A stretch of 64,000 nucleotides of DNA, taken from Rhodoflexus caldus (GTDB lineage Bacteria; Bacteroidota; Bacteroidia; Cytophagales; Thermoflexibacteraceae). The stretch lies in the NCBI RefSeq assembly GCF_021206925.1, contig NZ_JAJPRF010000014.1:1-64000 (forward strand). Reading direction: 5' to 3'. The notes beneath the pieces are model-generated. The model searched no databases. It was not told the DNA's origin and worked only from the letters and a program-made list of their open reading frames with translations. The first letter of the stretch is position 1. Every line of letters starts with the position of its first letter. This document shows positions 1 through 64,000 of the stretch, one piece after another. Both the position numbers and the translations under genes were made by a program.

Positions 1-1
1 G

Positions 2-79
2 CGCCTTGCGGAGGCTAACAACCCTGTTTTACAAGCCATGCTTGCCCATAAAGCACAACCAAACTCTGTTATTGGCTAG
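2..79 (+). CDS. 3' end of an unidentified gene (partial)
   Basis: An open frame enters from the left edge and stops at TAG (77-79), giving about 25 residues that end in AHKAQPNSVIG. It is followed after 13 bp by a hairpin that looks like a terminator, which supports a real gene end on the plus strand. Too little is present to name the protein. It is convergent with the polysaccharide operon on its right. Confidence 0.45.
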   Translation, partial: RLAEANNPVLQAMLAHKAQPNSVIG

Positions 80-92
80 TACTTAATGAAAA

Positions 93-116
93 AGGCCGCC
101 CCTTTTCGGACGGCCT
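93..116 (+). terminator. Hairpin between convergent genes
   Basis: The arms AGGCCGCC and GGACGGCCT can pair (one G-T wobble) around a short CCTTTTC-type loop. A run of A precedes the hairpin (88-93), so on the minus strand it is followed by T residues and could also stop the long minus-strand operon ending at 182. Confidence 0.55.
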
Positions 117-181
117 CTTCGTGTTTAACATCCAACCAAATCAAGTTTTTTCAAGATTCTATCGCGCAACTTGCGTTAATT

Positions 182-1183
182 TCATAAGTACTTGTACAGT
201 TCTTCTTTCATGCCCTTTTTGGCAGGCAGTTGCCAGAGCAGTTTGCACCAATTATGATTGCCTTCTATCAGTTCAGGACCTTGTGCGGTAATGGCAATGT
301 CCCAGCCGATAGAGCGACATTCGGGAAAACTTAGCGCGGCTTTTTTGACCATTTCCAAAGTTTCTTGCCAAAAAGGCACTTGAAAACCTACAATCGGTAC
401 GCGGGTGACGGGGTGGATGTATTCGTCGGGTTTGGTGATGTCGCTGTACACGCCCGGTCCGCTGACACGCCCCGTTTGGCTGTCAATCGGGGCGGCGATG
501 TTGCCCGCTGCCATGTTGTCCACATGCGAATTAACCGTAATGCGCAAACGGCAGCCCAGCAGTTCCACTTCGTTGTTGCGGTTGAGTTGGGTAAAAATGC
601 GCACCGTATTAAGCCCCGCAGGCGAAAGCCGCATCAAATCGGGGTGCTGCACAATGTACTCTTCCACCAAATCGTTGCCCGTTTGTTCCAAATGCTTGAT
701 GAGTTGGTCTTCGTCCATGGTGCGCACATCTACCACTTCCACGCCCACGCCGCACTGCCCGTTGTGGCTTTTGAGCACCAACTTACCCGATGAATTGATG
801 AAAAGTTCGTGCGAAAGGGCTTTATCTTGTTTGAGCGCATCCAGCGATACGTGGCGATGGCGTACAAAATCTTTGAATTTTTGCAAGAATACACGCTTGT
901 CTTCCAAATATACACGGTATTTTTTCGGATTCATGAGCAGTTGGTATTCGTACATATAGCCTGTACCTGCCCATTTTTTCCTTTCTTCGTGCGGCAAATC
1001 GTAAAATCGGAATTGGAAATATTCCAAAATGGAAATGTTGTAGCGCAAAACGGCATACAATGCCCTCAGGGCAATACCTGTTTGCGACCAGCCTTTGAGC
1101 TCTTGCAAGTGTTTGGCAAATTTCCGATAGCGGGCTTTGTCTAAGCCTTTCAGGTAGTACATCAGATACAGAAGTCGTTTCAT
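182..1183 (-). CDS. Sugar-transfer-associated ATP-grasp protein
   Basis: A 333-residue cytosolic protein of the ATP-grasp type found beside sugar transferases. Visible motifs are the ATP-binding stretch LKSHNGQCGVGV (about residues 137-148), an acidic strand LVEEYIVQHP with LSPAGLNTVRIFT (about 172-198), and the C-terminal metal/ATP strand GWDIAI...LIEGNHNW (about 294-313). ATP-grasp enzymes activate a carboxylate as acyl phosphate and join it to an amine or thiol; the substrate here is unknown. It is the last gene of the minus-strand operon, and its ATG overlaps the stop of the phosphoglycosyl transferase (TAATG). I infer that it modifies the glycan or its carrier, for example by amino acid attachment. 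The family call is firm, the substrate is not. Confidence 0.8.
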   Translation of the reverse strand: MKRLLYLMYYLKGLDKARYRKFAKHLQELKGWSQTGIALRALYAVLRYNISILEYFQFRFYDLPHEERKKWAGTGYMYEYQLLMNPKKYRVYLEDKRVFLQKFKDFVRHRHVSLDALKQDKALSHELFINSSGKLVLKSHNGQCGVGVEVVDVRTMDEDQLIKHLEQTGNDLVEEYIVQHPDLMRLSPAGLNTVRIFTQLNRNNEVELLGCRLRITVNSHVDNMAAGNIAAPIDSQTGRVSGPGVYSDITKPDEYIHPVTRVPIVGFQVPFWQETLEMVKKAALSFPECRSIGWDIAITAQGPELIEGNHNWCKLLWQLPAKKGMKEELYKYL

Positions 1184-1788
1184 TAGTTTGTTCCGTTAAA
1201 GGGTTCTACAATCAGGTTTTTTGATACATTGACGCCTTCCCGTTTGAGCACCTTGCGAACGGTGAGCCACAGGATTTTCATATCCAATGCAAAAGAGCAA
1301 TGGTCTACGTAATAGACGTCGTATTCAAATTTTTTTGTCCAACTGATGGCGTTGCGCCCGTTCACCTGTGCCCAGCCCGTAATACCGGGTTTGACCAAAT
1401 GGCGGCGGCGCTGTTCGGGCGAATAGAGCGGGATGTATTTAAAAAGCAGCGGGCGCGGACCTACCAAACTCATATCGCCTTTGAGTACGTTAATCAGTTG
1501 CGGGATTTCGTCTAAAGAAGTTGCCCGCAGGAATGCGCCTATTTTGGTAGTGCGCAAATGGTTGGGCAGCAGTTGCCCGTTGGCGTCTTTCTTGTCGTTC
1601 ATGGTTTTGAACTTAATGACGCGGAAAGGGCGTTCGTTCAGCCCCGGGCGTTCCTGAAAAAAGAAAGGCTTGCCCCTGTTGGCAATGAACAAAACGACGG
1701 TAATCAGCAGAAAGACGGGGGAAAGCAGCAACAAGGCAACTAATGCTACCGATTTATCTATCAGCGGTTTGAAGAACTTTTGGTACAT
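1183..1788 (-). CDS. Small phosphoglycosyl transferase (PglC/WcaJ-type)
   Basis: A 201-residue monotopic phosphoglycosyl transferase that should move a sugar-1-phosphate from a nucleotide sugar to undecaprenyl phosphate, starting repeat-unit synthesis at the inner membrane. One hydrophobic N-terminal re-entrant helix (about 13-33) is followed by FKTM and the catalytic Asp-Glu of SLDEIPQL, then LKGDMSLVGPRPL and KPGITGWAQVNGR. The length matches the minimal PglC core, without the four-helix WcaJ extension. It lies between a deacetylase-like gene (4 bp upstream) and the ATP-grasp gene (1 bp overlap). A second enzyme of this class lies at 31.9 kb. Confidence 0.92.
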   Translation of the reverse strand: MYQKFFKPLIDKSVALVALLLLSPVFLLITVVLFIANRGKPFFFQERPGLNERPFRVIKFKTMNDKKDANGQLLPNHLRTTKIGAFLRATSLDEIPQLINVLKGDMSLVGPRPLLFKYIPLYSPEQRRRHLVKPGITGWAQVNGRNAISWTKKFEYDVYYVDHCSFALDMKILWLTVRKVLKREGVNVSKNLIVEPFNGTN

Positions 1789-1792
1789 GGCA

Positions 1793-2920
1793 TCAGGCAG
1801 TTTTTGCAGTCATTAAGTTACCCAATTCGTTGGCAGACATAAAATTTACGTCAGGCCATTTTTTGGTCAGTCGGTGCAAAAGTTCTTTGAGCGCCGCAAT
1901 ACCTTTTGCGCGATTTTTCGGGTCTATGTGCCCGCAAAAATTGACGCGGTGCGAACTGATGATAGCGGGGCTTTTCATGCGGAAGGCCGCTTCTATTTGC
2001 CCCAATGTATGATTGACCCAATCAAAGCCGCGGTCGTCGGTAGGTTCAAAAACGACGTTGCGCACCATCAGCGCCTGCCCTGCGGCAGTTGGTTTGCCCG
2101 TGTAGTTCAGGCTGCGTTGGTGCTGCCCGCTGCCCATGTGCTGGTGGTGGATTTGGTTAATATCAATGTATCGGATGCCTTCCCGATACAGCAAGTCATG
2201 GTGCATCGGGTGGATTTTGGACGTGGGCGGCATAAAATGGACGGCGCGGTAGCCGTACACTTCGGCAAAGCGTTGCAGCCCGTCGGTGATGACGGTTTGC
2301 AGGCGCTCATTTTCGCTTACGTCCCAAAAGTCAAAGGCGGCGGTGTAGGCAATGGTCGGGTAGTCGCCGTCGGAAAGGCTTGTAAATGAGCGATTTTGCA
2401 GCGCGGTGAGCAGTTCGGGGTCGCGGCGCTGCAACTTTTCTTCAAACACTTTCAGGTTGAGATGTTCGCGCCCGTGAAACTGCGGCACCATCAGCCCGCG
2501 GGCGATGCTTTCCTGCCACATTGCCCATGCGCCTTCGTAGGCGGCAGGCTGCAAGGCGGCTAATTTTTCGTAAGTCTGCGGCAGTGTTTCGTAGTGGTAG
2601 TGCGTGTAGTTTTCCGCTGCCATTTGCTCAAAATTGATGTTGCAGGGCAGCGCAAAAGGCGTAAAAACGGCGTGCCTGCCGTTGGCATCTTTCACCGAAG
2701 AGAGCGTTTCGCAGAGCATTTCCAAGTCCTCACGGGTTTCCAGCGTATCGTATGCATCAAAACGCGATTCGGTGCGCAAGCCTGCCTTGTCCATGTTTTG
2801 GCGGGCTTTTTTGGAATCTACGCGCACGTTGCCGTAGTCGTCAACAGAAAAAACCACGATTTTACGCCGCGTTTTCCAGCCGAAAAGATTTTTCAGGTGA
2901 TTGACAATCAGTTGCTTCAT
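1793..2920 (-). CDS. Polysaccharide deacetylase-like protein, copy A
   Basis: A 375-residue protein that I place in the polysaccharide (de)acetylase group seen in Bacteroidota surface glycan loci. The N-terminal strand KIVVFSVDDYGN carries the paired Asp expected of the NodB-like metal site; QFHGREHLN (about 165) and SSHRVNFCGH (about 322) supply conserved His residues. It is paralogous to the protein at 11.6-12.7 kb, and the two align from the first Met through xxHLxNLxGWKTxRKIVV. There is no signal peptide, so it probably acts in the cytosol on a sugar or lipid-linked intermediate rather than on exported polymer. The spacing to the next gene is 4 bp. The exact reaction is unknown. Confidence 0.65.
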   Translation of the reverse strand: MKQLIVNHLKNLFGWKTRRKIVVFSVDDYGNVRVDSKKARQNMDKAGLRTESRFDAYDTLETREDLEMLCETLSSVKDANGRHAVFTPFALPCNINFEQMAAENYTHYHYETLPQTYEKLAALQPAAYEGAWAMWQESIARGLMVPQFHGREHLNLKVFEEKLQRRDPELLTALQNRSFTSLSDGDYPTIAYTAAFDFWDVSENERLQTVITDGLQRFAEVYGYRAVHFMPPTSKIHPMHHDLLYREGIRYIDINQIHHQHMGSGQHQRSLNYTGKPTAAGQALMVRNVVFEPTDDRGFDWVNHTLGQIEAAFRMKSPAIISSHRVNFCGHIDPKNRAKGIAALKELLHRLTKKWPDVNFMSANELGNLMTAKTA

Positions 2921-2958
2921 AGTTCGGGTTGGGGGATTTCGGATTTAATCGTCAATCG

Positions 2959-4113
2959 TCAATCGCCCGCAAGGTATTTTTCTACAAAAGCATCGGCGTT
3001 GTCGCGCTTGAAATATTGGGCGGCTTTTCGGGCTTGTTGCGCCATGTAAGCATATTGCTGCGGGTTGCGGCTGAGTTCCAAGAGGAAAGCCGCCGCTTCG
3101 TCCAATCGGTCGGCGGCAAAGCAGCGCGCATGACCGAACTTTTCGGCGTATTCGTGCAACTGCGAATCTTCACTTGCAATGTAAAGCGACGGAATGCCGT
3201 AGCTCATCAGGTTGTACGACTTGCTGGGAACGCTGCCTTTGGCTGTAACCGCATCCAAAATGACCGCGCCCACATCGGCAGCCGACAGCGAATAAGGGAA
3301 CATATCGTCGGGCTGGAAGGGCAGAAATTGGCAGTTGGGCAGTGCCTTTTCTTTCACCATTTGTTCCAAAACGGGCTTGCGCGGACCTCTGCCGATGATT
3401 TGAAACAAGATGTGCCGATGTTCCTGCATTTTTTCGGCAAGGTCTATCAGCAGTTCTACCTGATGGGTCAGCCCGATATTTCCCGAATATTGTACCACAA
3501 ATTTGTCTTCCAAACCATGCGCTTTGACAAACGGATTGGCAGATTTTTCCACTTTGCGGTCTTCCTGAAAAATAGACCAAATGGGCTGAATGAGCAGCTT
3601 TTTTCTGTCCGTGTACTGTTCCAAAAGGTCTGCCATGCGTTCGCCGATGGTAAACAGGCGGTAGGCTTTGGCAAAAGAGCGACGGTTGAGCCGCGCCCAC
3701 ATGCGATACAAAGGGTGCGACTCTTTCATGCCCGTAATTTTGAACGTATCGGGGTACACATCCCAAATAACCATGCTGAACCGATGCGGCAACAGCAGGT
3801 TGAGCAGGTAGCCCATCGGCGGAATGGACACAAAAAACACTTCGTAGCCCCGATATTTGGTCTGCAACAGCGCATAGATGCGGACACAAGCCCACAGGTA
3901 CGACCACATTTTTTTCCACGCGGGGCGCTCTACCCAATGGTTGATGTAAGTTACGGTTACATCGGGGTGCAGTTCTTCGCCTTGTATGTGAACGCTGCCT
4001 GTTACCAGCGCCACCCGTTCAAAACGTTGCAAAAAGGCATTGCAAAACCCGACAGTCAGGTAGTTGGATGCCTGATTGACAACAACAATTTTTCTGTTTA
4101 CTTTACTCTTCAT
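2959..4113 (-). CDS. Glycosyltransferase family 4 (WbuB/WcaI-like)
   Basis: A 384-residue retaining GT-B glycosyltransferase. The N-terminal acceptor domain starts KIVVVNQASNYL and contains VIWDVYPDTFKITG (about 112-125). The donor domain has VVQYSGNIGLTHQVELLIDLAEKM, FQIIGRGPRKPVLEQ and the late LIEL-like region AVILDAVTAKGSVPSKSYNLMSYGIPSL, which carries the nucleotide-sugar contacts. It adds one sugar to the lipid-linked repeat unit on the cytoplasmic face. A 397-codon open frame on the opposite strand (2929-4122) is a shadow. It follows the neighbouring GT4 after a 69-bp gap. Confidence 0.85.
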   Translation of the reverse strand: MKSKVNRKIVVVNQASNYLTVGFCNAFLQRFERVALVTGSVHIQGEELHPDVTVTYINHWVERPAWKKMWSYLWACVRIYALLQTKYRGYEVFFVSIPPMGYLLNLLLPHRFSMVIWDVYPDTFKITGMKESHPLYRMWARLNRRSFAKAYRLFTIGERMADLLEQYTDRKKLLIQPIWSIFQEDRKVEKSANPFVKAHGLEDKFVVQYSGNIGLTHQVELLIDLAEKMQEHRHILFQIIGRGPRKPVLEQMVKEKALPNCQFLPFQPDDMFPYSLSAADVGAVILDAVTAKGSVPSKSYNLMSYGIPSLYIASEDSQLHEYAEKFGHARCFAADRLDEAAAFLLELSRNPQQYAYMAQQARKAAQYFKRDNADAFVEKYLAGD

Positions 4114-4179
4114 ACCGTCTGAAAGACGCTTTCGGATTTCGGATTCGGGAATGCGGATTTGGGATTTTACCGCTAAACC

Positions 4180-4206
4180 CCGTCAGCGGACGAAATCCCT
4201 GCCGGC
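4180..4206 (-). repeat. Dispersed 27-bp repeat, copy 1, at a gene end
   Basis: The segment contains GTCAGCGGAC and TCCCTGCCGGC and matches, at 24 of 27 positions, the reverse complement of 38198-38224. It also supplies the stop codon and last residues of the glycosyltransferase ending at 4183. A GGGATTT block at 4161-4167 pairs with AAATCCC at 4193-4199, so the element can fold. Confidence 0.7.
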
Positions 4207-5424
4207 GGTTTCATACACTAAAAGGTTTTCATACAGCCGCAAATAGTCGCCGTAGCGGTCTTCTTTGTTGAAATGCGCTTCGGCGCGGGCGCGACAGAGC
4301 GGCTGGTAGTGCGCCTTGCCCCGTGCGGCAATTTGTTGTACGGCTTGCCAAATGCCCGCTACATCGCCTTTGGGAACGGTAAAGCCCGTTTGCGGGTCAA
4401 TGGCTTCGGGGCTGCCGCCCGTGTTGTAGGTGATGACGGGCGTACCGCAAGCCAGTGCTTCCAGGTTGGTGGTCGGGAAATTGTCTTGCCAAGTCGGATT
4501 AACAAAAGCCGTTGCCGCTGTGTACCAAGCCGCCAATTCGCGGATGCTTTCCGTGCGCGGGATGCCGATAATATCGGGCGGCAGGTTTTTCATCTGCGCA
4601 GGCGAAAGCCCCACCAGCGCAATAACGAAATCTTTGGTTATCAGGCGGTTGAGTTGCATAAAATCGTCTAAGCCTTTGCGCCTGTCCCAAATGCTGGCAA
4701 CGCCCAACAAAATCTTGCGCCCGCCAATCGGATATTTTTGCAGCAAGTTTTCAGCCTCTGCAATCGGCTTAAATTGCTGTAAATCAATACCGTTGTGAAT
4801 CACCTCTACGGGATGCCGTTGCAGAAACGACTGCCCGACCAATTGCGCCAGCCACCGCGAAGGCGTTACAATGTGCAGGCGGGGCAGGTTGCCGAACCAT
4901 GCTTTTTTGTCGGCATAGTTTTGCTTGGAACGGTCAAGCCCCCAACTTGCGGGGTAGCAGTTTTTCTTGGGGCATTGGTAGCAGCCCGTTTTCCATCGTT
5001 CACAGCCTATGTCGTCAAAAAAGGCGCAATGCCCCGTGAAAGCCCAACAGTCGTGCAGCGTCCAAACAATAGGACGTGCCAATTTTTGCAGAAATTCAGC
5101 CAATTTGCCCGCGTGCAGGTAGTAGCCGTGCAGGTTGTGCAGGTGCACAATGTCGGGTTTGAGTGCAGCTATTTGCCCGATGAGCTTTTCGGTTGGTGCG
5201 GCGGAAGCCAGCCCGTGGCGGTCAAAAAGCAGGGTTTGCAGCCCGTGCAGGTACATATCAGCCTTTGAGCCGATGCGCAGCAATTGCGATTGACTGGGGC
5301 GGTCGCCGCGCCCGAAGGCAATATAGCTTTCATGACCGTTTGCCATTGCCACGCGCCCGATGTCTTCGGCTATTCGCCCCGTGCTGCCCGAATTAACGGT
5401 CGTATTGATTTGCAGCAGTTTCAT
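4183..5424 (-). CDS. Glycosyltransferase family 4
   Basis: A GT-B glycosyltransferase of 413 residues when read from the ATG at 5424 (MKLLQINTTVNSGSTGRIAE); an in-frame extension to 5457 is possible but lacks family similarity. The N-terminal domain has the glycine-rich NSGSTGRIAEDIG and DIVHLHNLHGYYLH, plus a Cys-rich loop CAFFDDIGCERWKTGCYQCPKKNC (about 139-162), common in this capsular GT4 subgroup. The donor domain has LGVASIWDRRKGLDDF and NPTWQDNFPTTNLEALACGTPVITY with the E...E motif. The last residues (AGRDFVR) are encoded by a dispersed repeat, so the C-terminus was probably rewritten by insertion of that element. Confidence 0.85.
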   Translation of the reverse strand: MKLLQINTTVNSGSTGRIAEDIGRVAMANGHESYIAFGRGDRPSQSQLLRIGSKADMYLHGLQTLLFDRHGLASAAPTEKLIGQIAALKPDIVHLHNLHGYYLHAGKLAEFLQKLARPIVWTLHDCWAFTGHCAFFDDIGCERWKTGCYQCPKKNCYPASWGLDRSKQNYADKKAWFGNLPRLHIVTPSRWLAQLVGQSFLQRHPVEVIHNGIDLQQFKPIAEAENLLQKYPIGGRKILLGVASIWDRRKGLDDFMQLNRLITKDFVIALVGLSPAQMKNLPPDIIGIPRTESIRELAAWYTAATAFVNPTWQDNFPTTNLEALACGTPVITYNTGGSPEAIDPQTGFTVPKGDVAGIWQAVQQIAARGKAHYQPLCRARAEAHFNKEDRYGDYLRLYENLLVYETAGRDFVR

Positions 5425-5434
5425 ATGGAACAAA

Positions 5435-5468
5435 CCTGACGGGTTTTCAAAAACCATCAGGTTTAACA
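5435..5468. repeat. Hairpin-forming repeat shared with 59353-59382
   Basis: An imperfect inverted repeat with arms CCTGA...GGTTTT and AAAACCATCAGG sits just before the ATG of the GT4 at 5424. Its TTTTCAAAAACCATCAGG core recurs exactly at 59357-59374, before the S46 peptidase gene, and both copies continue into TTTAACA. Confidence 0.6.
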
Positions 5469-5539
5469 GGTTGATTAATGACGCGAATTTTGCGGCAGAA
5501 TCTTGGAAAAATTTAATTTGGTTTTGTGTTGCACCCGTA

Positions 5540-5564
5540 AGGGACAGGGCATGCCCTGTCTCTA
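5540..5564. repeat. Intergenic palindrome overlapping a stop codon
   Basis: The palindrome centres on GACAGGGCATGCCCTGTC (5543-5560) and extends outward with AG and CT flanks. Read on the minus strand it begins GTAGAGACAGGG, and the TAG is the stop codon of the glycosyltransferase at 5562-6710. Similar GTAGAGAC...GTCTCTAC palindromes are dispersed intergenic repeats in many bacterial genomes. It could also act as an RNA hairpin within the operon. Confidence 0.6.
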
Positions 5565-6710
5565 CTTTTTCAATTTCAATTTGCCCTGCCCAACCTGTGA
5601 GCGGTCTTCAGCCCCTAACAGCGGTTTTTCACCCGTCAGCAAGGCATAAAACTTTTCACCGATGGCATCGGCAGAAAACTGTCGGATGGATTGTTGCGCT
5701 GCCTGCCCCATCCGTTGGCGCAGTGCGGCATCGTCCATGAGTGCGGCTAATCGTTCGGCAAACAGTTCGTAGTTGAACAGAGGCACTAAAAAGCCGTTTT
5801 GTCCGTCCTGAATCATATCGGAAGGGCCGGCGATGCAGTCAAAAGCCACAACGGGCAAGCCTGCCGATTGGGCTTCGCCAATCACATTGGGGAAACCTTC
5901 CGAACTTGAAGTAAAGGCAAAAATGCTGCTGCGCAAGTAGAAATTTTCCACATCGTTGCGCTTGCCTGCCAACTCTACGTAATCGGCAGCGCCCAATTCC
6001 TCAATGAGTGCCTGCAAGCGGCGTTTATTTTGCTGTTTGATGGCATCATCGCCTACAATGATGAGTTTCCAATCGGGGCGGCGCACCCGCACAAACAGGC
6101 GAATGAGTTCGTCGTGGTGCTTGGTGGCTATCAGCCTACCGACTGAAAGCACAATCTTTTCGCGGCTGAGAGCTGCCTGTGGCGCAATGCTGCGAATCGG
6201 GTTGCCGATGACCGCTATATTGGGCTGTCGGTACATGCTTTCGTATATCCGCTTGGCGTGGATGGTTTGCGCAATTACGCCCGCCGCTTTGGGGTAGAGC
6301 AGGTTGCGCAAGCGGTCTTGCACGCGCCCCAAACTCTTGTCGGGTTGGCAGCGGTCGGACACGTACACGGGATAGCGCAGCCCGTAGAGCGCCAGCAGCA
6401 CGAAGTTGTTCCAATATTCACCAAAGCTTAACACGCTGTCGGGGTTCAGTCGGCGGACGGTTTGCCGCACAAACCACAGCGTTTTCAGGGTGCTTAACAG
6501 GCGTTTGTTGTTATCAAATGCAAAGGGCGGGCGGTGAACGGTCAGGTTTTCGGGCAGGGTATAGAAAATTTCCCTGTTGATGCCGTAGAGCACCAAATGC
6601 ACGTCCGATTCGGGCTTTTGGCAGAAATGCGCCGCCAGCTCCGACATCACGCGCTCCATGCCGCCCGCGTGCATAGACGGAATGAGCAAACAAATTCTTT
6701 TAGCAGGCAT
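5562..6710 (-). CDS. Glycosyltransferase family 4 (PglH/GalNAc-transferase-like)
   Basis: A 382-residue GT-B glycosyltransferase. The start ICLLIPSMHAGGMERVMSELA is the typical GG-ER acceptor-domain motif. Further markers are YVSDRCQPDKSL, IGNPIR, the donor-domain SVGRLIATKHHDELIRLF, and FTSSSEGFPNVIGEAQSAGLPVVAFDCIAGPSDMI carrying the E(x7)E motif. It adds a hexose or amino sugar to the lipid-linked unit. Its ATG overlaps the stop of the upstream ATP-grasp gene by 11 bp, so the two are translationally linked. Its stop lies in a palindromic repeat. Confidence 0.87.
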   Translation of the reverse strand: MPAKRICLLIPSMHAGGMERVMSELAAHFCQKPESDVHLVLYGINREIFYTLPENLTVHRPPFAFDNNKRLLSTLKTLWFVRQTVRRLNPDSVLSFGEYWNNFVLLALYGLRYPVYVSDRCQPDKSLGRVQDRLRNLLYPKAAGVIAQTIHAKRIYESMYRQPNIAVIGNPIRSIAPQAALSREKIVLSVGRLIATKHHDELIRLFVRVRRPDWKLIIVGDDAIKQQNKRRLQALIEELGAADYVELAGKRNDVENFYLRSSIFAFTSSSEGFPNVIGEAQSAGLPVVAFDCIAGPSDMIQDGQNGFLVPLFNYELFAERLAALMDDAALRQRMGQAAQQSIRQFSADAIGEKFYALLTGEKPLLGAEDRSQVGQGKLKLKK

Positions 6711-7719
6711 TCATTACTTCGTATAAGGCTTCTACCATCCAACCTTCGTGGTTGTATTTGCCTTCGTACCAGTTCAAATCTCTGTCCCAATAGCCGAGGC
6801 AACGGTCGTAAGATTCCATTACATAGCCGTAGCTGATTTCCACAATGAGCGGTTCGTTTTGCTCATTGAATACAAAATCGAACGATAAGCATTGGGCATT
6901 TAATTTTTCGGTAACCTCAAAGGCAATTCTGATGCAGCGTTCGTCGAACAGTTCGCGGTCAAACTCCATGATGCCGCTGCCCGAAGCGCGGAAGTCATTT
7001 TTGCGGACATAGCGCCGCAGGGCAATGGCTTTGCCGTAGATAACCGCCACGCGGGTATCGTATTTGTTGTTGGGGATAAAATCCTGAAAATAAACATAGC
7101 CTGTTTCGCGCTTCAATCTTGCATAGGGCGGCGGCTGAAACAGTCTCAATACGCCTTTAATAGGCTCCATGATGCCCGCCTTTCCCAGCCGATACTTGCG
7201 CCAGCGTTCTTTGAGGCTACCCCAGCCGTCGTAGTTGGCAAAGCCGCCGTGAAATGCCTGATGAATCAGTTGTTTTGCCTGTTCGCGGGTGTGTACTAAC
7301 CGCACATTAGCCGAGGCAGAGCCGCCGCGCAGTTTAAAGACCTTCGGGAACTCGGCTTTTGCTGCCCACTCCATAGCATCGGCTTCATCGTAAAAAACAT
7401 AAGTAGGCACCAATGGCGCATTGATGCGCTCCAAAAGGTACTTCTGCCCCAGCTTGTCGTCAAAATGCCAAGCGGTGCGAAAGTCGGGAAATACCTTGAA
7501 CCCTGTGTGCTCCAGCGCAAAAAGAATTTGCTTGGCAATGATGATGTCTTTGGGGTTATTTTGGTGGATATACCACATCAGGCTTCTACAGCCTTTTAAC
7601 TGATTGGATATCAGGTCGTTTGCATAGCAATCAACCAACTTGTAGCGAATGCCGTTTCGCTCACAATAAGCTATCCAACGGCGCGTTACGCCTGCGTTGC
7701 TATTGTGAATGGCAATCAT
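6700..7719 (-). CDS. RimK-like ATP-grasp ligase
   Basis: A 339-residue ATP-grasp protein. The N-terminal half resembles the pre-ATP-grasp fold (MIAIHNS...). KVFKLRGGSASANVRLV (about 126-142) is the nucleotide-binding lysine and glycine-rich loop; YVYFQDFIPNNKYDTRVAVIYG and LSFDFVFNEQNEPLIVEISYGY (about 285-306) carry the acidic Mg-ATP ligands. Relatives attach amino acids to proteins, sugars or peptides by way of an acyl phosphate; the substrate here is unknown. It sits between AsnB-like genes upstream and glycosyltransferases downstream, with an 11-bp overlap to the next gene. I infer amide-bond formation on the glycan repeat unit or on a nucleotide sugar. Confidence 0.75.
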   Translation of the reverse strand: MIAIHNSNAGVTRRWIAYCERNGIRYKLVDCYANDLISNQLKGCRSLMWYIHQNNPKDIIIAKQILFALEHTGFKVFPDFRTAWHFDDKLGQKYLLERINAPLVPTYVFYDEADAMEWAAKAEFPKVFKLRGGSASANVRLVHTREQAKQLIHQAFHGGFANYDGWGSLKERWRKYRLGKAGIMEPIKGVLRLFQPPPYARLKRETGYVYFQDFIPNNKYDTRVAVIYGKAIALRRYVRKNDFRASGSGIMEFDRELFDERCIRIAFEVTEKLNAQCLSFDFVFNEQNEPLIVEISYGYVMESYDRCLGYWDRDLNWYEGKYNHEGWMVEALYEVMNAC

Positions 7720-7720
7720 T

Positions 7721-9616
7721 TCAATTTAAGTATTGTTTTGCCCATAGTTCAAAACCAACCATCAGCCAGATGGCTTCTAAGTCCATAGGAGTAGCGGCAG
7801 GAAGGTTGGCGTAAATTTGTTGCAAGTAGGTAGGGTTAAAAATACCCCGATTACGGATACCGGGCAGCCATTCGCTTTCCCAGCGCTCCTTGAATGCACG
7901 ACTTTTCATAAAAAGTTTCAGGGGAATGCCGAAACCCTCTTTTCTGCGAAAAGCAAAGTCGGTATCAAAAACGGTGGCGCAAATGTCTTTCAGTATTTTC
8001 TTGCCTTGCTGCTTGCCGTTGTGGGGTTGTACCAACAGTTGCGAAGGCAAACGGAAAGCAAGCGAAATGAGTTCGTTGTCCAGAAACGGGACGCGATTTT
8101 CAATGCCATGCGCCATTGACATTTTGTCTTGGCGCAAGAGCAAATCGGGCAGATAGGTCAGCAGTTCATATTTCCGATGGCGGTTGATTTTGTTCGGGTC
8201 TTGTATGTTTTTCAGTACCGAAAGGCGATAAGCCAGCGCTTTTTCCATGACAAAGTCGGGTTTGAGCAATGCGGCATTGTACATGCCTCCGAAAGCCGAA
8301 CTCATCACCATGCGAGCATCGGGGTCGGTATAGTAGCGCAGGAAATCGGGCAGGCATTTACTGTTGTGTTTGAGCCTGCTCAAAAAAGTGCGCGACAAAT
8401 ATGGGTGGCGGATAGTATCGGCAAAGCGGGGATACCCTGCCAGCGCTTCATCGGCACCCTCACCGCTCAATAGTACTGTTACGTGCTCTTTGGCTTTTTG
8501 ACTCAACAAATAAATGCCCGTTGTGCTGGGATGGTTCAGAGGTTGCTCAAAATGCCAAGTAACCTTATCCATGATGTCGAAAAAATAATCGCCGCACATC
8601 ATATACTGATGGGAGCGCAAATCCAACTTGGCAGCCACTTGATTAATGTAGGGGGCTTCGGAAAAACGGGGGTCTTCAAAGATGATGGAGATAGTTTCCA
8701 GCGCCCCTTTTTCCACAAAACGGGAGGCGTAATGGGCTACCAAAGAAAAATCCACCCCACCCGATAGCTGGCAACCTAATTTGACATCGCTAATCATCTG
8801 TCGGCGGATACACTGCTCCATGGTAGTGTCCAGCGCCAAAAAAGCATCTTCATCGGGCAACATAGTGCCTTGTTCTTCCGCAACTTGATAATATGCTTTT
8901 CGGGTAATCTTGCCGCCGGCTGTAATTTCCCAATATTCGCCGGGCGGTATGTTTTCTATGTTTTTGAATAAGGTACGGTTGATGATATTGCGAAAAAGTA
9001 AAAATTCATCTAAGTAGGTATCGTCCGGTTCAAAGCGAAAATCGGGCAATGCGCGAAAACTTTTCATTTCCGAAGCAAAAGCCAGCCTGCCGGGTTGTTG
9101 CAAAACGTACAGGGGCTTGATGCCGAAGCGGTCGCGCACCAAAAACAATTTTTGCTGGTTTACATCGGCAATGGCAAAGGCAAACATGCCGTTCAGACGG
9201 CTCAACATGCCTTCTATGCCGTATTCGCAATACAGATAAAGCGCTACTTCTGTATCGGAAGTACCGCGGAAGCGATAGCCCAATTGTTGCAGCCGATGGG
9301 TGTATTCAAAGGCATTGTAAATTTCCCCGTTCATCATCAGGGCTACCTTGCCGTCGTGGCTTAACATGGGTTGATGCCCATTGGCGGAAAGGTCTAAAAT
9401 ACTTAGGCGATTAAAGCCAAACATCAACTCTGCGGGCACTTCCATGCGCATTTCGTCGGTAAAATCAAATGGCTGAATATATGCCCCGCCGAAGTGAATG
9501 GCAGCCGCTCCGGAGTCATCAGGCCCGCGATGCCGTTGCAAGGCTGTCATCGTCTGAACAATTTTTCGGTTCGTTTCTAACCTGTCAGTCAGTAGATAGC
9601 CCGCGAATCCGCACAT
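7721..9616 (-). CDS. asnB: Asparagine-synthase-like amidotransferase 1 (divergent ATP motif)
   Basis: A 631-residue two-domain glutamine amidotransferase. The N-terminal Ntn-hydrolase domain starts MCGFAGY, so Cys2 is exposed after Met removal, and it has RHRGPDD, NGEIYN and SDTE for glutamine binding. The synthetase domain carries LSGGVDFSLVA, where the usual SGGxDSS pyrophosphatase motif has Phe290 in place of the first Ser; GEGADEALAGYPR and KMSMAHGIENRVPFLD are normal. In glycan loci such proteins are thought to convert uronic acid carboxylates to amides. It is one of three paralogs in this operon. Two bases separate it from the ATP-grasp gene downstream. Whether the Phe change lowers ATP chemistry is open. 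Confidence 0.85.
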   Translation of the reverse strand: MCGFAGYLLTDRLETNRKIVQTMTALQRHRGPDDSGAAAIHFGGAYIQPFDFTDEMRMEVPAELMFGFNRLSILDLSANGHQPMLSHDGKVALMMNGEIYNAFEYTHRLQQLGYRFRGTSDTEVALYLYCEYGIEGMLSRLNGMFAFAIADVNQQKLFLVRDRFGIKPLYVLQQPGRLAFASEMKSFRALPDFRFEPDDTYLDEFLLFRNIINRTLFKNIENIPPGEYWEITAGGKITRKAYYQVAEEQGTMLPDEDAFLALDTTMEQCIRRQMISDVKLGCQLSGGVDFSLVAHYASRFVEKGALETISIIFEDPRFSEAPYINQVAAKLDLRSHQYMMCGDYFFDIMDKVTWHFEQPLNHPSTTGIYLLSQKAKEHVTVLLSGEGADEALAGYPRFADTIRHPYLSRTFLSRLKHNSKCLPDFLRYYTDPDARMVMSSAFGGMYNAALLKPDFVMEKALAYRLSVLKNIQDPNKINRHRKYELLTYLPDLLLRQDKMSMAHGIENRVPFLDNELISLAFRLPSQLLVQPHNGKQQGKKILKDICATVFDTDFAFRRKEGFGIPLKLFMKSRAFKERWESEWLPGIRNRGIFNPTYLQQIYANLPAATPMDLEAIWLMVGFELWAKQYLN

Positions 9617-9661
9617 AAAAGCAGTTGTTATGGATTAAAAGGTTCATAGGGTATAGATGCT

Positions 9662-11554
9662 TTAAAACCACCGCTCAAACCACATCTGGAACATGAGCAG
9701 TTTCCAGATAAAGGGTTTGTAGTGTAGTTTATTTGCTTTGAACAAAGCCACTTGCTCTGTTACGAAATCCATTTGGAAAACGCCCGAAGCCTGCAAGGTG
9801 CTTTGACTCAGATAGTGTTCGGTCAAGTAACTCAAATCGTGCCGCAGCCAAGAGTAAATGGGCAAACTGAAGCCGGCTTTCGGCCGATTCATCATTGTTT
9901 CGGGAATGTATTGGTGAACGATGTCTTTCAGAATTTTTTTGCCTGTGTTGCCGTCGTATTTGAACGAAACGGGCAACTGAGCGGCAAACTCTACTAACCT
10001 GTGGTCGAGCAAGGGTTCGCGCCCTTCCAATGCAACCGACATGGTGGCGCGGTCTACTTTGGTCAGGATATCATTGGGCAGGTACATCTGATAGTCCATC
10101 GCAAGGGCTATATCCAGTGGCTCTTGAAACCCTGTCGGTTTTTGCAAATAGGGTGTAGGGTATGCCTCCATGGGTCTGGTAAACAGTCTATCCGAATAAC
10201 TTTCGGGGAGGCTGTTCATCAGCCGAAAAAGGTCGGCTGCCTGCTGAAAAGTATCCGTATTGAGCGAATGAGCTACACCGTCTAACCTGTGTTTCAGATA
10301 AGCATATCGGTGGGGGGTGCATCTTTCCAGCAACCGCACCGCCATGCGAGCAGGCATTTTCAGCGAGGCAGGAATCGCATTTAGCAAATTCAGTTTGTCG
10401 GAAAGCGAGGCATAACTTGTATAACCGGCAAACACCTCATCGCCTGCATCTGCCGAAAGCGCTACCGTTACGTGTTGGCGGGCAATACGACTGACCAGCA
10501 TGGTGGGAATGGCCGAACTGTCGGCGAAGGGTTCATCATAAAAATATGGCAGCATCGGGATAATATCCTTTGCTTCTTCGGGCATACAGATAAACTCCGA
10601 ATGGTCTGTACCTAAGTATTCGGCTATTGCCCGTGCTTGCGGTGCCTCGTTGTTCCCCTCCGGAAAGCCGATGGTAAAGGTTTTCAGGCGGTCTGTGCTG
10701 TCTTTTTGCAGAATGGCGGCAACGGAAGAGCTGTCATAGCCTCCGCTCAGGAATACGCCCACGGGAACATCGGCAACCATTCGGTAGTTGCAGGCCGAGG
10801 CAAGCAATTTGTTCAGTTCCTGTTTGGCCTCCTCGTAGCCAATATCCAACTTGGGCTTCCGATAGTACTCCGTAACGCTCCAATAGGCCTCTATCTGCCA
10901 AGATTGTTTGGCAATAGAGAACAGCAGGCTGTGCCCGGGTTCTAACTTATACGTATGCCGGAAAATGGTATAAGGAGCCGGAATGTATCCGTAATGAAAA
11001 TACAGGGACAGCGCATTGTAGTCTAACTCTTTTTTAAACCTCGGATGTGCGTGGAATGCTTTCAGCTCGGAAGCAAACATGAACAGCCCCTCGGCATAGT
11101 AGTAGTAAAAAGGCTTTACGCCCGCACGGTCGCGGCAACACCACAGCGTACCTGCCTCGCGGTCAAAAATGACAAAGGCAAACATGCCGATGAACTCATG
11201 CACGCAGGCTTTGCCCCATTGGGCATAGGCATGTAAAATCACTTCGGTATCGGATTGTGAAACAAAACTGTGCCCCAGTTGCTCTAACTGCCTGCGTATT
11301 TCGCGGTAGTTGTAAATTTCGCCGTTGAACACGATACTGTATCGGTCGTAATGCATCGGCTGATGGCCGCCGCCGGAAAGGTCTATGATGGCAAGACGCG
11401 TTTGCCCCAGTGCTACTACGTAATCTTCATAGCCAAACAATTCCCCACCATTGTCATCAGGGCCTCTGTGAGAGAGTGTTTTTATCATATCGGCAAGTAC
11501 TTCTGCCGCATTGCTTTCGTTTGCTGAAGCAATAAACCCCGTTATTCCGCACAT
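9662..11554 (-). CDS. asnB: Asparagine-synthase-like amidotransferase 2
   Basis: A 630-residue glutamine-dependent amidotransferase with Cys2 (MCGITGF), RGPDDNGG, FNGEIYNYREIRRQL and SDTEV in the glutaminase domain. The synthetase domain has FLSGGYDSSSVAAIL, ADAGDEVFAGY and KVDRATMSVALEGREPLLDHRLVEFA. All expected catalytic motifs are present, unlike in the neighbouring copy 1. It should pass ammonia from glutamine to an acyl-adenylate. The genomic setting (deacetylase-like gene 4 bp upstream, second AsnB 45 bp downstream) points to a sugar carboxylate rather than aspartate, though free asparagine synthesis cannot be excluded. Confidence 0.88.
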   Translation of the reverse strand: MCGITGFIASANESNAAEVLADMIKTLSHRGPDDNGGELFGYEDYVVALGQTRLAIIDLSGGGHQPMHYDRYSIVFNGEIYNYREIRRQLEQLGHSFVSQSDTEVILHAYAQWGKACVHEFIGMFAFVIFDREAGTLWCCRDRAGVKPFYYYYAEGLFMFASELKAFHAHPRFKKELDYNALSLYFHYGYIPAPYTIFRHTYKLEPGHSLLFSIAKQSWQIEAYWSVTEYYRKPKLDIGYEEAKQELNKLLASACNYRMVADVPVGVFLSGGYDSSSVAAILQKDSTDRLKTFTIGFPEGNNEAPQARAIAEYLGTDHSEFICMPEEAKDIIPMLPYFYDEPFADSSAIPTMLVSRIARQHVTVALSADAGDEVFAGYTSYASLSDKLNLLNAIPASLKMPARMAVRLLERCTPHRYAYLKHRLDGVAHSLNTDTFQQAADLFRLMNSLPESYSDRLFTRPMEAYPTPYLQKPTGFQEPLDIALAMDYQMYLPNDILTKVDRATMSVALEGREPLLDHRLVEFAAQLPVSFKYDGNTGKKILKDIVHQYIPETMMNRPKAGFSLPIYSWLRHDLSYLTEHYLSQSTLQASGVFQMDFVTEQVALFKANKLHYKPFIWKLLMFQMWFERWF

Positions 11555-11558
11555 AATA

Positions 11559-12692
11559 TTATTCGGTTATGCAATTTCCTAATTGGTCAGTGGACATAAA
11601 TTCTACGTCAGGCCATCGGGCGATAATTTGACGCAATAATGTATGAAGCAGTCGCAGGTTATTTTCTCTGTTTTCGGGCTGTAAGTAGCCCATATAATTG
11701 ATGCGGTGCGAGCCGATGATGGCAGGCTTTCCCCACCTGAAAGCGATGGCAATTCTTTGCATACAATCGCTTACGCAGTCTACATCGGGCGTAATAGACG
11801 GTTCAAAAAAAGCATTGCGCACCAAATAGCGCTGCCCGTATGGATTAGGCTGCCCCTGATAGTGGTATATATTGCGGTAAGCGAATGGCTTCCCTGCAAC
11901 AGGTGCCCGCTGGTAAGTAATCCCTTGTAAATATTTTACGCCCATGGCAGCCAGATGCGACTCCAAATCGGTGCTCCACGTATAGCAAGGCGCAATAAAC
12001 GATTCGGAAGGATAGCCCCACAGATGCTCGAAGAGCGCCAAGCCTTCGCTGACAATTGCCGTTTGCACGGGATGCACGGGCTGCCCGTCGGTATCGAACG
12101 CATCGAGGTATTCTATGCCGTCGTCTGTTTCTCCTGTATTTCTGGGGCTGTACATGCCCCATTCAAAGGCATCCTTTGCGCCTTTCTCTCCGCGTTGCAG
12201 TGCGCGCATCCAGCGGCTTACCTGCACGTGTTCACGCGCATGGAACTGCGGACGGATGAGTTTTTCCTGCATCCCCTGCCGATACAACTGCATTACTTTG
12301 TCATGGGCAGGATATTTTTTCAGTGTTTCGGTAAAAGGCTCGTAGAAATACTGCCGATAGTCTGCCTCGCGGATTTTATCAAAATCGGGATTGGCAACCA
12401 CATTGTTAGCCGTCAGAACAGCCGGATTGCCGTGGCTGTCTTTCACCGAAGCAAGTACCTCAAACAATCGGCTCAAATCATCGTTGGATTCCAGCGCATC
12501 ATAGCGGTTGTAGGGGCATGTATCTACCGGATAACCTTTTTGCAAAAGCGCTTGAAAGGCTTCTTTTGACGACATCCGTATCATTCCCCAATCATCGGAT
12601 TCTATTACGACAATTTTGCGGGATGTACGCCAGCCCGGTAAGTTGAGCAGATGATGTTTGAAAGTCTTCAGCATGGGGGGGGACACAATCAT
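11559..12692 (-). CDS. Polysaccharide deacetylase-like protein, copy B
   Basis: A 377-residue paralog of the protein at 1793-2920. Motifs are KIVVIESDDWGM with the paired Asp, QFHAREHVQVSRW (HxxxH), FIAPCYTW and GSHRINYMGYLQPENR. Two starts are possible. The ATG at 12692 overlaps the upstream GT2 stop (ATGA), while the ATG at 12674 aligns with the start of the paralog. Between them lies a run of eight C on the coding strand (12675-12682), encoding Ser-Pro-Pro when the upstream start is used. No signal peptide is seen, so I infer action on a cytosolic intermediate. Reaction unproven. Confidence 0.65.
   Translation of the reverse strand: MIVSPPMLKTFKHHLLNLPGWRTSRKIVVIESDDWGMIRMSSKEAFQALLQKGYPVDTCPYNRYDALESNDDLSRLFEVLASVKDSHGNPAVLTANNVVANPDFDKIREADYRQYFYEPFTETLKKYPAHDKVMQLYRQGMQEKLIRPQFHAREHVQVSRWMRALQRGEKGAKDAFEWGMYSPRNTGETDDGIEYLDAFDTDGQPVHPVQTAIVSEGLALFEHLWGYPSESFIAPCYTWSTDLESHLAAMGVKYLQGITYQRAPVAGKPFAYRNIYHYQGQPNPYGQRYLVRNAFFEPSITPDVDCVSDCMQRIAIAFRWGKPAIIGSHRINYMGYLQPENRENNLRLLHTLLRQIIARWPDVEFMSTDQLGNCITE
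12675..12682 (-). repeat. Eight-base homopolymer (poly-C on coding strand) at a gene start
   Basis: Eight consecutive G on the plus strand lie between the two candidate ATG codons of the deacetylase-like gene. Slippage would shift the frame from the upstream ATG or change spacing before the downstream ATG. Confidence 0.7.
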
Positions 12693-13597
12693 TTTTTGAC
12701 CTTTGACAGGACTACTGCTGCGGGAGTAAATAGCAGTAGCAGCAATTTAGAAGGCAAACTGTTCACCTTGGCTAACTCTTTTGCCAAACTCATATTGGCA
12801 AGCACCCGATAAAATGCAAGTGCAAAATGAAACCGCAGTTTGAGCAGCGCTGCATTAGGCACTAAACCGGCGTATTCGTTGATAAATTCCCTATAATACA
12901 GAAAGGTTTCTAAGGCAACTTTGGTTCTGGTTCTTTTGGTCAGCGCACCCGCGTTGTTGCTTTCAATGTAGTAAACCCGCAGAATGTCGTTGATGAAGAT
13001 GGTGTCATAGTCCTTGCCTATGTCGCCCCACAGAAACCCTTCGCCTACTCTTCCTTTATCAAGGTCAAATTTGTACTTTTTGAGTACATCGGTTCGCATA
13101 CAGCCAAAGCGTTCCTGTGCGCCGGAGAGGTGTTTTTCAAACAGGGTAAAATAGTTGCTCACCATCAGGTCGGCAGGGAATTTACTGCCGATGGGTCGGC
13201 CGTTTTGGTCTTCGCAGCAAGCCCAAATGCCGGCAATCTTTTCATTGGCGTGTGTTTCCCATACTTGGTGAAACCGCTCCAACGTATGAGGATAAATCTG
13301 GTCATCATGCCCTACTGCTATCAGCAACTCCCCTTCTGCTTCATCAAACGCCAAATTATAGTTGTAATACAGCATTTTGTTGGTCGGGTTGTTGATAATC
13401 CGCACAGGGAAATCCGCCGTTTGCCGATACTGCTCCAACACTGCCATTGTATTGTCTGTTGAAGCATCATTGACAAGCAGCCATTCAAAATCTCTGAAAG
13501 TTTGCGCCTGTAAACTTTCAAACACGCGATGAATGAATTTTTCGGAGTTGTAACAGGGAGTAAATACCGTAAACCTGTACCTATATGATTTTTCCAT
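12689..13597 (-). CDS. Glycosyltransferase family 2
   Basis: A 302-residue inverting GT-A glycosyltransferase. FTVFTPCYNSEKFIHRVFESLQAQTF (about 9-34) is the nucleotide-binding start, WLLVNDASTDNT follows, and GHDDQIYPHTLERF (about 107-120) provides the metal-binding DxD-like acidic pair. A short hydrophobic C-terminal stretch (KLLLLLFTPAAVVL) may anchor it to the membrane. It probably extends the lipid-linked repeat unit. Its stop overlaps the start of the deacetylase-like gene. Confidence 0.87.
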   Translation of the reverse strand: MEKSYRYRFTVFTPCYNSEKFIHRVFESLQAQTFRDFEWLLVNDASTDNTMAVLEQYRQTADFPVRIINNPTNKMLYYNYNLAFDEAEGELLIAVGHDDQIYPHTLERFHQVWETHANEKIAGIWACCEDQNGRPIGSKFPADLMVSNYFTLFEKHLSGAQERFGCMRTDVLKKYKFDLDKGRVGEGFLWGDIGKDYDTIFINDILRVYYIESNNAGALTKRTRTKVALETFLYYREFINEYAGLVPNAALLKLRFHFALAFYRVLANMSLAKELAKVNSLPSKLLLLLFTPAAVVLSKVKK

Positions 13598-13651
13598 GCG
13601 ATTTCTGATTGAGATGTGATACAGATGACTATATCCCCTTTGGGAAACATT

Positions 13652-14920
13652 TCAGAGCAGCGATTTGAAAAGTTCCATCAACGGAACATTATCCGTTACC
13701 AACAGGGCAATGAAGGGATTGCCGAGAACGGTCGTCAGGCTGATAAAATCGAAGCCGGTGCGCAACTTGAACAGCAACAGAAAAATCAAAAACGGAGCAG
13801 CCGCTCTCAGAATATTTCGCTGCCAGAAACTTTGCCAACCAAGTTGCCCGTAAAACAGCAGAAAGCCGGCCAGCATCACCGACTGCGCAATTACCGCAAA
13901 GCGGCTTCCGGAAGGGAGATTGGCCGCAATATTGGCAAAAGCCGATAAAAACAAACCGGCGTTGAAGATACGCCGCACAAAAAGCGTCTGCTCCGCAGGG
14001 CGAAACCTGATGCCTAAATACAGCAGCAACGACAGCAGCAAAAACAAATAACGCTGGATGCCTTCCGCCAGCAACACGTGCCAACTCAACCCCCCGCCCG
14101 TAGCCTGTATTTCCTTAAACTCCTCAATAGAGGCATCGCTCACATAGCCTTTCCGCGTTTGCATAAAGTCGGGGAGCATGTCAAGGTATTGCTGGATTAC
14201 CTCAATGTTCAACTCCCTGACAAACAAAGACACCACATATGCCACGAAAAGCACATCCGTTTGCTTGGGCAAGAAGCGATAGACCAACAAAAGCGCCAAA
14301 AGCAAACTGAAAGAGAAATGCACAAATAGCGCGGCTATGCAGTAGATATACCCTTTTTTCTCTTCCATTAAGAAAATCAGCAACAGGCCGTGAACGAAAA
14401 TCTGTGCGGCCGTCCACATGCGCACGCCGTTGATTTCCCATATGGGACTAATCATAGCAAACAACACCAACAGCAGCAGCAACAGCCCGTTTGTATGTGC
14501 AGGCAATAACCGAACAACGAGTTGAATGTTTCTGAACCAAAACCAACCGAACACGGAGGCAAATAGAGCAAACAGCCATTGCGGATTATCGGTAAAATAG
14601 CTGAGCAGCCAAGTAACAACAGGCTGATAAACATCTAATTTGCCCGAGTCGGCATTGTACAGGTAATTAACGATATCCTGAAAATCCATCGGTTGCCGAT
14701 GCAACTCTTTCAACTCGGCGGCATACCTCGCCGAATCGGCTGCGCCTTCTTGGTCTTCGGGCACTACGAAAGTTAATCCGAAAAAGAAAGAGAACAGCAG
14801 CAGGGTCGGAAAGACTTTGGGGTCTCTGATATGACGCAGGCTGTAAAACAGGCTGAGCAGCGGATTAATCAGCCAAAGCGCTACGGCGGTTTTTGAAATT
14901 AAAACCTCTTTCCGAATCAT
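13652..14920 (-). CDS. EpsG-like polysaccharide polymerase (Wzy role)
   Basis: A 422-residue polytopic membrane protein with roughly ten hydrophobic segments, such as VFPTLLLFSFFFGLTFVV, LLLLLLVLFAMISPIW and YIYCIAALFVHFSFSLLLALLLVYRFLP. The early EDQEGAADSARYAAELK loop and the R-x-W near HFS-rich helices resemble EpsG family members, which act as O-antigen or EPS polymerases in the inner membrane. It is the only protein in the operon that fits the Wzy role, next to a recognisable Wzx and Wzc. Its ATG overlaps the stop of the upstream GT4 (ATGA). Sequence conservation in this class is low, so function rests on topology and context. Confidence 0.72.
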   Translation of the reverse strand: MIRKEVLISKTAVALWLINPLLSLFYSLRHIRDPKVFPTLLLFSFFFGLTFVVPEDQEGAADSARYAAELKELHRQPMDFQDIVNYLYNADSGKLDVYQPVVTWLLSYFTDNPQWLFALFASVFGWFWFRNIQLVVRLLPAHTNGLLLLLLVLFAMISPIWEINGVRMWTAAQIFVHGLLLIFLMEEKKGYIYCIAALFVHFSFSLLLALLLVYRFLPKQTDVLFVAYVVSLFVRELNIEVIQQYLDMLPDFMQTRKGYVSDASIEEFKEIQATGGGLSWHVLLAEGIQRYLFLLLSLLLYLGIRFRPAEQTLFVRRIFNAGLFLSAFANIAANLPSGSRFAVIAQSVMLAGFLLFYGQLGWQSFWQRNILRAAAPFLIFLLLFKLRTGFDFISLTTVLGNPFIALLVTDNVPLMELFKSLL

Positions 14921-16032
14921 GGAGCAAGTGCCAAAAATTGTTTTACCACGTGGTCAATCCGATACTGGTCGGGGTTTTCTACCCTGAACGCCCGCGAGTA
15001 ATCTCCCGTCAAGAAGTTTATGACTGCTTCCTCGTCCAATGCGCCTGTTTCTATCTGCAAAATCGGTTTGTTGATAATCGCATAATCAATGAGCTTGCTG
15101 GGGGTTTGCGCCGTTCCCTTGTTGCCAAAGTTGATGACAAAATCAAACGAAGAAAACTGTTTCAGCAGCTCCAAGCGCGGGATGGGGTCATGCAGCACAA
15201 TGCGCGAATCGAGTACTGCATATGGTTCTACCAAATCTTTATTTTCGGTGTAGATATGAAACTCATACTCATGCGGCAGCGTTGTCAGCAAGGCAAGCAA
15301 CTCGCGGGGGTCGCGCCTGCCGGGGATGAATGAACCGCCGTAGCCAAAGCGCACCTTGCCGTCATCCGATTTGCGGGCAGCTGTGGCCACATCCTCGAAA
15401 CGAAAGCCTTGCGGAATGACTTTGATTTTGGAGTGAAACTCGGGGTAATAACCTCTGTATGAGGTAGGCGTAGGAACGGTGAGGTAATCGGCTTTGCGGC
15501 AAAACCATTTTTCAACCCAACCGAAATAAAAAGGCGGACGGAAGGTGTCGTTTTCCTGCCCCATGTAGGGGTCACCACAGTCTGCCACCCAAACTTTGGC
15601 AGGGTTTGCGGCACTGCCTTTTCGCCAAACGGCAGCAACTCCCCAGTGAATGGGGAAAGGCACGGCAATAGAAATGAGCAAGTCATAGTCTTTTTCCTCC
15701 TGCCGCAGATGTTTGCTGACTTTGAAAAACAATTCTATCAGCGGAAACTCCAAAAACAATTTCAGCGAACGCACCATCAATCGGTTAAACAGTGTCGCAA
15801 GCTCCGACTGCCCCGCCAACAGAGGCACGCGCCATTTCATTTTGCCCATGCTTTTAAAGCGTATGGGATACTCTTTCAGCAGTTCTTCCACGCCGGGGGT
15901 TTCGGGTGCATATACCGTTACCTCGTGTCCTTGTCTGATGAGTTCTTTGGCTAACTCGGTTGCCCGAAAAGCACGTGGGGAGTTTTCGGGGTAAAAAACA
16001 TAGGTAACAATCAGTATCTTCTTTTTGCTCAT
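14917..16032 (-). CDS. Glycosyltransferase family 4-like protein
   Basis: A glycosyltransferase of 371 residues read from the ATG at 16032 (MSKKKILIVTYVFYPENSPRAFRATELAKEL); a 25-codon upstream extension in frame overlaps wecB and looks spurious. The N-terminal YPENSPRA and HEVTVYAP and the central VWVADCGDPYMGQEN fit GT4-like acceptor domains. The donor half is shorter, with RFGYGGSFIPGRRDP and FVINFGNKGTAQTPSKLIDYAIINKPILQ. Its ATG overlaps the wecB stop by four bases, which suggests coupling with UDP-ManNAc supply. Sugar specificity is unknown. Confidence 0.8.
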   Translation of the reverse strand: MSKKKILIVTYVFYPENSPRAFRATELAKELIRQGHEVTVYAPETPGVEELLKEYPIRFKSMGKMKWRVPLLAGQSELATLFNRLMVRSLKLFLEFPLIELFFKVSKHLRQEEKDYDLLISIAVPFPIHWGVAAVWRKGSAANPAKVWVADCGDPYMGQENDTFRPPFYFGWVEKWFCRKADYLTVPTPTSYRGYYPEFHSKIKVIPQGFRFEDVATAARKSDDGKVRFGYGGSFIPGRRDPRELLALLTTLPHEYEFHIYTENKDLVEPYAVLDSRIVLHDPIPRLELLKQFSSFDFVINFGNKGTAQTPSKLIDYAIINKPILQIETGALDEEAVINFLTGDYSRAFRVENPDQYRIDHVVKQFLALAP

Positions 16033-17117
16033 AACGCTGTCAAAATAGCTGCAATTCGTTCGGCTGCTTTGCCATCCCATTTTTCGGGAACAGTTCCTTT
16101 TTTCCATTCGCCGCCAAACAATCGGGCAAGGGCAGGCGGAATGGCAGCAGGGTCTGTTCCGATAAGTTCATTTGTACCTATGCTCACCGTTTCGGGGCGC
16201 TCGGTGTTGTCGCGCAGCGTCAAGCAAGGGATGCCCATCACGGTCGTTTCTTCGGTGATGCCGCCCGAATCGGTAATGACGGCTTTGCTGTTGGCTACCA
16301 GATAGTTAAACTCCAAATAGCCGAGCGGCTCTACAATGTGCAGATTATCGGCTGCAATACCCGAGTCGCGGAAAATTTTTGCCGTGCGCGGGTGAATCGG
16401 GAAAACTACGGGCAAACCCTGAACATGGTGTACAATCTGCTCAATCAGTGCTTTGAGTTTTGCCCCTTCGTCCACGTTGGCCGGGCGGTGCAGCGTCATA
16501 ACTAAATACTGCCCTTGTTTCAACTGTTTTTCATGCCAGAAAGCCGGTGCATGGAAGCGGCTTTTGTTGGCCAGCAGCGTATCAATCATTACGTTACCGA
16601 CAAAGAAAATACGCTCCTCGGGGATGCCTGCCTTGCGCAGGTTGGCATTGGCAAATTCGCTGGTGGTAAAAAAGTAATCGGTAATGCTGTCCGTAACCAT
16701 GCGGTTGATTTCTTCGGGCATGGTCAGGTCAAAGGAGCGAATGCCCGCCTCTACGTGCGCCACGCGCGTACAGGCTTTTTTGGCAACAATGGAACAGGCC
16801 AGCGTAGAGGTTACGTCGCCCACTACCAGCACCAAATCGGTGGGGTTTGCCTGCAAATCTTTTTCAAAAGCCACCATAATGGCAGCGGTTTGTTCGGCTT
16901 GGGTGCCACCGCCGCCGCCCAGATTTACGTCCGGTTCGGGGATGTTCAATTCTTTGAAAAAAGTATCGCTCATTTTGGCATCGTAGTGCTGCCCCGTGTG
17001 CACCAACCGATAGGCAATGTCTTTACCTGCCTCCCGCTCCTTTTGAAGGGCGTGGATGATAGGGGCAATTTTCATGAAGTTGGGGCGAGCGCCTGCAATC
17101 AGGGTTATGTGTTTCAT
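16029..17117 (-). CDS. wecB: UDP-N-acetylglucosamine 2-epimerase (non-hydrolysing)
   Basis: Interconverts UDP-GlcNAc and UDP-ManNAc in the cytosol, providing ManNAc-type residues. At 362 residues from the ATG at 17117 (MKHITLIAGARPNFMKIAPI) it has normal family length; the longer frame to 17135 starts at a non-ATG codon and overlaps the neighbour. Diagnostic motifs are GARPNFMK, LVLVVGDVTSTLA (catalytic Asp), HVEAGIRSFD and MPEEINR (catalytic Glu residues), ITDSGGITEETTVMGIPCLTLRDNTERPET, and GTNELIG near the end. The absence of a UDP-ManNAc dehydrogenase in the window means that ManNAcA formation cannot be assumed. Confidence 0.95.
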   Translation of the reverse strand: MKHITLIAGARPNFMKIAPIIHALQKEREAGKDIAYRLVHTGQHYDAKMSDTFFKELNIPEPDVNLGGGGGTQAEQTAAIMVAFEKDLQANPTDLVLVVGDVTSTLACSIVAKKACTRVAHVEAGIRSFDLTMPEEINRMVTDSITDYFFTTSEFANANLRKAGIPEERIFFVGNVMIDTLLANKSRFHAPAFWHEKQLKQGQYLVMTLHRPANVDEGAKLKALIEQIVHHVQGLPVVFPIHPRTAKIFRDSGIAADNLHIVEPLGYLEFNYLVANSKAVITDSGGITEETTVMGIPCLTLRDNTERPETVSIGTNELIGTDPAAIPPALARLFGGEWKKGTVPEKWDGKAAERIAAILTAL

Positions 17118-17127
17118 GTTTGTTAGT

Positions 17128-19122
17128 CTAATCAATGGTTACACTGAATCTTTTCATCCATACAGAGAACAGAATCAGCCGCCAATAGGCGTAGTCAAAG
17201 GGTATTTTACCCGCCTGCATGTCTTGCAGAAATGCCATGCCTTCCTGCCATTTAATCAGCCCTTGGGTAAAACCGACGTTGGTGTCAAACAAATCTAAAA
17301 ATTCACGGCTGTAATCTTCCAAAAACCAGCGCTGCTCGGGGGTAATAAATCCTTTTTTGTCTTTCCTGTTCCGAACGGTTTCGGGCAGTATGCCTTCCAG
17401 TGCGTGTATCATCACTTTCTTGGTCTGGTCGTGGGCGGTCAGATAGTCCAAAGGCAGCGAACGGGTAAACTCCACTAATCGGTAATCCAGAAAAGGTACG
17501 CGGGCTTCTATGCCGTGTGCCATAGAGTTGCGGTCTTCCCAGTGCAGATACTTTTGCAGAGGTTCTACGAGCATCTGATAGTTGGTGATTTCCTGTGCAT
17601 CCTTTTTCTGATAGCCTTGGCGTTCGTATGGATGGATGCCCTTGCTTTCTGCCAGCAAATCATGGTTGATAACCTCATGCAGGCGGGTTCTTTTGCGCGC
17701 CTGACCGGACAACCGGAGGCGAACCTGTAAGGGCAGTTCCAAGTAGAAAAGGGTTGAGAGCGAAATCCACGGGTTGGCGGCCATTTCGCGGCGTAACCGA
17801 CCGAATTGGCAGCGCCGCAGCAGTTGCCGCAGCCGCAGGGTTTCAAGTTCGCCGTAGCAACTCAGGTACTCATCGGCACCCTGCCCGTTCAGCAATACGA
17901 TGACACCGTTTTTTCGGGCTTCCTGAAACACGTGATAACCCAAAAAAGCCGATTGCGACTGATACGGCTCATCCATGTGCCAGATGATTTGTTCGGTCAG
18001 CGTAAACACGTCTTCGCCTTTGGGATATACAAAATGCCCGTCCACATTGGTATGCCGCACAACCTCATCCATCCATTCGCGCTCGTCGTAGCGCTTGTCC
18101 TGCGAACAGGAGGAAAAGGTTTTTTGCAATTCTTCCTTGCCCTGTTGTTTCAAAAGCACATTGACATAGGAAACAATGGCGGAGGAATCTAATCCGCCCG
18201 AAAGTGCACTGCCCACGGGCACATCGGCGCGCAGGTGCAGTTCTACCGCCGACTGAAAGCGCTCCCGAAAGATATTTTTGGCCTCATTGAAAGTGCCTGT
18301 AAAAGTTTCCCGCGGTGCATGATACCACTTGTGCTGGCTCACTTTCTGCCCGCCGCTTTTGGGCAATCGGTCAATTGTCATCGCCAAACAATGCCCGGGC
18401 AGAAGCTGATAAACGCCTTTGAACAAGGTTTCGTCGGTATGGTCGGTCAGGGAATGGAGCAGGTAATCGGCAGCCATATCCTGATTCAGTACTGCCCGCC
18501 AGCCGCTGCAAACAGTGAACTGCTTAATTTCACTGCCAAAGTAGAACAGACCCGCGGGGGAAACCCAATAGTAAAGCGGTTTGATGCCGAATCGGTCGCG
18601 GGAAAGAAATATGCGCTTTTCCTGCCTGTCGTAAATGGCAAAAGCCCACATGCCGTTGAACTTGTGCTGGCAGTCGGTGCCCCATGCCTTGTAGCTGTTG
18701 ATGATTACTTCGGTGTCGGTATCGGTGCTGAATCGGAAACCCATTGTTTCCAGTTCGCGGCGTATTTCAATGTAGTTATAAACTTCGCCGTTGAAGGTAA
18801 TCCAATAGCGCCGTTCGGCATCGCACATGGGCTGGTGGCCTTTGGGCGAAAGGTCTAAAATAGAAAGCCGCCTGTGCCCCAATGCTACCTCTGCCTGTTG
18901 AAGGGCTGTATCGGTTATTGGTGATTGCGGCTGATAGGCCGTAGGATATTGCCACGAAGCGGCGGCCGTGTCTGCTCCGCCGCATACTTCCACATCGGCA
19001 TCGTTGAAAAGCACAAAGCCTTCATCGTCAGGCCCCCTGTGGCGGATGATTTGATTCATTCGCACCAAGTCGCCAATGGGGAGTCGTTTGTCGTCAGTTA
19101 TAATTCCGGATATGCCGCACAT
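17128..19122 (-). CDS. asnB: Asparagine-synthase-like amidotransferase 3
   Basis: A 664-residue amidotransferase, longer than the other two because of insertions after the first RGPDD region and near the middle. Cys2 (MCGISGI), RHRGPDDEG, FNGEVYNYIEIRREL and TDTEV form the glutaminase domain; ALSGGLDSSAIVSYV, NGQGADEYLSCYGELE and EDRNSMAHGIEARVPFLDYRLVEF form the synthetase domain with canonical motifs. It lies between wecB and a GT2, far from copies 1 and 2 in the same operon, so it may amidate a different residue or act earlier. The start shares one base with the stop of the GT2 upstream. Confidence 0.88.
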   Translation of the reverse strand: MCGISGIITDDKRLPIGDLVRMNQIIRHRGPDDEGFVLFNDADVEVCGGADTAAASWQYPTAYQPQSPITDTALQQAEVALGHRRLSILDLSPKGHQPMCDAERRYWITFNGEVYNYIEIRRELETMGFRFSTDTDTEVIINSYKAWGTDCQHKFNGMWAFAIYDRQEKRIFLSRDRFGIKPLYYWVSPAGLFYFGSEIKQFTVCSGWRAVLNQDMAADYLLHSLTDHTDETLFKGVYQLLPGHCLAMTIDRLPKSGGQKVSQHKWYHAPRETFTGTFNEAKNIFRERFQSAVELHLRADVPVGSALSGGLDSSAIVSYVNVLLKQQGKEELQKTFSSCSQDKRYDEREWMDEVVRHTNVDGHFVYPKGEDVFTLTEQIIWHMDEPYQSQSAFLGYHVFQEARKNGVIVLLNGQGADEYLSCYGELETLRLRQLLRRCQFGRLRREMAANPWISLSTLFYLELPLQVRLRLSGQARKRTRLHEVINHDLLAESKGIHPYERQGYQKKDAQEITNYQMLVEPLQKYLHWEDRNSMAHGIEARVPFLDYRLVEFTRSLPLDYLTAHDQTKKVMIHALEGILPETVRNRKDKKGFITPEQRWFLEDYSREFLDLFDTNVGFTQGLIKWQEGMAFLQDMQAGKIPFDYAYWRLILFSVWMKRFSVTID

Positions 19123-20057
19123 TAGGGTAATTTTTTAACAGAAAAAACTGCGATGTAAAACGCGCGAAGCAGGTAGTAGAGCAGAAAAAAAGCAGCCAGC
19201 GTAAATATGTTTTTGCGGTTGCCGGTCAGTGAAGCTATCAGCCGTTTGGCTTCTAAGTGGCTTCTGTCGTCAATGTGGTGTTCCTTGCCGATAATACTTT
19301 TCAGTTCGGTAATGTTATAGAGCAGCACTTCTTCTACGTGTCGGGAAAGCAGTTTGCTGCTGAGTTGAACAGAACTTTGCGACTTGCGGTACTTTGCGGT
19401 TACGGCATTCAGAAAGTATATCTTATGCCCGCTGTTGAGCACACGCATCAGCAGCGGCTTATCGTCAAAAAAAGGATACTTTTCATCGCAGCCGCCCACT
19501 TGCAAGTAAAGATTTCTTGCGAAAAAAAAAGTTGCTGCCCATACTTTGTTTTCATGGGCAAGTATTTCTATTTGCCTCTCCCGCGAGGTCTGCGGAAGGT
19601 TGAACTCCCACTTGCTGATATCTGCCACAGGAAGCGCATTTGCTTCCTCAAAGGTGTTTATGTATGGTTTTATGTTGGCATACAAGAAACGGATTTCGGG
19701 CGCAAGTTGTACCTGCTGTACGTAGCGTGCTATGGCATCGGGCTCAAGCGCATCATCGCCCGCAATTGTTTTAATCCACTCCCCTTGGGCGGCATTTACT
19801 CCGCGGTTACAGTTGGGCGAGATACCTGTATTTTTCTCGACGGTAACGAGGCGAGTAGCCACAAAACGTTGGCCGTTATCAGCCAGCCAACGGCTGCAAA
19901 TATCAACGGTGTTATCTGTTGAGCAATCATCGCTTACCACCAACTCCAAAGGTGAATAGGTCTGCGCTTTGATGCTTTCAAGGGTTTCTATTACAAACGG
20001 TGCGGAGTTGTAAGTAATCACAACAATGGAAACAAGAGGGGCAGCATTATTTTCCAT
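19122..20057 (-). CDS. Glycosyltransferase family 2
   Basis: A GT-A glycosyltransferase of 311 residues from the ATG at 20057 ([21 protein letters not shown]); the frame extends to a TTG at 20081, but that is less likely. VVSDDCSTDNTVDI and KTIAGDDALEPDAIARYV carry the nucleotide- and metal-binding Asp residues. The C-terminus ends with one or two hydrophobic helices (IFTLAAFFLLYYLLRAFYIAVFSV), implying membrane association. The start overlaps the end of the flippase gene by 11 bp. Confidence 0.86.
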   Translation of the reverse strand: MENNAAPLVSIVVITYNSAPFVIETLESIKAQTYSPLELVVSDDCSTDNTVDICSRWLADNGQRFVATRLVTVEKNTGISPNCNRGVNAAQGEWIKTIAGDDALEPDAIARYVQQVQLAPEIRFLYANIKPYINTFEEANALPVADISKWEFNLPQTSRERQIEILAHENKVWAATFFFARNLYLQVGGCDEKYPFFDDKPLLMRVLNSGHKIYFLNAVTAKYRKSQSSVQLSSKLLSRHVEEVLLYNITELKSIIGKEHHIDDRSHLEAKRLIASLTGNRKNIFTLAAFFLLYYLLRAFYIAVFSVKKLP

Positions 20058-21528
20058 ACAAAAATTGTTGAATGTAGACAATCAGACCGAGGCGCGCATT
20101 GAGTGCTTTGAAGGACAGCAGTGCGGCAAGCAAAAAAACCGGTATGCTCATCCAATGTGCACTTTCGGGCAATGCGAGTAGAACCAAGAAAACAATGACT
20201 ACCAAAAGCGATTGCAAGAAAAATATTTTCAGATAGCTCGGCGAGAAAGCGTATCCATAGAGCCACCGCGCCAGCAAAAATACTTGCAGGAAATAAGAGC
20301 AATAGCCTATGGTAAAAGCAACGCCCAGCCCGGTCAGACCTCCCCACCGATACCCAATCAGGTTCAGTGCCGTTTGAATGAGCAGCGTAACCAGTTCGCT
20401 CCAAAAAAAGACTTTTGAGGCGCTTTTGGCAATGAAAACAAAGGCTATTGCCCAACTGGCTGCCTTAAATATCATGCCCAGCGCCGCCCACTGCATCATG
20501 GTCATAATAGGCAGAAACTGACTGGAATAAAGAATGACTACCACCCATTTAATGCCGATAATAAACAATATCAGCACGGGAGCGAGAATCAGCAGTGCCA
20601 CTTCTGCCTGCTGGTTGATTATCTCGGCGGCTTTTTGGTTGTCCGATGCCACACCTGCCAAACGCGGATAATAATCGGCACCCATCGCCGTGAATATCAT
20701 CCCTACGTAGGTGTTGATAATGGCAAAACCGGCGCTATACAGGCCTACATCGGCAACGCTGCCCGTTTGGCTGATAAAAAGTCGCACAATATAACCGGCA
20801 CCCATCGTAAGCATGCCCGTAAGGCTGATTAAAAAACCCATGCGCAACATCTCCCTGCCTTCCGTCCACACCTCACAAAAAGCAACGGGAACTGCTTTGA
20901 GGGCAATGGTTTTGCGAACAAAGTACAAACTGAGCAACAAACTGATGCAGGATGTGCCGACAATGGCCGGCACGATGCCGTCGTTGCCGTAGAAGTAGTA
21001 GAGCGGCAGGGTAAATATCAGCCCCAGCACACTGCCGTAGAGTGTTGCCTGTGCCATTTGTCGGATGTAGCGCATACCTTGCAGGAGAACATCCTGCCCC
21101 ACCGTCAGTTGATTGAGCAGCAGCGTAACGGACAGCCAATAGAATGCTGCCGTATAGTCGGAGTTGCCGAAAGTTATTTTGCTCAGCCACGGCGCAAGCA
21201 CAGCCGTTATTACGGCACCCAGCAGCCCTGTTACCCATACCAACTTGCGCAAAACGCCCACGGTGCGTACAATCGCCGCCTCGTTGTCGGAAGCATGTGC
21301 TTCTGCAATATTTTTTACTGCACTTGTGGCAAGCCCGAAGTTGGTAAGTGCAGCAATGAAGGTAGTATTGGCTTGCAGCAATCCCGAAATGCCCATCCCC
21401 GAAGGGCCGAGCAACAAAGCTATCGCCTTGGAGCGAATCACTCCAACGATAATCTGAAAAACCTGTACGCCTCCGTAAATGGAGGTGGCTCTCATAATTT
21501 GTCGGTATGCCGCCCGCTGTTCGCTCAT
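20047..21528 (-). CDS. wzx: Wzx-type lipid-linked oligosaccharide flippase
   Basis: A 493-residue MOP-superfamily transporter that should flip undecaprenyl-linked repeat units across the inner membrane. About 12-14 membrane segments are visible, starting with [35 protein letters not shown], the usual Wzx opening with its Arg-Lys and GPSG motif. Length is typical. It overlaps the DegT gene upstream by ATGA and the GT2 downstream by 11 bp, so it is embedded in the tailoring and assembly operon. No other flippase occurs in the window, although the second operon would also need one. Confidence 0.9.
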
Positions 21529-22628
21529 GCGTAAAATCGGCGGATAACATCCGCAACTTGTGCTACGTGTTCAGCAGTCATTCCGGGCCACATGGGCAAG
21601 CTGAGGCAGGTGGTCGCCAACTCTTCGGCAATGGGAAAAGCCCCTTTGCGCCAACCCATGTGGCGATATGCCTGCTGCAAATGCGGCGGAATGGGATAAT
21701 GAATCAGAGTACCTATTTCATGCGCGGTCAGGTGCTGCTGCAGCTCGTCCCTGCGTTTGGTACGCACCACGTACAGGTGATAGGCATGTGTGGCCGCAGG
21801 GTGCGTAACGGGCAGTATCAGGTCGCCAATGCCTTGCAAAGCATCATGATACCATGCGGCTACTTGGCGGCGCTGTTCTGTCCAGCCGTGCAGGTGGTTG
21901 AGTTTAGCACTCAAAAATGCGGCTTGCAACTCATCTAATCGCATGTTGTAACCGATGACCTCGTTTTCGTATTTCACGCGGGAGCCATAGTTGCGCAATA
22001 CCCTGATTTTGTCTGCCAACTCGTCGCTGTTGGTAGTTACCGCGCCTGCATCGCCCAAAGCCCCCAAGTTTTTACCCGGGTAAAAACTGGTGCCGTTGGC
22101 GTGCCCCCAACTGCCCGTCAGTTTGCCGTTGAAGGTTGCCAAATGAGCCTGCGCATTGTCTTCAATCACTTTCAGCCCGTGCCGATTGGCTATCTGCATA
22201 ATGGCTTCCATCTCGCAAGCCTGCCCGTAGAGGTGTACAGGCATAATGGCCTTTGTGCGCGGCGTAATGGCCTGTTCAAGCAGGTCGGGGTTGAGGTTGT
22301 AGGTATCCGTGCGCGGTTCCGATAAAACCGGCTTTGCGCCTGTGTAACTCACCGCCAGTACCGTGGCTATGTAGGTATTGGAAGGCACAATTACCTCATC
22401 CCCTTGCCCGATGCCGCAGGCTTTCAGCGACAAAAACAAGGCATCCAGCCCATTGCTGACACCTACGGTATGTTGCACCTGATTCATTTGGGCATAGGCG
22501 GCCTCAAAGTTTTTCACTTCCTGCCCCAAAATGAGCCAGTTGCTGTTGTAAACTCTCTGAAAAGCATCGGCCATTTCGGTTTGTATGGCGCGGTGCATAG
22601 GGTCAAAATTGAGAAATGGTATTTTCAT
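21525..22628 (-). CDS. DegT/DnrJ/EryC1-type sugar aminotransferase (FdtB-like)
   Basis: A 367-residue PLP enzyme that transfers an amino group, usually from glutamate, to a 3-keto or 4-keto nucleotide sugar. [45 protein letters not shown] and [22 protein letters not shown] (PLP phosphate and ring contacts) are present. The Schiff-base lysine is K186 in [17 protein letters not shown]. Its place two genes after the FdtA-like cupins suggests the 3-aminotransferase step toward a dTDP-3-amino-3,6-dideoxyhexose. The rmlA and rmlB genes for the shared precursor are not in the window. Confidence 0.9.
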
Positions 22629-23609
22629 TTATTTGGTACAGTTATCTAACAGTGAGTAATTAGCCGTGTTGATTTCATAAAAATCATGCACTATCGTCCG
22701 ACCGCCGAAACTTTCTTTCCAATCTAACAGCCCTTGGTTGATGAGCTGCCCTTCACTTTCGTTGCAAATGCCGAAATTAAAGTAGCGATAACCTGCATAT
22801 ACTTCATTGATGAGCTTGTCAAACAGGTAGTCCAGCGCACCGGTATTTCTGCCTTCGGCATTGCCGGATATGTATTGGGAATGAGCAACAGTCTTATTTA
22901 CAAACATGGTACATCCGGCAACCGGCCTGTCTTCCAGATAGACATTGTGCTGCATAATATGCTGCGGGAATCGTTTGGCCAGCAGTTGAATTTCTTTCAG
23001 CGAATGAACGGGGGCAACCTTGTGTCGTTCCATTAAGTTAGGTGTAAGTATGTCGTTCCAGAAAGGTTCTAATTCCTCATAACCCGAAACTATCCTCAGC
23101 GGATATTTAACGGCTTTTTTGATGGCTCGTATCCGCCGCTCCTGATAGGGTACTTTTTCGGCATGATTGCTAATCACAATAGAAGTATCTCTTCTGTAAA
23201 GGCCGGCTTTTAGTTTCATCAGTATCCAGTCAATCTCCTGTGCAGGGTAGAGGTGATACATCACCGGAATCAGTTTCAGATACCATTTTGCAATTGATTT
23301 TTCATACAGGAAACTTAAAACTGCCTGCATCATTTCAATCAACTCACATAAACGGGTTTCTTTTTGGGTAACAAAACCGCCGTAAGTAAGCCCCTGATGG
23401 CTGAATAAACCTTCGGGGGTTATATTGGCAGGAATAACGGCTTTGAGCAAGTGCCCCTGATAAATCATCAGGGAATAATCTTTAAATCGGTCGGCATGAT
23501 ATTCCATAAAATCCCGCAGGAATAGGAAAGAGCCGTTTCTGGCAGAGATGACAAACTCGTCCCAGACCTCTCGCAGGTCAGAAGAGTAGAGAATAACAGT
23601 ATAAGGCAT
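22629..23609 (-). CDS. GNAT/FemAB-like acyltransferase A
   Basis: A 326-residue protein of the FemAB/GNAT-like group that occurs in Bacteroidota polysaccharide loci. Visible features are an N-terminal NGSFLFLRDFMEYHADRF, the central RIRAIKKAVKYPLRI, and a C-terminal acyl-CoA-type region HSQYISGNAEGRNTGALDYLFDKLINE with YFNFGICNESEG. It probably N-acylates the amino sugar made by the adjacent DegT enzyme, replacing the hexapeptide acetyltransferase FdtC found in other organisms. Zero-base spacing to the DegT gene supports this. Substrate and acyl donor are inferred. Confidence 0.6.
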   Translation of the reverse strand: MPYTVILYSSDLREVWDEFVISARNGSFLFLRDFMEYHADRFKDYSLMIYQGHLLKAVIPANITPEGLFSHQGLTYGGFVTQKETRLCELIEMMQAVLSFLYEKSIAKWYLKLIPVMYHLYPAQEIDWILMKLKAGLYRRDTSIVISNHAEKVPYQERRIRAIKKAVKYPLRIVSGYEELEPFWNDILTPNLMERHKVAPVHSLKEIQLLAKRFPQHIMQHNVYLEDRPVAGCTMFVNKTVAHSQYISGNAEGRNTGALDYLFDKLINEVYAGYRYFNFGICNESEGQLINQGLLDWKESFGGRTIVHDFYEINTANYSLLDNCTK

Positions 23610-23619
23610 ATGGCAGCAT

Positions 23620-24564
23620 TCAAAAATGATTTGTTAATTTTCTTATCAAAGTAAACTTATTGCTCATCATACAGCCTATACTTTCCTTAAACTCACACAG
23701 CCCGTAGTTGGGTGTGCCATTCTCAGAAGACGGGCCAATATCCACCATCTGCAAGCCTTTTGCTTGATAAAAATTGAATAACTGATATGCCAAAAAGTTA
23801 ATGGGTTTGTATTCAGAGAAACCGGGCAGGTCGCCCCAGTAAACTACTTGTACAATCTGATGGGTTACATGCGATACAATAGCAGCCGCAATGTATGTGT
23901 TTTCAAACTTCACCACGAAACCGTCCATAGGTACAATGCGGGTTGTATCCAATACCTGATGCAGCGTCATTCGTAAAGGATATCCCTTCGCTGCACGGTT
24001 AGCGACAATAATTCCATAGGCATCTTCTAATTTGTCAAACGATAATTGCAAAAATTCAAGCCCATAGCTCAGGGCTTTTTTATAGTTTTTTCGGGCATTA
24101 TGCCAAATACTGTCTAAGTAATGTTCGTTCAACTTGCTCAGAGGGAAGGCGTAGTTGATATCGGCGTATGCCAGCTGATAGCCTGACCGCAACAAACTGT
24201 TGAATTGCTTAACAATAAAGCTCTCATGGTAAATGTCGGGCGGCAACACGATTTGTATCGTATGCAAGCCTTTATTCATCGCCCATTCATCGAGCCGTGC
24301 AATGCTCTCCTCTATGTGTGCAATTTTTACGTCGGCCTGCAAATACTGAAACCCACCGAAAGGCGCAGAAAAAGGCGAAAGTAACTGTCCCTCGCATGCG
24401 CCTGCAATCAACCCCAGCCGCAACTTTGTATCTCTGAATGCCAGATAATATACCTGCGCTGCCTTATAGGCATTGAGCCGATTGAACGGTGCACTGTTGT
24501 AAATATGATAAGGTTTATCAAATGCTTGAGCGTATTCTTCGGAGCTTAACTCAATGATTTCCAC
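23620..24564 (-). CDS. GNAT/FemAB-like acyltransferase B
   Basis: A 314-residue second member of the FemAB/GNAT-like group, with SIWHNARKNYKKALSYGLEF and MVDIGPSSENGTPNYGLCEFKESIG near the C-terminus; the latter is typical of PF13480-like enzymes. The start is a GTG at 24564 and overlaps the cupin gene by 19 bp; no good ATG lies nearby. It lies 10 bp before acyltransferase A. Together they may acylate two positions or two sugars. The two proteins are only distantly similar, so they are not a recent duplication. Confidence 0.6.
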   Translation of the reverse strand: MEIIELSSEEYAQAFDKPYHIYNSAPFNRLNAYKAAQVYYLAFRDTKLRLGLIAGACEGQLLSPFSAPFGGFQYLQADVKIAHIEESIARLDEWAMNKGLHTIQIVLPPDIYHESFIVKQFNSLLRSGYQLAYADINYAFPLSKLNEHYLDSIWHNARKNYKKALSYGLEFLQLSFDKLEDAYGIIVANRAAKGYPLRMTLHQVLDTTRIVPMDGFVVKFENTYIAAAIVSHVTHQIVQVVYWGDLPGFSEYKPINFLAYQLFNFYQAKGLQMVDIGPSSENGTPNYGLCEFKESIGCMMSNKFTLIRKLTNHF

Positions 24565-24965
24565 TGCTTAAATGTTTCGTAGTCCCTGATGTAGTCATTA
24601 GCATCATAGGTATGTGAAGCCAGTACCAGGCAGATAGAGCCTGACGAAAAATTGATTTCCGATGCCCATATGCCGGGCGGAATGTGCAGCCCTACGTAAG
24701 GGCGGTTCACCATCGCCTGCCGCTGCACTCGGCCGTCGTCGAGCAGTATTTCAAAAGCACCGCTGGCAGCAATCAAAAACTGATGACATTCCTTGTGCGC
24801 ATGAGCACCGCGCGACTCGCCGCCGGGTATATCGTACAGATAAAATACTCTTTTAACGGTAAAGGGTACTTCTACGCCATTGTTTACAGCAGTGATATAG
24901 CCTCTGCGGTCGCCTATTCTGGGCAAGTAAATCAGTTGGCAGTCAAATACTGTATGGTTTTTCAT
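24546..24965 (-). CDS. fdtA: FdtA/QdtA-type cupin, 3,4-ketoisomerase-like
   Basis: A small cupin of 139 residues from the ATG at 24965. FdtA/QdtA enzymes isomerise dTDP-4-keto-6-deoxyglucose to the 3-keto sugar. The signature FYLYDIPGGESRGAHAHKECHQFLIAASG contains the HxH pair used as active-site residues, followed by LNRPY-like VNRPYVGLHIPPGIW and the SYDANDYIRDYETF ending typical of WxcM-like proteins. It overlaps the upstream cupin by 23 bp and the acyltransferase gene by 19 bp. It is the more likely active copy of the pair. Confidence 0.8.
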   Translation of the reverse strand: MKNHTVFDCQLIYLPRIGDRRGYITAVNNGVEVPFTVKRVFYLYDIPGGESRGAHAHKECHQFLIAASGAFEILLDDGRVQRQAMVNRPYVGLHIPPGIWASEINFSSGSICLVLASHTYDANDYIRDYETFKQWKSLS

Positions 24966-25362
24966 GGACAAGTTGTTGATAGTGTTCAAAGTCATAGATG
25001 TAATCGTCTCGGTCGTATGATAAACTTGACAGATGCACCGCCAACGAATTGGTAGAGAAGTTTTCCATGTGTCGCCAAGTAAGCGGCGGCAGGTAAAGGC
25101 CGTAATAAGAGCGATTAAGCGAGTAGCGTTGCGTGCTGCCGCCCGGCAAGGTTATAACCACGTCAAAACTGCCGCTTAGCGCAATGATTACCTCCTGCTG
25201 TCGGTGGTAGGCATGCCCGCCTCTGATTTCCCCGCCGGGGACATCGTATGTCCAAAACACGCGCTGTATCTCAAAAGGCAGTTGATGAGGATGTTGTATG
25301 AATGTAAGGTTTCCTCTTGGGTCGGTAACTTTCGGAAAGTTTATAAGCTGGAAGGAATGCAT
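24943..25362 (-). CDS. FdtA/WxcM-like cupin, second copy with altered His pair
   Basis: A 139-residue cupin, first gene of the operon. Its core is VFWTYDVPGGEIRGGHAYHRQQEVIIALSG, so the HxH of the neighbouring copy reads HAY here. LNRSYYGLYLPPLTWRHMENFS and SYDRDDYIYDFEHYQQL are otherwise conserved. Possible roles are a partner subunit, an isomerase of different stereochemistry, or a domain with binding function only. The long AT-rich gap upstream probably holds the promoter for the main operon. Confidence 0.72.
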   Translation of the reverse strand: MHSFQLINFPKVTDPRGNLTFIQHPHQLPFEIQRVFWTYDVPGGEIRGGHAYHRQQEVIIALSGSFDVVITLPGGSTQRYSLNRSYYGLYLPPLTWRHMENFSTNSLAVHLSSLSYDRDDYIYDFEHYQQLVHEKPYSI

Positions 25363-25732
25363 ACCAAAAACTGTTTAAGATGCTGTGAAACAATATGTAG
25401 AAGATAAATTTGATGATTCAATTTACTTTTATTAACTTTTAATTGTTTAAAAAAAATTTTTATTAGAAAAAAACAAAAAGCAAAGCCTCGTCAGTCCCAT
25501 TCACATAATTTTTAAACAAATTCAGGGGCTGTCGTAGATTGATTTTCTAACTTAATAGATGGAGGTTTCTTATGCAAGTATTTTTTGATAAATCTACTTG
25601 TTTTAAAACCTTCTCATTATCATATTTTTTACAAATATGAATTAATCGTTTTTTTTATTGTGAAAAATCAAGTTTTTTACTGTATAAATAAATACCCTGC
25701 GGTTCTGCAATTTTAATGACAGTACATACCGC
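25363..25732. other. AT-rich intergenic gap before the main glycan operon
   Basis: These 370 bp separate wzc from the first cupin gene. They are very AT-rich with several T and A runs and hold no convincing ORF. I found no exact Bacteroidota -7 element; the closest is CATATTTG on the minus strand (25639-25632). It may carry the operon promoter and a long leader, but nothing can be called firmly. Confidence 0.4.
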
Positions 25733-28066
25733 TCAATCTTCGTAATAGCCGTATCCTTTTGCTTTGTTTTTCACATCATTGAAAACAAATGTGAGTTTAT
25801 CCACCTGACCATCGGCATACATTTGATTGATGGATTTAATTTTCTCAGCCGGGGTGTATTTGCATCTGACAACGTAGAGGTTGGCATCTGAATACCGGAC
25901 TAAGTTTATCGGGTCGCTTACCAGCCCTATAGGCGGCGTATCTATGACTATATAATCGTAGCGTTTTTTCAACTCGTTGATAAGCGTTTCCACTTGCTTG
26001 CTCATCAGCAACTCCGACGGATTGGGCGGCACAGGCCCCGCAGGAATAATATCAAGTATTTGTACCACCGAAGGCACTATGATTTTATCCAAATCTGTCA
26101 GTTGGCTCAGATAGGTGCTTAGACCCTGTCCGGCATCAATTTCACCGGCCACCAAATCCATACTCAGTTTGGGCTTGCGCATATCGGCGATGATATAAAC
26201 CACCTTTTTGCCGGAGAGTGCCAGCACCAACGAAATATTGACCGAACAAAACGATTTACCTTCTCCGGCAATGGAAGAAGTTACCATAATCACCTTCGAG
26301 CCTTCTTGCTCGTTGCCTAAAATAAAGTTCAGATTGGAACGCAGGGCACGAAATGACTCTGCCAGTGCCGACTTGGGTCTATCTAAAATAATGGTGGATT
26401 TGCCTTCTTTATTTTTGATATGCGCCACCGACCCCAGCAACGGTATGCTGCTGATTCTTGCCAATTCATCGGTGTTTTCTATGGTTCCTCTGAACAACTC
26501 AAAAAGGAATATCAAACCAATCGGCAGCATCAGACCGCCCAAGAGGCCTAAGGCATAGTTGCGCACTTTTGACGGGCCTACTTGCCTTTCCAAAGAGGCT
26601 GATTCTACTATGCGGCTGTCCACCGTAGCTGCGGCACGCATCAAATCTGCTTCGAGGCGTTTTTGCAGCAGCATCACATATACATTTTCGTTGACGGTGT
26701 ACAACCTGTTGATACCTGTAAACTCTCGCTCGCGCTCGGGAAGCACGCCGGAGCTTGCCTCAGCAGCTTTAATTTGGGCTTCTATATTTTTCAGGGCGAG
26801 TGCGTTGGTTGCGCGTGCGCTCACAACGGCTTCCTGCAAACTCTTCTTAACGTTGGCAATTCTCGTATTCAACTCATTGAGAATCGGGTTGCGCTCTTTC
26901 CCGTTGCGGAAATAGGTGTTTTTTTCCAATTGCAACTGAATCAACTCCGTAATTAGTGGCGACAGTACTTTGTCGTCCACATCGGCAGCGGTAGGTGCAA
27001 GTATCTTGTCATACTCTTCCGACTCTTGCATGTACTTTTCAATGTAGTCTATGTAATTGCCTGTCAGGAGGATTTTTGTTTTTTCTCTTTCCAACTCTGA
27101 AACTTTATCGAAAAAAGAAGTGGTGCTCATATAGCCGCTCGCCAGCTTATTGCCGCGCTTGAAGCGTTCCAGCCTGTCTTCCACTTTCAGCAACGACTGC
27201 GTAATCTGCCCGAGTTGGGCATCAATAAATTCGATGGTTTTAAGTGCAGACTGGTTTTTCCTTTCTATTTTTTCGGCAATGTATTCTTCCATAAGCAAGT
27301 CCAGAAAATCCATGTCGCGGTTAGGATGAGTTGAGTTAATACTCATCTTGATGACATAGGAATTTTTGGGCTCAGGGATGTTGAGGTTGTTTGCATACGA
27401 ATTAACCAACGATTTGATGCTGTGCAAGCGAAACAGGTACAGTTGTGATAAATCGTTTTCGACTGCGGATTGTTGAGCGCTGATTTTCCGTGAGATAACA
27501 CAACTGCACTCGTCAGATAATTTGACAGTATCGCCCCAAGTATGTACAGTTGATTGACCAATGGTCTTTTCATCCGTACCAACTTGAAAACCTTGATTTT
27601 TGAACGTCAGGTAATAGAGTGCGGAAGGAACGGTTTGGCACAAGGAAACATCCACGACAAATGGCGAGTCCTTATAGATTTCCTCGTTTCGAACGCTTCC
27701 TTTGACGTAGTAGCTTACCCTGAACTCGGGGCGTTGTAAAATTTTTTCCAACAACGGCTTGGAGCGAATAACCGCTATTTCGTCGGAAATATTTCTGTTT
27801 TGGCTGGAAAACAAGGAAGTAACATCCTTTTCGTCTCTCTCCTGAAGAATTTCTGTAATAACCCCTTCCTTTTCGCCTTTGGCAATAATGGAAGACGACA
27901 CTAAATAGGTCGGGGTTGTGTATAGATTAATCGTCCATGCGCAGGCAATACCTATAACAGCGCATATAAGTATAACCCACTTATTTGCCCATAGCTTGCC
28001 AAGAACTTTTTTAAAGTCCACACTTTCAGCGTCCGGAATGGTAAAGTCTGTTTGCAGCTTGTTCAT
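25733..28066 (-). CDS. wzc: Wzc-like polysaccharide co-polymerase and tyrosine autokinase
   Basis: A 777-residue inner-membrane protein that controls chain length and export with Wza. It has an N-terminal Wzz domain with TM1 (KWVILICAVIGIACAWTINLY, about 32-52), a periplasmic coiled-coil section (about 260-430), a GNVR-type stretch VNENVYVMLLQKRLEADL (about 455-472) and TM2 (about 512-535). The cytosolic BY-kinase domain has Walker A IAGEGKS (about 600), Walker A' IIADMRKPK and Walker B YIVIDTPP (about 703). The tail ends KGYGYYED, giving Tyr772, Tyr774 and Tyr775 for autophosphorylation; this is a short cluster. No Wzb phosphatase is present in the window. It lies 11 bp after wza. Confidence 0.93.
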   Translation of the reverse strand: MNKLQTDFTIPDAESVDFKKVLGKLWANKWVILICAVIGIACAWTINLYTTPTYLVSSSIIAKGEKEGVITEILQERDEKDVTSLFSSQNRNISDEIAVIRSKPLLEKILQRPEFRVSYYVKGSVRNEEIYKDSPFVVDVSLCQTVPSALYYLTFKNQGFQVGTDEKTIGQSTVHTWGDTVKLSDECSCVISRKISAQQSAVENDLSQLYLFRLHSIKSLVNSYANNLNIPEPKNSYVIKMSINSTHPNRDMDFLDLLMEEYIAEKIERKNQSALKTIEFIDAQLGQITQSLLKVEDRLERFKRGNKLASGYMSTTSFFDKVSELEREKTKILLTGNYIDYIEKYMQESEEYDKILAPTAADVDDKVLSPLITELIQLQLEKNTYFRNGKERNPILNELNTRIANVKKSLQEAVVSARATNALALKNIEAQIKAAEASSGVLPEREREFTGINRLYTVNENVYVMLLQKRLEADLMRAAATVDSRIVESASLERQVGPSKVRNYALGLLGGLMLPIGLIFLFELFRGTIENTDELARISSIPLLGSVAHIKNKEGKSTIILDRPKSALAESFRALRSNLNFILGNEQEGSKVIMVTSSIAGEGKSFCSVNISLVLALSGKKVVYIIADMRKPKLSMDLVAGEIDAGQGLSTYLSQLTDLDKIIVPSVVQILDIIPAGPVPPNPSELLMSKQVETLINELKKRYDYIVIDTPPIGLVSDPINLVRYSDANLYVVRCKYTPAEKIKSINQMYADGQVDKLTFVFNDVKNKAKGYGYYED

Positions 28067-28077
28067 AACTCGCTCAT

Positions 28078-28836
28078 CTAACGGATTGGACGTAAAATGC
28101 CTATCAAATTAGTGATGACAAACAGTGAGTTCACTGCCAACAGATACAGGGTAGCATCTTGGCTGGCAACTGAACGGCTTTTGAGTTTGCCGATAGGCTG
28201 CACGTAGATAATGTCGCCGGGCTCCAAGAAGAAATAAGGAGAGCTCAGCAATTTGTCGTTTGTCAGGTCTAAATAGATACTCTGCGCTTTGCCGTTAGAC
28301 TGGCGAATGAGGCGTACTTTTTCTCGGTTGGCAATGTCGGAAAGCTCGCCGGCAAGAGCAATGGCCTCATAAATGGTTATCTGGTCTTTTTCTACCTGTT
28401 TTGTGCCCGGTTGCTGCACTTCACCCAAGAGGGTAACGGTAAAACCAAGCGACCGAACCTGTACATACACATCGTCAAATACTTCGTTGATGCGTTGTTG
28501 AATCCGTATGGAGGCCTCTTCGTTTGTAAGCCCTGCCACATGAACAGCGCCTATGTTGGAGAAGGCCACAGTGCCGGTATCGCTTACAACGTACTTGTCG
28601 GACGGCGGTAAAAATTTATCCGTACTAAACTTAGATGATACGTATGTAATAATTTGGATGTTAAGCACATCTTTTGGGCGAATCTTATACGTGTAGGAAG
28701 GAATCGTAAAAGTTTCGGGATTTTGCGTGGCAGGCACATTACCTTGCTTGTTTTGCAGATAGATGAGCTTTTTGGGGTTGATACATCCCGTAAATGCAAG
28801 GATGAGCAATACGCAACAATAAACAACCCCCTTCAT
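28078..28836 (-). CDS. wza: Wza-like polysaccharide export lipoprotein
   Basis: An outer-membrane export protein. Read from the ATG at 28836 it has a lipoprotein signal MKGVVYCCVLLILAFTGC, with the acylated Cys in the FTGC box; an in-frame ATG at 28860 adds eight residues and is also possible. A poly-export domain (YKIRPKDVLNIQI..., GTVAFSNIGAVHVAGLTNEEA) is followed by one SLBB-like unit (TLLGEVQQPGTKQVEKDQITIYEAIALAG). At about 250 residues it is shorter than E. coli Wza but typical for Bacteroidota. A well-formed promoter lies upstream. Confidence 0.92.
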   Translation of the reverse strand: MKGVVYCCVLLILAFTGCINPKKLIYLQNKQGNVPATQNPETFTIPSYTYKIRPKDVLNIQIITYVSSKFSTDKFLPPSDKYVVSDTGTVAFSNIGAVHVAGLTNEEASIRIQQRINEVFDDVYVQVRSLGFTVTLLGEVQQPGTKQVEKDQITIYEAIALAGELSDIANREKVRLIRQSNGKAQSIYLDLTNDKLLSSPYFFLEPGDIIYVQPIGKLKSRSVASQDATLYLLAVNSLFVITNLIGILRPIR

Positions 28837-28930
28837 TGGAGTGTGTGTCATAGGTGTCATCTTGATACTTTGTTTGTGTAGTTTCTCTATAATAAAATAG
28901 CAATTTATCGCTATTTATTACATGGTTCTT

Positions 28931-28963
28931 CAAATATAATATTGAGTATTACAAAATAGCAAA
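28931..28963 (-). promoter_or_regulatory. Bacteroidota-type promoter for wza-wzc
   Basis: On the minus strand TTTG (28963-28960) is followed by 21 bases and then TATATTTG (28938-28931), an exact match to the Bacteroidota -33/-7 consensus TTG...TAnnTTTG. The wza start codon lies about 70-95 bases downstream, which leaves room for an untranslated leader. Confidence 0.65.
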
Positions 28964-29001
28964 GAACATTGAAAAAATTATTTTAAAACGCAGGAAATAA
29001 T

Positions 29002-29029
29002 AAAAAAAACCATTTCCTCGCGGAAATGG
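29002..29029 (-). terminator. Rho-independent terminator after the ABC operon
   Basis: CCATTTCC and GGAAATGG form a perfect 8-bp stem around a TCGC loop (29010-29029). On the minus strand the stem is followed by eight T. It lies 69 bp after the stop of the gene ending at 29098. Confidence 0.85.
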
Positions 29030-29097
29030 CCATGTAATAATTCAGAAAAAAAAATCCTTTTTTAAGGCTATTTACCCACTTTTATATCCATCTCTGT

Positions 29098-29586
29098 TTA
29101 TTGCACATCGGGAACAACCTCGGCATCATCCAGAATGTAGATGAGGTAATCTACGTCGGTGCCGTTCAGGCGAAGTTTGCCTTTAAAACTTACGGTTTTA
29201 CGGTTGATGCGCATGGGCGTTTTCATGTACACTTCCATTACCGACTCGGGGCCTCCTGCACCGCCGCAAAAAAAGCAGCTTTCATAGGGGTAGCGCGAAA
29301 GCACCAAGCACTCGTTGCCAACATCTACGGGCAATAAAAACCCTTTGATAATCACTTCTTTGCCTTCTAAGGCCTGTACGGCATCATCGAACAAAGGGTA
29401 ATTGAATTTTTGGTTGTACTTCTTGTTGAACCGCTGCTCCCACTTAATTTTTGCCAGTGTTTCCCATGTCAATTTAACGGGTTGCTGCGATTTTGATGCG
29501 GCTGCCTGTGGGGTTTGTGCCTCTGTTACAGAGGCCAAACAGGTCAAAATGGCAGCGATTACCAATTGCTTCAACGGTTTCATCAT
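29098..29586 (-). CDS. Secreted Cys-containing protein of the ABC unit (DUF3299-like)
   Basis: A 162-residue exported protein with an N-terminal signal (KQLVIAAILTCLASVTEA, cleaved near AQT). The conserved part reads KEVIIKGFLLPVD...LSRYPYESCFFCGGAGGPESVMEVY, with CFFC in a loop that could bind a metal or form a disulfide. This arrangement resembles DUF3299-type proteins that accompany LolCD/MacB-like ABC transporters, but I am not certain of the family. It follows the permease by 34 bp and ends the three-gene operon. I infer a periplasmic partner of the transporter; the cargo is unknown. Confidence 0.55.
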   Translation of the reverse strand: MMKPLKQLVIAAILTCLASVTEAQTPQAAASKSQQPVKLTWETLAKIKWEQRFNKKYNQKFNYPLFDDAVQALEGKEVIIKGFLLPVDVGNECLVLSRYPYESCFFCGGAGGPESVMEVYMKTPMRINRKTVSFKGKLRLNGTDVDYLIYILDDAEVVPDVQ

Positions 29587-29620
29587 GTGTTTATGTAATT
29601 TTTTTGAATATCTTGTTTTG

Positions 29621-30871
29621 TTACTCTCCTTTTGCCAGCACTGCCGAAATATCGGTTCTGTAAGCGCCTATGGCAGGTATAAGGGCTGTAAGCGCACCAA
29701 TGAGTAAGGCTCCGCCCAAAATCAGCCACTCTTCGGTCAGGAAAAGCAGCCCGGTAAACTCTGCTTGCTCGGCTTCTTCGCCCAAATAGCCGATGCTTTC
29801 TGCCATTGCATGTCCTAAAACAATGCCAAACAGGCTGCCTGCCAAGGCTATCAGTAAGCCCTCGGTCATCACCAAAGTAAAAAGTTTGGTTGGCGAAGCA
29901 CCCAAGGAGCGTATAACGGCAAGGTCGTAGCGGCGTTCTTTCAAGGCATTATATAAGGCTATGAAAATGCTTAACCCTGCAACTATAATGATTAAATAAG
30001 AAAAACCTTGTACGACACTCACGCCGACTCCCAAAATGCGAAACAATCGGGCAACTTCCACAGCAGGTGAGGCGGCCTGCAAGCGGCTTTGCGCATTGAT
30101 GTAGCGGGGCAACTGGATGGCAGCCATCGGGTTGCGGTATTGAATGAGCATGGCAGTCAGCTCGCGTCCCTCTTTGCCGGGGGGCAGCCCGTTGAGTGTG
30201 TCCGGTCGGTCGGTAACTACCGGCATGTGGGCTGTACTGTCTTCGCTGCTGTGGTCTTCGTGTACCATCCAAACGCTGCCGATGGTTGTCAGCACGAGGT
30301 TGTCCATTACCGTACCGGAAGGTTTCATGATACCCGTAACAACATACTGATGTCCGGCATGTTCATCGCCTACACCTTCGCCCATGCCATGCGCGCCCGC
30401 AAAACGGTCTCCTATTTTCAAACCGCTTTCCTGCGCCACTTTACTGCCAATGGTTGCCTCCATATCATTTTTCCACCAGCGCCCTTGGGCAATTTCGGCT
30501 TTGTAGTGTTCGGGGTAGCGCATATCCGTTCCCACAATGCGAAAGCCCTTGTAGCTGTCGCCCAAAGCCATAGGGATGCTGTGCTTAACCATCGGGTGGC
30601 GAACCAGCGCGCGGGCATCTTCCAACCCGATGTTGCCCGTCGGATAGTCAATGTGGAAAACGGCAGACAAAATCAGTTGCATGGGGCTGCCCTTAGAACC
30701 TACCACAAGGTCAATTCCTTTGGCATTTTTAACCAATTTGTCTTCCAACTGATGGCTTGCCAGCAATAAAAAGACAATTACGGCAATACCCAAGGCCAAA
30801 ATGAGCGTATTGAGCACATTGCTCAGCGGGCGGGCTTTGATATATTGAAAACTGATAAAAAGTAAGTTCAT
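29621..30871 (-). CDS. FtsX/LolC-type ABC transporter permease
   Basis: A 416-residue permease with the MacB/LolC topology: TM1 near 18-38, a large periplasmic domain (about 45-265, opening LVVGSKGSPMQLILSAVFHIDYPTGNI), and three C-terminal helices (SYLIIIVAGLSIFIALYNAL, LLIALAGSLFGIVLGHAM, WLILGGALLIGALTALIPAIGAYR). ERRYDLAVIRSLGASPTKLF is the hallmark coupling segment. Such transporters do mechanical work on periplasmic or lipoprotein substrates rather than classic import. It lies 8 bp downstream of the ATPase gene. Confidence 0.88.
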   Translation of the reverse strand: MNLLFISFQYIKARPLSNVLNTLILALGIAVIVFLLLASHQLEDKLVKNAKGIDLVVGSKGSPMQLILSAVFHIDYPTGNIGLEDARALVRHPMVKHSIPMALGDSYKGFRIVGTDMRYPEHYKAEIAQGRWWKNDMEATIGSKVAQESGLKIGDRFAGAHGMGEGVGDEHAGHQYVVTGIMKPSGTVMDNLVLTTIGSVWMVHEDHSSEDSTAHMPVVTDRPDTLNGLPPGKEGRELTAMLIQYRNPMAAIQLPRYINAQSRLQAASPAVEVARLFRILGVGVSVVQGFSYLIIIVAGLSIFIALYNALKERRYDLAVIRSLGASPTKLFTLVMTEGLLIALAGSLFGIVLGHAMAESIGYLGEEAEQAEFTGLLFLTEEWLILGGALLIGALTALIPAIGAYRTDISAVLAKGE

Positions 30872-30879
30872 AACAAGGA

Positions 30880-31506
30880 CTATAAACGGTGATGTTGCGG
30901 AATGAGGTCTTTCAGTCTCCCGTCGTGTGTGGCAATTACGAGCGTGGCATTGTATTGGGCAGCCTGCGAAAGCAACAGGTTGGCCACGGCACGGCAGTTG
31001 TCGTCGTCCAAACTGGCGGTCGGCTCATCGGCCAAAATCACCTTTGGCTGATTCAGCATAGCACGTGCAATAGCGGCTCGCTGTTGTTCTCCTTGGCTCA
31101 TCTGATGCGGGAATGCATGCGCGCGATGGCTTAAATTTAACTCTGCCAGTACTCCGGCTATGCGTTTGTTGTCGGTAGGCAAACCGGCAAAGTATTGTGC
31201 AGCAGCCAGATTTTGCGTAACGGTCAGCGAAGGCAACAGGTGCGGTTGCTGAAAAATCAGCCCGATGTGCTGCCCCCTAAACCGGTCGGCCTCCGATTGG
31301 GGCAGTTGAGAAAGGTTTACATTGGCAATGACGATGCTACCCGCAGAAGCTCGGCGCAAGCCGGCAAGCAGGTGTATCAGTGTTGTTTTGCCGCTGCCCG
31401 ACCCGCCTATAAGCAGGCTTACCTCACCCTGCGCCAGTTGCCAAGGCGCAAAACGGAGTTTTTTTCCTTCGGAAAATGTAACGGACAACTCTGTGATATC
31501 AATCAT
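30880..31506 (-). CDS. LolD/MacB-type ABC transporter ATPase
   Basis: A 208-residue ATPase from the ATG at 31506 (MIDITELSVTFSEGKKL); a longer frame to 31629 has no family similarity. Walker A is GGSGSGKTT, the Q-loop lies in LIFQQPHLLPSLT, the signature is MSQGEQQRAAIARA, Walker B is VILADEPTASLD and the switch His follows in VIATHD. It energises the permease encoded directly downstream. Divergent from the second glycan operon. Confidence 0.9.
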   Translation of the reverse strand: MIDITELSVTFSEGKKLRFAPWQLAQGEVSLLIGGSGSGKTTLIHLLAGLRRASAGSIVIANVNLSQLPQSEADRFRGQHIGLIFQQPHLLPSLTVTQNLAAAQYFAGLPTDNKRIAGVLAELNLSHRAHAFPHQMSQGEQQRAAIARAMLNQPKVILADEPTASLDDDNCRAVANLLLSQAAQYNATLVIATHDGRLKDLIPQHHRL

Positions 31507-31898
31507 GTGCTTAAAATGCCTTACAGGCAAAATTCTGTGTTTATTGCCACAATCCCTCGCCGGAAGGTGTTGCAGGGCTATTGTTTGACATTTTTTAAGC
31601 CTTTTTAAAAAAACACCAACCGACTGCATATTCCCGAAAGAGTATAGTTTAACTTATTTTTTTCAACCAAAACAAATTTTTTTAATGGCTTTTTACGAAA
31701 AAAGGATAAAAATCATCCTATTAATTACATTCATTTTCAAAGTATTTATTGTATTTATCCAATAAAAAAGCCTAAAATAGCGAAAAAATGTATAATTTTT
31801 ACCAAAAACATTACGTAAACAAATTATTGTAATAATTTGATATTAAAAGTTCTTTTTGGTTACTTTGGGACATCACTAAACTTATTAAGATATTCACT
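31507..31898. other. Divergent AT-rich intergenic region
   Basis: These 392 bp lie between the ABC ATPase gene and the second glycan operon. The right half (about 31630-31860) is strongly AT-rich with poly-T and poly-A runs and no credible ORF. It should contain promoters for both directions; only the rightward one can be proposed. Confidence 0.5.
31836..31868 (+). promoter_or_regulatory. Possible promoter of the second glycan operon
   Basis: TTTG (31836-31839), a 21-base spacer and TACTTTGG (31861-31868) match the Bacteroidota pattern TTG...TAnnTTTG with one mismatch in the -7 element. The ATG of the fused phosphoglycosyl transferase lies 30 bases downstream. Confidence 0.4.
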
Positions 31899-33062
31899 AT
31901 GGACACTTCTACTGAACATAACTGGGGCAGAATAGTTTCCATGAATTCGATTTTTTCAACTACCCCTGCCGATATCTACAAACTTTCCATTCCTAATCTG
32001 TTATATGTTGGCGAAAATGCCATTCATATTTGTACAAAGATGGTGCAGGCGGGGTATGCAGGGCTTACGTTCGAGTATTGGATGCGTGCGGTCGAGTGGC
32101 TGATGCATCGGCTGGAAAGCGGGCAGTTTTTGCCTGATGCCATTATCTGCGACCAAACCATGAGTGTAGATGAGATTAAGGCTTTTCAGGAGCATCTGCG
32201 CAAAGCAGAAAAATTGCGTGAAATCCCTTTTATCTTACTATCAGATAAGTTAGACAATCAGGCACGCCAAAAAGCTATTATAGTAGATGCCGATGATGTT
32301 TACGACCTAAATCTTGACCCGCAAAAGTTGGATTTGAGGATTCGTTTCCTTAAAAAGTTTAAGTCTATCCAAGCTAAATCGGATATTATGGAGGAAGAGC
32401 CTGCCGAAGAAAACCCTTTGTTGAAAGACCGATTCAAATACTTTTTGAAACGCAGTTTTGACATTGTGGCGGCAAGCATGGCGCTTTTGCTGTTGTCGCC
32501 TTTTTTAGCCGTTATTGCAGCTATTATTAAGTTGCAAGAACCCGGCGCACCGATATTTTACGTTTCCAAACGCGTGGGAACGGGCTATAAAGTGTTTGAT
32601 TTTTACAAATTCCGAACCATGCGCGTGGGTGCAGACCAAGAGTTGGAAAAACTCAGCACCCTGAACCAGTACGATACCGACAATTCGGGCAAAAAAGCCA
32701 AATTCGTTAAAATCAAAAATGACCCGCGCGTTACGCGATTCGGGCAATGGCTGCGCAACACCAGTTTGGATGAGTTGCCGCAACTTTGGAATATTCTCAA
32801 AGGCGATATGTCTATTGTAGGCAACCGCCCGCTGCCGCTCTACGAAGCCAAAACCCTCACACAAGACCGCTGGGCAATGCGCTTTCATGCGCCTGCCGGG
32901 CTGACCGGCCTTTGGCAAGTAAGCAAACGCGGCAAAAGCGACATGTCCGTAGAAGAACGCATCAGCCTCGATATCCGCTATGCAACCGACAACTCTTTTA
33001 TGGAAGACATGAAGCTGATTTTGCGTACGCTGCCTGCTTTGCGGCAAAAAGAAGACGTATAA
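31899..33062 (+). CDS. Pseudo-receiver fused to a phosphoglycosyl transferase
   Basis: A 387-residue protein with two parts. Residues about 33-150 look like a response-regulator receiver fold: PNLLYVGENA, PDAIICDQTM with Asp85 at the phosphoacceptor place, IPFILLSDK with Ser115 thirty residues later, and DADDVYDL where the conserved Lys would be. The acidic pocket before the first strand and that Lys are missing, so it is probably a pseudo-receiver. After an acidic linker, residues about 176-387 are a PglC/WcaJ-type transferase with a hydrophobic helix (ASMALLLLSPFLAVIAAII), FYKFRTM, SLDELPQLWNILKGDMSIVGNRPL and PAGLTGLWQVSKRG. It should start synthesis of a second lipid-linked glycan, possibly under signal control. 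Confidence 0.85.
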   Translation: MDTSTEHNWGRIVSMNSIFSTTPADIYKLSIPNLLYVGENAIHICTKMVQAGYAGLTFEYWMRAVEWLMHRLESGQFLPDAIICDQTMSVDEIKAFQEHLRKAEKLREIPFILLSDKLDNQARQKAIIVDADDVYDLNLDPQKLDLRIRFLKKFKSIQAKSDIMEEEPAEENPLLKDRFKYFLKRSFDIVAASMALLLLSPFLAVIAAIIKLQEPGAPIFYVSKRVGTGYKVFDFYKFRTMRVGADQELEKLSTLNQYDTDNSGKKAKFVKIKNDPRVTRFGQWLRNTSLDELPQLWNILKGDMSIVGNRPLPLYEAKTLTQDRWAMRFHAPAGLTGLWQVSKRGKSDMSVEERISLDIRYATDNSFMEDMKLILRTLPALRQKEDV

Positions 33063-33078
33063 CAAACTTCAAGGATGT

Positions 33079-34020
33079 ATGGAAACGAACCCTCTGGTAT
33101 CCATCATTGCCATTAACTACAACCAAACCGAAATGACGCTGGACTTTCTGCGTTCGTTGTCGCATTTGAGCTATCCGAACTACGAAGTCATTATTGTAGA
33201 TAATGCATCGCAGGAAGACCCCACAAGCACCATTCGGGTGCATTTTCCCGAGGTACGGGTTATTCGCGCGGCAGAAAATCTGGGCTTTGCCGGCGGGCAT
33301 AACTTAGGCATGAAAGCAGCACGCGGCGATTTCTTCTTCAATGTTAATAACGATACGGAGATTAAACCCGAAAATGCGGATTTGATAGAGCAACTATTGG
33401 CACCCTTTGCAGAAGACGCAAAAACAGGTGCCGTTTCGCCCAAAATTCGCTATTTCTTTCATCCGAATATTATACAATATGCCGGCTACGGGGCTATTCA
33501 CCCGCTGACGGGCAGAGGATTTGCTATTGGCGACGGCGAAGAGGACAAGGGGCAATACGACAACCCCTCTACCACTCGGTTCATGCACGGGGCAGCCATG
33601 ATGCTCAGCCGCAAGGTTGTTGAAAAAGTAGGAATGATGTATGAACCGTTTTTTCTGTATTATGAAGAAATGGATTGGAGTGCGCGTATTCTGAAATCCG
33701 GCTATCGGATTTACTATCGGCCTCAAACCGTTATCTACCACAAAGCCTCCATGAGTACGGGCAAAAACAGTCCGTTGAAAACCTTTTACCTGACGCGCAA
33801 CCGCCTGCTGTATATGCAGCGCAACACAGGGAAATGGGCTTTTGCCGTTTTTATGCTGTATTTCATTTGTGCAACTATACCCGTAACGGTTGTGCGCTAC
33901 CTGCTGCAACGGCAATCGGAGCATTTACAGGCCTTTTTCAGCGCCATTCGCGATTATGGCATGCAAAACATCATACCCCGAAAAACCATTACGACAAACT
34001 TACAGCCTGCTATTCACTAA
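33079..34020 (+). CDS. Glycosyltransferase family 2 (rhamnosyltransferase-like)
   Basis: A 313-residue GT-A enzyme. VSIIAINYNQTEMTLDFL, VIIVDNASQED, GFAGGHNLGMKAA and FNVNNDTEIKPEN carry the nucleotide and metal ligands. FMHGAAMMLSRKVVEKVGMM and FFLYYEEMDWSARI are typical of the WbbL-like rhamnosyl group. A C-terminal hydrophobic helix (FAVFMLYFICATIPVTVVRYLL) suggests membrane attachment. It follows the initiating transferase by 16 bp. Confidence 0.86.
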   Translation: METNPLVSIIAINYNQTEMTLDFLRSLSHLSYPNYEVIIVDNASQEDPTSTIRVHFPEVRVIRAAENLGFAGGHNLGMKAARGDFFFNVNNDTEIKPENADLIEQLLAPFAEDAKTGAVSPKIRYFFHPNIIQYAGYGAIHPLTGRGFAIGDGEEDKGQYDNPSTTRFMHGAAMMLSRKVVEKVGMMYEPFFLYYEEMDWSARILKSGYRIYYRPQTVIYHKASMSTGKNSPLKTFYLTRNRLLYMQRNTGKWAFAVFMLYFICATIPVTVVRYLLQRQSEHLQAFFSAIRDYGMQNIIPRKTITTNLQPAIH

Positions 34021-34032
34021 ACTCATAACACT

Positions 34033-35220
34033 ATGCAAACTTCTGCGCTTACATCCGCTACCATTGCTCCGCTTACTCACAAAAAAACCGTAAGGGTACT
34101 CCACGCCATCCGTCAGGGCAGCATCGGCGGCGGCGAAAGCCATATCATAGACTTGGTAACTCATCTGAATAAATCTGATTATGAGTCGGTTATTCTTGCC
34201 TTTTCGCCGGGTGCAATGGTGGACAGGCTGCGGAAAATGGGCTACAAAGTCTATGTGATTGAAAGTACAAACGCTTTTGATTTGTCCACAGGCAGACAGG
34301 TGCGCAACCTGCTCAAATCCCAACAGATTGATTTGGTACATGTTCACGGTACGCGGGCGTTCAGCAATCTGCTGCTGCCTGCACGGCAGTTGGGCATACC
34401 TTTGGTCTATACCGTTCACGGCTGGTCGTTTCACTCTGACCAATCATTCCCCGTTTATCATGCACGGCGAATGGCCGAAGTGTTTTTCTGCAAAGCTGCA
34501 CAGCAAGTAATTACTGTTTCGGCAGCCAATCACCTGACAGGGCAACAACTTTCAACCGATTTTCACTCGGTTACTATTCCCAACGGTGTTGATACAGAAC
34601 GATTCAACCTCAACAACATAAAAGTTGATTTGCGCCCTTCACTTGGCATTCCGGCAGATGCTTTTGTCATCGGGTTTGTGGCACGACTGACCAAACAAAA
34701 ACAGCCGCTGCTGATGTTACATGCTTTTGAAAAGGCCGTACAAAAAAGCGGCGGCATGGAAAGCAAACTGCATCTGCTCATGGTAGGCGACGGCGAACTG
34801 CGCCCCGATGTTGAAAATGTCATCAACCATTCGGAATTGCTGCAAAAAAAGGTCTGCCTGCAAGGTTTCCGCACCGACGTACCCGAGCTGCTGGCTGCCT
34901 GCAATGCCTACTGCCTGCCTTCGCTTTGGGAAGGGCTGCCCATTGCACTGCTGGAAGCGATGGCTATGCAACTGCCTTGTGTGGCTACTGCCGTAGACGG
35001 CACTTGCAACGTGCTGCAAAATGAACAAAACGGGCTGCTGATAGCACCCGAATCGGTAGATGCACTTGCCAATGCGCTGCTGTATCTGCTGCACGATGAC
35101 GCAATGTGCCGAAAATTGGGCAAAGAAGCGCGCCGAACCGTAGAAAAGCGATTCAGTGCGCAGGCAATGGCAGACCGCACGGCAGCCGTTTATGAAGAAG
35201 TGCTCGCCATGCGTGAGTGA
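34033..35220 (+). CDS. Glycosyltransferase family 4
   Basis: A 395-residue GT-B enzyme. RVLHAIRQGSIGGGESHIIDLV opens the acceptor domain, followed by IDLVHVHGTRAFSNLL and VYTVHGWSFHSD. The donor domain has VIPNGVDTERFN, FVARLTKQKQPLLMLHAF, LMVGDGELRPDVE and CLPSLWEGLPIALLEAMAMQLPCVATAV with the E(x7)E motif. It is 12 bp after the GT2 in the same operon. Sugar specificity is not predictable. Confidence 0.88.
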   Translation: MQTSALTSATIAPLTHKKTVRVLHAIRQGSIGGGESHIIDLVTHLNKSDYESVILAFSPGAMVDRLRKMGYKVYVIESTNAFDLSTGRQVRNLLKSQQIDLVHVHGTRAFSNLLLPARQLGIPLVYTVHGWSFHSDQSFPVYHARRMAEVFFCKAAQQVITVSAANHLTGQQLSTDFHSVTIPNGVDTERFNLNNIKVDLRPSLGIPADAFVIGFVARLTKQKQPLLMLHAFEKAVQKSGGMESKLHLLMVGDGELRPDVENVINHSELLQKKVCLQGFRTDVPELLAACNAYCLPSLWEGLPIALLEAMAMQLPCVATAVDGTCNVLQNEQNGLLIAPESVDALANALLYLLHDDAMCRKLGKEARRTVEKRFSAQAMADRTAAVYEEVLAMRE

Positions 35221-35316
35221 TACTTGCTCATAAAAAAATCGGTTTATACAAAAGCGCAAGTAGTTTGCAAAAAACACTTTGTGTAAATTATTGAAAAACA
35301 CGTATTTAACTTAAAT

Positions 35317-35341
35317 CTGACAGGTTTTAGAGGCCTGTCAG
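35317..35341 (+). terminator. Hairpin in the second glycan operon
   Basis: CTGACAGG and CCTGTCAG form an 8-bp perfect stem around a TTTTAGAGG loop; only a short GTTTG follows, so termination may be partial. Its CCTGTCAGG core belongs to the same hairpin style as 61535-61561. It lies in the 208-bp gap between the GT4 and the next GT2. Confidence 0.45.
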
Positions 35342-35428
35342 GTTTGTGCATACCTTCCGTTTGCTGCGGGAAAACTTCGGTAAACAGGGCTTTATTTGTT
35401 ACTTGCCATTGTCCACAAACCACGACCT

Positions 35429-36622
35429 ATGGTTATTACTGTTTTCAACGTCTTGCTTGTCGTCATTGGGGCATGGGTAGCTTTCAACGCTGCTTATTTG
35501 CTGATTTTTGCGCTGGCCGGCAGGCTGATTCGCCGCAAGTCCGTGCCTGAAACCTGTGTGCGGCAAAGAAAAATTGCAGTGCTGATTCCTGCCTACAGGG
35601 AAGACGGCATTATTGTACAAACCGCACAAAAAGCCCTGCAACAGGACTACCCCGCCGATAAATACGATGTGGTCATCATTGCCGATTCGTTGCAGACCGA
35701 TACGCTGAAACGCTTACACCAATTGCCCGTGCGCGTGGAAGAAGTTTCTTTTCCTGTCAGCACAAAAGCCCGCGCCATTCAGGCAACCTTGCGCAGACTG
35801 CCCGACACATACGATATCGCTTTCATATTAGATGCGGACAATGTGATGGAAAACCACTGCCTCCGAAGGGTCAATGATTGTTTTCAGGCAGGTTTCAGGG
35901 CCGTTCAATGCCGCCGCGTGGCGAAAAATCTTAATACAGCCACTGCTTGGTTAGATGCGGCAAGCGAAGAAATCAACAACTGCATTTACAGGGAAGGACA
36001 TCGCTCGCTGGGGCTTTCCTCGGCACTCATCGGCTCGGGCATGGGCTTTGACTATGCGTGGTTTAAACAATTATTCCTCACAACCGACATTGCCGAAAGC
36101 GTAGGCGAAGACCGTGAAATAGCCTTTGCTTTGCTACAAGACCAAATGAAAACAGAGTTTTTGGGCGATGTGCGGGTATATGACGAAAAAGTACAGAATC
36201 GGCAGGTGCTGCAAAAACAACGCACTCGCTGGCTGCACGCCTATTTCCACTATTTCGGCAAACACTTTTTCAAAGGTTTGCGCCACCCGATTGGCAATAT
36301 AGACTACTTCAATATCAGTTTGCAGTATTTAGTGCTGCCGCGCAGCCTTTTTGTAATGCTTTTTGTAAAAGGATTATTGCTTACTTTGATTGGCCAATGG
36401 ATGGCTTTATCGCCAATGCTCGGCGTTTCTTTTTACGCGATTGCCGCAATAAGCTATGCGGCGGCACAAATTATTGCCTTGCCTGCTTATTTTTACAACA
36501 AGGAATTTGCAAGTGCTGTTATGACGCTGCCGGGCGTAGTGTTGCGCATGTTGTTGGCAACCGTTCCCGCCTTCAAAAAACAGCAACAGTTTATCCATAC
36601 GCCTAAAAATTATCAGGCTTGA
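35429..36622 (+). CDS. Processive membrane glycosyltransferase family 2
   Basis: A membrane GT2 of 397 residues from the ATG at 35429 (the frame runs back to a TTG at 35396). An N-terminal helix (VITVFNVLLVVIGAWVAFNAAYLLIFALAG) precedes the GT-A core: VLIPAYREDGIIV, IADSLQTD, FILDADNVME and the catalytic GEDREIAFAL, then the QRTRWL motif of processive synthases of the cellulose, chitin and hyaluronan class. Three or four helices follow. It may build a homopolymer or add a long side chain. Its stop overlaps the next ATG (TGATG). This marks the second operon as different in mechanism from the first. Confidence 0.85.
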   Translation: MVITVFNVLLVVIGAWVAFNAAYLLIFALAGRLIRRKSVPETCVRQRKIAVLIPAYREDGIIVQTAQKALQQDYPADKYDVVIIADSLQTDTLKRLHQLPVRVEEVSFPVSTKARAIQATLRRLPDTYDIAFILDADNVMENHCLRRVNDCFQAGFRAVQCRRVAKNLNTATAWLDAASEEINNCIYREGHRSLGLSSALIGSGMGFDYAWFKQLFLTTDIAESVGEDREIAFALLQDQMKTEFLGDVRVYDEKVQNRQVLQKQRTRWLHAYFHYFGKHFFKGLRHPIGNIDYFNISLQYLVLPRSLFVMLFVKGLLLTLIGQWMALSPMLGVSFYAIAAISYAAAQIIALPAYFYNKEFASAVMTLPGVVLRMLLATVPAFKKQQQFIHTPKNYQA

Positions 36623-38139
36623 TGAATTTTTTACGCTGCCGCATGAAATGGCTGATGCAACTACTCATCGGTGTTGTGCTGTTTGCAGGCTATCACCTGA
36701 GCTTTCCGGCCAATCGCTCGGAAAGTGATGACGGCTACATGTATGCCCGCATTGTGGCGCAGGAAAGCCCGATAACTACCGAACTGTACGACCTGAAATT
36801 TGTACTGTTCCTTTCTTCGGCGCACGGCATATTTTCGCTTGTCAGGCAGATAGCCCCGACAACGGATGCTTACTTGCTCATGTGCCGCATCAGTGCGGTT
36901 TGTGCCGTGCTGACGCTGCTCATTTTTTATCGGCTGCTGCATCGGCAAGGCGGCATGAACCGACCGACCGCATTGTTAGGCACAGGGCTGCTTGCTGTTT
37001 CTTACCACTTCTGGCGCTATGCAGTGGAAGCCGAAGTATATCTGCCTGCCATTTTAGCGGTTACTGCGCTGTTCTATCTGGCCATGCGCTCGGTAAACCA
37101 AGGTCTTTCGCTGCCTGTAGCCGCTCTTATGGCGCTGCTCGCGGGAGTTGCCGTACTTATCTACAAACCTAACATGATTCCCGTCGGGTTTCTGTTATTG
37201 CTGCTATTTACGCGCAAGGAAAATCGCCTGCTTACCGTCGGCACGGGTGCGCTGGCAGCGCTGATAGTTGTTGCGGGCTACTATCAGGTGTATCAACTGA
37301 ACAACGAAGAGCAAAAAAATTTTCTGCAATACCTACTCACCGCTACGCACTCTCCGCATCGCGCGGCTTGGAGCGCGGTTAAAATTGCCGCCGTGATGGG
37401 TAGTTTGTTGCTTGCCCCTAATTTTATGTACGGATTTCCTGCCGTTCAGCGATTTTTACAAGCATCGTTTCAAGGGCAATATTTGCAGGATGAAATTTTT
37501 GCGGCCTCGCAGTTTCCCGCGACAATTAATGCTGCTTTGATTACGCTGGCAGGCTGCACAGTAATTTTCATTGTCTTATTGGCACGCAGCATCGGCAGGC
37601 AAACGCTCCGCGATTTCATCCAAACACCTAACCTGATTGTCATCGGCTGGCTGCTGACCTATACGGCATTACTCATTGTACAGTTAGATTCCTTCTCGCC
37701 CGAGCCGTTTGTTCCGCTGCTGTTGCCCATTGCCTATCTGGTAAGCGTCTTTATTTTTAAACCGCTGGCCACACAACCTTTGCTTCCTGCCGCATTTGTG
37801 GCAACCGTTTTTTTCCACAACCTCTTGGGCGGATTCGGCATGATATATTCACCCGATACCGAATGGCTGCATTGCCAACAGAAATGGCTGATGCAAAACG
37901 CCCGAAAAGGAGATGTGATTGTGGTACACGGTGCTATTGTTACGCAAAAAAAACTTGCCTATTACACACCCGCCAAGGTGCTGGCTTCATCTGTTTTTTA
38001 TGAATCGCCCTATGCCGTTACCGATACGGTCAGAAGCGACGGGCGGATTTTCCTGCTGACGGACGCAAGCAACCTCAACCGCAAAGGATATCAGCCGACA
38101 GGCAACTGCAAGGGATATTTGTATGAAGTTCGCCGTTAG
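36622..38139 (+). CDS. Polytopic GT39/DUF2723-like membrane protein
   Basis: A 505-residue inner-membrane protein with about ten hydrophobic segments and a soluble C-terminal domain (WLHCQQKWLMQNARKGDVIVVHGAIVT...). The first loop, ANRSESDDGYMYARIV, has an acidic pair typical of GT-C lipid-phosphosugar transferases, and YHFWRYAVEAEVYLPAIL matches the conserved DUF2723/GT39-like loop. It probably transfers a sugar from a polyprenyl phosphate donor on the periplasmic side. Start chosen at the ATG overlapping the upstream stop. Last gene of the operon. Confidence 0.6.
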   Translation: MNFLRCRMKWLMQLLIGVVLFAGYHLSFPANRSESDDGYMYARIVAQESPITTELYDLKFVLFLSSAHGIFSLVRQIAPTTDAYLLMCRISAVCAVLTLLIFYRLLHRQGGMNRPTALLGTGLLAVSYHFWRYAVEAEVYLPAILAVTALFYLAMRSVNQGLSLPVAALMALLAGVAVLIYKPNMIPVGFLLLLLFTRKENRLLTVGTGALAALIVVAGYYQVYQLNNEEQKNFLQYLLTATHSPHRAAWSAVKIAAVMGSLLLAPNFMYGFPAVQRFLQASFQGQYLQDEIFAASQFPATINAALITLAGCTVIFIVLLARSIGRQTLRDFIQTPNLIVIGWLLTYTALLIVQLDSFSPEPFVPLLLPIAYLVSVFIFKPLATQPLLPAAFVATVFFHNLLGGFGMIYSPDTEWLHCQQKWLMQNARKGDVIVVHGAIVTQKKLAYYTPAKVLASSVFYESPYAVTDTVRSDGRIFLLTDASNLNRKGYQPTGNCKGYLYEVRR

Positions 38140-38197
38140 CACGCGCCGTTAAGCAAGTGAGCAATTTACTGCGTTCTTTTCTTTCGATTATTAAACT

Positions 38198-38237
38198 GCC
38201 GGCAGGGACTTTGTCCGCTGACAGAGTCCCTGCCGGC
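38198..38237. repeat. Inverted repeat containing copy 2 of the 27-bp element
   Basis: GCCGGCAGGGACT (38198-38210) and AGTCCCTGCCGGC (38225-38237) form a perfect 13-bp stem with a 14-base loop in the gap between two convergent genes. Bases 38198-38224 match the element at 4180-4206 in reverse at 24 of 27 positions. It may serve as a bidirectional terminator, although no long T run follows. Confidence 0.7.
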
Positions 38238-38302
38238 GGCTGAAAGCCCGGTCAGCGGATTTAGATAAACGGGTTTTAAACTGCTCAGTTACTTAGCAAA
38301 CA

Positions 38303-41300
38303 TTACTTCTTCACCAACTTCCTGACGATTACGCCTTCCGATGTTTCTATCTGCAACAGGTAAACACCCGAAACCTGTGCTTCCAGATTCAACTGCGCGC
38401 CGAACAGCAAGTCATTGGCCGTGAGCGAATGAGCGGCAATGAGCCTGCCCTGCAAATCGGTGATGCGCAAGGTATGCGCTGCGTTGCTTTGTCGCAACAT
38501 CGTCACAGGGAACTTCACCTGAAAGACACCGCCTGCCGAAGGGTTTGGATATATGCGCAACTCGTGTGCCCATACAGGCTCGGTAGGCAGCGCAGTTACA
38601 TTAAACCCTTCCGGCTCCGAAAATGCCGTACAACCGTTGCGGTCGGTGATGCGCACCCGATAAAAACCCGATTCGGAAGGTTCAAACTGTGCGCGGTTGG
38701 CATCGGCTACCTGCACGTTGTCTTTAAACCACTGGTAACTTATCACTTCGCCCGATGTTTCGGCTGTCATACGCCCGTTTTCGGTGCGGATGCGCACCAC
38801 AGGAGCAGGATTGCGGCGAATGGTGATACTTTCCGACAAAACGGTGCATCCGCCTTCGGTCAGCATACGCACGGCATAAGTGCCCGGCTCACGTGCCGTG
38901 AAATTGAGGCTCGCAGCTCCGCCGATTCCCTGCCCGTCTTTCAACCAAAGCAACTCAACTACGTTCTGATTGCGGGCGGCGCTCAACTGCACAAAAATCG
39001 CTTCGCCTTCACAGAAGTTCAGCCCTCCCGAAACCGTCAGGCGTGTATTGATGCCTGTTACACTGCTGCCGCAACTCAGGCGCACATCGTATTCCGCGCT
39101 GAGCAGCGTCAGTGCAGGTGCTTCGGGGTTCGTAACTTCTACGGTGTAAATACCGCTTTGAGCAGCCGTTGCGCTGTTGATAGGCAGCGCGGGATTGTCG
39201 GTAGCAACCACCTGCACGCCATTGCGCAACCAACGGTAGCGGTTTTGTTCGCCTCCCGTGCGGATTTCCAGCAAAAAGCTGCTGCCCTGCTCGGCGTTGA
39301 TAATTTGCGGCGTGCCGATTCGCGCTTGCGGTGCATAGATGAAGTCTATCGGACGGAACAATGGCATCAGCGGCAGTAAATCAGCAAAATCCAGTTTGTT
39401 GGAGTACGCATACAGTTTTTGCAAGCGGCGGAGCGCATCCAAGGGCGGCAAATCGCTGATTTCGTTGTTGTGGAAAAGGAATACTTCCAGCGCGGTCAGG
39501 CGACTGATGCTTGCAGGCAGTGCAGTCAGCAGGTTAAACGAAACGTCTAAATAGCGGAGCTGCTGCAAAGGTGCAAATATATCGGGCAGGTGCACCAATT
39601 GATTATTGCGCACAATCAGCGTGCGAAGTTTTTGCAGAGAAGTCAATTCAAAGGGCAGAACAGCAAAGCGATTGTTGTTCAATAGGAAGGCTTCCATATT
39701 TGCCAATGCGCCAATTTGCCCGCTTAATCGGTCAAATCGGTTTTCGGATAAAATAAGCGTTACCAACTTTCGCAGGCGGCTGATGCCATCGGGAACTTCT
39801 CCCGAAAAATCGTTGCGGCTCAGGTCTAAGTATTCCAGTTCTTCCAGATTCAGCACCCAGCCGGGGAACAACCCCGACAGGCGGTTGCCAGACAAGTTCA
39901 GGTATCGCAACTTGCCAAAAGCCACAATGTTGGCTTCAAAAACGGCTGCCAAATCGCCGGAGAGGTTATTGCCGCTCAGGTCTATGCCAACCACTTCGCC
40001 GTTTTCTACCTTTATGCCGCGCCACGTACCGGGCGGGTCGTTAAAATTCCATTTTTCGTGCCAATCTTCGCCGCCTGTGGCATTGTAGAGCCTGCGCAAT
40101 CGCTCAATATCCATCGGGTTATTTACCTGCGCACTGTTAATGGTTTGTGTACCGCCCGCGGGCAGTGGATTCACACCTATTTTGGCAAGTTCATTGTTCG
40201 CCAACGTTACTTGCGTCTGAGCAACTGTTCCTATCCTAATAGTGCGACCTGCCTGTGCCTGCACGGCAATATCTGCCGTGAGGATGAGAAACAGATTGGT
40301 GCTGCGTTGCAAATTCAGGTTTAAGTTGCCGAATGTAAGCGTACTACCTGCTCCTGCGGACGGCACGACGGCCAATTCCCTGTCCTGAGGGTCATAGGAG
40401 GCATTGGACGATAACCACAAGCGGAAACCGTTGGGTTTCAGGTCTTGCGCCGTAAATGTCCCTTCGGTGCGCAATTGCAGGCCTTGCAAAACCTGCGCCT
40501 GTCCGCGGGCAAACAGGCTGATTACGTACAACGGATGCTTATCCGTATTCGGGTCAATATTGCCCGCATCTACTCCTGCAAAACCAATATTCAGCCCTGC
40601 ATGAACTTCAAATGCCCTGTTTTCGGAAACCAATTCGGGAGCAGGGACAACGTCGGTGCTGTTGGCCACCGAAATTTGTGCCGTCCCAATGTTGGCTGTC
40701 AATTCGGGGGGAATGATTGCCTGCAACTGCCTGCTATTGACAAAAGTTGTGGCTAACCGTATGCCGCCATTCCAGCGAACAACAGCCCCGGGCAGGAAAT
40801 CATCGCCAAATAAGGTGAGCACGGTCGCTGCCCCTTCGGCAATGGTAAAGGTAGGGGAAATATTTTGCAGTATCGGCGTAAAAGGCAGTGTTCTGCCTAC
40901 GCCCGTCAGTGCCTGAGCGGTATAATTGGCTGTATTGCCTCTGCCGTTAAAGGCATATACATCTACGGCGTATGGCGTGTCGGCTTCCAGTTGTGCTGCC
41001 GAAAACTGCCGCGTATCGTCAATGCCTATGATGCGCACACCGTTGATAATTTCACCCACGTTGTACGATTTACTGTCTTCGGGCACAAAAGGCGGCGTAT
41101 CGGACAAACGGATGGTGATGAGGTAATTTTCAGGCGCAGGCAGCGACTCGGTAAATTCACCACCCAAACCCGATTTGGTACGGCGGGTAAACCGTAAATC
41201 AACAGGCGTAGCGGCGGGTTCGGTTGCCAGAGTGGCCGCTGCTCCGCTCAAAGGGTCGGTGGTGCGGTAAAGCCGTCTTGTACCGTTGCCGTTGTAGGCA

Positions 41301-44300
41301 TACACATCAAAAACATATTCGGTGGCAGGTTGTAAACCGTTGGCAACAAAGCTCAAATTATTGCCCTGTGCCACCACCCAATGGTTGGGAGCCAAGGTTG
41401 CACCTACGGCATAGTTGGTGCCGTCTTGTGGCAATATGCGCGTGCTTCCCTGCGGTCTTCTAATGACTAAATAGCCTGCCGCACCACCAAAGGAAGGCGT
41501 AAATGCACCTTCAATTTTGCGGTCGGTAATGCCTGAAAAAACAAGTGCCGTTGGTGAGGCATCGGGCGTTTTTACCTGTGTTTGAAAACGTGCCAAAAGC
41601 GATGGCGTTATCAGGTAGTTGGTGGCTATTCCCGTACCGTTCAGGGCATACACCGAAACCACGTATTCTGTATCGGGCAGCAGGTTGTTAATGAAAAAGG
41701 TATTGAGATTGCCCCGATAAACCACCCGCACATTAGGTGCAATAAAGCTGCCCACAGCATAAGCCACCCCATCCTGTGGCGGTGCTTCGGACGTGCCAAG
41801 CGGACGGATGGTTGCCAGATACCCGCTGCAACCACAACCGGTAGTAAGGATAACATTACCTGTGGCACTTGTGGCCGTAATATTGGTAATGGTCAGTGGG
41901 GCGGGCTGCGCCAAAGGGTCGGGTGTAGGCGGCAAAGTTTGTACACTACCCGATAGAACAGCACTTATCAGATAGTTTCGCGTAAGCGGGCTGCCATTGT
42001 AGGCATACACATCATACGTATAATCGGTTAGTGGTATAAGTGCATAGATATCGTTAAATGACAAACTAACTCCGGAAGCAACCACCATTTGTCCGGCATA
42101 AACAGTACCCGGCATGTAAGCCTGCCCGTCAATGGGAAACGTTTGCGGGTCGCCTGTCAGTCGGCGCAATACCAGATAGCCATCGGCAGGTGTAACAGGC
42201 GGGTCAAACAGACCTGTTACCTGTACGCCGCTCACGGGGGTAAGCGTCAGGTTCAGCGGCGGGTTGAGCGGCTCGGCTGCTAATGTGGAAAAGTTCGCGG
42301 GGTTGCCTGTATCGGGGTTGATATTGTAGGTAATATTGGGCAGATTTTCGTTGTACTCAAACACCTGAACGGTGTACTGCGCAGCAGGCAGCAGGCCTGT
42401 TACCGTTACGGGGCCTGCACCGCTGCCATTGAATACGACCTGATTGCCACTGCCGCCGTAAACGGTATTGGCCGTATAGGAAGTATTGTTGAGCGGCGGC
42501 GAAACAGGCGACGTATCATCTGTGATAATCACTAAGCGGTGCGTACCGTTGCCGTTTGCCCAGTTTAACTCTGCCGAAGTGGGCGTAATATTAGTTACCG
42601 TAACAGCTGTTGCCTGCACGGTTGGCGCCAGCCCTCCGATGGGTGTAACCAAAACAGGCACCCGCGAAGACTCACATGCCAAAACAGGGTCGTATGAGCT
42701 TACATAAAACGTAACAGGGACGATTACGGGCGGCGTAATGAACACCCCCGAGGTAGTAGCCAGAGGCGTACCGCCCGTTGGCACATCGTACCATCGGAAA
42801 TTGCTGACTCCCGTAGCCGTAGCCGAAAGTTCTGCCGTGCCGCCTATTATGGGCACAAGGGTAACGGTTGCCGTTGGCACCGGCAGGCTGCAAACGGTTT
42901 GGATGCCCTGCGCGGGCAGCGAATCAATCCCGACAATAGAGGCCGCTCCATTAAATACAAAATTATTTTTCCGAATAATACCCGTCCGCACGGTTTCTCC
43001 GCTGTTGGCAAGCGGGGCTATGTCTGCCGTAACCCAGAAATAGCGCACATCGCCCGGGGCAATACTCACAGGCGAAAGTATCAGGAAGTTGATATCTTCG
43101 CCGCTGCCTGTGTTGGTCGGGAATGCCGCATTAACCAAGGTAGCGGTGCTGAAATTGTCGGCCGTATTTTGATAAAGTTCAAATTGACTGATGTCGGTAT
43201 TGGTGTATGTTCCTCTGAACGGAATCAGTACTCCTGTAAAGTCAGGTAAATCAGCCGCACCCTGCGTAACGTTTTCCAAAGAAAACTGCGAGAGTATATG
43301 CCGCAGCGTGCCGGGCGATACTAATTGGTCGGGAATGTTGGTAAACGACAGCAGAAAAGCAGGCAGTTGCACAAAAGGCGATGTATTGTCCGCTATATCG
43401 GTGGCCGATACGACTAACCTATCGCCTCGGCTCACGCCCGGCAGCGATACCGACCAGTCGCCATCCAAATCGGTTAAAGTAGTGGCTATGATTTCCCTTG
43501 CCTGCCGCGGTGCAGTCGTAAAGGCACAAGTAAGGGAATTATCGCGGTAAACGGTAATGGTATCAAAAGGCACGGAACGACCCCGTAATTCCATGAAAGG
43601 ATTAATCAGGTTAGGGGTAAATGAGGTAACAGTAGGAGGCGACTTGTCATTATTGCCGCCCGCAACTAACTCCGCCGCCGCCAATTCGTTACAGAAAATG
43701 CGGTTATTGCGGAAATTATTGCCCGTTCCGCCCGATACTCTCACCCCTACCTGTGCACCGCCAATCAGGTTGGGCATTCCCAACTCGGCACCGCCAATAA
43801 CATTATCGTTGCCACTGATGCTGATGCCCGCACTCATCGAAGGAATAGCGTCTATATCAATGCCATTGGGTTTTACGGCTATAAAGTTGCCTTGCACCGT
43901 ATTATTTGAACCTTGCAGTGTAATGGAACCGCCAAGGAGGTTGCGCTCGGCTATATTTCGTCCGCCAATTGTATTGTTATTGCCCACTACGTTTATTTTG
44001 CTGACAGAAGGAGTAGCTACAAGGTCGGCATCAGGCTCTCTGCCGATATAATTGCCTTTAACAGACACATTGGAAACACCCGCACTGATGGTAATTTCAC
44101 CGAATACCCCTCCTGCAATTGCCACTCCCGACAAGTGCGAATAGCTTGCACTGCTTGTAAAAGGCGTTGTTTGCGTATCAAACTGTATAGCCCCCTGAAT
44201 TTCTATCCGAATATCGGCAGGGGTTGAAAGGCTTACGGCAGGTGCAGCCCCGGGCTGTGTATAGCCGTTAATCACCACGCGGTCGCTAAAACTAAAAGAG

Positions 44301-47300
44301 CCGATGATAGTATGCGGCCCTGCCCCCGGAATGTTAAAATAAATAGCATTCACCCCGGGCAAAGCATTGGCTTCCTCCGCAGCTGCCCGCAGCGAGCAGT
44401 TGCCCGTTCCGTCATCGCAAATGCCATCGCCCGGGTTGCTGTCGGGCGTATTGGCCGTCGTATTCACCACAAAAATACCTGATGAAAGTATTTGTGGCGA
44501 TGAAAACGGCGAAGTATTACCCGCAGCATCGGTGGCCGTTGCCGTGTAACGGTGGCCGGGGACGGGCGCAAAAGGAATTGACCACGTGCCGCCGCTGACA
44601 ATGGTTTCGCCAATCAGCAGCCTGCCTTCGGCTGTGTTGGGTGAAGGTAGGCCGTTATTGGTGAAAATCTGTATTCGGTCGCCGTCGGTGCCTGTGCCGC
44701 TAAGTGTAAGGTCAGCAGCGGCAATGGCATTAATTGCGGGAGCAGCTTTGTCATTGTTCGCACCTACGTCTAACACAATGCCATCGCCCGTGTTGTTGTA
44801 GATGCGGTTGTGCAAAATGCGGTTGTTGGTGTTTGCACCAAGGCTGCCGATAACAACCCCCGCGCCGTTGTGGGCAATAATATTTCCTTGCCATGCATCG
44901 TTGCCGCCTATCTGATTGGAAGTGCTGTTGTCATCTATCAATACGGCAGTGCCTGAGTTGCCCAACGGGGCAATGCGATTGGCTGCCACACCAATGGCAT
45001 TGCCCCAAACGTAGATGCCTGTGGCATCAGCCCCCAAATTAATCGCTGTGCCGCTGATGCCACTGATGAGGTTGCCTGTTTCGGTATTGTTTGAGCGTCC
45101 GATAAATTGGTCGGCCGCATTGGCAACCGAAATGCCAAGCGAAGTGGCAACTGCTGCATTTCCTGCCGCATTCGTACCGATGTAGTTGCCTATTACTTTG
45201 TTGTTTGTGCCTGCGCCTTCAATTAAAACACCTGTTTCCAAACCGGCTATTACGTTGCGGCGGGACTCTATTCCATTGCCGATAAAGTTACCAAAAGATA
45301 AACTCCCTCTGATGGCTACTCCTGTGCCAAAGTTGTTGTAACTGTTGGCGCCCGTTGCATCCAAGCCAATGTAATTGCCAACAATGCGGTTATCGTAAGC
45401 ATCGTTTATCAGCACGCCCGTGCCGAATTCCTGTACTTCAATCACGTTCATGCCGGCAGGTGTACCGTCGCCGATAATGGTACTGTTTACAAATGTGCCT
45501 ATGAAAATTCCGCCATCGTTGGCATTAGGCAAAAATGAGTTATCAGGCCTGATACCGATGAAGCAGCCCGTTACTTTGCAATCGGATACATCCAAACCAC
45601 CGATGTTAATGGCAGCGCCGCTTTGGTTGGTAATGGAAAGCCCACGGACTTCTATGCGCGCTGCCGCAAGCCTCAACCCGTTAGATGTGGCAGCTCCTAC
45701 ACGGTTGATTTCTATTTGGATAACGGCATTATTGGGTAACCCAATGGCATTGCTGTTGGGAACAGCACCGGGTTGCGAATAGCCGTCTATGAGCACCTGT
45801 TCGTTAATATCGGGCAAATCGTCGGTGAGGAAGATGGTATGAGGCCCTGCCCCGGGTATATTGAAACGAATCAGGTCAAAGCCTGCGGAGGCATTGGCTT
45901 CTTCAATGGCTGCCCGCAATGTGCAGTTGCCCGTGCCGTCGTCGCAAATGCCGTCGCCCGGGTTGGCATCGGGCGTGTCGGCGGTGCTGTTTACCACCAG
46001 CTCTTCCGTTTTGAAAATGGCATATTTGCGAGGCGTTTCGCTGATGGTCATATTGCTTGCTTCCATAAAAAAATCTAACCCGCCAAAAACAGCAGAGGGA
46101 TAGCGCTGCCATACGCCGTCAAATACATACAAGCGTTGGAAAGCAGGATTGCCGACATTCAAAGCCGAGGGGTAAATCATGCTGAAAGTACCTACGGCAA
46201 CAGTTCCCGCACCTGTGGGCGCTTGCATCTCAATTTCAAAGTTGGCATAATCGGAAGTTAATGCAGGCGGGAAAAAACCGATTGCGGCAGGCTCCATCAC
46301 CCGAAAGTAGTAAATGCCCGCCGTGGCCATGTCGCCTACATTAACCGTAATCGGGGAACCCACAATTGTGGCCATCCTCAACTCTTTGGCAGGCTCTGCC
46401 GCATTGAAAAATACGCCCCAGCGACCCGAGCCGTTGGTTTGTACAACCCCTCCTTCGGGATATGCCACAATGCCGCCCGCTACAATCAGGTTGTTTGCAC
46501 CCAACCGTATGCTGCCGCTGCTCAGGAACAGGGCGTTGGTTGTTATGTTTCCTGCCGGTAGTTTGACGCTGTTGCTGACTTCCAGCGTGCGATAAACCGA
46601 AAGTGCGGGAATGATTTGCGTAGAACTTCCCCCGAAATGAATCGTGCTGTTTTCTCCCAAGCCGGAAGTTGTTACCAGCAACTTAGCATCTGTAAGCCCC
46701 GCTACGGCACCGTCTAATCGGAGTTGGTGGTCTTCGCCCTGCATGTCGAGGATGCCGTCCGCATCTACCTGCATCAGCCCGCTAATCCGCAGACTCTGCG
46801 GAAAAATGGCGGAAAAACTCCATATGCCGACTTTTATAATGAGCGAAGAAAGTAAAGTCTGTTGAGGCGAACTGTACTTAACTTCGGCTGTGGGCGTGTT
46901 CTTTTCAATGAGAACGCCCACACTGCCCGATATGTTCTCTACCGTAAAATTAACATTGGCACCACCGATAAAAGCGATTTGCCCAATGCCCGATGAGGCA
47001 GTGATAACGGCAGTGCTTGCTACCTGTTGCAGGTTGTTAAGCACTTGCAGTTGGCTGTTTCCCCGCAAGTCCAACGTACCGTCCGATTGCACAAAATCGC
47101 CTTCTACTCTCAGCCGCCCCGGGTCGCTCCCCGATGACAACCGCAAAAAACCGCCTGCAATGTTTGCATCTCCCGTAACGGTCAATTGTCTTGGGGCAGT
47201 AGCAGCCAGATTTAGCGTACCGGTACCTGTGCTAACCATATCCAGCGATGTCAGCGTGAGGTTGCGGTCTATCAAAAAATCACTGCTTTGTCCGCTGCAA

Positions 47301-48046
47301 TCCCACGTCAAATTACCAAAAACGGGGGCTCCCCAATGGTCAAATTCCGTGGCATCGCTGATGCCGCTAATCAATACGGTTGATAAAGGTTTATAAATAG
47401 CCGCTGGAATGCTGTCGCCATTGACATTGTGGATGTATGTTGAACCGTCGCGAAAGTCTATCAACCCTTGATTGCCCGCACGGAAGGCACTGAGCCTACC
47501 ATATCCCGAGGCTGGCCCTGCCACATGTGTTGCCTCAATGCTGCCTTCAATCACAAAAATTGAAAAATTATTGGCAGGTCGCAAGCAAAATACGGCATTA
47601 GGGGCTGAACCGCCGTACAGTTGCAACGACTGCCCCGACGCATGAACGAAATTACTCAATACGTTCAAGAAAGTAGGTATGGTAAGCGATGTAGTAAAGG
47701 CCACTCTGTCCGATGAGCCGAAATTGACAATTTCCAATCCTCCGACTGAGGTATTGGTAACTGAAAAAACAACCGTAACGCTTCCCGTTTGCACCCCTGC
47801 CAGCGACGAAATATCGGAGCCGTCAAAAATAGCGCGGTCTATAATGCCGGGGACACCTGCGCCGCCTGCCCCGCCTAATGTAAGCGACCAGTTAGCCGTG
47901 CTGTTCCATACGCCACCGATTCCACCCACCCAGTAATAGTCTGCGGCCGAAGTCTGTATTGCCCAGAATAACAGTACGAATAAGCCTGCAAAACTTTTAC
48001 GACACCATTTTTTAAAAAAGAAAACGTTTTGTAAATAATACGGCAT
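38303..48046 (-). CDS. Giant T9SS-secreted modular surface protein
   Basis: A 3247-residue exported protein. It has an N-terminal signal (SFAGLFVLLFWAIQTSA) and then YYWVGGIGGVWNSTANWS, common at the start of Bacteroidota surface proteins. Two CSLREA-type modules (NPGDGICDDGTGNC) lie near residues 685-740 and 1193-1250, each followed by parallel beta-helix repeats with NNxIGG/GNYIG motifs. About five fibronectin-III-like modules (about 1815-2390) precede an IPT/TIG-like domain (about 2392-2485), an LRR domain (about 2645-2900) and two Ig-like domains. The end (LRIYPNPSAGG...GVYLLQIETSEGVIVRKLVKK, about 3162-3247) is a type A T9SS sorting domain, so it should cross the outer membrane and stay on the surface. 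Likely an adhesin or glycan-binding protein. It stands alone between the glycan operon and the origin. Confidence 0.9.
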   Translation of the reverse strand: MPYYLQNVFFFKKWCRKSFAGLFVLLFWAIQTSAADYYWVGGIGGVWNSTANWSLTLGGAGGAGVPGIIDRAIFDGSDISSLAGVQTGSVTVVFSVTNTSVGGLEIVNFGSSDRVAFTTSLTIPTFLNVLSNFVHASGQSLQLYGGSAPNAVFCLRPANNFSIFVIEGSIEATHVAGPASGYGRLSAFRAGNQGLIDFRDGSTYIHNVNGDSIPAAIYKPLSTVLISGISDATEFDHWGAPVFGNLTWDCSGQSSDFLIDRNLTLTSLDMVSTGTGTLNLAATAPRQLTVTGDANIAGGFLRLSSGSDPGRLRVEGDFVQSDGTLDLRGNSQLQVLNNLQQVASTAVITASSGIGQIAFIGGANVNFTVENISGSVGVLIEKNTPTAEVKYSSPQQTLLSSLIIKVGIWSFSAIFPQSLRISGLMQVDADGILDMQGEDHQLRLDGAVAGLTDAKLLVTTSGLGENSTIHFGGSSTQIIPALSVYRTLEVSNSVKLPAGNITTNALFLSSGSIRLGANNLIVAGGIVAYPEGGVVQTNGSGRWGVFFNAAEPAKELRMATIVGSPITVNVGDMATAGIYYFRVMEPAAIGFFPPALTSDYANFEIEMQAPTGAGTVAVGTFSMIYPSALNVGNPAFQRLYVFDGVWQRYPSAVFGGLDFFMEASNMTISETPRKYAIFKTEELVVNSTADTPDANPGDGICDDGTGNCTLRAAIEEANASAGFDLIRFNIPGAGPHTIFLTDDLPDINEQVLIDGYSQPGAVPNSNAIGLPNNAVIQIEINRVGAATSNGLRLAAARIEVRGLSITNQSGAAINIGGLDVSDCKVTGCFIGIRPDNSFLPNANDGGIFIGTFVNSTIIGDGTPAGMNVIEVQEFGTGVLINDAYDNRIVGNYIGLDATGANSYNNFGTGVAIRGSLSFGNFIGNGIESRRNVIAGLETGVLIEGAGTNNKVIGNYIGTNAAGNAAVATSLGISVANAADQFIGRSNNTETGNLISGISGTAINLGADATGIYVWGNAIGVAANRIAPLGNSGTAVLIDDNSTSNQIGGNDAWQGNIIAHNGAGVVIGSLGANTNNRILHNRIYNNTGDGIVLDVGANNDKAAPAINAIAAADLTLSGTGTDGDRIQIFTNNGLPSPNTAEGRLLIGETIVSGGTWSIPFAPVPGHRYTATATDAAGNTSPFSSPQILSSGIFVVNTTANTPDSNPGDGICDDGTGNCSLRAAAEEANALPGVNAIYFNIPGAGPHTIIGSFSFSDRVVINGYTQPGAAPAVSLSTPADIRIEIQGAIQFDTQTTPFTSSASYSHLSGVAIAGGVFGEITISAGVSNVSVKGNYIGREPDADLVATPSVSKINVVGNNNTIGGRNIAERNLLGGSITLQGSNNTVQGNFIAVKPNGIDIDAIPSMSAGISISGNDNVIGGAELGMPNLIGGAQVGVRVSGGTGNNFRNNRIFCNELAAAELVAGGNNDKSPPTVTSFTPNLINPFMELRGRSVPFDTITVYRDNSLTCAFTTAPRQAREIIATTLTDLDGDWSVSLPGVSRGDRLVVSATDIADNTSPFVQLPAFLLSFTNIPDQLVSPGTLRHILSQFSLENVTQGAADLPDFTGVLIPFRGTYTNTDISQFELYQNTADNFSTATLVNAAFPTNTGSGEDINFLILSPVSIAPGDVRYFWVTADIAPLANSGETVRTGIIRKNNFVFNGAASIVGIDSLPAQGIQTVCSLPVPTATVTLVPIIGGTAELSATATGVSNFRWYDVPTGGTPLATTSGVFITPPVIVPVTFYVSSYDPVLACESSRVPVLVTPIGGLAPTVQATAVTVTNITPTSAELNWANGNGTHRLVIITDDTSPVSPPLNNTSYTANTVYGGSGNQVVFNGSGAGPVTVTGLLPAAQYTVQVFEYNENLPNITYNINPDTGNPANFSTLAAEPLNPPLNLTLTPVSGVQVTGLFDPPVTPADGYLVLRRLTGDPQTFPIDGQAYMPGTVYAGQMVVASGVSLSFNDIYALIPLTDYTYDVYAYNGSPLTRNYLISAVLSGSVQTLPPTPDPLAQPAPLTITNITATSATGNVILTTGCGCSGYLATIRPLGTSEAPPQDGVAYAVGSFIAPNVRVVYRGNLNTFFINNLLPDTEYVVSVYALNGTGIATNYLITPSLLARFQTQVKTPDASPTALVFSGITDRKIEGAFTPSFGGAAGYLVIRRPQGSTRILPQDGTNYAVGATLAPNHWVVAQGNNLSFVANGLQPATEYVFDVYAYNGNGTRRLYRTTDPLSGAAATLATEPAATPVDLRFTRRTKSGLGGEFTESLPAPENYLITIRLSDTPPFVPEDSKSYNVGEIINGVRIIGIDDTRQFSAAQLEADTPYAVDVYAFNGRGNTANYTAQALTGVGRTLPFTPILQNISPTFTIAEGAATVLTLFGDDFLPGAVVRWNGGIRLATTFVNSRQLQAIIPPELTANIGTAQISVANSTDVVPAPELVSENRAFEVHAGLNIGFAGVDAGNIDPNTDKHPLYVISLFARGQAQVLQGLQLRTEGTFTAQDLKPNGFRLWLSSNASYDPQDRELAVVPSAGAGSTLTFGNLNLNLQRSTNLFLILTADIAVQAQAGRTIRIGTVAQTQVTLANNELAKIGVNPLPAGGTQTINSAQVNNPMDIERLRRLYNATGGEDWHEKWNFNDPPGTWRGIKVENGEVVGIDLSGNNLSGDLAAVFEANIVAFGKLRYLNLSGNRLSGLFPGWVLNLEELEYLDLSRNDFSGEVPDGISRLRKLVTLILSENRFDRLSGQIGALANMEAFLLNNNRFAVLPFELTSLQKLRTLIVRNNQLVHLPDIFAPLQQLRYLDVSFNLLTALPASISRLTALEVFLFHNNEISDLPPLDALRRLQKLYAYSNKLDFADLLPLMPLFRPIDFIYAPQARIGTPQIINAEQGSSFLLEIRTGGEQNRYRWLRNGVQVVATDNPALPINSATAAQSGIYTVEVTNPEAPALTLLSAEYDVRLSCGSSVTGINTRLTVSGGLNFCEGEAIFVQLSAARNQNVVELLWLKDGQGIGGAASLNFTAREPGTYAVRMLTEGGCTVLSESITIRRNPAPVVRIRTENGRMTAETSGEVISYQWFKDNVQVADANRAQFEPSESGFYRVRITDRNGCTAFSEPEGFNVTALPTEPVWAHELRIYPNPSAGGVFQVKFPVTMLRQSNAAHTLRITDLQGRLIAAHSLTANDLLFGAQLNLEAQVSGVYLLQIETSEGVIVRKLVKK

Positions 48047-48260
48047 TTTTTTATCGTTTAGTATTTTTAGCTTTAATTACCTGATTATCAGTTCTAATTT
48101 ACGATAAATAACGGACGAAAAAATGCCCGAGTAAGTTTTTAAAAATTAATTCATCTTTTAAAAAAGGCTATTCGTAGCTTTCTTTTTATTTAGCTTTCTT
48201 TTCCTACTTTCTTAGAATTACTGCAAATTGCTCATTTTCAACAAATTACACCTTTAAAAT
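48047..48260. other. AT-rich segment left of the iterons (possible unwinding element)
   Basis: About 210 bp of strongly AT-rich DNA lie between the giant gene's start and the first iteron. This is the usual place and composition for a DNA unwinding element in iteron origins, and it must also hold the promoter of the giant gene. I saw no convincing DnaA box (TTATnCACA). Confidence 0.4.
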
Positions 48261-48674
48261 GCTACAAATTTGTGTAGATTGCAAGTAAAAATGCTACAAA
48301 TTTGTGCCTACTCTCCTGCTTGTCTGCTACTAATTTGTGTTGTTTCCCCGCTTAACCGCTACTAATTTGTGCATGTTGTTTTTTTAGAAGTTGTTGATAT
48401 TTTAAACACCCCCTTTTGACTGCTACAAATACGTGCATCCCCCTTTTCCCCTACTGACTGCTACAAATTTGTGTATGTGTGCATGCTTAACTGCTACAAA
48501 TTTGTGTGCTGCAACAAAGCCAACGGCAGGCGCTTATTTCCGCATCAAGTCGCGAGTTGCTGACTGCTACAAATTTGTGTACACCTGTTTTTAACTGCTA
48601 CAAATTTGTGCGTGCGATGCTTTTTTGCCCTACCAACAGGCTCCCTTTGAATTGATAACTGCTACAAATTTGTG
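48261..48674 (+). repeat. Ten direct iterons of a replication origin (oriV)
   Basis: Ten copies of GCTACAAATTTGTG or close variants, all in one orientation, start at 48261, 48293, 48326, 48358, 48422, 48460, 48493, 48566, 48597 and 48661. Seven are exact; 48326 and 48358 read GCTACTAATTTGTG and 48422 reads GCTACAAATACGTG. Right-hand copies extend to TRACTGCTACAAATTTGTG. Spacing is mostly 31-33 or about 64 bases, that is, whole multiples of about three helical turns, which places Rep molecules on one face of the DNA. A Rep_3-type initiator gene lies directly downstream. Confidence 0.92.
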
Positions 48675-48695
48675 CAATGCTTTTTTTTACAATTT

Positions 48696-48724
48696 CTGCT
48701 ACGTAAAATTTTGATTTGTAGCAG
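48696..48724. promoter_or_regulatory. Inverted iteron-like operator before rep
   Basis: CTGCTAC (48696-48702) and GTAGCAG (48718-48724) are a perfect 7-bp inverted repeat whose arms equal the 5' half of the iteron; the right arm extends to TTTGTAGCAG, that is CTGCTACAAA reversed. In iteron plasmids such an inverted pair is bound by Rep dimers to repress rep. It lies 66 bases before the chosen rep start. Confidence 0.7.
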
Positions 48725-48790
48725 CTATCAGTTAAGTTAGAACGTGTTTTTGCATGATTGCAGCGTATTTACTGTACATATAGTGCTAAT

Positions 48791-50128
48791 ATGATTCACA
48801 TGAAAGAAAAGAAAAAACATCCGATACACTATACCGTATTTCATCCAAACATACTGATAGGCGTTAATACCGAACTAAAACTGGCAGAACAACGGCTGTA
48901 TATGGAAGTGTTAAATTTCAACCATTTGGCCGAGCCGGACAGGTTAGACTATGAAATACCCTACGAATTTATCACCCACAGCACCGACAAAAAGGTTATC
49001 CAGAAAAAGGCACATCAGGAGTTTACCCGCATTGCCGAAGTGCTGCAAAAACGTGTTTTTCGCTTGGATAAGGAGTTTATGCAAACGCATTTCAACGAAA
49101 AATATGCCGTTACTTTTAACCCCTTTCCGGTGATTAAATACAAGGAAAAGCACTTTCAAGTGCGCCTGAATGAGTATTTAAAGGCTATTTTGGTAAAATT
49201 GGAAACCGGATTTACCAAAGGCGATATTGAATTGCTTCGCACCTTCCGCAGCGAATACTCTTTTTTGATGTACTGGCTCATCCGCGAACAGCAGTGGAAA
49301 CAGCGCGGCGGCATGTTGGAGTTTACGGTTGAGGGCTTGAAAAAAGCCTTAGGTTGCGAAGACCAATACGAAGGAAGATTCAATAATTTCAAGGCACGCG
49401 TATTGGACGTAGTCTATGAAGAATTTAAAGGGACTTGGGTAGAGTTTGAATACGAAATCGTGCGCGGCGGAAAAGGCGGCAAAGCCATTCAGGCCATCCG
49501 ATTTCACTTTAAAAACGATGCACAGCAAGAACGCACGCTGGCCCCTGTTGCGCAATATGAGTGGGAAAACGAACTGTTGCGCTATGGCGTACAGGAACGC
49601 GATATATGGCGCATCCGCGACTGGGTAAACACTTCTGCACCTTTGAAAGACGATTACATCTGGGATTCGTTCTATGTGGAAACCTGTATTAAGATGGCGC
49701 AGGAGCACTACCGCAGCAAAAAACAGCAACAGAAAGCCAAACAAATACAAAACATGGCTAACTACATTTATGCTGCTTTGATTAATGGCTGGTGGTTGCC
49801 CGAAATAGAGTTTCGCCGCAGTGAATTGCAGAAAAAGTCTTTGGCGATGCTGGTGCAGTCGGGTGCTAAAAGAAACCCTGCACCCGTAACGGCCGAGGCA
49901 GCGGAAAATGCCGCTGTGTCTGCTTTGACCAAAGCAACGGCCTATGCGGTGGAGCGGCAGGCCGAAATTCCATTTGCTGCTGCCAAGCCCAAGTTTACCA
50001 TGCCTTATGCCGATTTTCAGGCAACCTATCGTGCGTATTGCGAAGCCACCGGCGAAACTGTCGGGGAGGCTGAGTTTGCCACACGCCTTGGCTATGTCAT
50101 CGCCGGCGATGTGGTGGAAAAACGGTAG
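48791..50128 (+). CDS. Rep_3-type replication initiator protein
   Basis: A plasmid-type initiator of 445 residues from the ATG at 48791; an ATG at 48800 and a TTG at 48758 are alternatives. The N-terminal part (HPNILIGVNTELKLAEQRLYMEVLNFN, EIPYEFITHS, RIAEVLQKRVFRL) and the second part (LKAILVKLETGFTKGDIELLRTFRSEYSFLMYWLIREQQWKQ, FTVEGLKKALGCEDQYEGRFNNFKARVLDVVYEEF) form the two winged-helix domains of the RepB/Rep_3 family. A C-terminal extension of about 170 residues ends in an Ala/Thr-rich tail. It should bind the upstream iterons, open the origin and repress itself through the inverted half-sites. Confidence 0.92.
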   Translation: MIHMKEKKKHPIHYTVFHPNILIGVNTELKLAEQRLYMEVLNFNHLAEPDRLDYEIPYEFITHSTDKKVIQKKAHQEFTRIAEVLQKRVFRLDKEFMQTHFNEKYAVTFNPFPVIKYKEKHFQVRLNEYLKAILVKLETGFTKGDIELLRTFRSEYSFLMYWLIREQQWKQRGGMLEFTVEGLKKALGCEDQYEGRFNNFKARVLDVVYEEFKGTWVEFEYEIVRGGKGGKAIQAIRFHFKNDAQQERTLAPVAQYEWENELLRYGVQERDIWRIRDWVNTSAPLKDDYIWDSFYVETCIKMAQEHYRSKKQQQKAKQIQNMANYIYAALINGWWLPEIEFRRSELQKKSLAMLVQSGAKRNPAPVTAEAAENAAVSALTKATAYAVERQAEIPFAAAKPKFTMPYADFQATYRAYCEATGETVGEAEFATRLGYVIAGDVVEKR

Positions 50129-50155
50129 TCTTCCCCCTTTGATTTTTATGTGTTC

Positions 50156-50190
50156 AAGGAGCTATCCGCAAGCAAGGGTAGCTCCTTTTA
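50156..50190. terminator. Terminator between convergent rep and parB
   Basis: AAGGAGCTA(T)CC pairs with GGTAGCTCCTT across a short loop, with one bulged T, and is followed on the plus strand by TTTAGTTTTT. It lies 28 bp after the rep stop and just before the parB stop on the other strand. Confidence 0.7.
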
Positions 50191-50194
50191 GTTT

Positions 50195-51097
50195 TTACAA
50201 AAGGCTTTCCAAAGTATCCATCAATGCCTTTGCTTGTTCTAAGGCACTTCTGTTGCGTTTTTTAACGGCCTGCCCCAATAGTTTGACAATATTGTTTTTC
50301 ACCTGTTCGGCTGCTTTTGCCGTGTCATTAGCGGTTGCGGTGTCTGCCGATACGGCTGCCGGTTCGGGGGCAGCGGTTTGCTCTTTGGCTTTTCGGTAGG
50401 CTTCGGCAAAGCTGCTGCCGTTCATGATGTACTCTCCCATTTCTGCCAATATATCGTCTTCGTTGGCAAGATTAGTGAGCTGCAACTTGCTGAATTTGAC
50501 GCGCTTGTTGAGCATGTCCCATTTGAGTTGCTCGTTGCCTTGCGTGAGTTTGTCTAAGGCCTCGGCAAACTTTTCATCGGTTCGGATGGTTTTTTCCGAT
50601 ACCTGATGTTGTTCTGCCAATCGCTCGGCGGTGCGCTCGCCTTCACCTGTCTTCTGAAACTGATTGCTGCCTGTGCCGCCTATTTTGCGTTTTTCCTGTT
50701 TGTATTGCAAGCCGCGCAGGTAGGCTTTGGTTTCTTCGGTAACGTTGCGCTTGCCCAACTGGTTGTTAATCATCCAGTCTTTGGCGGCTTCTTCATCGGC
50801 AAAGTCAATCAACTGAACGCGAAACGGCAGGTTGTAAGTGGTGCAAATTTGGTAGCGGTTATGCCCGTCTATCAGGATATACTTGCCATCGCGTTGCCAA
50901 ACGATGAGCGCATCGCGGCAGCCTTCTTTGCGGATGTTGTCTTCCAACTGGCGGTATTCGTCTTCGGCCAGCGGCGGAATGAAGTGCTTGAACTGTTCTT
51001 CAATAACAATGTTTTCGCGGATATATTCCAACGATTGTTGGTTTTGCTTTTCCGCTTGTTCTACCAACTTATCAAATTTAAATGCCTTTTTTGCCAT
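50195..51097 (-). CDS. parB: ParB-family partition protein
   Basis: A 300-residue centromere-binding protein. The N-terminal ParB/sulfiredoxin-like CTPase region includes EDNIRKEGCRDALIVWQRDGKYILIDGHNRYQIC, with the GHxR motif in GHNRYQ; LGKRNVTEETKAYLRGLQYKQEKR and AERLAEQHQVSEKTIRTDEKFAEAL (about 155-180) form the helix-turn-helix region. It should load at parS sites and segregate the replicon with ParA. The gene is downstream of parA with a 77-bp gap, on the strand opposite to rep. The C-terminus is Ala-rich and probably dimerises. Confidence 0.9.
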   Translation of the reverse strand: MAKKAFKFDKLVEQAEKQNQQSLEYIRENIVIEEQFKHFIPPLAEDEYRQLEDNIRKEGCRDALIVWQRDGKYILIDGHNRYQICTTYNLPFRVQLIDFADEEAAKDWMINNQLGKRNVTEETKAYLRGLQYKQEKRKIGGTGSNQFQKTGEGERTAERLAEQHQVSEKTIRTDEKFAEALDKLTQGNEQLKWDMLNKRVKFSKLQLTNLANEDDILAEMGEYIMNGSSFAEAYRKAKEQTAAPEPAAVSADTATANDTAKAAEQVKNNIVKLLGQAVKKRNRSALEQAKALMDTLESLL

Positions 51098-51174
51098 GCT
51101 TTACAGTAGATTTTTTACACACTCAAATCACTCAACCATCCCGTCAATCGTTTCGTCATCTCATCCTTGCCCGA

Positions 51175-51921
51175 CTATGCCACCTGATTGCCTATGATTT
51201 CTTTGGCTAGTGCCATGTAGTCTTCTGCGCCTGCCGAGCGGGGGCTGTATTCAAAAATATCTTTCCCAACCGATGTAGCTTCTGCCAAACTGATATTTTG
51301 GCGAATGGCCGATTGATAAACCTTGCCGTGATAGATATCGCGGACGGTTTCGGCTATGTGCTGACGGAAAACGGTTTTATTGATTTGCGTAATGAGCAGT
51401 CCGGCAATTTCAATGGTCGGGTTTAGGTTTTCGCGGATGCTTTCTACCAGCCGCAAGATGGTTTGCAGACCTTTTACGGCCAAATATTCGGACTGCACCA
51501 CAATCATTACTTCGGTGGCTGCAATCAAGGCATTGGTGGTCAGGATGCCCAACGAAGGCGGACAATCTATCAGAATAAAATCGTAGTTGTCTTTGACGGT
51601 GCGCAGGGCATTTTTGAGGCGAAAATAGCCATTGACATCGGCTTGCAGTTTTACTTCGGCTTCCGACAGGTCTAAATCTGCCGGTACAAGGTCTAAGTTA
51701 GCCGCCAAATTCATAATAGGCAGCGGTTCGTTTTCACAAACAGCCTGATAAATATTTCGCTCGGGCTCTTCCACACCGATTGCCTGTGAGAGGTTTGCCT
51801 GCGGGTCTATGTCTATGATAAGTGTTTTCCGGCCATTAAGGGAAAGGGCTTTGCCCAAGTTGAGCGTGGTCGTAGTTTTACCCACGCCGCCTTTGTGGTT
51901 GATGATGGCGATAATTTTCAT
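51175..51921 (-). CDS. parA: ParA-family partition ATPase
   Basis: A 248-residue ATPase from the ATG at 51921 (MKIIAIINHKGGVGKTT). The deviant Walker A KGGVGKTT lies at about 9-16, Walker A' is LIIDIDPQANLS and Walker B is FILIDCPPSLGILT. There is no N-terminal helix-turn-helix, as in small chromosomal Soj-type and type Ib-like ParA proteins, so the protein probably does not repress its own operon directly. It drives replicon positioning on the nucleoid with ParB. Confidence 0.93.
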   Translation of the reverse strand: MKIIAIINHKGGVGKTTTTLNLGKALSLNGRKTLIIDIDPQANLSQAIGVEEPERNIYQAVCENEPLPIMNLAANLDLVPADLDLSEAEVKLQADVNGYFRLKNALRTVKDNYDFILIDCPPSLGILTTNALIAATEVMIVVQSEYLAVKGLQTILRLVESIRENLNPTIEIAGLLITQINKTVFRQHIAETVRDIYHGKVYQSAIRQNISLAEATSVGKDIFEYSPRSAGAEDYMALAKEIIGNQVA

Positions 51922-51982
51922 CCGTTGCAAGTTGGTTTGACGTGTACGAAATTAGGATTTTATATGGTTTACACAAAAAAAC

Positions 51983-52011
51983 AGCAGCGTGGTAATATTT
52001 ACCGCGCTGCT
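51983..52011 (-). terminator. Palindrome family copy a; terminator of the heme oxygenase gene
   Basis: AGCAGCGTGGTAA and TTACCGCGCTGCT form a 13-bp stem (one G-T wobble) around TAT. On the minus strand it is followed by seven T (51980-51974 region), so it fits a rho-independent terminator after the gene ending at 52029. Close copies occur at 52825 and 59250. Confidence 0.75.
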
Positions 52012-52028
52012 CTTGGGGGTGTTGTTAC

Positions 52029-52640
52029 TTAAAAAACTTTATTCAGACCACCAAACGCCAAGTAAGAAGAAAGCCATGCATCTAATTTTTGGAAGGTTAG
52101 AGAAGCTGTTTGCAGCAATTCATCCTCCGCTTCGGGATGGTTACTTGCAAAATCGCTAAGTAATGCCTGAAATTCTTTCCACATATCCCCCAGATTTTCG
52201 GTGCCGTAGCTGTTGAAGTATGCCGCACCTTGTTCGGCAGTAAAACCGAATTTTCTTGCCAGTGCGCGGCTAAGAAATTGTCCGCCAAGTGTAGAACCTT
52301 CCATGACATAGAGAAAACCCACGCGCTGCGCATCGGTTTGAAGAGGCGGCAGGTCGCTGCTCAGAGGCAGGTTGGCGGGGTTGATTTGTAAAAACTGCAA
52401 ATCTTTTATAAGCATCGGTGTTTTGCGGCGGGCTACGATGTTAAATCCGGCCTGTTGCCACAGCGCCGACTTTTCCAGCGGCGGTTCGCAAACGCTGTAA
52501 AAGCCGTAGAACTTACTCAGCAAATGCGCATAGGCCTCTTGTGTGATGGTTTCATCCACAATGGCTTTGGTGAGTGTATTCTGCTCAATCTTATCATGAT
52601 GGGCGGCAGTAAACTCTTTTAGCTTTTTATGAATACTCAT
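52029..52640 (-). CDS. Biliverdin-producing heme oxygenase
   Basis: A 203-residue all-helical heme oxygenase of the BphO/HmuO type, which opens heme to biliverdin, CO and iron with an electron donor. The proximal His lies in FTAAHHDKIEQN, most likely His15, and the flexible distal helix is in FLYVMEGSTLGGQFLSRAL with its glycines. Length is normal. A GGAGAG stretch about 8 bases before the ATG is an unusually clear Shine-Dalgarno-like sequence for this phylum. It is followed by a terminator, so it is monocistronic. No bacteriophytochrome or heme importer occurs in the window; iron release or heme signalling are both possible roles. Confidence 0.88.
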   Translation of the reverse strand: MSIHKKLKEFTAAHHDKIEQNTLTKAIVDETITQEAYAHLLSKFYGFYSVCEPPLEKSALWQQAGFNIVARRKTPMLIKDLQFLQINPANLPLSSDLPPLQTDAQRVGFLYVMEGSTLGGQFLSRALARKFGFTAEQGAAYFNSYGTENLGDMWKEFQALLSDFASNHPEAEDELLQTASLTFQKLDAWLSSYLAFGGLNKVF

Positions 52641-52824
52641 CTGTTCTCTCTCCTATTGAAACTTCAAGCCTTACAGCGTATTGATTGAGGATTAATCAAG
52701 GCAACCTGCTTGGCTTTTTAGTCATACAAAATAAACAACAGAATTAATATGAGTGAATAAAAACAGCATTTCATATTTTGAAAATCAGCAACACATCGGA
52801 TGATAGGCATGATTACAACAACCC

Positions 52825-52851
52825 GCAGCGTGGTAACATTTACCACGCTGC
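52825..52851. repeat. Palindrome family copy b
   Basis: GCAGCGTGGTAA, loop CAT and TTACCACGCTGC form a perfect 12-bp stem. It sits between two gene starts, where a terminator is not expected, and lacks a T run. Confidence 0.75.
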
Positions 52852-52856
52852 TACTT

Positions 52857-52875
52857 TTACTGCTACAAAAAAGTG
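52857..52875 (+). repeat. Solitary degenerate iteron
   Basis: TTACTGCTACAAAAAAGTG matches the extended iteron TRACTGCTACAAATTTGTG at about 15-16 of 19 positions; the 5' half is intact and the TTT is replaced by AAA. It lies 4.2 kb from the origin array, 69 bp before the oxidoreductase ATG. Confidence 0.45.
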
Positions 52876-52943
52876 CATGGTTTATCGCCTGTTTTTCTTG
52901 GGATTCTGCTAATTTTAAGTTCGCTAACTAAGGTAAAATTCCC

Positions 52944-55097
52944 ATGCAAAAGCTACCGCGCAGAGATTTCCTGAAAACCACCGGCCTTGCAGGTTCTGCA
53001 TTGGCATTGGGTTTTGTTTTCGCCGACAAAAAAGCTGTATTAGCCAAAGTGGCAGACAGTGGCTCATCTGAAATTACGCCGTTTATCAGTATTGAGCCAA
53101 GCGGTAAGATTACGTTGATTAATCCACGCCCCGATATGGGGCAGGGGACATTCCATACCATCCCTTCATTAATTGCCGAGGAGTTGGAAGTAGAAATGAG
53201 CCAAATTACGGTCATTCCTTCCGATGGCAACCGAAAATACGGCGGGCAACTTTCCGGTGGTAGCGGCTCTGTGCGTGCTTCATGGAAACCGATGCGCGAA
53301 GCGGGTGCTGCTGCCCGTCAGATGCTGACGCAGGCTGCCGCACAGCGGTGGAAAGTGCCTGCGGAGGAGTGTTACGCCGCCAATGGTGAAATTCATCACC
53401 GACCTACGCAACGTAGGCTGTCCTATGGCGAACTGTCCGCAGATGCTGCCCGATTGGATGTACCTAAAAACCCGGCGTTGAAGCCTGCCAAAGATTTCCG
53501 CATCATCGGTAAATCTGTTCCGCGGATAGACGTGCCTGCCAAAACCAACGGAACGGCAATATTTGGCATGGATGCCAAAGTGCCGGGGATGTTGTATGCC
53601 TCCGTTGCCATGCCGCCTGCCATTTGGGGCAAAGCCGTTACCATAGACGACCGCCGCGCCAAAGCCGTCAAAGGTGTGAAGCAGATTGTCAGGGTAAAGC
53701 GCCCGATATTCAGCAAGGCTTCCGAAGGGGTAGCCGTTATTGCCGACAACTACTTTGCAGCCGTTCAGGGGCGTAAGGCGCTCAACATTACTTGGGAAAA
53801 AATGCCGCACAGTACTTTTCAGCAACAGGCCTACTTTGAAAAAATGCGTGCGTTGGCTAAGCAGCCCTACGGCATTGCTCACGAACACATCGGCGACGTG
53901 AAGCCTGTTTTCGCAAACGCCGAAAACAAAATTATTGAAGCTGTTTACGAAACCCCATTTGCTGCACATGCTGCCATGGAGCCGCTGGTAGCACTGGCAC
54001 ACGTAAAGGAAGACGGCTCATGCGAACTCTGGGCGCCTGTGCAGTCGCCCGATGGTGCAATTGGCGATGTTGCCCGCGAATTGGGCATAGCACCCGATAA
54101 AGTCAAAATACATGTGCTTTTTATGGGCGGCGCTTTCGGCAGAAAAGCCTTCTATGATTTTGTGGTACAGGCTGCCTTGCTTTCCAAAGAAGTAAAAGCA
54201 CCTGTCAAGCTCATTTGGACGCGCGAGGACGATATGACACAAGGCCCTTTCCGCCCCGCGATGGTGAATAAACTGCGTGCTGCCATAGACCCGCAAGGCA
54301 ATGTTACGGCCTTGCAGCATACCGTTATCGGCGGTTCCATTCAAAACCAATGGGGAGGCTTGAAAGCCGACAAAGCCGACGACTGGGCAATGGAAGCCAT
54401 TGACCGCGAAAACAGCCCCTACGAAATCCCCAATTTCCTGTTAGACTACCACCATGCCGAAACGACCGTGCCGCTGCTGTGGTGGCGTTCGGTGTATTCA
54501 TCTACCAACGCTTTCGGACATGAGTCGTTCATAGACGAGCTGGCACATGCTGCCAAAAAAGACCCCTTGGAGTTCCGCCTGCAACTGATGCACAAGCACG
54601 AGCGCTTCCGAATAGCACTGGAAACCCTCCGCGAAAAGGCGGAATGGAACAAGCCGCTGCCGCAGGGAAAAGCGCGTGGCGTTGCTATTGTCCGTTCGTT
54701 CAATACAATTTGCGCAACGGCGGTTTTTATTTCCAAAAATGCCGAAGGTGCTATACAAATAGACCGCGTGGTGAGTGTGTTGGATTGCGGCATTGCGGTC
54801 AATCCGGACAATGTACGCGCTCAGACAGAAGGCAATGTAGTAATGGCACTATCCACAGCCGTGAAAGATGCGATTACCTTTGAGAATGGTCAGGCAAAGC
54901 AGCAGAATTATAACAGTTATCGCCCGCTGCGCATCAACGAAGTGCCCGAGATAGAAGTACACATCGTAGCCAATAACCATGAGCCGAGTGGGGTAGGGGA
55001 ACCCGGGCTGCCACCTGTGGCACCTGCTTTGTGCAATGCTATCTTTGCCCTGACAGGCAAGCGCATTCGCACACTACCGTTTTCGTTGGCTGTATAG
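52944..55097 (+). CDS. Molybdopterin oxidoreductase large subunit (isoquinoline 1-oxidoreductase beta-like)
   Basis: A 717-residue member of the xanthine dehydrogenase/aldehyde oxidase molybdenum hydroxylase family. A Tat-like signal (RRDFLKTTGLAGSALALGFVFA) implies folded export with cofactor. NPRPDMGQGTFHTIPSLIAEEL, GGQLSGGSGSVRASW, PFAAHAAMEPLVA, FMGGAFGRKAF and GVGEPGLPPVAPAL are the molybdopterin-cytosine-dinucleotide contacts, and Glu686 in GVGEPG is the catalytic base. The partner [2Fe-2S] subunit and electron acceptor normally encoded nearby are absent, so it is an orphan here. The substrate is probably a heterocycle or aldehyde. Confidence 0.88.
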   Translation: MQKLPRRDFLKTTGLAGSALALGFVFADKKAVLAKVADSGSSEITPFISIEPSGKITLINPRPDMGQGTFHTIPSLIAEELEVEMSQITVIPSDGNRKYGGQLSGGSGSVRASWKPMREAGAAARQMLTQAAAQRWKVPAEECYAANGEIHHRPTQRRLSYGELSADAARLDVPKNPALKPAKDFRIIGKSVPRIDVPAKTNGTAIFGMDAKVPGMLYASVAMPPAIWGKAVTIDDRRAKAVKGVKQIVRVKRPIFSKASEGVAVIADNYFAAVQGRKALNITWEKMPHSTFQQQAYFEKMRALAKQPYGIAHEHIGDVKPVFANAENKIIEAVYETPFAAHAAMEPLVALAHVKEDGSCELWAPVQSPDGAIGDVARELGIAPDKVKIHVLFMGGAFGRKAFYDFVVQAALLSKEVKAPVKLIWTREDDMTQGPFRPAMVNKLRAAIDPQGNVTALQHTVIGGSIQNQWGGLKADKADDWAMEAIDRENSPYEIPNFLLDYHHAETTVPLLWWRSVYSSTNAFGHESFIDELAHAAKKDPLEFRLQLMHKHERFRIALETLREKAEWNKPLPQGKARGVAIVRSFNTICATAVFISKNAEGAIQIDRVVSVLDCGIAVNPDNVRAQTEGNVVMALSTAVKDAITFENGQAKQQNYNSYRPLRINEVPEIEVHIVANNHEPSGVGEPGLPPVAPALCNAIFALTGKRIRTLPFSLAV

Positions 55098-55124
55098 AAG
55101 AAAAATATTAAAAAAATTTGTTGA

Positions 55125-55168
55125 ACCATCCAAGGCTTTTTGAGATACTTGGATGGTCTTTTTTGTTT
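55125..55168 (+). terminator. Rho-independent terminator after the oxidoreductase
   Basis: ACCATCCAAG (55125-55134) and CTTGGATGGT (55148-55157) make a perfect 10-bp stem, followed by CTTTTTTG and more T. It lies 28 bp after the stop codon. Confidence 0.88.
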
Positions 55169-55386
55169 TTTGCATAGACTTTTTTGAGATATTATTGAAT
55201 TTTTAATCTACAAGTCAGGTTTTTGTTGAGTCTCAGTTAAACAAAATATTTTACTATTTGCTTGGTTTATTGATAAAATTTTTATAAGACCGCAATAAAC
55301 TGATGTTGATACCGTTTTCTTTGCAGAAAGGCAACCAGTCCTCTCACTAAACACCAAAACAGTATTAACTATAAAATCTCACCGGT

Positions 55387-58300
55387 ATGTTACCTTTCAG
55401 TATTGTAGGCAAGGAGCGGATGCAATCCTTCCGTTTAGCCGAGCGCACGGCGGAACAATTGCGAAAAGAGGCCGAACGGGCTACTCAGTTTGTAGAAGCC
55501 ATCACTCAGGGAAAATTAGACGAAGCACAGCATACCATTGCAGATTTAGTAACCGAGCAACCATCGGCTTTGACCCGCGCCTTGTTGAAAATGCGCGAAG
55601 AGATGCAAAACATCGCCGCCAAAGAAGTAGAGCGCCAATGGGCAAATGAAGGGTTGGCAAAGTTTGTTGAAATTCTGCGAATAGGTACACACGATTTGGA
55701 ACTGCTCTACAACAGCATTATTTCCAACTTGGTAAGATATGTCAATGCCAATCAGGGCGGTCTTTTTGTGGTCAATGAAGAAGACGGCCGCGAACCGTTC
55801 ATAGAAATGGTCGCCTGCTATGCCTACGACCGCCGCAAGTTCTTGCAAAAACGCATTGAAATAGGCGAAGGACTGATAGGGCAGGTGTATTTGGAAAAAG
55901 AACCCATTCAATACAACGCACTTCCGAAGAACTACTCAACCATCAGTTCCGGGCTGGGTGCGGAAAGCCCCAGTGCCCTCTTGATTGTACCGCTGAAAGT
56001 GAATGAAAAAGTAGTCGGTATGATTGAGTTGGCGGCGTTTCAGCCGTTCCAACCCTATCAGGTAGATTTCATCCGCAAATTAGGAGAAAACATCGCCTCT
56101 ACGGTTGCCAATGCGCAGGTGAGCAAGCGCACGCAATACTTGTTGCGCATTTCGCAGCAGCAAACCGAGCAACTGCGCTCTGCCGAAGAGGAGATGCGGC
56201 AAAACATGGAGGAGTTGCAGGCCACACAGGAGGAGATGCAGCGCAAGGAAATGGAGATGAACGGATTGTTTGCGGCCATAGACCTGACGCTGTGCATGGT
56301 TGAGTTGAATACAGAGGGGGTGATTACTTCTGCCAACCATCGTTTTGCCGAACAGTTAGGCTTTACTACCGACGAACTGCGGGGCAGAAAATTGCACCCC
56401 ATGTTTGTAGCCGGCCGCAAAACGGGCACATTTGAGCAGTTGTGGAATCAGGTAGGCAATGGTATTTCGCAAACGGGCAACTATTTGTTCAGCGGCAAAG
56501 GCAGCCGCCAGATATGGTTGCAGGCGGCTTTCAGCCCTGTAAAAGATGCCGATGGCAACATTCGCAAAGTGCTGATGCTGGGTCAAGACATTACGGCCAA
56601 CAAAGAAGCGGAAATCCAATTCCAGCGCCTCTCATTGGTTGCAGACAATACCGACAATGCCGTTATCATCACCGATGCACAAGGCATTACCGAATACGTA
56701 AACCGCGGCTTTGAGCGCATGACAGGCTACAAAGCCGATGAGATTATCGGCAAAAAGCCGGGGCACATCCTGCAAGGCCCCGATACCGACCCCGAAACGG
56801 TGGCGCGTATCAGTCGGAAACTGAAAACCAAGCGTTCATTCAGCGAGGACATCCTCAACTACGGTAAGGACGGCAAACCATACTGGATTTCGCTGACCAT
56901 CAACCCTATTTTTGATGAAGAGGGAGAGGTGAGTAAATACATCTCCATTCAGGCAGAAATCAGCAAAACCAAGTTGCAGGCCATTGACCTCAACGGCAAA
57001 ATGGAGGCCATCAACCGCGCCAATGCCATTATTGAGTTTGATACGCAGGGGAATATTCTGACTGCCAATGAAAACTTCCTGCAACTGATGGAGTATTCGT
57101 TGGAAGAAATCAAAGGCAAGCACCACAGCATGTTTGTACCGCCCAAAGAGCTTGCTTCGGAAGAGTACAAGCATTTTTGGGAAAAATTGGGCAGTCAGGC
57201 AGGCTTCAACGACGGCGAATTTGAGCGCATTACCAAATCCGGCAAATCTGTATGGCTCAGAGGCAATTATAACACCATTGTTGACCACTTGGGCAGACCT
57301 ACAAAGGTTATTAAGATTGTGCAGGATATTTCGGCTGAAAAAGTACTCCTGATGGAAATTCAGCAGAATAACGAAGAATTGAAAACACAGGAAGAGGAAA
57401 TCCGCCAGAACATGGAGGAACTCCTGAGTATTCAGGAAGCGCTGCAAGCCAAGCAGAAGGAAGCCGAAGCCATTGCACAGAAGTTTACCAATATTCTGGA
57501 AGGTTGCGCCGATTCGGTGGTTACGATTGACAAAACCGGCACGATTAGTTTCTTCAACGCCGCAGCCGAGCAAATGTGGGGCTATGAGCGCAGCGAAGTT
57601 ATTGGCAAGAACGTGAAAATGCTGATGTTCTCCGAACATGCCACCCACCACGACCGCTACCTGCACAACTACGAAACTACCCGTCAGAAAAAAGTAATCG
57701 GCATAGGCCGCGAGGTAGAGGCACGCCGCAAAGACGGTAGCAAAGTACCCATTCTGCTTACGCTGAGCGAAGCAAGTTTCGAGGGCGAGTCGGTTTACAC
57801 GGCATTCATCAAAGACATCACCAAACAGAAGGAGTTAGAGCAGCAAACGCTGCAACAAATAGAGGAGTTACGCACACAGGAAGAGGAAATCCGCCAGAAC
57901 ATGGAGGAACTCCTAAGCATTCAGGAAGCGCTGCAAGCCAAGCAGAAGGAAGCCGAAGCCATTGCACAGAAGTTTACCAATATTCTGGAAGGTTGCGCCG
58001 ATTCGGTGGTTACGATTGACAAAACCGGCACGATTAGTTTCTTCAACGCCGCAGCCGAGCAAATGTGGGGCTATGAGCGCAGCGAAGTTATTGGCAAGAA
58101 CGTGAAAATGCTGATGTTCTCCGAACATGCCACCCACCACGACCGCTACCTGCACAACTACGAAACTACCCGTCAGAAAAAAGTAATCGGCATAGGCCGC
58201 GAGGTAGAGGCACGCCGCAAAGACGGTAGCAAAGTACCCATTCTGCTTACGCTGAGCGAAGCAAGTTTCGAGGGCGAGTCGGTTTACACGGCATTCATCA

Positions 58301-59214
58301 AAGACATCACCAAACAGAAGGAGTTAGAGCTGCAAACACAGCAGCAAATGGAAGAACTGCGCACACAAGAAGAAGAAATTCGTCAGAATCTGGAAGAGTT
58401 GCAGGCCAATCAGGAGGAGATGCAGCGCACCGCCATGAACCTCAACGGGCTGATGGCTGCTATTGACACCACCATGGCAACCATAGAGTTTGATATGGAG
58501 GGGCTTGTGCTGGATGCCAATACAAACTTCTTGGAAATAATGGGCTATCGGTTGGAAGAAATTACAGGCAAACCGCACCGCCTTTTTGTGGATGCCAAAG
58601 AAGCCAGTACGCCCGATTACATCAGATTTTGGGATAACCTGCGCATGGGCAGGCCGTTCATGGGAGAAGTTAAACGCTTGACCAAAAACGGAGAAGAGAA
58701 ATGGTTCAATGCCAGCTATATGCCCGTAATGGACAGACACGGCAAGCCTGTGAAAGTAATCAAACTCGCACAGGAAATTACGAAGCAAAAAATGGTGAAT
58801 CTGGATGTTACCGGACAGTTGGATGCCATCCGTCGCTCTTTTGCCGTTGCCGAGTTTGATATGAAAGGTCATTTGACGGAAGCCAATGAAAATTTCCTCG
58901 ACCTGTTCAATTACGGTATCAATGAAGTAGTTGGCCGCCATCATAAGCTGTTTGCCGGCAAGGAAGAATCGGAAACCAATGAATATGCGATGTTTTGGAC
59001 GAATCTGCGCAGCGGCAAAGCACAGGACGGAGAGTTTAAACTGTTTAACAAAGCAGGCCATGAGGTCATAGCCCGCGGCAGCTATAATCCGATTATGAAC
59101 CTGAACGGCGAGCCTTACAAAGTGGTGGCTTATTTACAGCAAGTGATTATCAAGAAAAACGGCAGGTCTAAGGACAAAACCGCCGTAGAAGCAACCGACG
59201 AAAAGGCCGGTTGA
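55387..59214 (+). CDS. GAF and seven-PAS sensor protein without output domain
   Basis: A 1275-residue cytosolic protein with no membrane segment. An N-terminal helical part is followed by a GAF domain (about 85-245), a coiled coil (EEEMRQNMEELQATQEEMQ), and PAS units at about 293-410, 412-530, 539-655, 700-815, 863-978, 1018-1135 and 1145-1258. Coiled coils rich in QEEEIRQNMEELLSIQEAL link several of them. PAS4 and PAS5 are almost identical and carry the FixL-type heme signature: His755 and His918 at the proximal position, with Arg775 and Arg938 exactly 20 residues later in IGIGREV. No histidine kinase, GGDEF, MCP or HTH domain is present. It probably senses oxygen, NO or redox state and signals through partner binding. 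Confidence 0.88.
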   Translation: MLPFSIVGKERMQSFRLAERTAEQLRKEAERATQFVEAITQGKLDEAQHTIADLVTEQPSALTRALLKMREEMQNIAAKEVERQWANEGLAKFVEILRIGTHDLELLYNSIISNLVRYVNANQGGLFVVNEEDGREPFIEMVACYAYDRRKFLQKRIEIGEGLIGQVYLEKEPIQYNALPKNYSTISSGLGAESPSALLIVPLKVNEKVVGMIELAAFQPFQPYQVDFIRKLGENIASTVANAQVSKRTQYLLRISQQQTEQLRSAEEEMRQNMEELQATQEEMQRKEMEMNGLFAAIDLTLCMVELNTEGVITSANHRFAEQLGFTTDELRGRKLHPMFVAGRKTGTFEQLWNQVGNGISQTGNYLFSGKGSRQIWLQAAFSPVKDADGNIRKVLMLGQDITANKEAEIQFQRLSLVADNTDNAVIITDAQGITEYVNRGFERMTGYKADEIIGKKPGHILQGPDTDPETVARISRKLKTKRSFSEDILNYGKDGKPYWISLTINPIFDEEGEVSKYISIQAEISKTKLQAIDLNGKMEAINRANAIIEFDTQGNILTANENFLQLMEYSLEEIKGKHHSMFVPPKELASEEYKHFWEKLGSQAGFNDGEFERITKSGKSVWLRGNYNTIVDHLGRPTKVIKIVQDISAEKVLLMEIQQNNEELKTQEEEIRQNMEELLSIQEALQAKQKEAEAIAQKFTNILEGCADSVVTIDKTGTISFFNAAAEQMWGYERSEVIGKNVKMLMFSEHATHHDRYLHNYETTRQKKVIGIGREVEARRKDGSKVPILLTLSEASFEGESVYTAFIKDITKQKELEQQTLQQIEELRTQEEEIRQNMEELLSIQEALQAKQKEAEAIAQKFTNILEGCADSVVTIDKTGTISFFNAAAEQMWGYERSEVIGKNVKMLMFSEHATHHDRYLHNYETTRQKKVIGIGREVEARRKDGSKVPILLTLSEASFEGESVYTAFIKDITKQKELELQTQQQMEELRTQEEEIRQNLEELQANQEEMQRTAMNLNGLMAAIDTTMATIEFDMEGLVLDANTNFLEIMGYRLEEITGKPHRLFVDAKEASTPDYIRFWDNLRMGRPFMGEVKRLTKNGEEKWFNASYMPVMDRHGKPVKVIKLAQEITKQKMVNLDVTGQLDAIRRSFAVAEFDMKGHLTEANENFLDLFNYGINEVVGRHHKLFAGKEESETNEYAMFWTNLRSGKAQDGEFKLFNKAGHEVIARGSYNPIMNLNGEPYKVVAYLQQVIIKKNGRSKDKTAVEATDEKAG
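57385..58329 (+). repeat. Near-identical tandem duplication inside the sensor gene
   Basis: Bases 57385-57840 and 57874-58329 are copies of about 456 bp with an offset of 489 bp (163 codons). I count two differences near the start (CTCCTGAGTATT against CTCCTAAGCATT). The unit encodes one coiled coil and one FixL-like PAS domain in frame. Confidence 0.93.
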
Positions 59215-59249
59215 TAGATGTTAATACTTTTTGGGTTATTGATTTTTTG

Positions 59250-59280
59250 CAGCAGCGTGGTAACATTTACCACGCTGCTG
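59250..59280. repeat. Palindrome family copy c; possible terminator of the sensor gene
   Basis: CAGCAGCGTGGTAA, loop CAT and TTACCACGCTGCTG form a perfect 14-bp stem 36 bp after the sensor stop codon. Only TTTG and CTTT follow, so it would be a weak rho-independent terminator. Confidence 0.7.
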
Positions 59281-59352
59281 TTTGCTTTATGAAGCGCACT
59301 CTTCCCACCGATACCCGCACAGCCTGTGAAAAGTGCTGCCCCAATCTGCTTC

Positions 59353-59382
59353 CTGATTTTCAAAAACCATCAGGATTTAACA
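59353..59382. repeat. Second copy of the CCATCAGG hairpin repeat
   Basis: CCTGATTTTCAAAAACCATCAGG followed by ATTTAACA shares an 18-base core with 5444-5461. It lies 32 bp before the S46 peptidase ATG, so it would fall in the mRNA leader. Confidence 0.6.
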
Positions 59383-59413
59383 TTTTTACAGCCTGAATTT
59401 AACTGTTAACAAC

Positions 59414-61501
59414 ATGCTACGAATGAAAAAACTGCTCTCGGCGGTGATTTGCTCGGCTGCGCTGGCAGGTACAGCACAGGCACAAGCCACGTTCCGTGCC
59501 GATACGGTACAGGCAGGAAAGTTTGACAATGGGAAAATGTGGACTTTTGATGCGCCGCCCAAAGAGTTTTGGAAACAAACTTACGGTTTTGAGCCAACCG
59601 ACCAATGGCTGGAAAATGTACGCCTCAGTGCGCTGCGTTTCGCTTCTTGGTGCTCGGCTTCTTTTGTGTCTGCCAATGGTTTGGTGATGACCAACCACCA
59701 TTGCAGCCGCGATGTAGCTACCAAAGTGCAAAAGGCAGGCGAAAATTTCAATGAAAACGGCTTTTATGCAGCCAAACTAACCGATGAGCGCCGCGTGGCC
59801 GATTTGTACGTAGACCAGTTGGTAAAATTAGAAGACATCACTGCGCGCGTGCAACAGGCAATGGACAAAGGCAAAAGTGACCAAGAACAAATCCAACTGC
59901 GCGAGTCGGAACTTGCCGCCATCCGTAAAGAGTATGCAGAAAAAGACGGCTGGAAAGGTTTAGAACTGCAAACAGTTACTTTCTACAACGGTGGCCGCTA
60001 CTCGCTCTACGGCTTCAAACGCTACAAAGATGTGCGTTTGGTGATGATTCCGGAATTGCAATTGGGCTACTACGGCGGCGATTATGACAACTTTACCTAT
60101 CCACGCTATTGTTTGGACTTCACATTTTGGCGCGTGTATGACGACAACGGTCAGCCGCTGAAAACCAACCACTACTTTAAATTTAACCCAACCGGCGCGA
60201 AAGAAGGCGAAGTGGCTTTCGTAATCGGCAATCCGGGACGCACCAGCCGTCAGTTTACGGTAGCCGACTTGGAATTTATGCGCGATATTCAGATTCCTGC
60301 ACAGGTAATGACGCTGCGCAACCAGTCTGCCGCCCTGAAAAAGGTATATGACCGCACCAAGAGCGACAGCATACTGAACATGATTTTCAGCATGGAAAAC
60401 ACCATCAAAGCGCGTTCAGGTGCGTTAAAAGCCTTACAAGACCCATACATCATCGCACGCCGTGCGGCCTTTGAAAAGCAGTTCAAAGCAGCCGCCATGC
60501 AGAAAAATAAAGAAGCCGGCAGCATTTGGGAAGCTATCGCCAACTATCGCAAAGAATACCGCGATGTATTACCTCCTGTTTTGGCCTCACAAGCGGCATC
60601 TACTGCCTTTCAGGCTGCGCAAATGGTATTTATGCTGGCGCAACCTTCGGCAATGGATGCAAACACCATGAAGCGCATGAGCGAGCAGGTAGAAAAACTC
60701 GGCAAACCTACCGAGGATGAACTGGAAGCCGACTTGTTCCGCGCCGATGTGATGGAGTTGGTGGCGATTCTGGGTGAAAGCGATATGACCGTGAAGCAAT
60801 TATTGCAAGGCAAAACCGCTGCCCAATTTGCCGATGAAGCACTCAAAAACACCAAAGTTTACGATGTTGCTTTCCGCAAATCGCTGATAGAAAAAGGCAT
60901 GACGGCCATCAATGATTCGCAAGACCCTGTGGTGCGCATGGCTGCCCTGCTGATGCCGCGCGTGCTGGATGCCAACCAAAAAATTCCAGCACTGAACACT
61001 GCCCTGAACGCACAGCGCAGCAAACTGGCGCGTATGCTGTATGACGTGTACGGCACATCCATTCCGCCCGATGCTACCTTCTCGCTGCGTATTTCCGACG
61101 GCGTTGTAAAAGGGTATGACTACAACGGCACCAAAGCGCCTGCCGTAACCAATTTCTACGGATTGTTTGAACTGAATACAGCTTTCGGACAAAATTCGGA
61201 CTGGAGGCTGCCTAAGCGCTGGTTGGAAGCTAAACGCACACCTGAGTTCCTTGCTTCTCCGCTCAACTTCGTAAGCACCAACGATATCATCGGCGGCAAC
61301 TCCGGCAGCCCGATGATTAACCGCAACGGCGAAGCCATCGGCCTGATTTTCGATGGTAACATAGAAAGCCTCGAAGGCGACTATATCTACCGTTCGGACT
61401 ACAACCGCACTGTTTCTGTACATGCCGGCGGTATCATGGCCGCTTTGAAACATGTGTACAAAGCAAAACGCTTAGTAACCGAACTGGAAACAGGTAAGTA
61501 A
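59414..61501 (+). CDS. S46 family dipeptidyl-peptidase (DPP7-like specificity)
   Basis: A 695-residue periplasmic serine peptidase that removes dipeptides from the N-terminus of oligopeptides. Signal peptide KKLLSAVICSAALAGTAQAQA. The chymotrypsin-type triad is visible as His96 in TNHHCSRD, an Asp in the PRYCLDFTFWRVYDD region, and Ser630 in GGNSGSPMINRNG. Position Ser+18 is Gly648 (FDGN). This corresponds to Gly673 of DPP7 rather than Arg673 of DPP11, so hydrophobic P1 residues are predicted instead of Asp/Glu. The start could also be the ATG three codons later. It is convergent with the SusD gene across a shared terminator. Confidence 0.93.
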   Translation: MLRMKKLLSAVICSAALAGTAQAQATFRADTVQAGKFDNGKMWTFDAPPKEFWKQTYGFEPTDQWLENVRLSALRFASWCSASFVSANGLVMTNHHCSRDVATKVQKAGENFNENGFYAAKLTDERRVADLYVDQLVKLEDITARVQQAMDKGKSDQEQIQLRESELAAIRKEYAEKDGWKGLELQTVTFYNGGRYSLYGFKRYKDVRLVMIPELQLGYYGGDYDNFTYPRYCLDFTFWRVYDDNGQPLKTNHYFKFNPTGAKEGEVAFVIGNPGRTSRQFTVADLEFMRDIQIPAQVMTLRNQSAALKKVYDRTKSDSILNMIFSMENTIKARSGALKALQDPYIIARRAAFEKQFKAAAMQKNKEAGSIWEAIANYRKEYRDVLPPVLASQAASTAFQAAQMVFMLAQPSAMDANTMKRMSEQVEKLGKPTEDELEADLFRADVMELVAILGESDMTVKQLLQGKTAAQFADEALKNTKVYDVAFRKSLIEKGMTAINDSQDPVVRMAALLMPRVLDANQKIPALNTALNAQRSKLARMLYDVYGTSIPPDATFSLRISDGVVKGYDYNGTKAPAVTNFYGLFELNTAFGQNSDWRLPKRWLEAKRTPEFLASPLNFVSTNDIIGGNSGSPMINRNGEAIGLIFDGNIESLEGDYIYRSDYNRTVSVHAGGIMAALKHVYKAKRLVTELETGK

Positions 61502-61534
61502 TCAGGTATCAGCCTCTTTTTAGAAAATAAAAAA

Positions 61535-61567
61535 CCCGACAGGTTTCTAAAACCTGTCGGGTTTTTT
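61535..61567. terminator. Bidirectional terminator
   Basis: CCCGACAGGTTT and AAACCTGTCGGG make a perfect 12-bp stem with a CTA loop, flanked by six A on the left and six T on the right. It serves the S46 peptidase on the plus strand and susD on the minus strand. Confidence 0.93.
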
Positions 61568-61605
61568 ATTGGAGCGGTTTTTCAGAACCTTAAAGCAACT
61601 GTTGT

Positions 61606-63084
61606 TTAATCCTCGTTCGTAGCAAACCACATCGGTTTGGTGTGATAATCCACGTCGTAGCCGCCGTTTGCACGGAAGTTGGCGCTGTTCCAATCCTCTT
61701 CGGAGAACGAAGGCGGCAACATGCGCTGAACAGGCTTGCCGTTGTTCTCTACTGCCAAGTTGGTCGGAATTTGGAAACCCATGAAAATATTGCCATCGTA
61801 GTTGTAGCGGCGCAAGTCCGACCAGATTTCAATTTGTCCGTAGAGGGCGATGTATTTCTGCGACATAATGTGGCGCAATTGCAAATCGGTGCCGTTTTGC
61901 GGGATAGCTGTTTGCAAGTAGCTGTTAATAGCCGCAGGCGCAATGCCTACGCGCTCCATGTGCGCACGGATACCATTCACAAAGGCCGTGTAAGCCAGTT
62001 GGCGATTGCCAAGCCTGAAAGCGGCTTCTGCCTTGATAAACTGCAACTCTGCATAAGTAACCAGCGGATACGGCGCGCCATCCTGATGGATATACTTGCC
62101 GTAGATGGTCGGGAAATTGGCAGTTTGTCCGGCAGGAATACCCTGTGTAGGTACTAAACCGTGCACTACGTTGGTCGTCGCATTGGGCATAAACATACCC
62201 AGCAGGCGCGGGTCGGTTACGTTGTTGAAGTATGTGCCGTTCAGCAGGTTTACAATCATGCGCCCCTGACGGTTAGCATTGAAGTTGGCACGCGAAGGCC
62301 CCATGAAGCTGTAAAAATCGGAACGAACGCCCGCGGTCGTAGTAAAGCGCAGCAGTGCGTCATCGTCATTGTTGCGGAATGCTTGGTCAACCAGTTCAAT
62401 AACGCGCTGCGGATTGTAGGAGCGCTTGTTGGAAATATGGTTGGCCAGTCGGGCTTTGATGGCAAATACAAAACGCTTCCACTTGTCCGTATCGCCGCCG
62501 TAGATGCTTTCAAAGCGAGGTAGGTTGGGGTCAGGAGTGCCGCTGCGGTCGTCTAATTCGCGCAGAGCTTGGTCGCACAACTTATCGGTTTCTTGGTAGA
62601 TGAACTTTTGAGAATCGTATTCAAAAGTTGCCAGTGTATTATCCCATGCCTGACGGTAGGGCATTTCGCCAAAGAGGTCGGTGCTGATTTGCCAACTGTA
62701 AGCGCGGATGGCAGTACAAATGCCCTGATAGCTCCGAAAACCTCGCTGTTGGGCAATGCGCTGAATCTGATTCAGGTTAGAACCAATTGCCCAATAATGA
62801 TTGCGATATGTTTGACTGCCTACAAGGCCGCCGCCTACGGCTCTTCTACCCATTCGGTCGTAGTTATCGTTGGCCGTAGTTTGTTGCCAATACTGCGTAT
62901 ATCGCCCGATAAAGCGCACATCAAACATCGGCCCTTCGCCCATCGCATAAATTAGTTGCGGCAAATACAAATGTGGTTGCGCTTCCTGTGGCAGGAATGG
63001 GTCTTTGTTCACATCCAGAAACTTATTGCACGAACTGAAGGGTATAACCAGCAGCAGCGCCAATAACATCCATTTATTTTTCAT
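61606..63084 (-). CDS. susD: SusD/RagB-family outer-membrane lipoprotein
   Basis: A surface lipoprotein that captures ligand for the SusC transporter. Read from the ATG at 63084 (MKNKWMLLALLLVIPFSSC) it has a lipobox FSSC followed by NKFLDVNKDPFLPQEA, the hallmark start of the SusD-like_2 group, and helical TPR-like segments throughout. About 492 residues, normal length. A TTG four codons upstream is less likely. It is 44 bp after the susC stop on the same strand. Ligand unknown; the nearby dipeptidyl-peptidase suggests peptides. Confidence 0.92.
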   Translation of the reverse strand: MKNKWMLLALLLVIPFSSCNKFLDVNKDPFLPQEAQPHLYLPQLIYAMGEGPMFDVRFIGRYTQYWQQTTANDNYDRMGRRAVGGGLVGSQTYRNHYWAIGSNLNQIQRIAQQRGFRSYQGICTAIRAYSWQISTDLFGEMPYRQAWDNTLATFEYDSQKFIYQETDKLCDQALRELDDRSGTPDPNLPRFESIYGGDTDKWKRFVFAIKARLANHISNKRSYNPQRVIELVDQAFRNNDDDALLRFTTTAGVRSDFYSFMGPSRANFNANRQGRMIVNLLNGTYFNNVTDPRLLGMFMPNATTNVVHGLVPTQGIPAGQTANFPTIYGKYIHQDGAPYPLVTYAELQFIKAEAAFRLGNRQLAYTAFVNGIRAHMERVGIAPAAINSYLQTAIPQNGTDLQLRHIMSQKYIALYGQIEIWSDLRRYNYDGNIFMGFQIPTNLAVENNGKPVQRMLPPSFSEEDWNSANFRANGGYDVDYHTKPMWFATNED

Positions 63085-63127
63085 GTCTTTGTTCAATTTA
63101 AGTGGCTCAAACGTGTTTTACGAATGA

Positions 63128-64000
63128 TTAAAAGCCGGCACGAAGTCCAAGCGCAAAAGCAACAGGTGCAGGCACAGAGTAGTAGTCGAAGCCCATTGCA
63201 CCGCTGCCGCGTGCAGAAGCATTCAGACCGTTCACGTCGGGGTCAGCGCCGGTATAGTTGGTTAGCAGCCAGAGGTTGGTGCCCGTAGCCGTTACTTGCA
63301 GGTTTTTCACAAACTTAGAACCTGTGAAAATATTGTTGGGCAGGGTATAAGTAAAGGTTACATCGCGCAAGCGCAGGGCTTTGATGTTCTTCTCAATGAA
63401 CAGTTCCTCAATCAGGCCGGGGGCGGTAGAGCCTGTACCCAAGCTGCTGAAATAGGCGCGGTTCAATTCTACCTCGCGTGTATTGGGCGTTCCGTCGGGC
63501 AGCACGCCTTGGAATACTACACGCTGGCCGCGTTGCAGGGTGCGGGTGCTCAAACCTAAGTTGGTCAGTGCCCAGTCGGTAGCATTGAATACATCGCCGC
63601 CCCATCGCAAATCGAACAGGAACGAAAGGCTGAAGTTTTTGTATTTCAAGTTATTGGTCAAACCAAAGTTAAACAGTGGCTGACGATTGCCGATTTTGGT
63701 ATAAGTATTTTCGCGAATCGGATAGCCTGCCAGTGTGCCTGTGTTGGCAATTACGATGTTGCCGTTGGCATCGCGGCGCATGGTATTGCCTGTGATGGTC
63801 ATGATGGATTCTCCCGGCACATAACCTGCGCGTGCACCGCCTGCCAGCCATGTATCGGACAAGTAAAATTCGGTATAACCGTTTGGTAGGCTTAATACTT
63901 TGTTGCGGTTCAGGGCAAAGTTGCCAATCAAGTTCCAACTGAAATCATTGGTGCGCACAGGATTGGCATTGAGCATTATTTCCACGCCCCTGTTTTCTAC
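63128..64000 (-). CDS. susC: SusC/RagA-family TonB-dependent receptor, C-terminal part
   Basis: The last 290 residues of a SusC-type outer-membrane transporter; the frame stays open to the window edge (VENRGVEIMLNANPV), so the gene continues beyond it. VENRGVEI, FNFGLTNNLKYKNFSLSFLFDLRWGGDVFNATDW, FIEKNIKALRLRDVTFTYTLPN and LQVTATGTNLWLLTNYTGADPDVN are typical C-terminal barrel motifs, and it ends FALGLRAGF with the terminal aromatic residue of beta-barrel proteins. It works with the SusD encoded downstream to import a ligand through TonB energy. Confidence 0.95.
   Translation of the reverse strand, partial: VENRGVEIMLNANPVRTNDFSWNLIGNFALNRNKVLSLPNGYTEFYLSDTWLAGGARAGYVPGESIMTITGNTMRRDANGNIVIANTGTLAGYPIRENTYTKIGNRQPLFNFGLTNNLKYKNFSLSFLFDLRWGGDVFNATDWALTNLGLSTRTLQRGQRVVFQGVLPDGTPNTREVELNRAYFSSLGTGSTAPGLIEELFIEKNIKALRLRDVTFTYTLPNNIFTGSKFVKNLQVTATGTNLWLLTNYTGADPDVNGLNASARGSGAMGFDYYSVPAPVAFALGLRAGF

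Follow-up and report, generated by a model that had tools for sequence, protein, structure and literature searches.

A protein of Rhodoflexus caldus with recently duplicated FixL-type PAS domains, predicted heme binding and no recognised output domain

Introduction

Heme PAS domains of the FixL type are common; FixL of B. japonicum and S. meliloti (BjFixL and SmFixL below) and DosP of E. coli have one heme PAS each, in a histidine kinase and a phosphodiesterase, respectively. The window analysed here, a 64,000-nucleotide stretch of Rhodoflexus caldus DNA, contains an open reading frame (ORF) that differs from them in both respects, since it has two FixL-type PAS domains and no output. Are these two domains heme-binding gas sensors, how did there come to be two of them, and through what could such a protein act? 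Our best reading, from sequence, is that the ORF product is a soluble multi-sensor protein that would combine two predicted O2/gas sites with as many as four flavin redox sites and work with a separate signalling partner.

Results

The ORF and its domains

Pfam finds one GAF and seven PAS domains in the 1275-residue ORF and no kinase (HisKA and HATPase included), cyclase, phosphatase or MCP output domain, so the product would have to act via a partner. The top 19-residue hydropathy window of the ORF is only 1.28, and no membrane helix is expected. Its features are as follows:

55387..59214, plus strand: ORF, 1275-residue output-less protein with GAF and seven PAS domains (Pfam)
55690..56103, plus strand: GAF domain, residues 102–239 (Pfam GAF_2, 1.9e-14)
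56245..56616, plus strand: PAS1, Aer-type FAD signature with Asn/His/Trp triad
56617..56985, plus strand: PAS2, LOV-like without the flavin-binding Cys (PDB matches; triad incomplete)
56992..57378, plus strand: PAS3, Aer-type FAD signature with Asn/His/Trp triad (MmoS 3ewk, 4.8e-9; Aer 8dik, 2.7e-5)
57385..57841, plus strand: duplicated unit, copy 1, coiled-coil linker and FixL-type PAS4
57454..57846, plus strand: PAS4, FixL-type heme PAS (FixL 1dp6, 6.5e-24; AlphaFold, Foldseek, VIA-align)
57649..57651, plus strand: codon of H755, predicted proximal heme ligand, equivalent to BjFixL H200 (alignment, census)
57709..57711, plus strand: codon of R775, predicted distal arginine, equivalent to BjFixL R220 (alignment, census)
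57847..57942, plus strand: coiled-coil linker joining PAS4 and PAS5 (77 residues from DIT Asp to conserved Asn, 0 mod 7)
57874..58330, plus strand: duplicated unit, copy 2, coiled-coil linker and FixL-type PAS5 (455/457 nt as in copy 1)
57943..58335, plus strand: PAS5, FixL-type heme PAS (masked census)
58138..58140, plus strand: codon of H918, predicted proximal heme ligand
58198..58200, plus strand: codon of R938, predicted distal arginine
58438..58800, plus strand: PAS6, Aer-type FAD signature with Asn/His/Trp triad (Aer 8dik, 4.2e-14; MmoS 3ewk, 4e-14)
58801..59154, plus strand: PAS7, Aer-type FAD signature with Asn/His/Trp triad

The FixL-type signature of PAS4 and PAS5

A phmmer search of PDB sequences gave BjFixL (1dp6) as the top match, with other FixL entries and DosP next. 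The stretch HDRYLHNYETTRQKKVIGIGR of the ORF aligns on HDSYISRYRTTSDPHIIGIGR of BjFixL without gaps, and this alignment puts H755 and H918 at BjFixL H200 and R775 and R938 at R220, exactly where an earlier note on this DNA had placed them; of the two His residues in HHDRYL, the second is the aligned one. A bare His–Arg pair 20 residues apart is weak evidence, since such pairs also occur at 760/780 and 923/943 of the same protein and shuffled versions of it contain on average 1.2 per protein, and the case therefore rests on the phmmer alignment and the following masked census. Searching 291 genomes of the organism's own taxonomic order for FixL-like domains gave matches in 88 (E ≤ 1e-15), and PAS domains were sorted by three profiles, with the His and Arg positions masked in the FixL profile so that the test could fail. 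In the FixL class (≥90 bits with the masked profile) the His is present in 60/60 domains and the Arg in 59/60, while the His is found at the FixL position in 0/82 FAD-class and 0/21 LOV-class domains (0/103) of the same set, which was seeded by PAS4 similarity and so carries a slight bias (2 of ~115 positions) toward His-bearing domains. This His is also invariant across 49 domains aligned with MAFFT in a separate step, and it has been lost in the relatives L019 (genome G015) and L113 (genome G063). Pocket residues differ from those of BjFixL at R206N, H214K, I215V, M234I and I238L; positions 214 and 238 differ from BjFixL in SmFixL as well.

An AlphaFold2 model of PAS4 (49 aligned sequences, mean pLDDT 90.4, pTM 0.82) retrieved FixL first and DosP second from the PDB with Foldseek, with an rmsd to BjFixL of about 1.0–1.6 Å. 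VIA-align of the same model gave Z values of 19–20 for FixL, 15.6–18 for DosP and 16.5 for heme-binding FG214, and mostly 13–15.6 for the remaining PAS domains among the matches listed; for the Rhizobium FixL entry 1d06 the fit to the model is looser (2.4–2.7 Å). Sequence match, predicted structure and masked census thus agree on the FixL-type heme signature that the earlier note had recognised, and PAS4 and PAS5 are members of the FixL/DosP class. The F-alpha His is the heme determinant of this class; >9,700 of its sequences (60%) have it and about 40% do not (PMC10468136), so drift of the His within the class is common. We consider it quite probable, on the sequence features above, that both PAS4 and PAS5 bind heme. 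The ORF as a whole was rejected as a FixL orthologue: it has no kinase domain and scores 256.7 bits against an 850-bit cut-off for the NCBIfam FixL equivalog.

The FAD-type domains and PAS2

All four of PAS1, PAS3, PAS6 and PAS7 have Asn, His and Trp at the Aer FAD positions, and these three residues are FAD determinants of PAS domains (PMC10468136). The triad is present in 49/52 collected FAD-class domains, these four included (it was left unmasked when the FAD profile was built), and complete in 0/60 heme-class domains, among which neither the FAD-position His nor the Trp occurs (0/60). PAS6 matches both E. coli Aer, in its FAD PAS, and MmoS, and the corresponding matches of PAS3 are weaker (values listed above). 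A predicted FAD PAS of P. aeruginosa PA0285 has the conserved Trp and Asn and showed binding of neither FAD nor heme (PMC10874727), which makes the FAD half of our reading the weaker one; we regard FAD on at least two of the four domains as moderately likely from their signatures. The top PDB matches of PAS2 are LOV domains, but it has GKKPGHILQG at the LOV motif and an incomplete Asn/His/Trp triad, and a role as a LOV photoreceptor was rejected because the flavin-binding Cys is absent.

Tandem FixL-type arrays in relatives

Proteins from other genera within the same taxonomic order also combine FixL-type with FAD-type PAS domains, and the outputs of these arrays are MCP, SpoIIE, HisKA kinase or none. 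Relatives in G102, G185, G012, G041, G008, G011, G273, G060 and G028 end in HAMP_2 and MCPsignal, output-less ones include a protein with one FixL-type copy (G019) and one with five (G056), and some short kinases have two (G133, by Pfam). The G056 protein (L018:2447-6532) and its G107 counterpart (L091:3895-7980) contain three FAD-type PAS domains and, in tandem, five FixL-type ones, all of which have the His and Arg; no output domain was found in the G056 five-copy protein. A G197 protein (L080:7914-12110) consists of a GAF domain, five near-identical FixL-type PAS domains and a SpoIIE phosphatase, and is possibly a multi-heme phosphatase. In a tree of these domains, copies from one protein or from sister genomes cluster together in the case of the window pair, of the array in G197 and of those in G056/G107, and tandem amplification of FixL-type domains has therefore happened several times; the FixL-type pair of the kinases is older, and many inner forks of the tree are weakly supported.

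Could PAS4 and PAS5 have the FixL fold and residues but carry no heme in the cell, serving as structural or dimerisation spacers whose duplication just lengthens a rod? PAS domains are able to act mechanically, members of the class without the His exist (L019 and L113; PMC10468136), two identical sensors bring no new specificity, and long arrays of near-identical copies occur in the relatives. However, a spacer could let the His and Arg drift, and they are kept almost without exception in the FixL class (60/60 and 59/60) and are found in every copy of the tandem arrays, even the five-fold ones. We therefore judge the spacer explanation unlikely, and prefer the reading that PAS4 and PAS5 are heme-type sensors.

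The duplication and the heptad register of the linkers

The earlier note had described duplicated PAS domains at 57484–58320; the duplication is real, but the repeated unit is larger, comprising 57385–57841 and 57874–58330, each with a coiled-coil linker in addition to the PAS domain. Over the 457 bp compared, the two copies, offset by 489 nt (163 codons) and in frame, have 2 differences, both synonymous, and share a single exact run of 412 nt. The PAS4/PAS5 pair is the product of one very recent in-frame duplication. Since mutually similar coiled-coil-coding stretches (repeat family D3) flank the duplicated unit on either side, the event was probably a very recent unequal crossover that kept both frame and heptad register. 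As copies of one site, PAS4 and PAS5 are not two different sensors; the two gas-sensing sites that the earlier note foresaw stand as a prediction from FixL/DosP class membership, for one kind of site present twice.

Linker length was taken as the distance between the Asp in a domain's closing DIT motif and the conserved Asn in the domain after it, using profile columns as anchors in place of regex anchors, which were noisy at FAD domains. Heptad quantisation holds for every one of the 70 linkers measured: the length is 0 mod 7 in 31/31 linkers that lead into heme-type domains (42, 49, 63, 70, 77 and 91 residues) and 2 mod 7 in 39/39 that lead into FAD-type domains (37, 44, 65, 72, 79 and 86). 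Related sequences are not independent and distinct lengths are thus the fair count; there are five distinct heme-to-heme linker lengths, for which the chance of falling into one shared residue class is about 3e-5. Heptad-periodic linkers are established in photoreceptor kinases, with like signatures between consecutive sensor modules (PMC6798134). The periodicity favours a parallel coiled coil that runs on without a break; judged only from linker spacing, this coiled coil is probably dimeric. The duplication preserved the heptad register.

We also considered whether the second copy is an artefact of assembly, the true gene having one FixL-type PAS or some other number. The genome is a 40-contig draft and the 412-nt exact repeat is longer than short reads, which makes copy number hard to fix. 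Nonetheless, the copies can be told apart at the two synonymous sites and lie in different flanking sequence, frame and register are preserved, and tandem FixL-type PAS domains recur at an equal 163-residue spacing in G102 and G185, all of which make an artefact quite improbable. The two heme-type sensors are likely to have arisen from one recent duplication within an output-less protein.

Genome and plasmid setting

No counterpart of the ORF was found in three same-genus genomes, and a whole-protein search of genome contigs matched only distant PAS proteins. The ORF's own genome encodes seven GAF proteins related to the ORF (L002–L008), an orphan family of which four members have PAS domains and one a HAMP domain; a recognised output domain is absent in all seven. 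It also encodes one related dCache-HAMP-GAF-PAS-SpoIIE protein. Upstream of the ORF the window contains a plasmid-type module:

47900–51930: plasmid-type module, with about seven iteron-like TGCTACAAATTTGTG words
48758–50128: Rep3 initiator
50195–51097: weakly ParB-like ORF
51175–51930: ParA

The top plasmid match of the Rep3 initiator is in Pontibacter sp. G13, the Rep gene is missing in the three same-genus genomes, and no tRNA genes were found on the ORF's contig. From its gene content the contig is probably a plasmid. SusD and T9SS genes fit a source in the Bacteroidota, to which R. caldus belongs. A heme oxygenase gene (52029–52640, minus strand) lies 2.7 kb upstream of the ORF on the opposite strand; a tie to the sensor via heme turnover is suggestive only, and chance would explain the arrangement as well. 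Also in the window are a gene for a 3247-residue protein (38303–48046, minus strand) with a T9SS sorting tail, CSLREA domains and a leucine-rich-repeat-like stretch, which is probably a giant secreted surface protein, and, at 1–38139 of the same probable plasmid, polysaccharide-type genes (sugar transferase, Wzz/tyrosine kinase, glycosyltransferase, asparagine synthase and ATP-grasp).

That the ORF product is a chemotaxis or aerotaxis sensor, an accessory input of an MCP array, is very improbable, for although the nearest tandem FixL-plus-FAD PAS arrays are on HAMP_2-MCPsignal receptors (G102, G185, G008, G011, G012, G041 and others), no match to MCPsignal or CheW was found in its own genome and the relatives' chemotaxis outputs are thus not available to it. 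An aerotaxis chemoreceptor of the Aer or Aer2-like type was likewise rejected, there being no MCP domain in the ORF itself.

Discussion

PAS4 and PAS5 share their PAS class and F-alpha His with FixL and with DosP PAS-A, and their distal Arg with FixL. The Asn/His/Trp triad of PAS1, PAS3, PAS6 and PAS7 is common to E. coli Aer; however, Aer, A. brasilense AerC, MmoS and NifL have their own outputs, unlike the ORF product, and to our knowledge none of them has FixL-type domains. Vibrio Aer2 chemoreceptors have two or three heme PAS domains (review, PMC13401364), which belong to an unrelated class with the His on another helix (PMC10468136); they resemble the ORF in having heme PAS domains in series, and differ in PAS class and in their HAMP and MCP output. 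CetB, the PAS-only half of the CetA/CetB receptor of Campylobacter jejuni (PMC13401364), is like the ORF product a sensor without an output domain of its own. But CetB has just one PAS domain, of the FAD kind, and is transcribed together with the output partner, whereas no output partner is encoded next door to the ORF, whose neighbours are a molybdopterin-binding (MoCoBD) oxidoreductase and an S46 peptidase. The protein described here differs from these systems in having the FixL class in tandem and alongside FAD-type domains in a single chain, and also in its lack of an output and its near-silent recent duplication.

How might such a protein work? In the domain order GAF, PAS1 (FAD-type), PAS2 (LOV-like without Cys), PAS3 (FAD-type), PAS4–5 (heme) and PAS6–7 (FAD-type), PAS4 and PAS5 would hold b-type heme on H755 and H918, and R775 and R938 would respond to O2 (or CO/NO) as R220 of FixL does. 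The four FAD-type domains probably carry FAD and would signal redox state, and the domains are probably stacked on a parallel dimeric coiled coil, so that a gas or redox change could twist or shift one rod. A partner protein would relay the signal, on the model of CetB acting via CetA, and in the R. caldus genome a kinase or SpoIIE phosphatase seems a more likely partner than a chemoreceptor. As a whole, a plasmid-borne soluble rod that holds two heme-based gas sensors and four flavin-based redox sensors in heptad register and signals to a separate effector, with copy number tuned by recurrent tandem duplication, is a picture that we put forward tentatively.

If the cofactors bind, this would be a naturally occurring sensor of oxygen and redox state combined on a single rod. 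The family offers one, two or five near-identical FixL-type modules on different outputs, and so makes testable what is gained from tandem identical heme sensors (cooperativity, range or gain) and whether PAS signal transfer along coiled coils proceeds by strict heptad steps.
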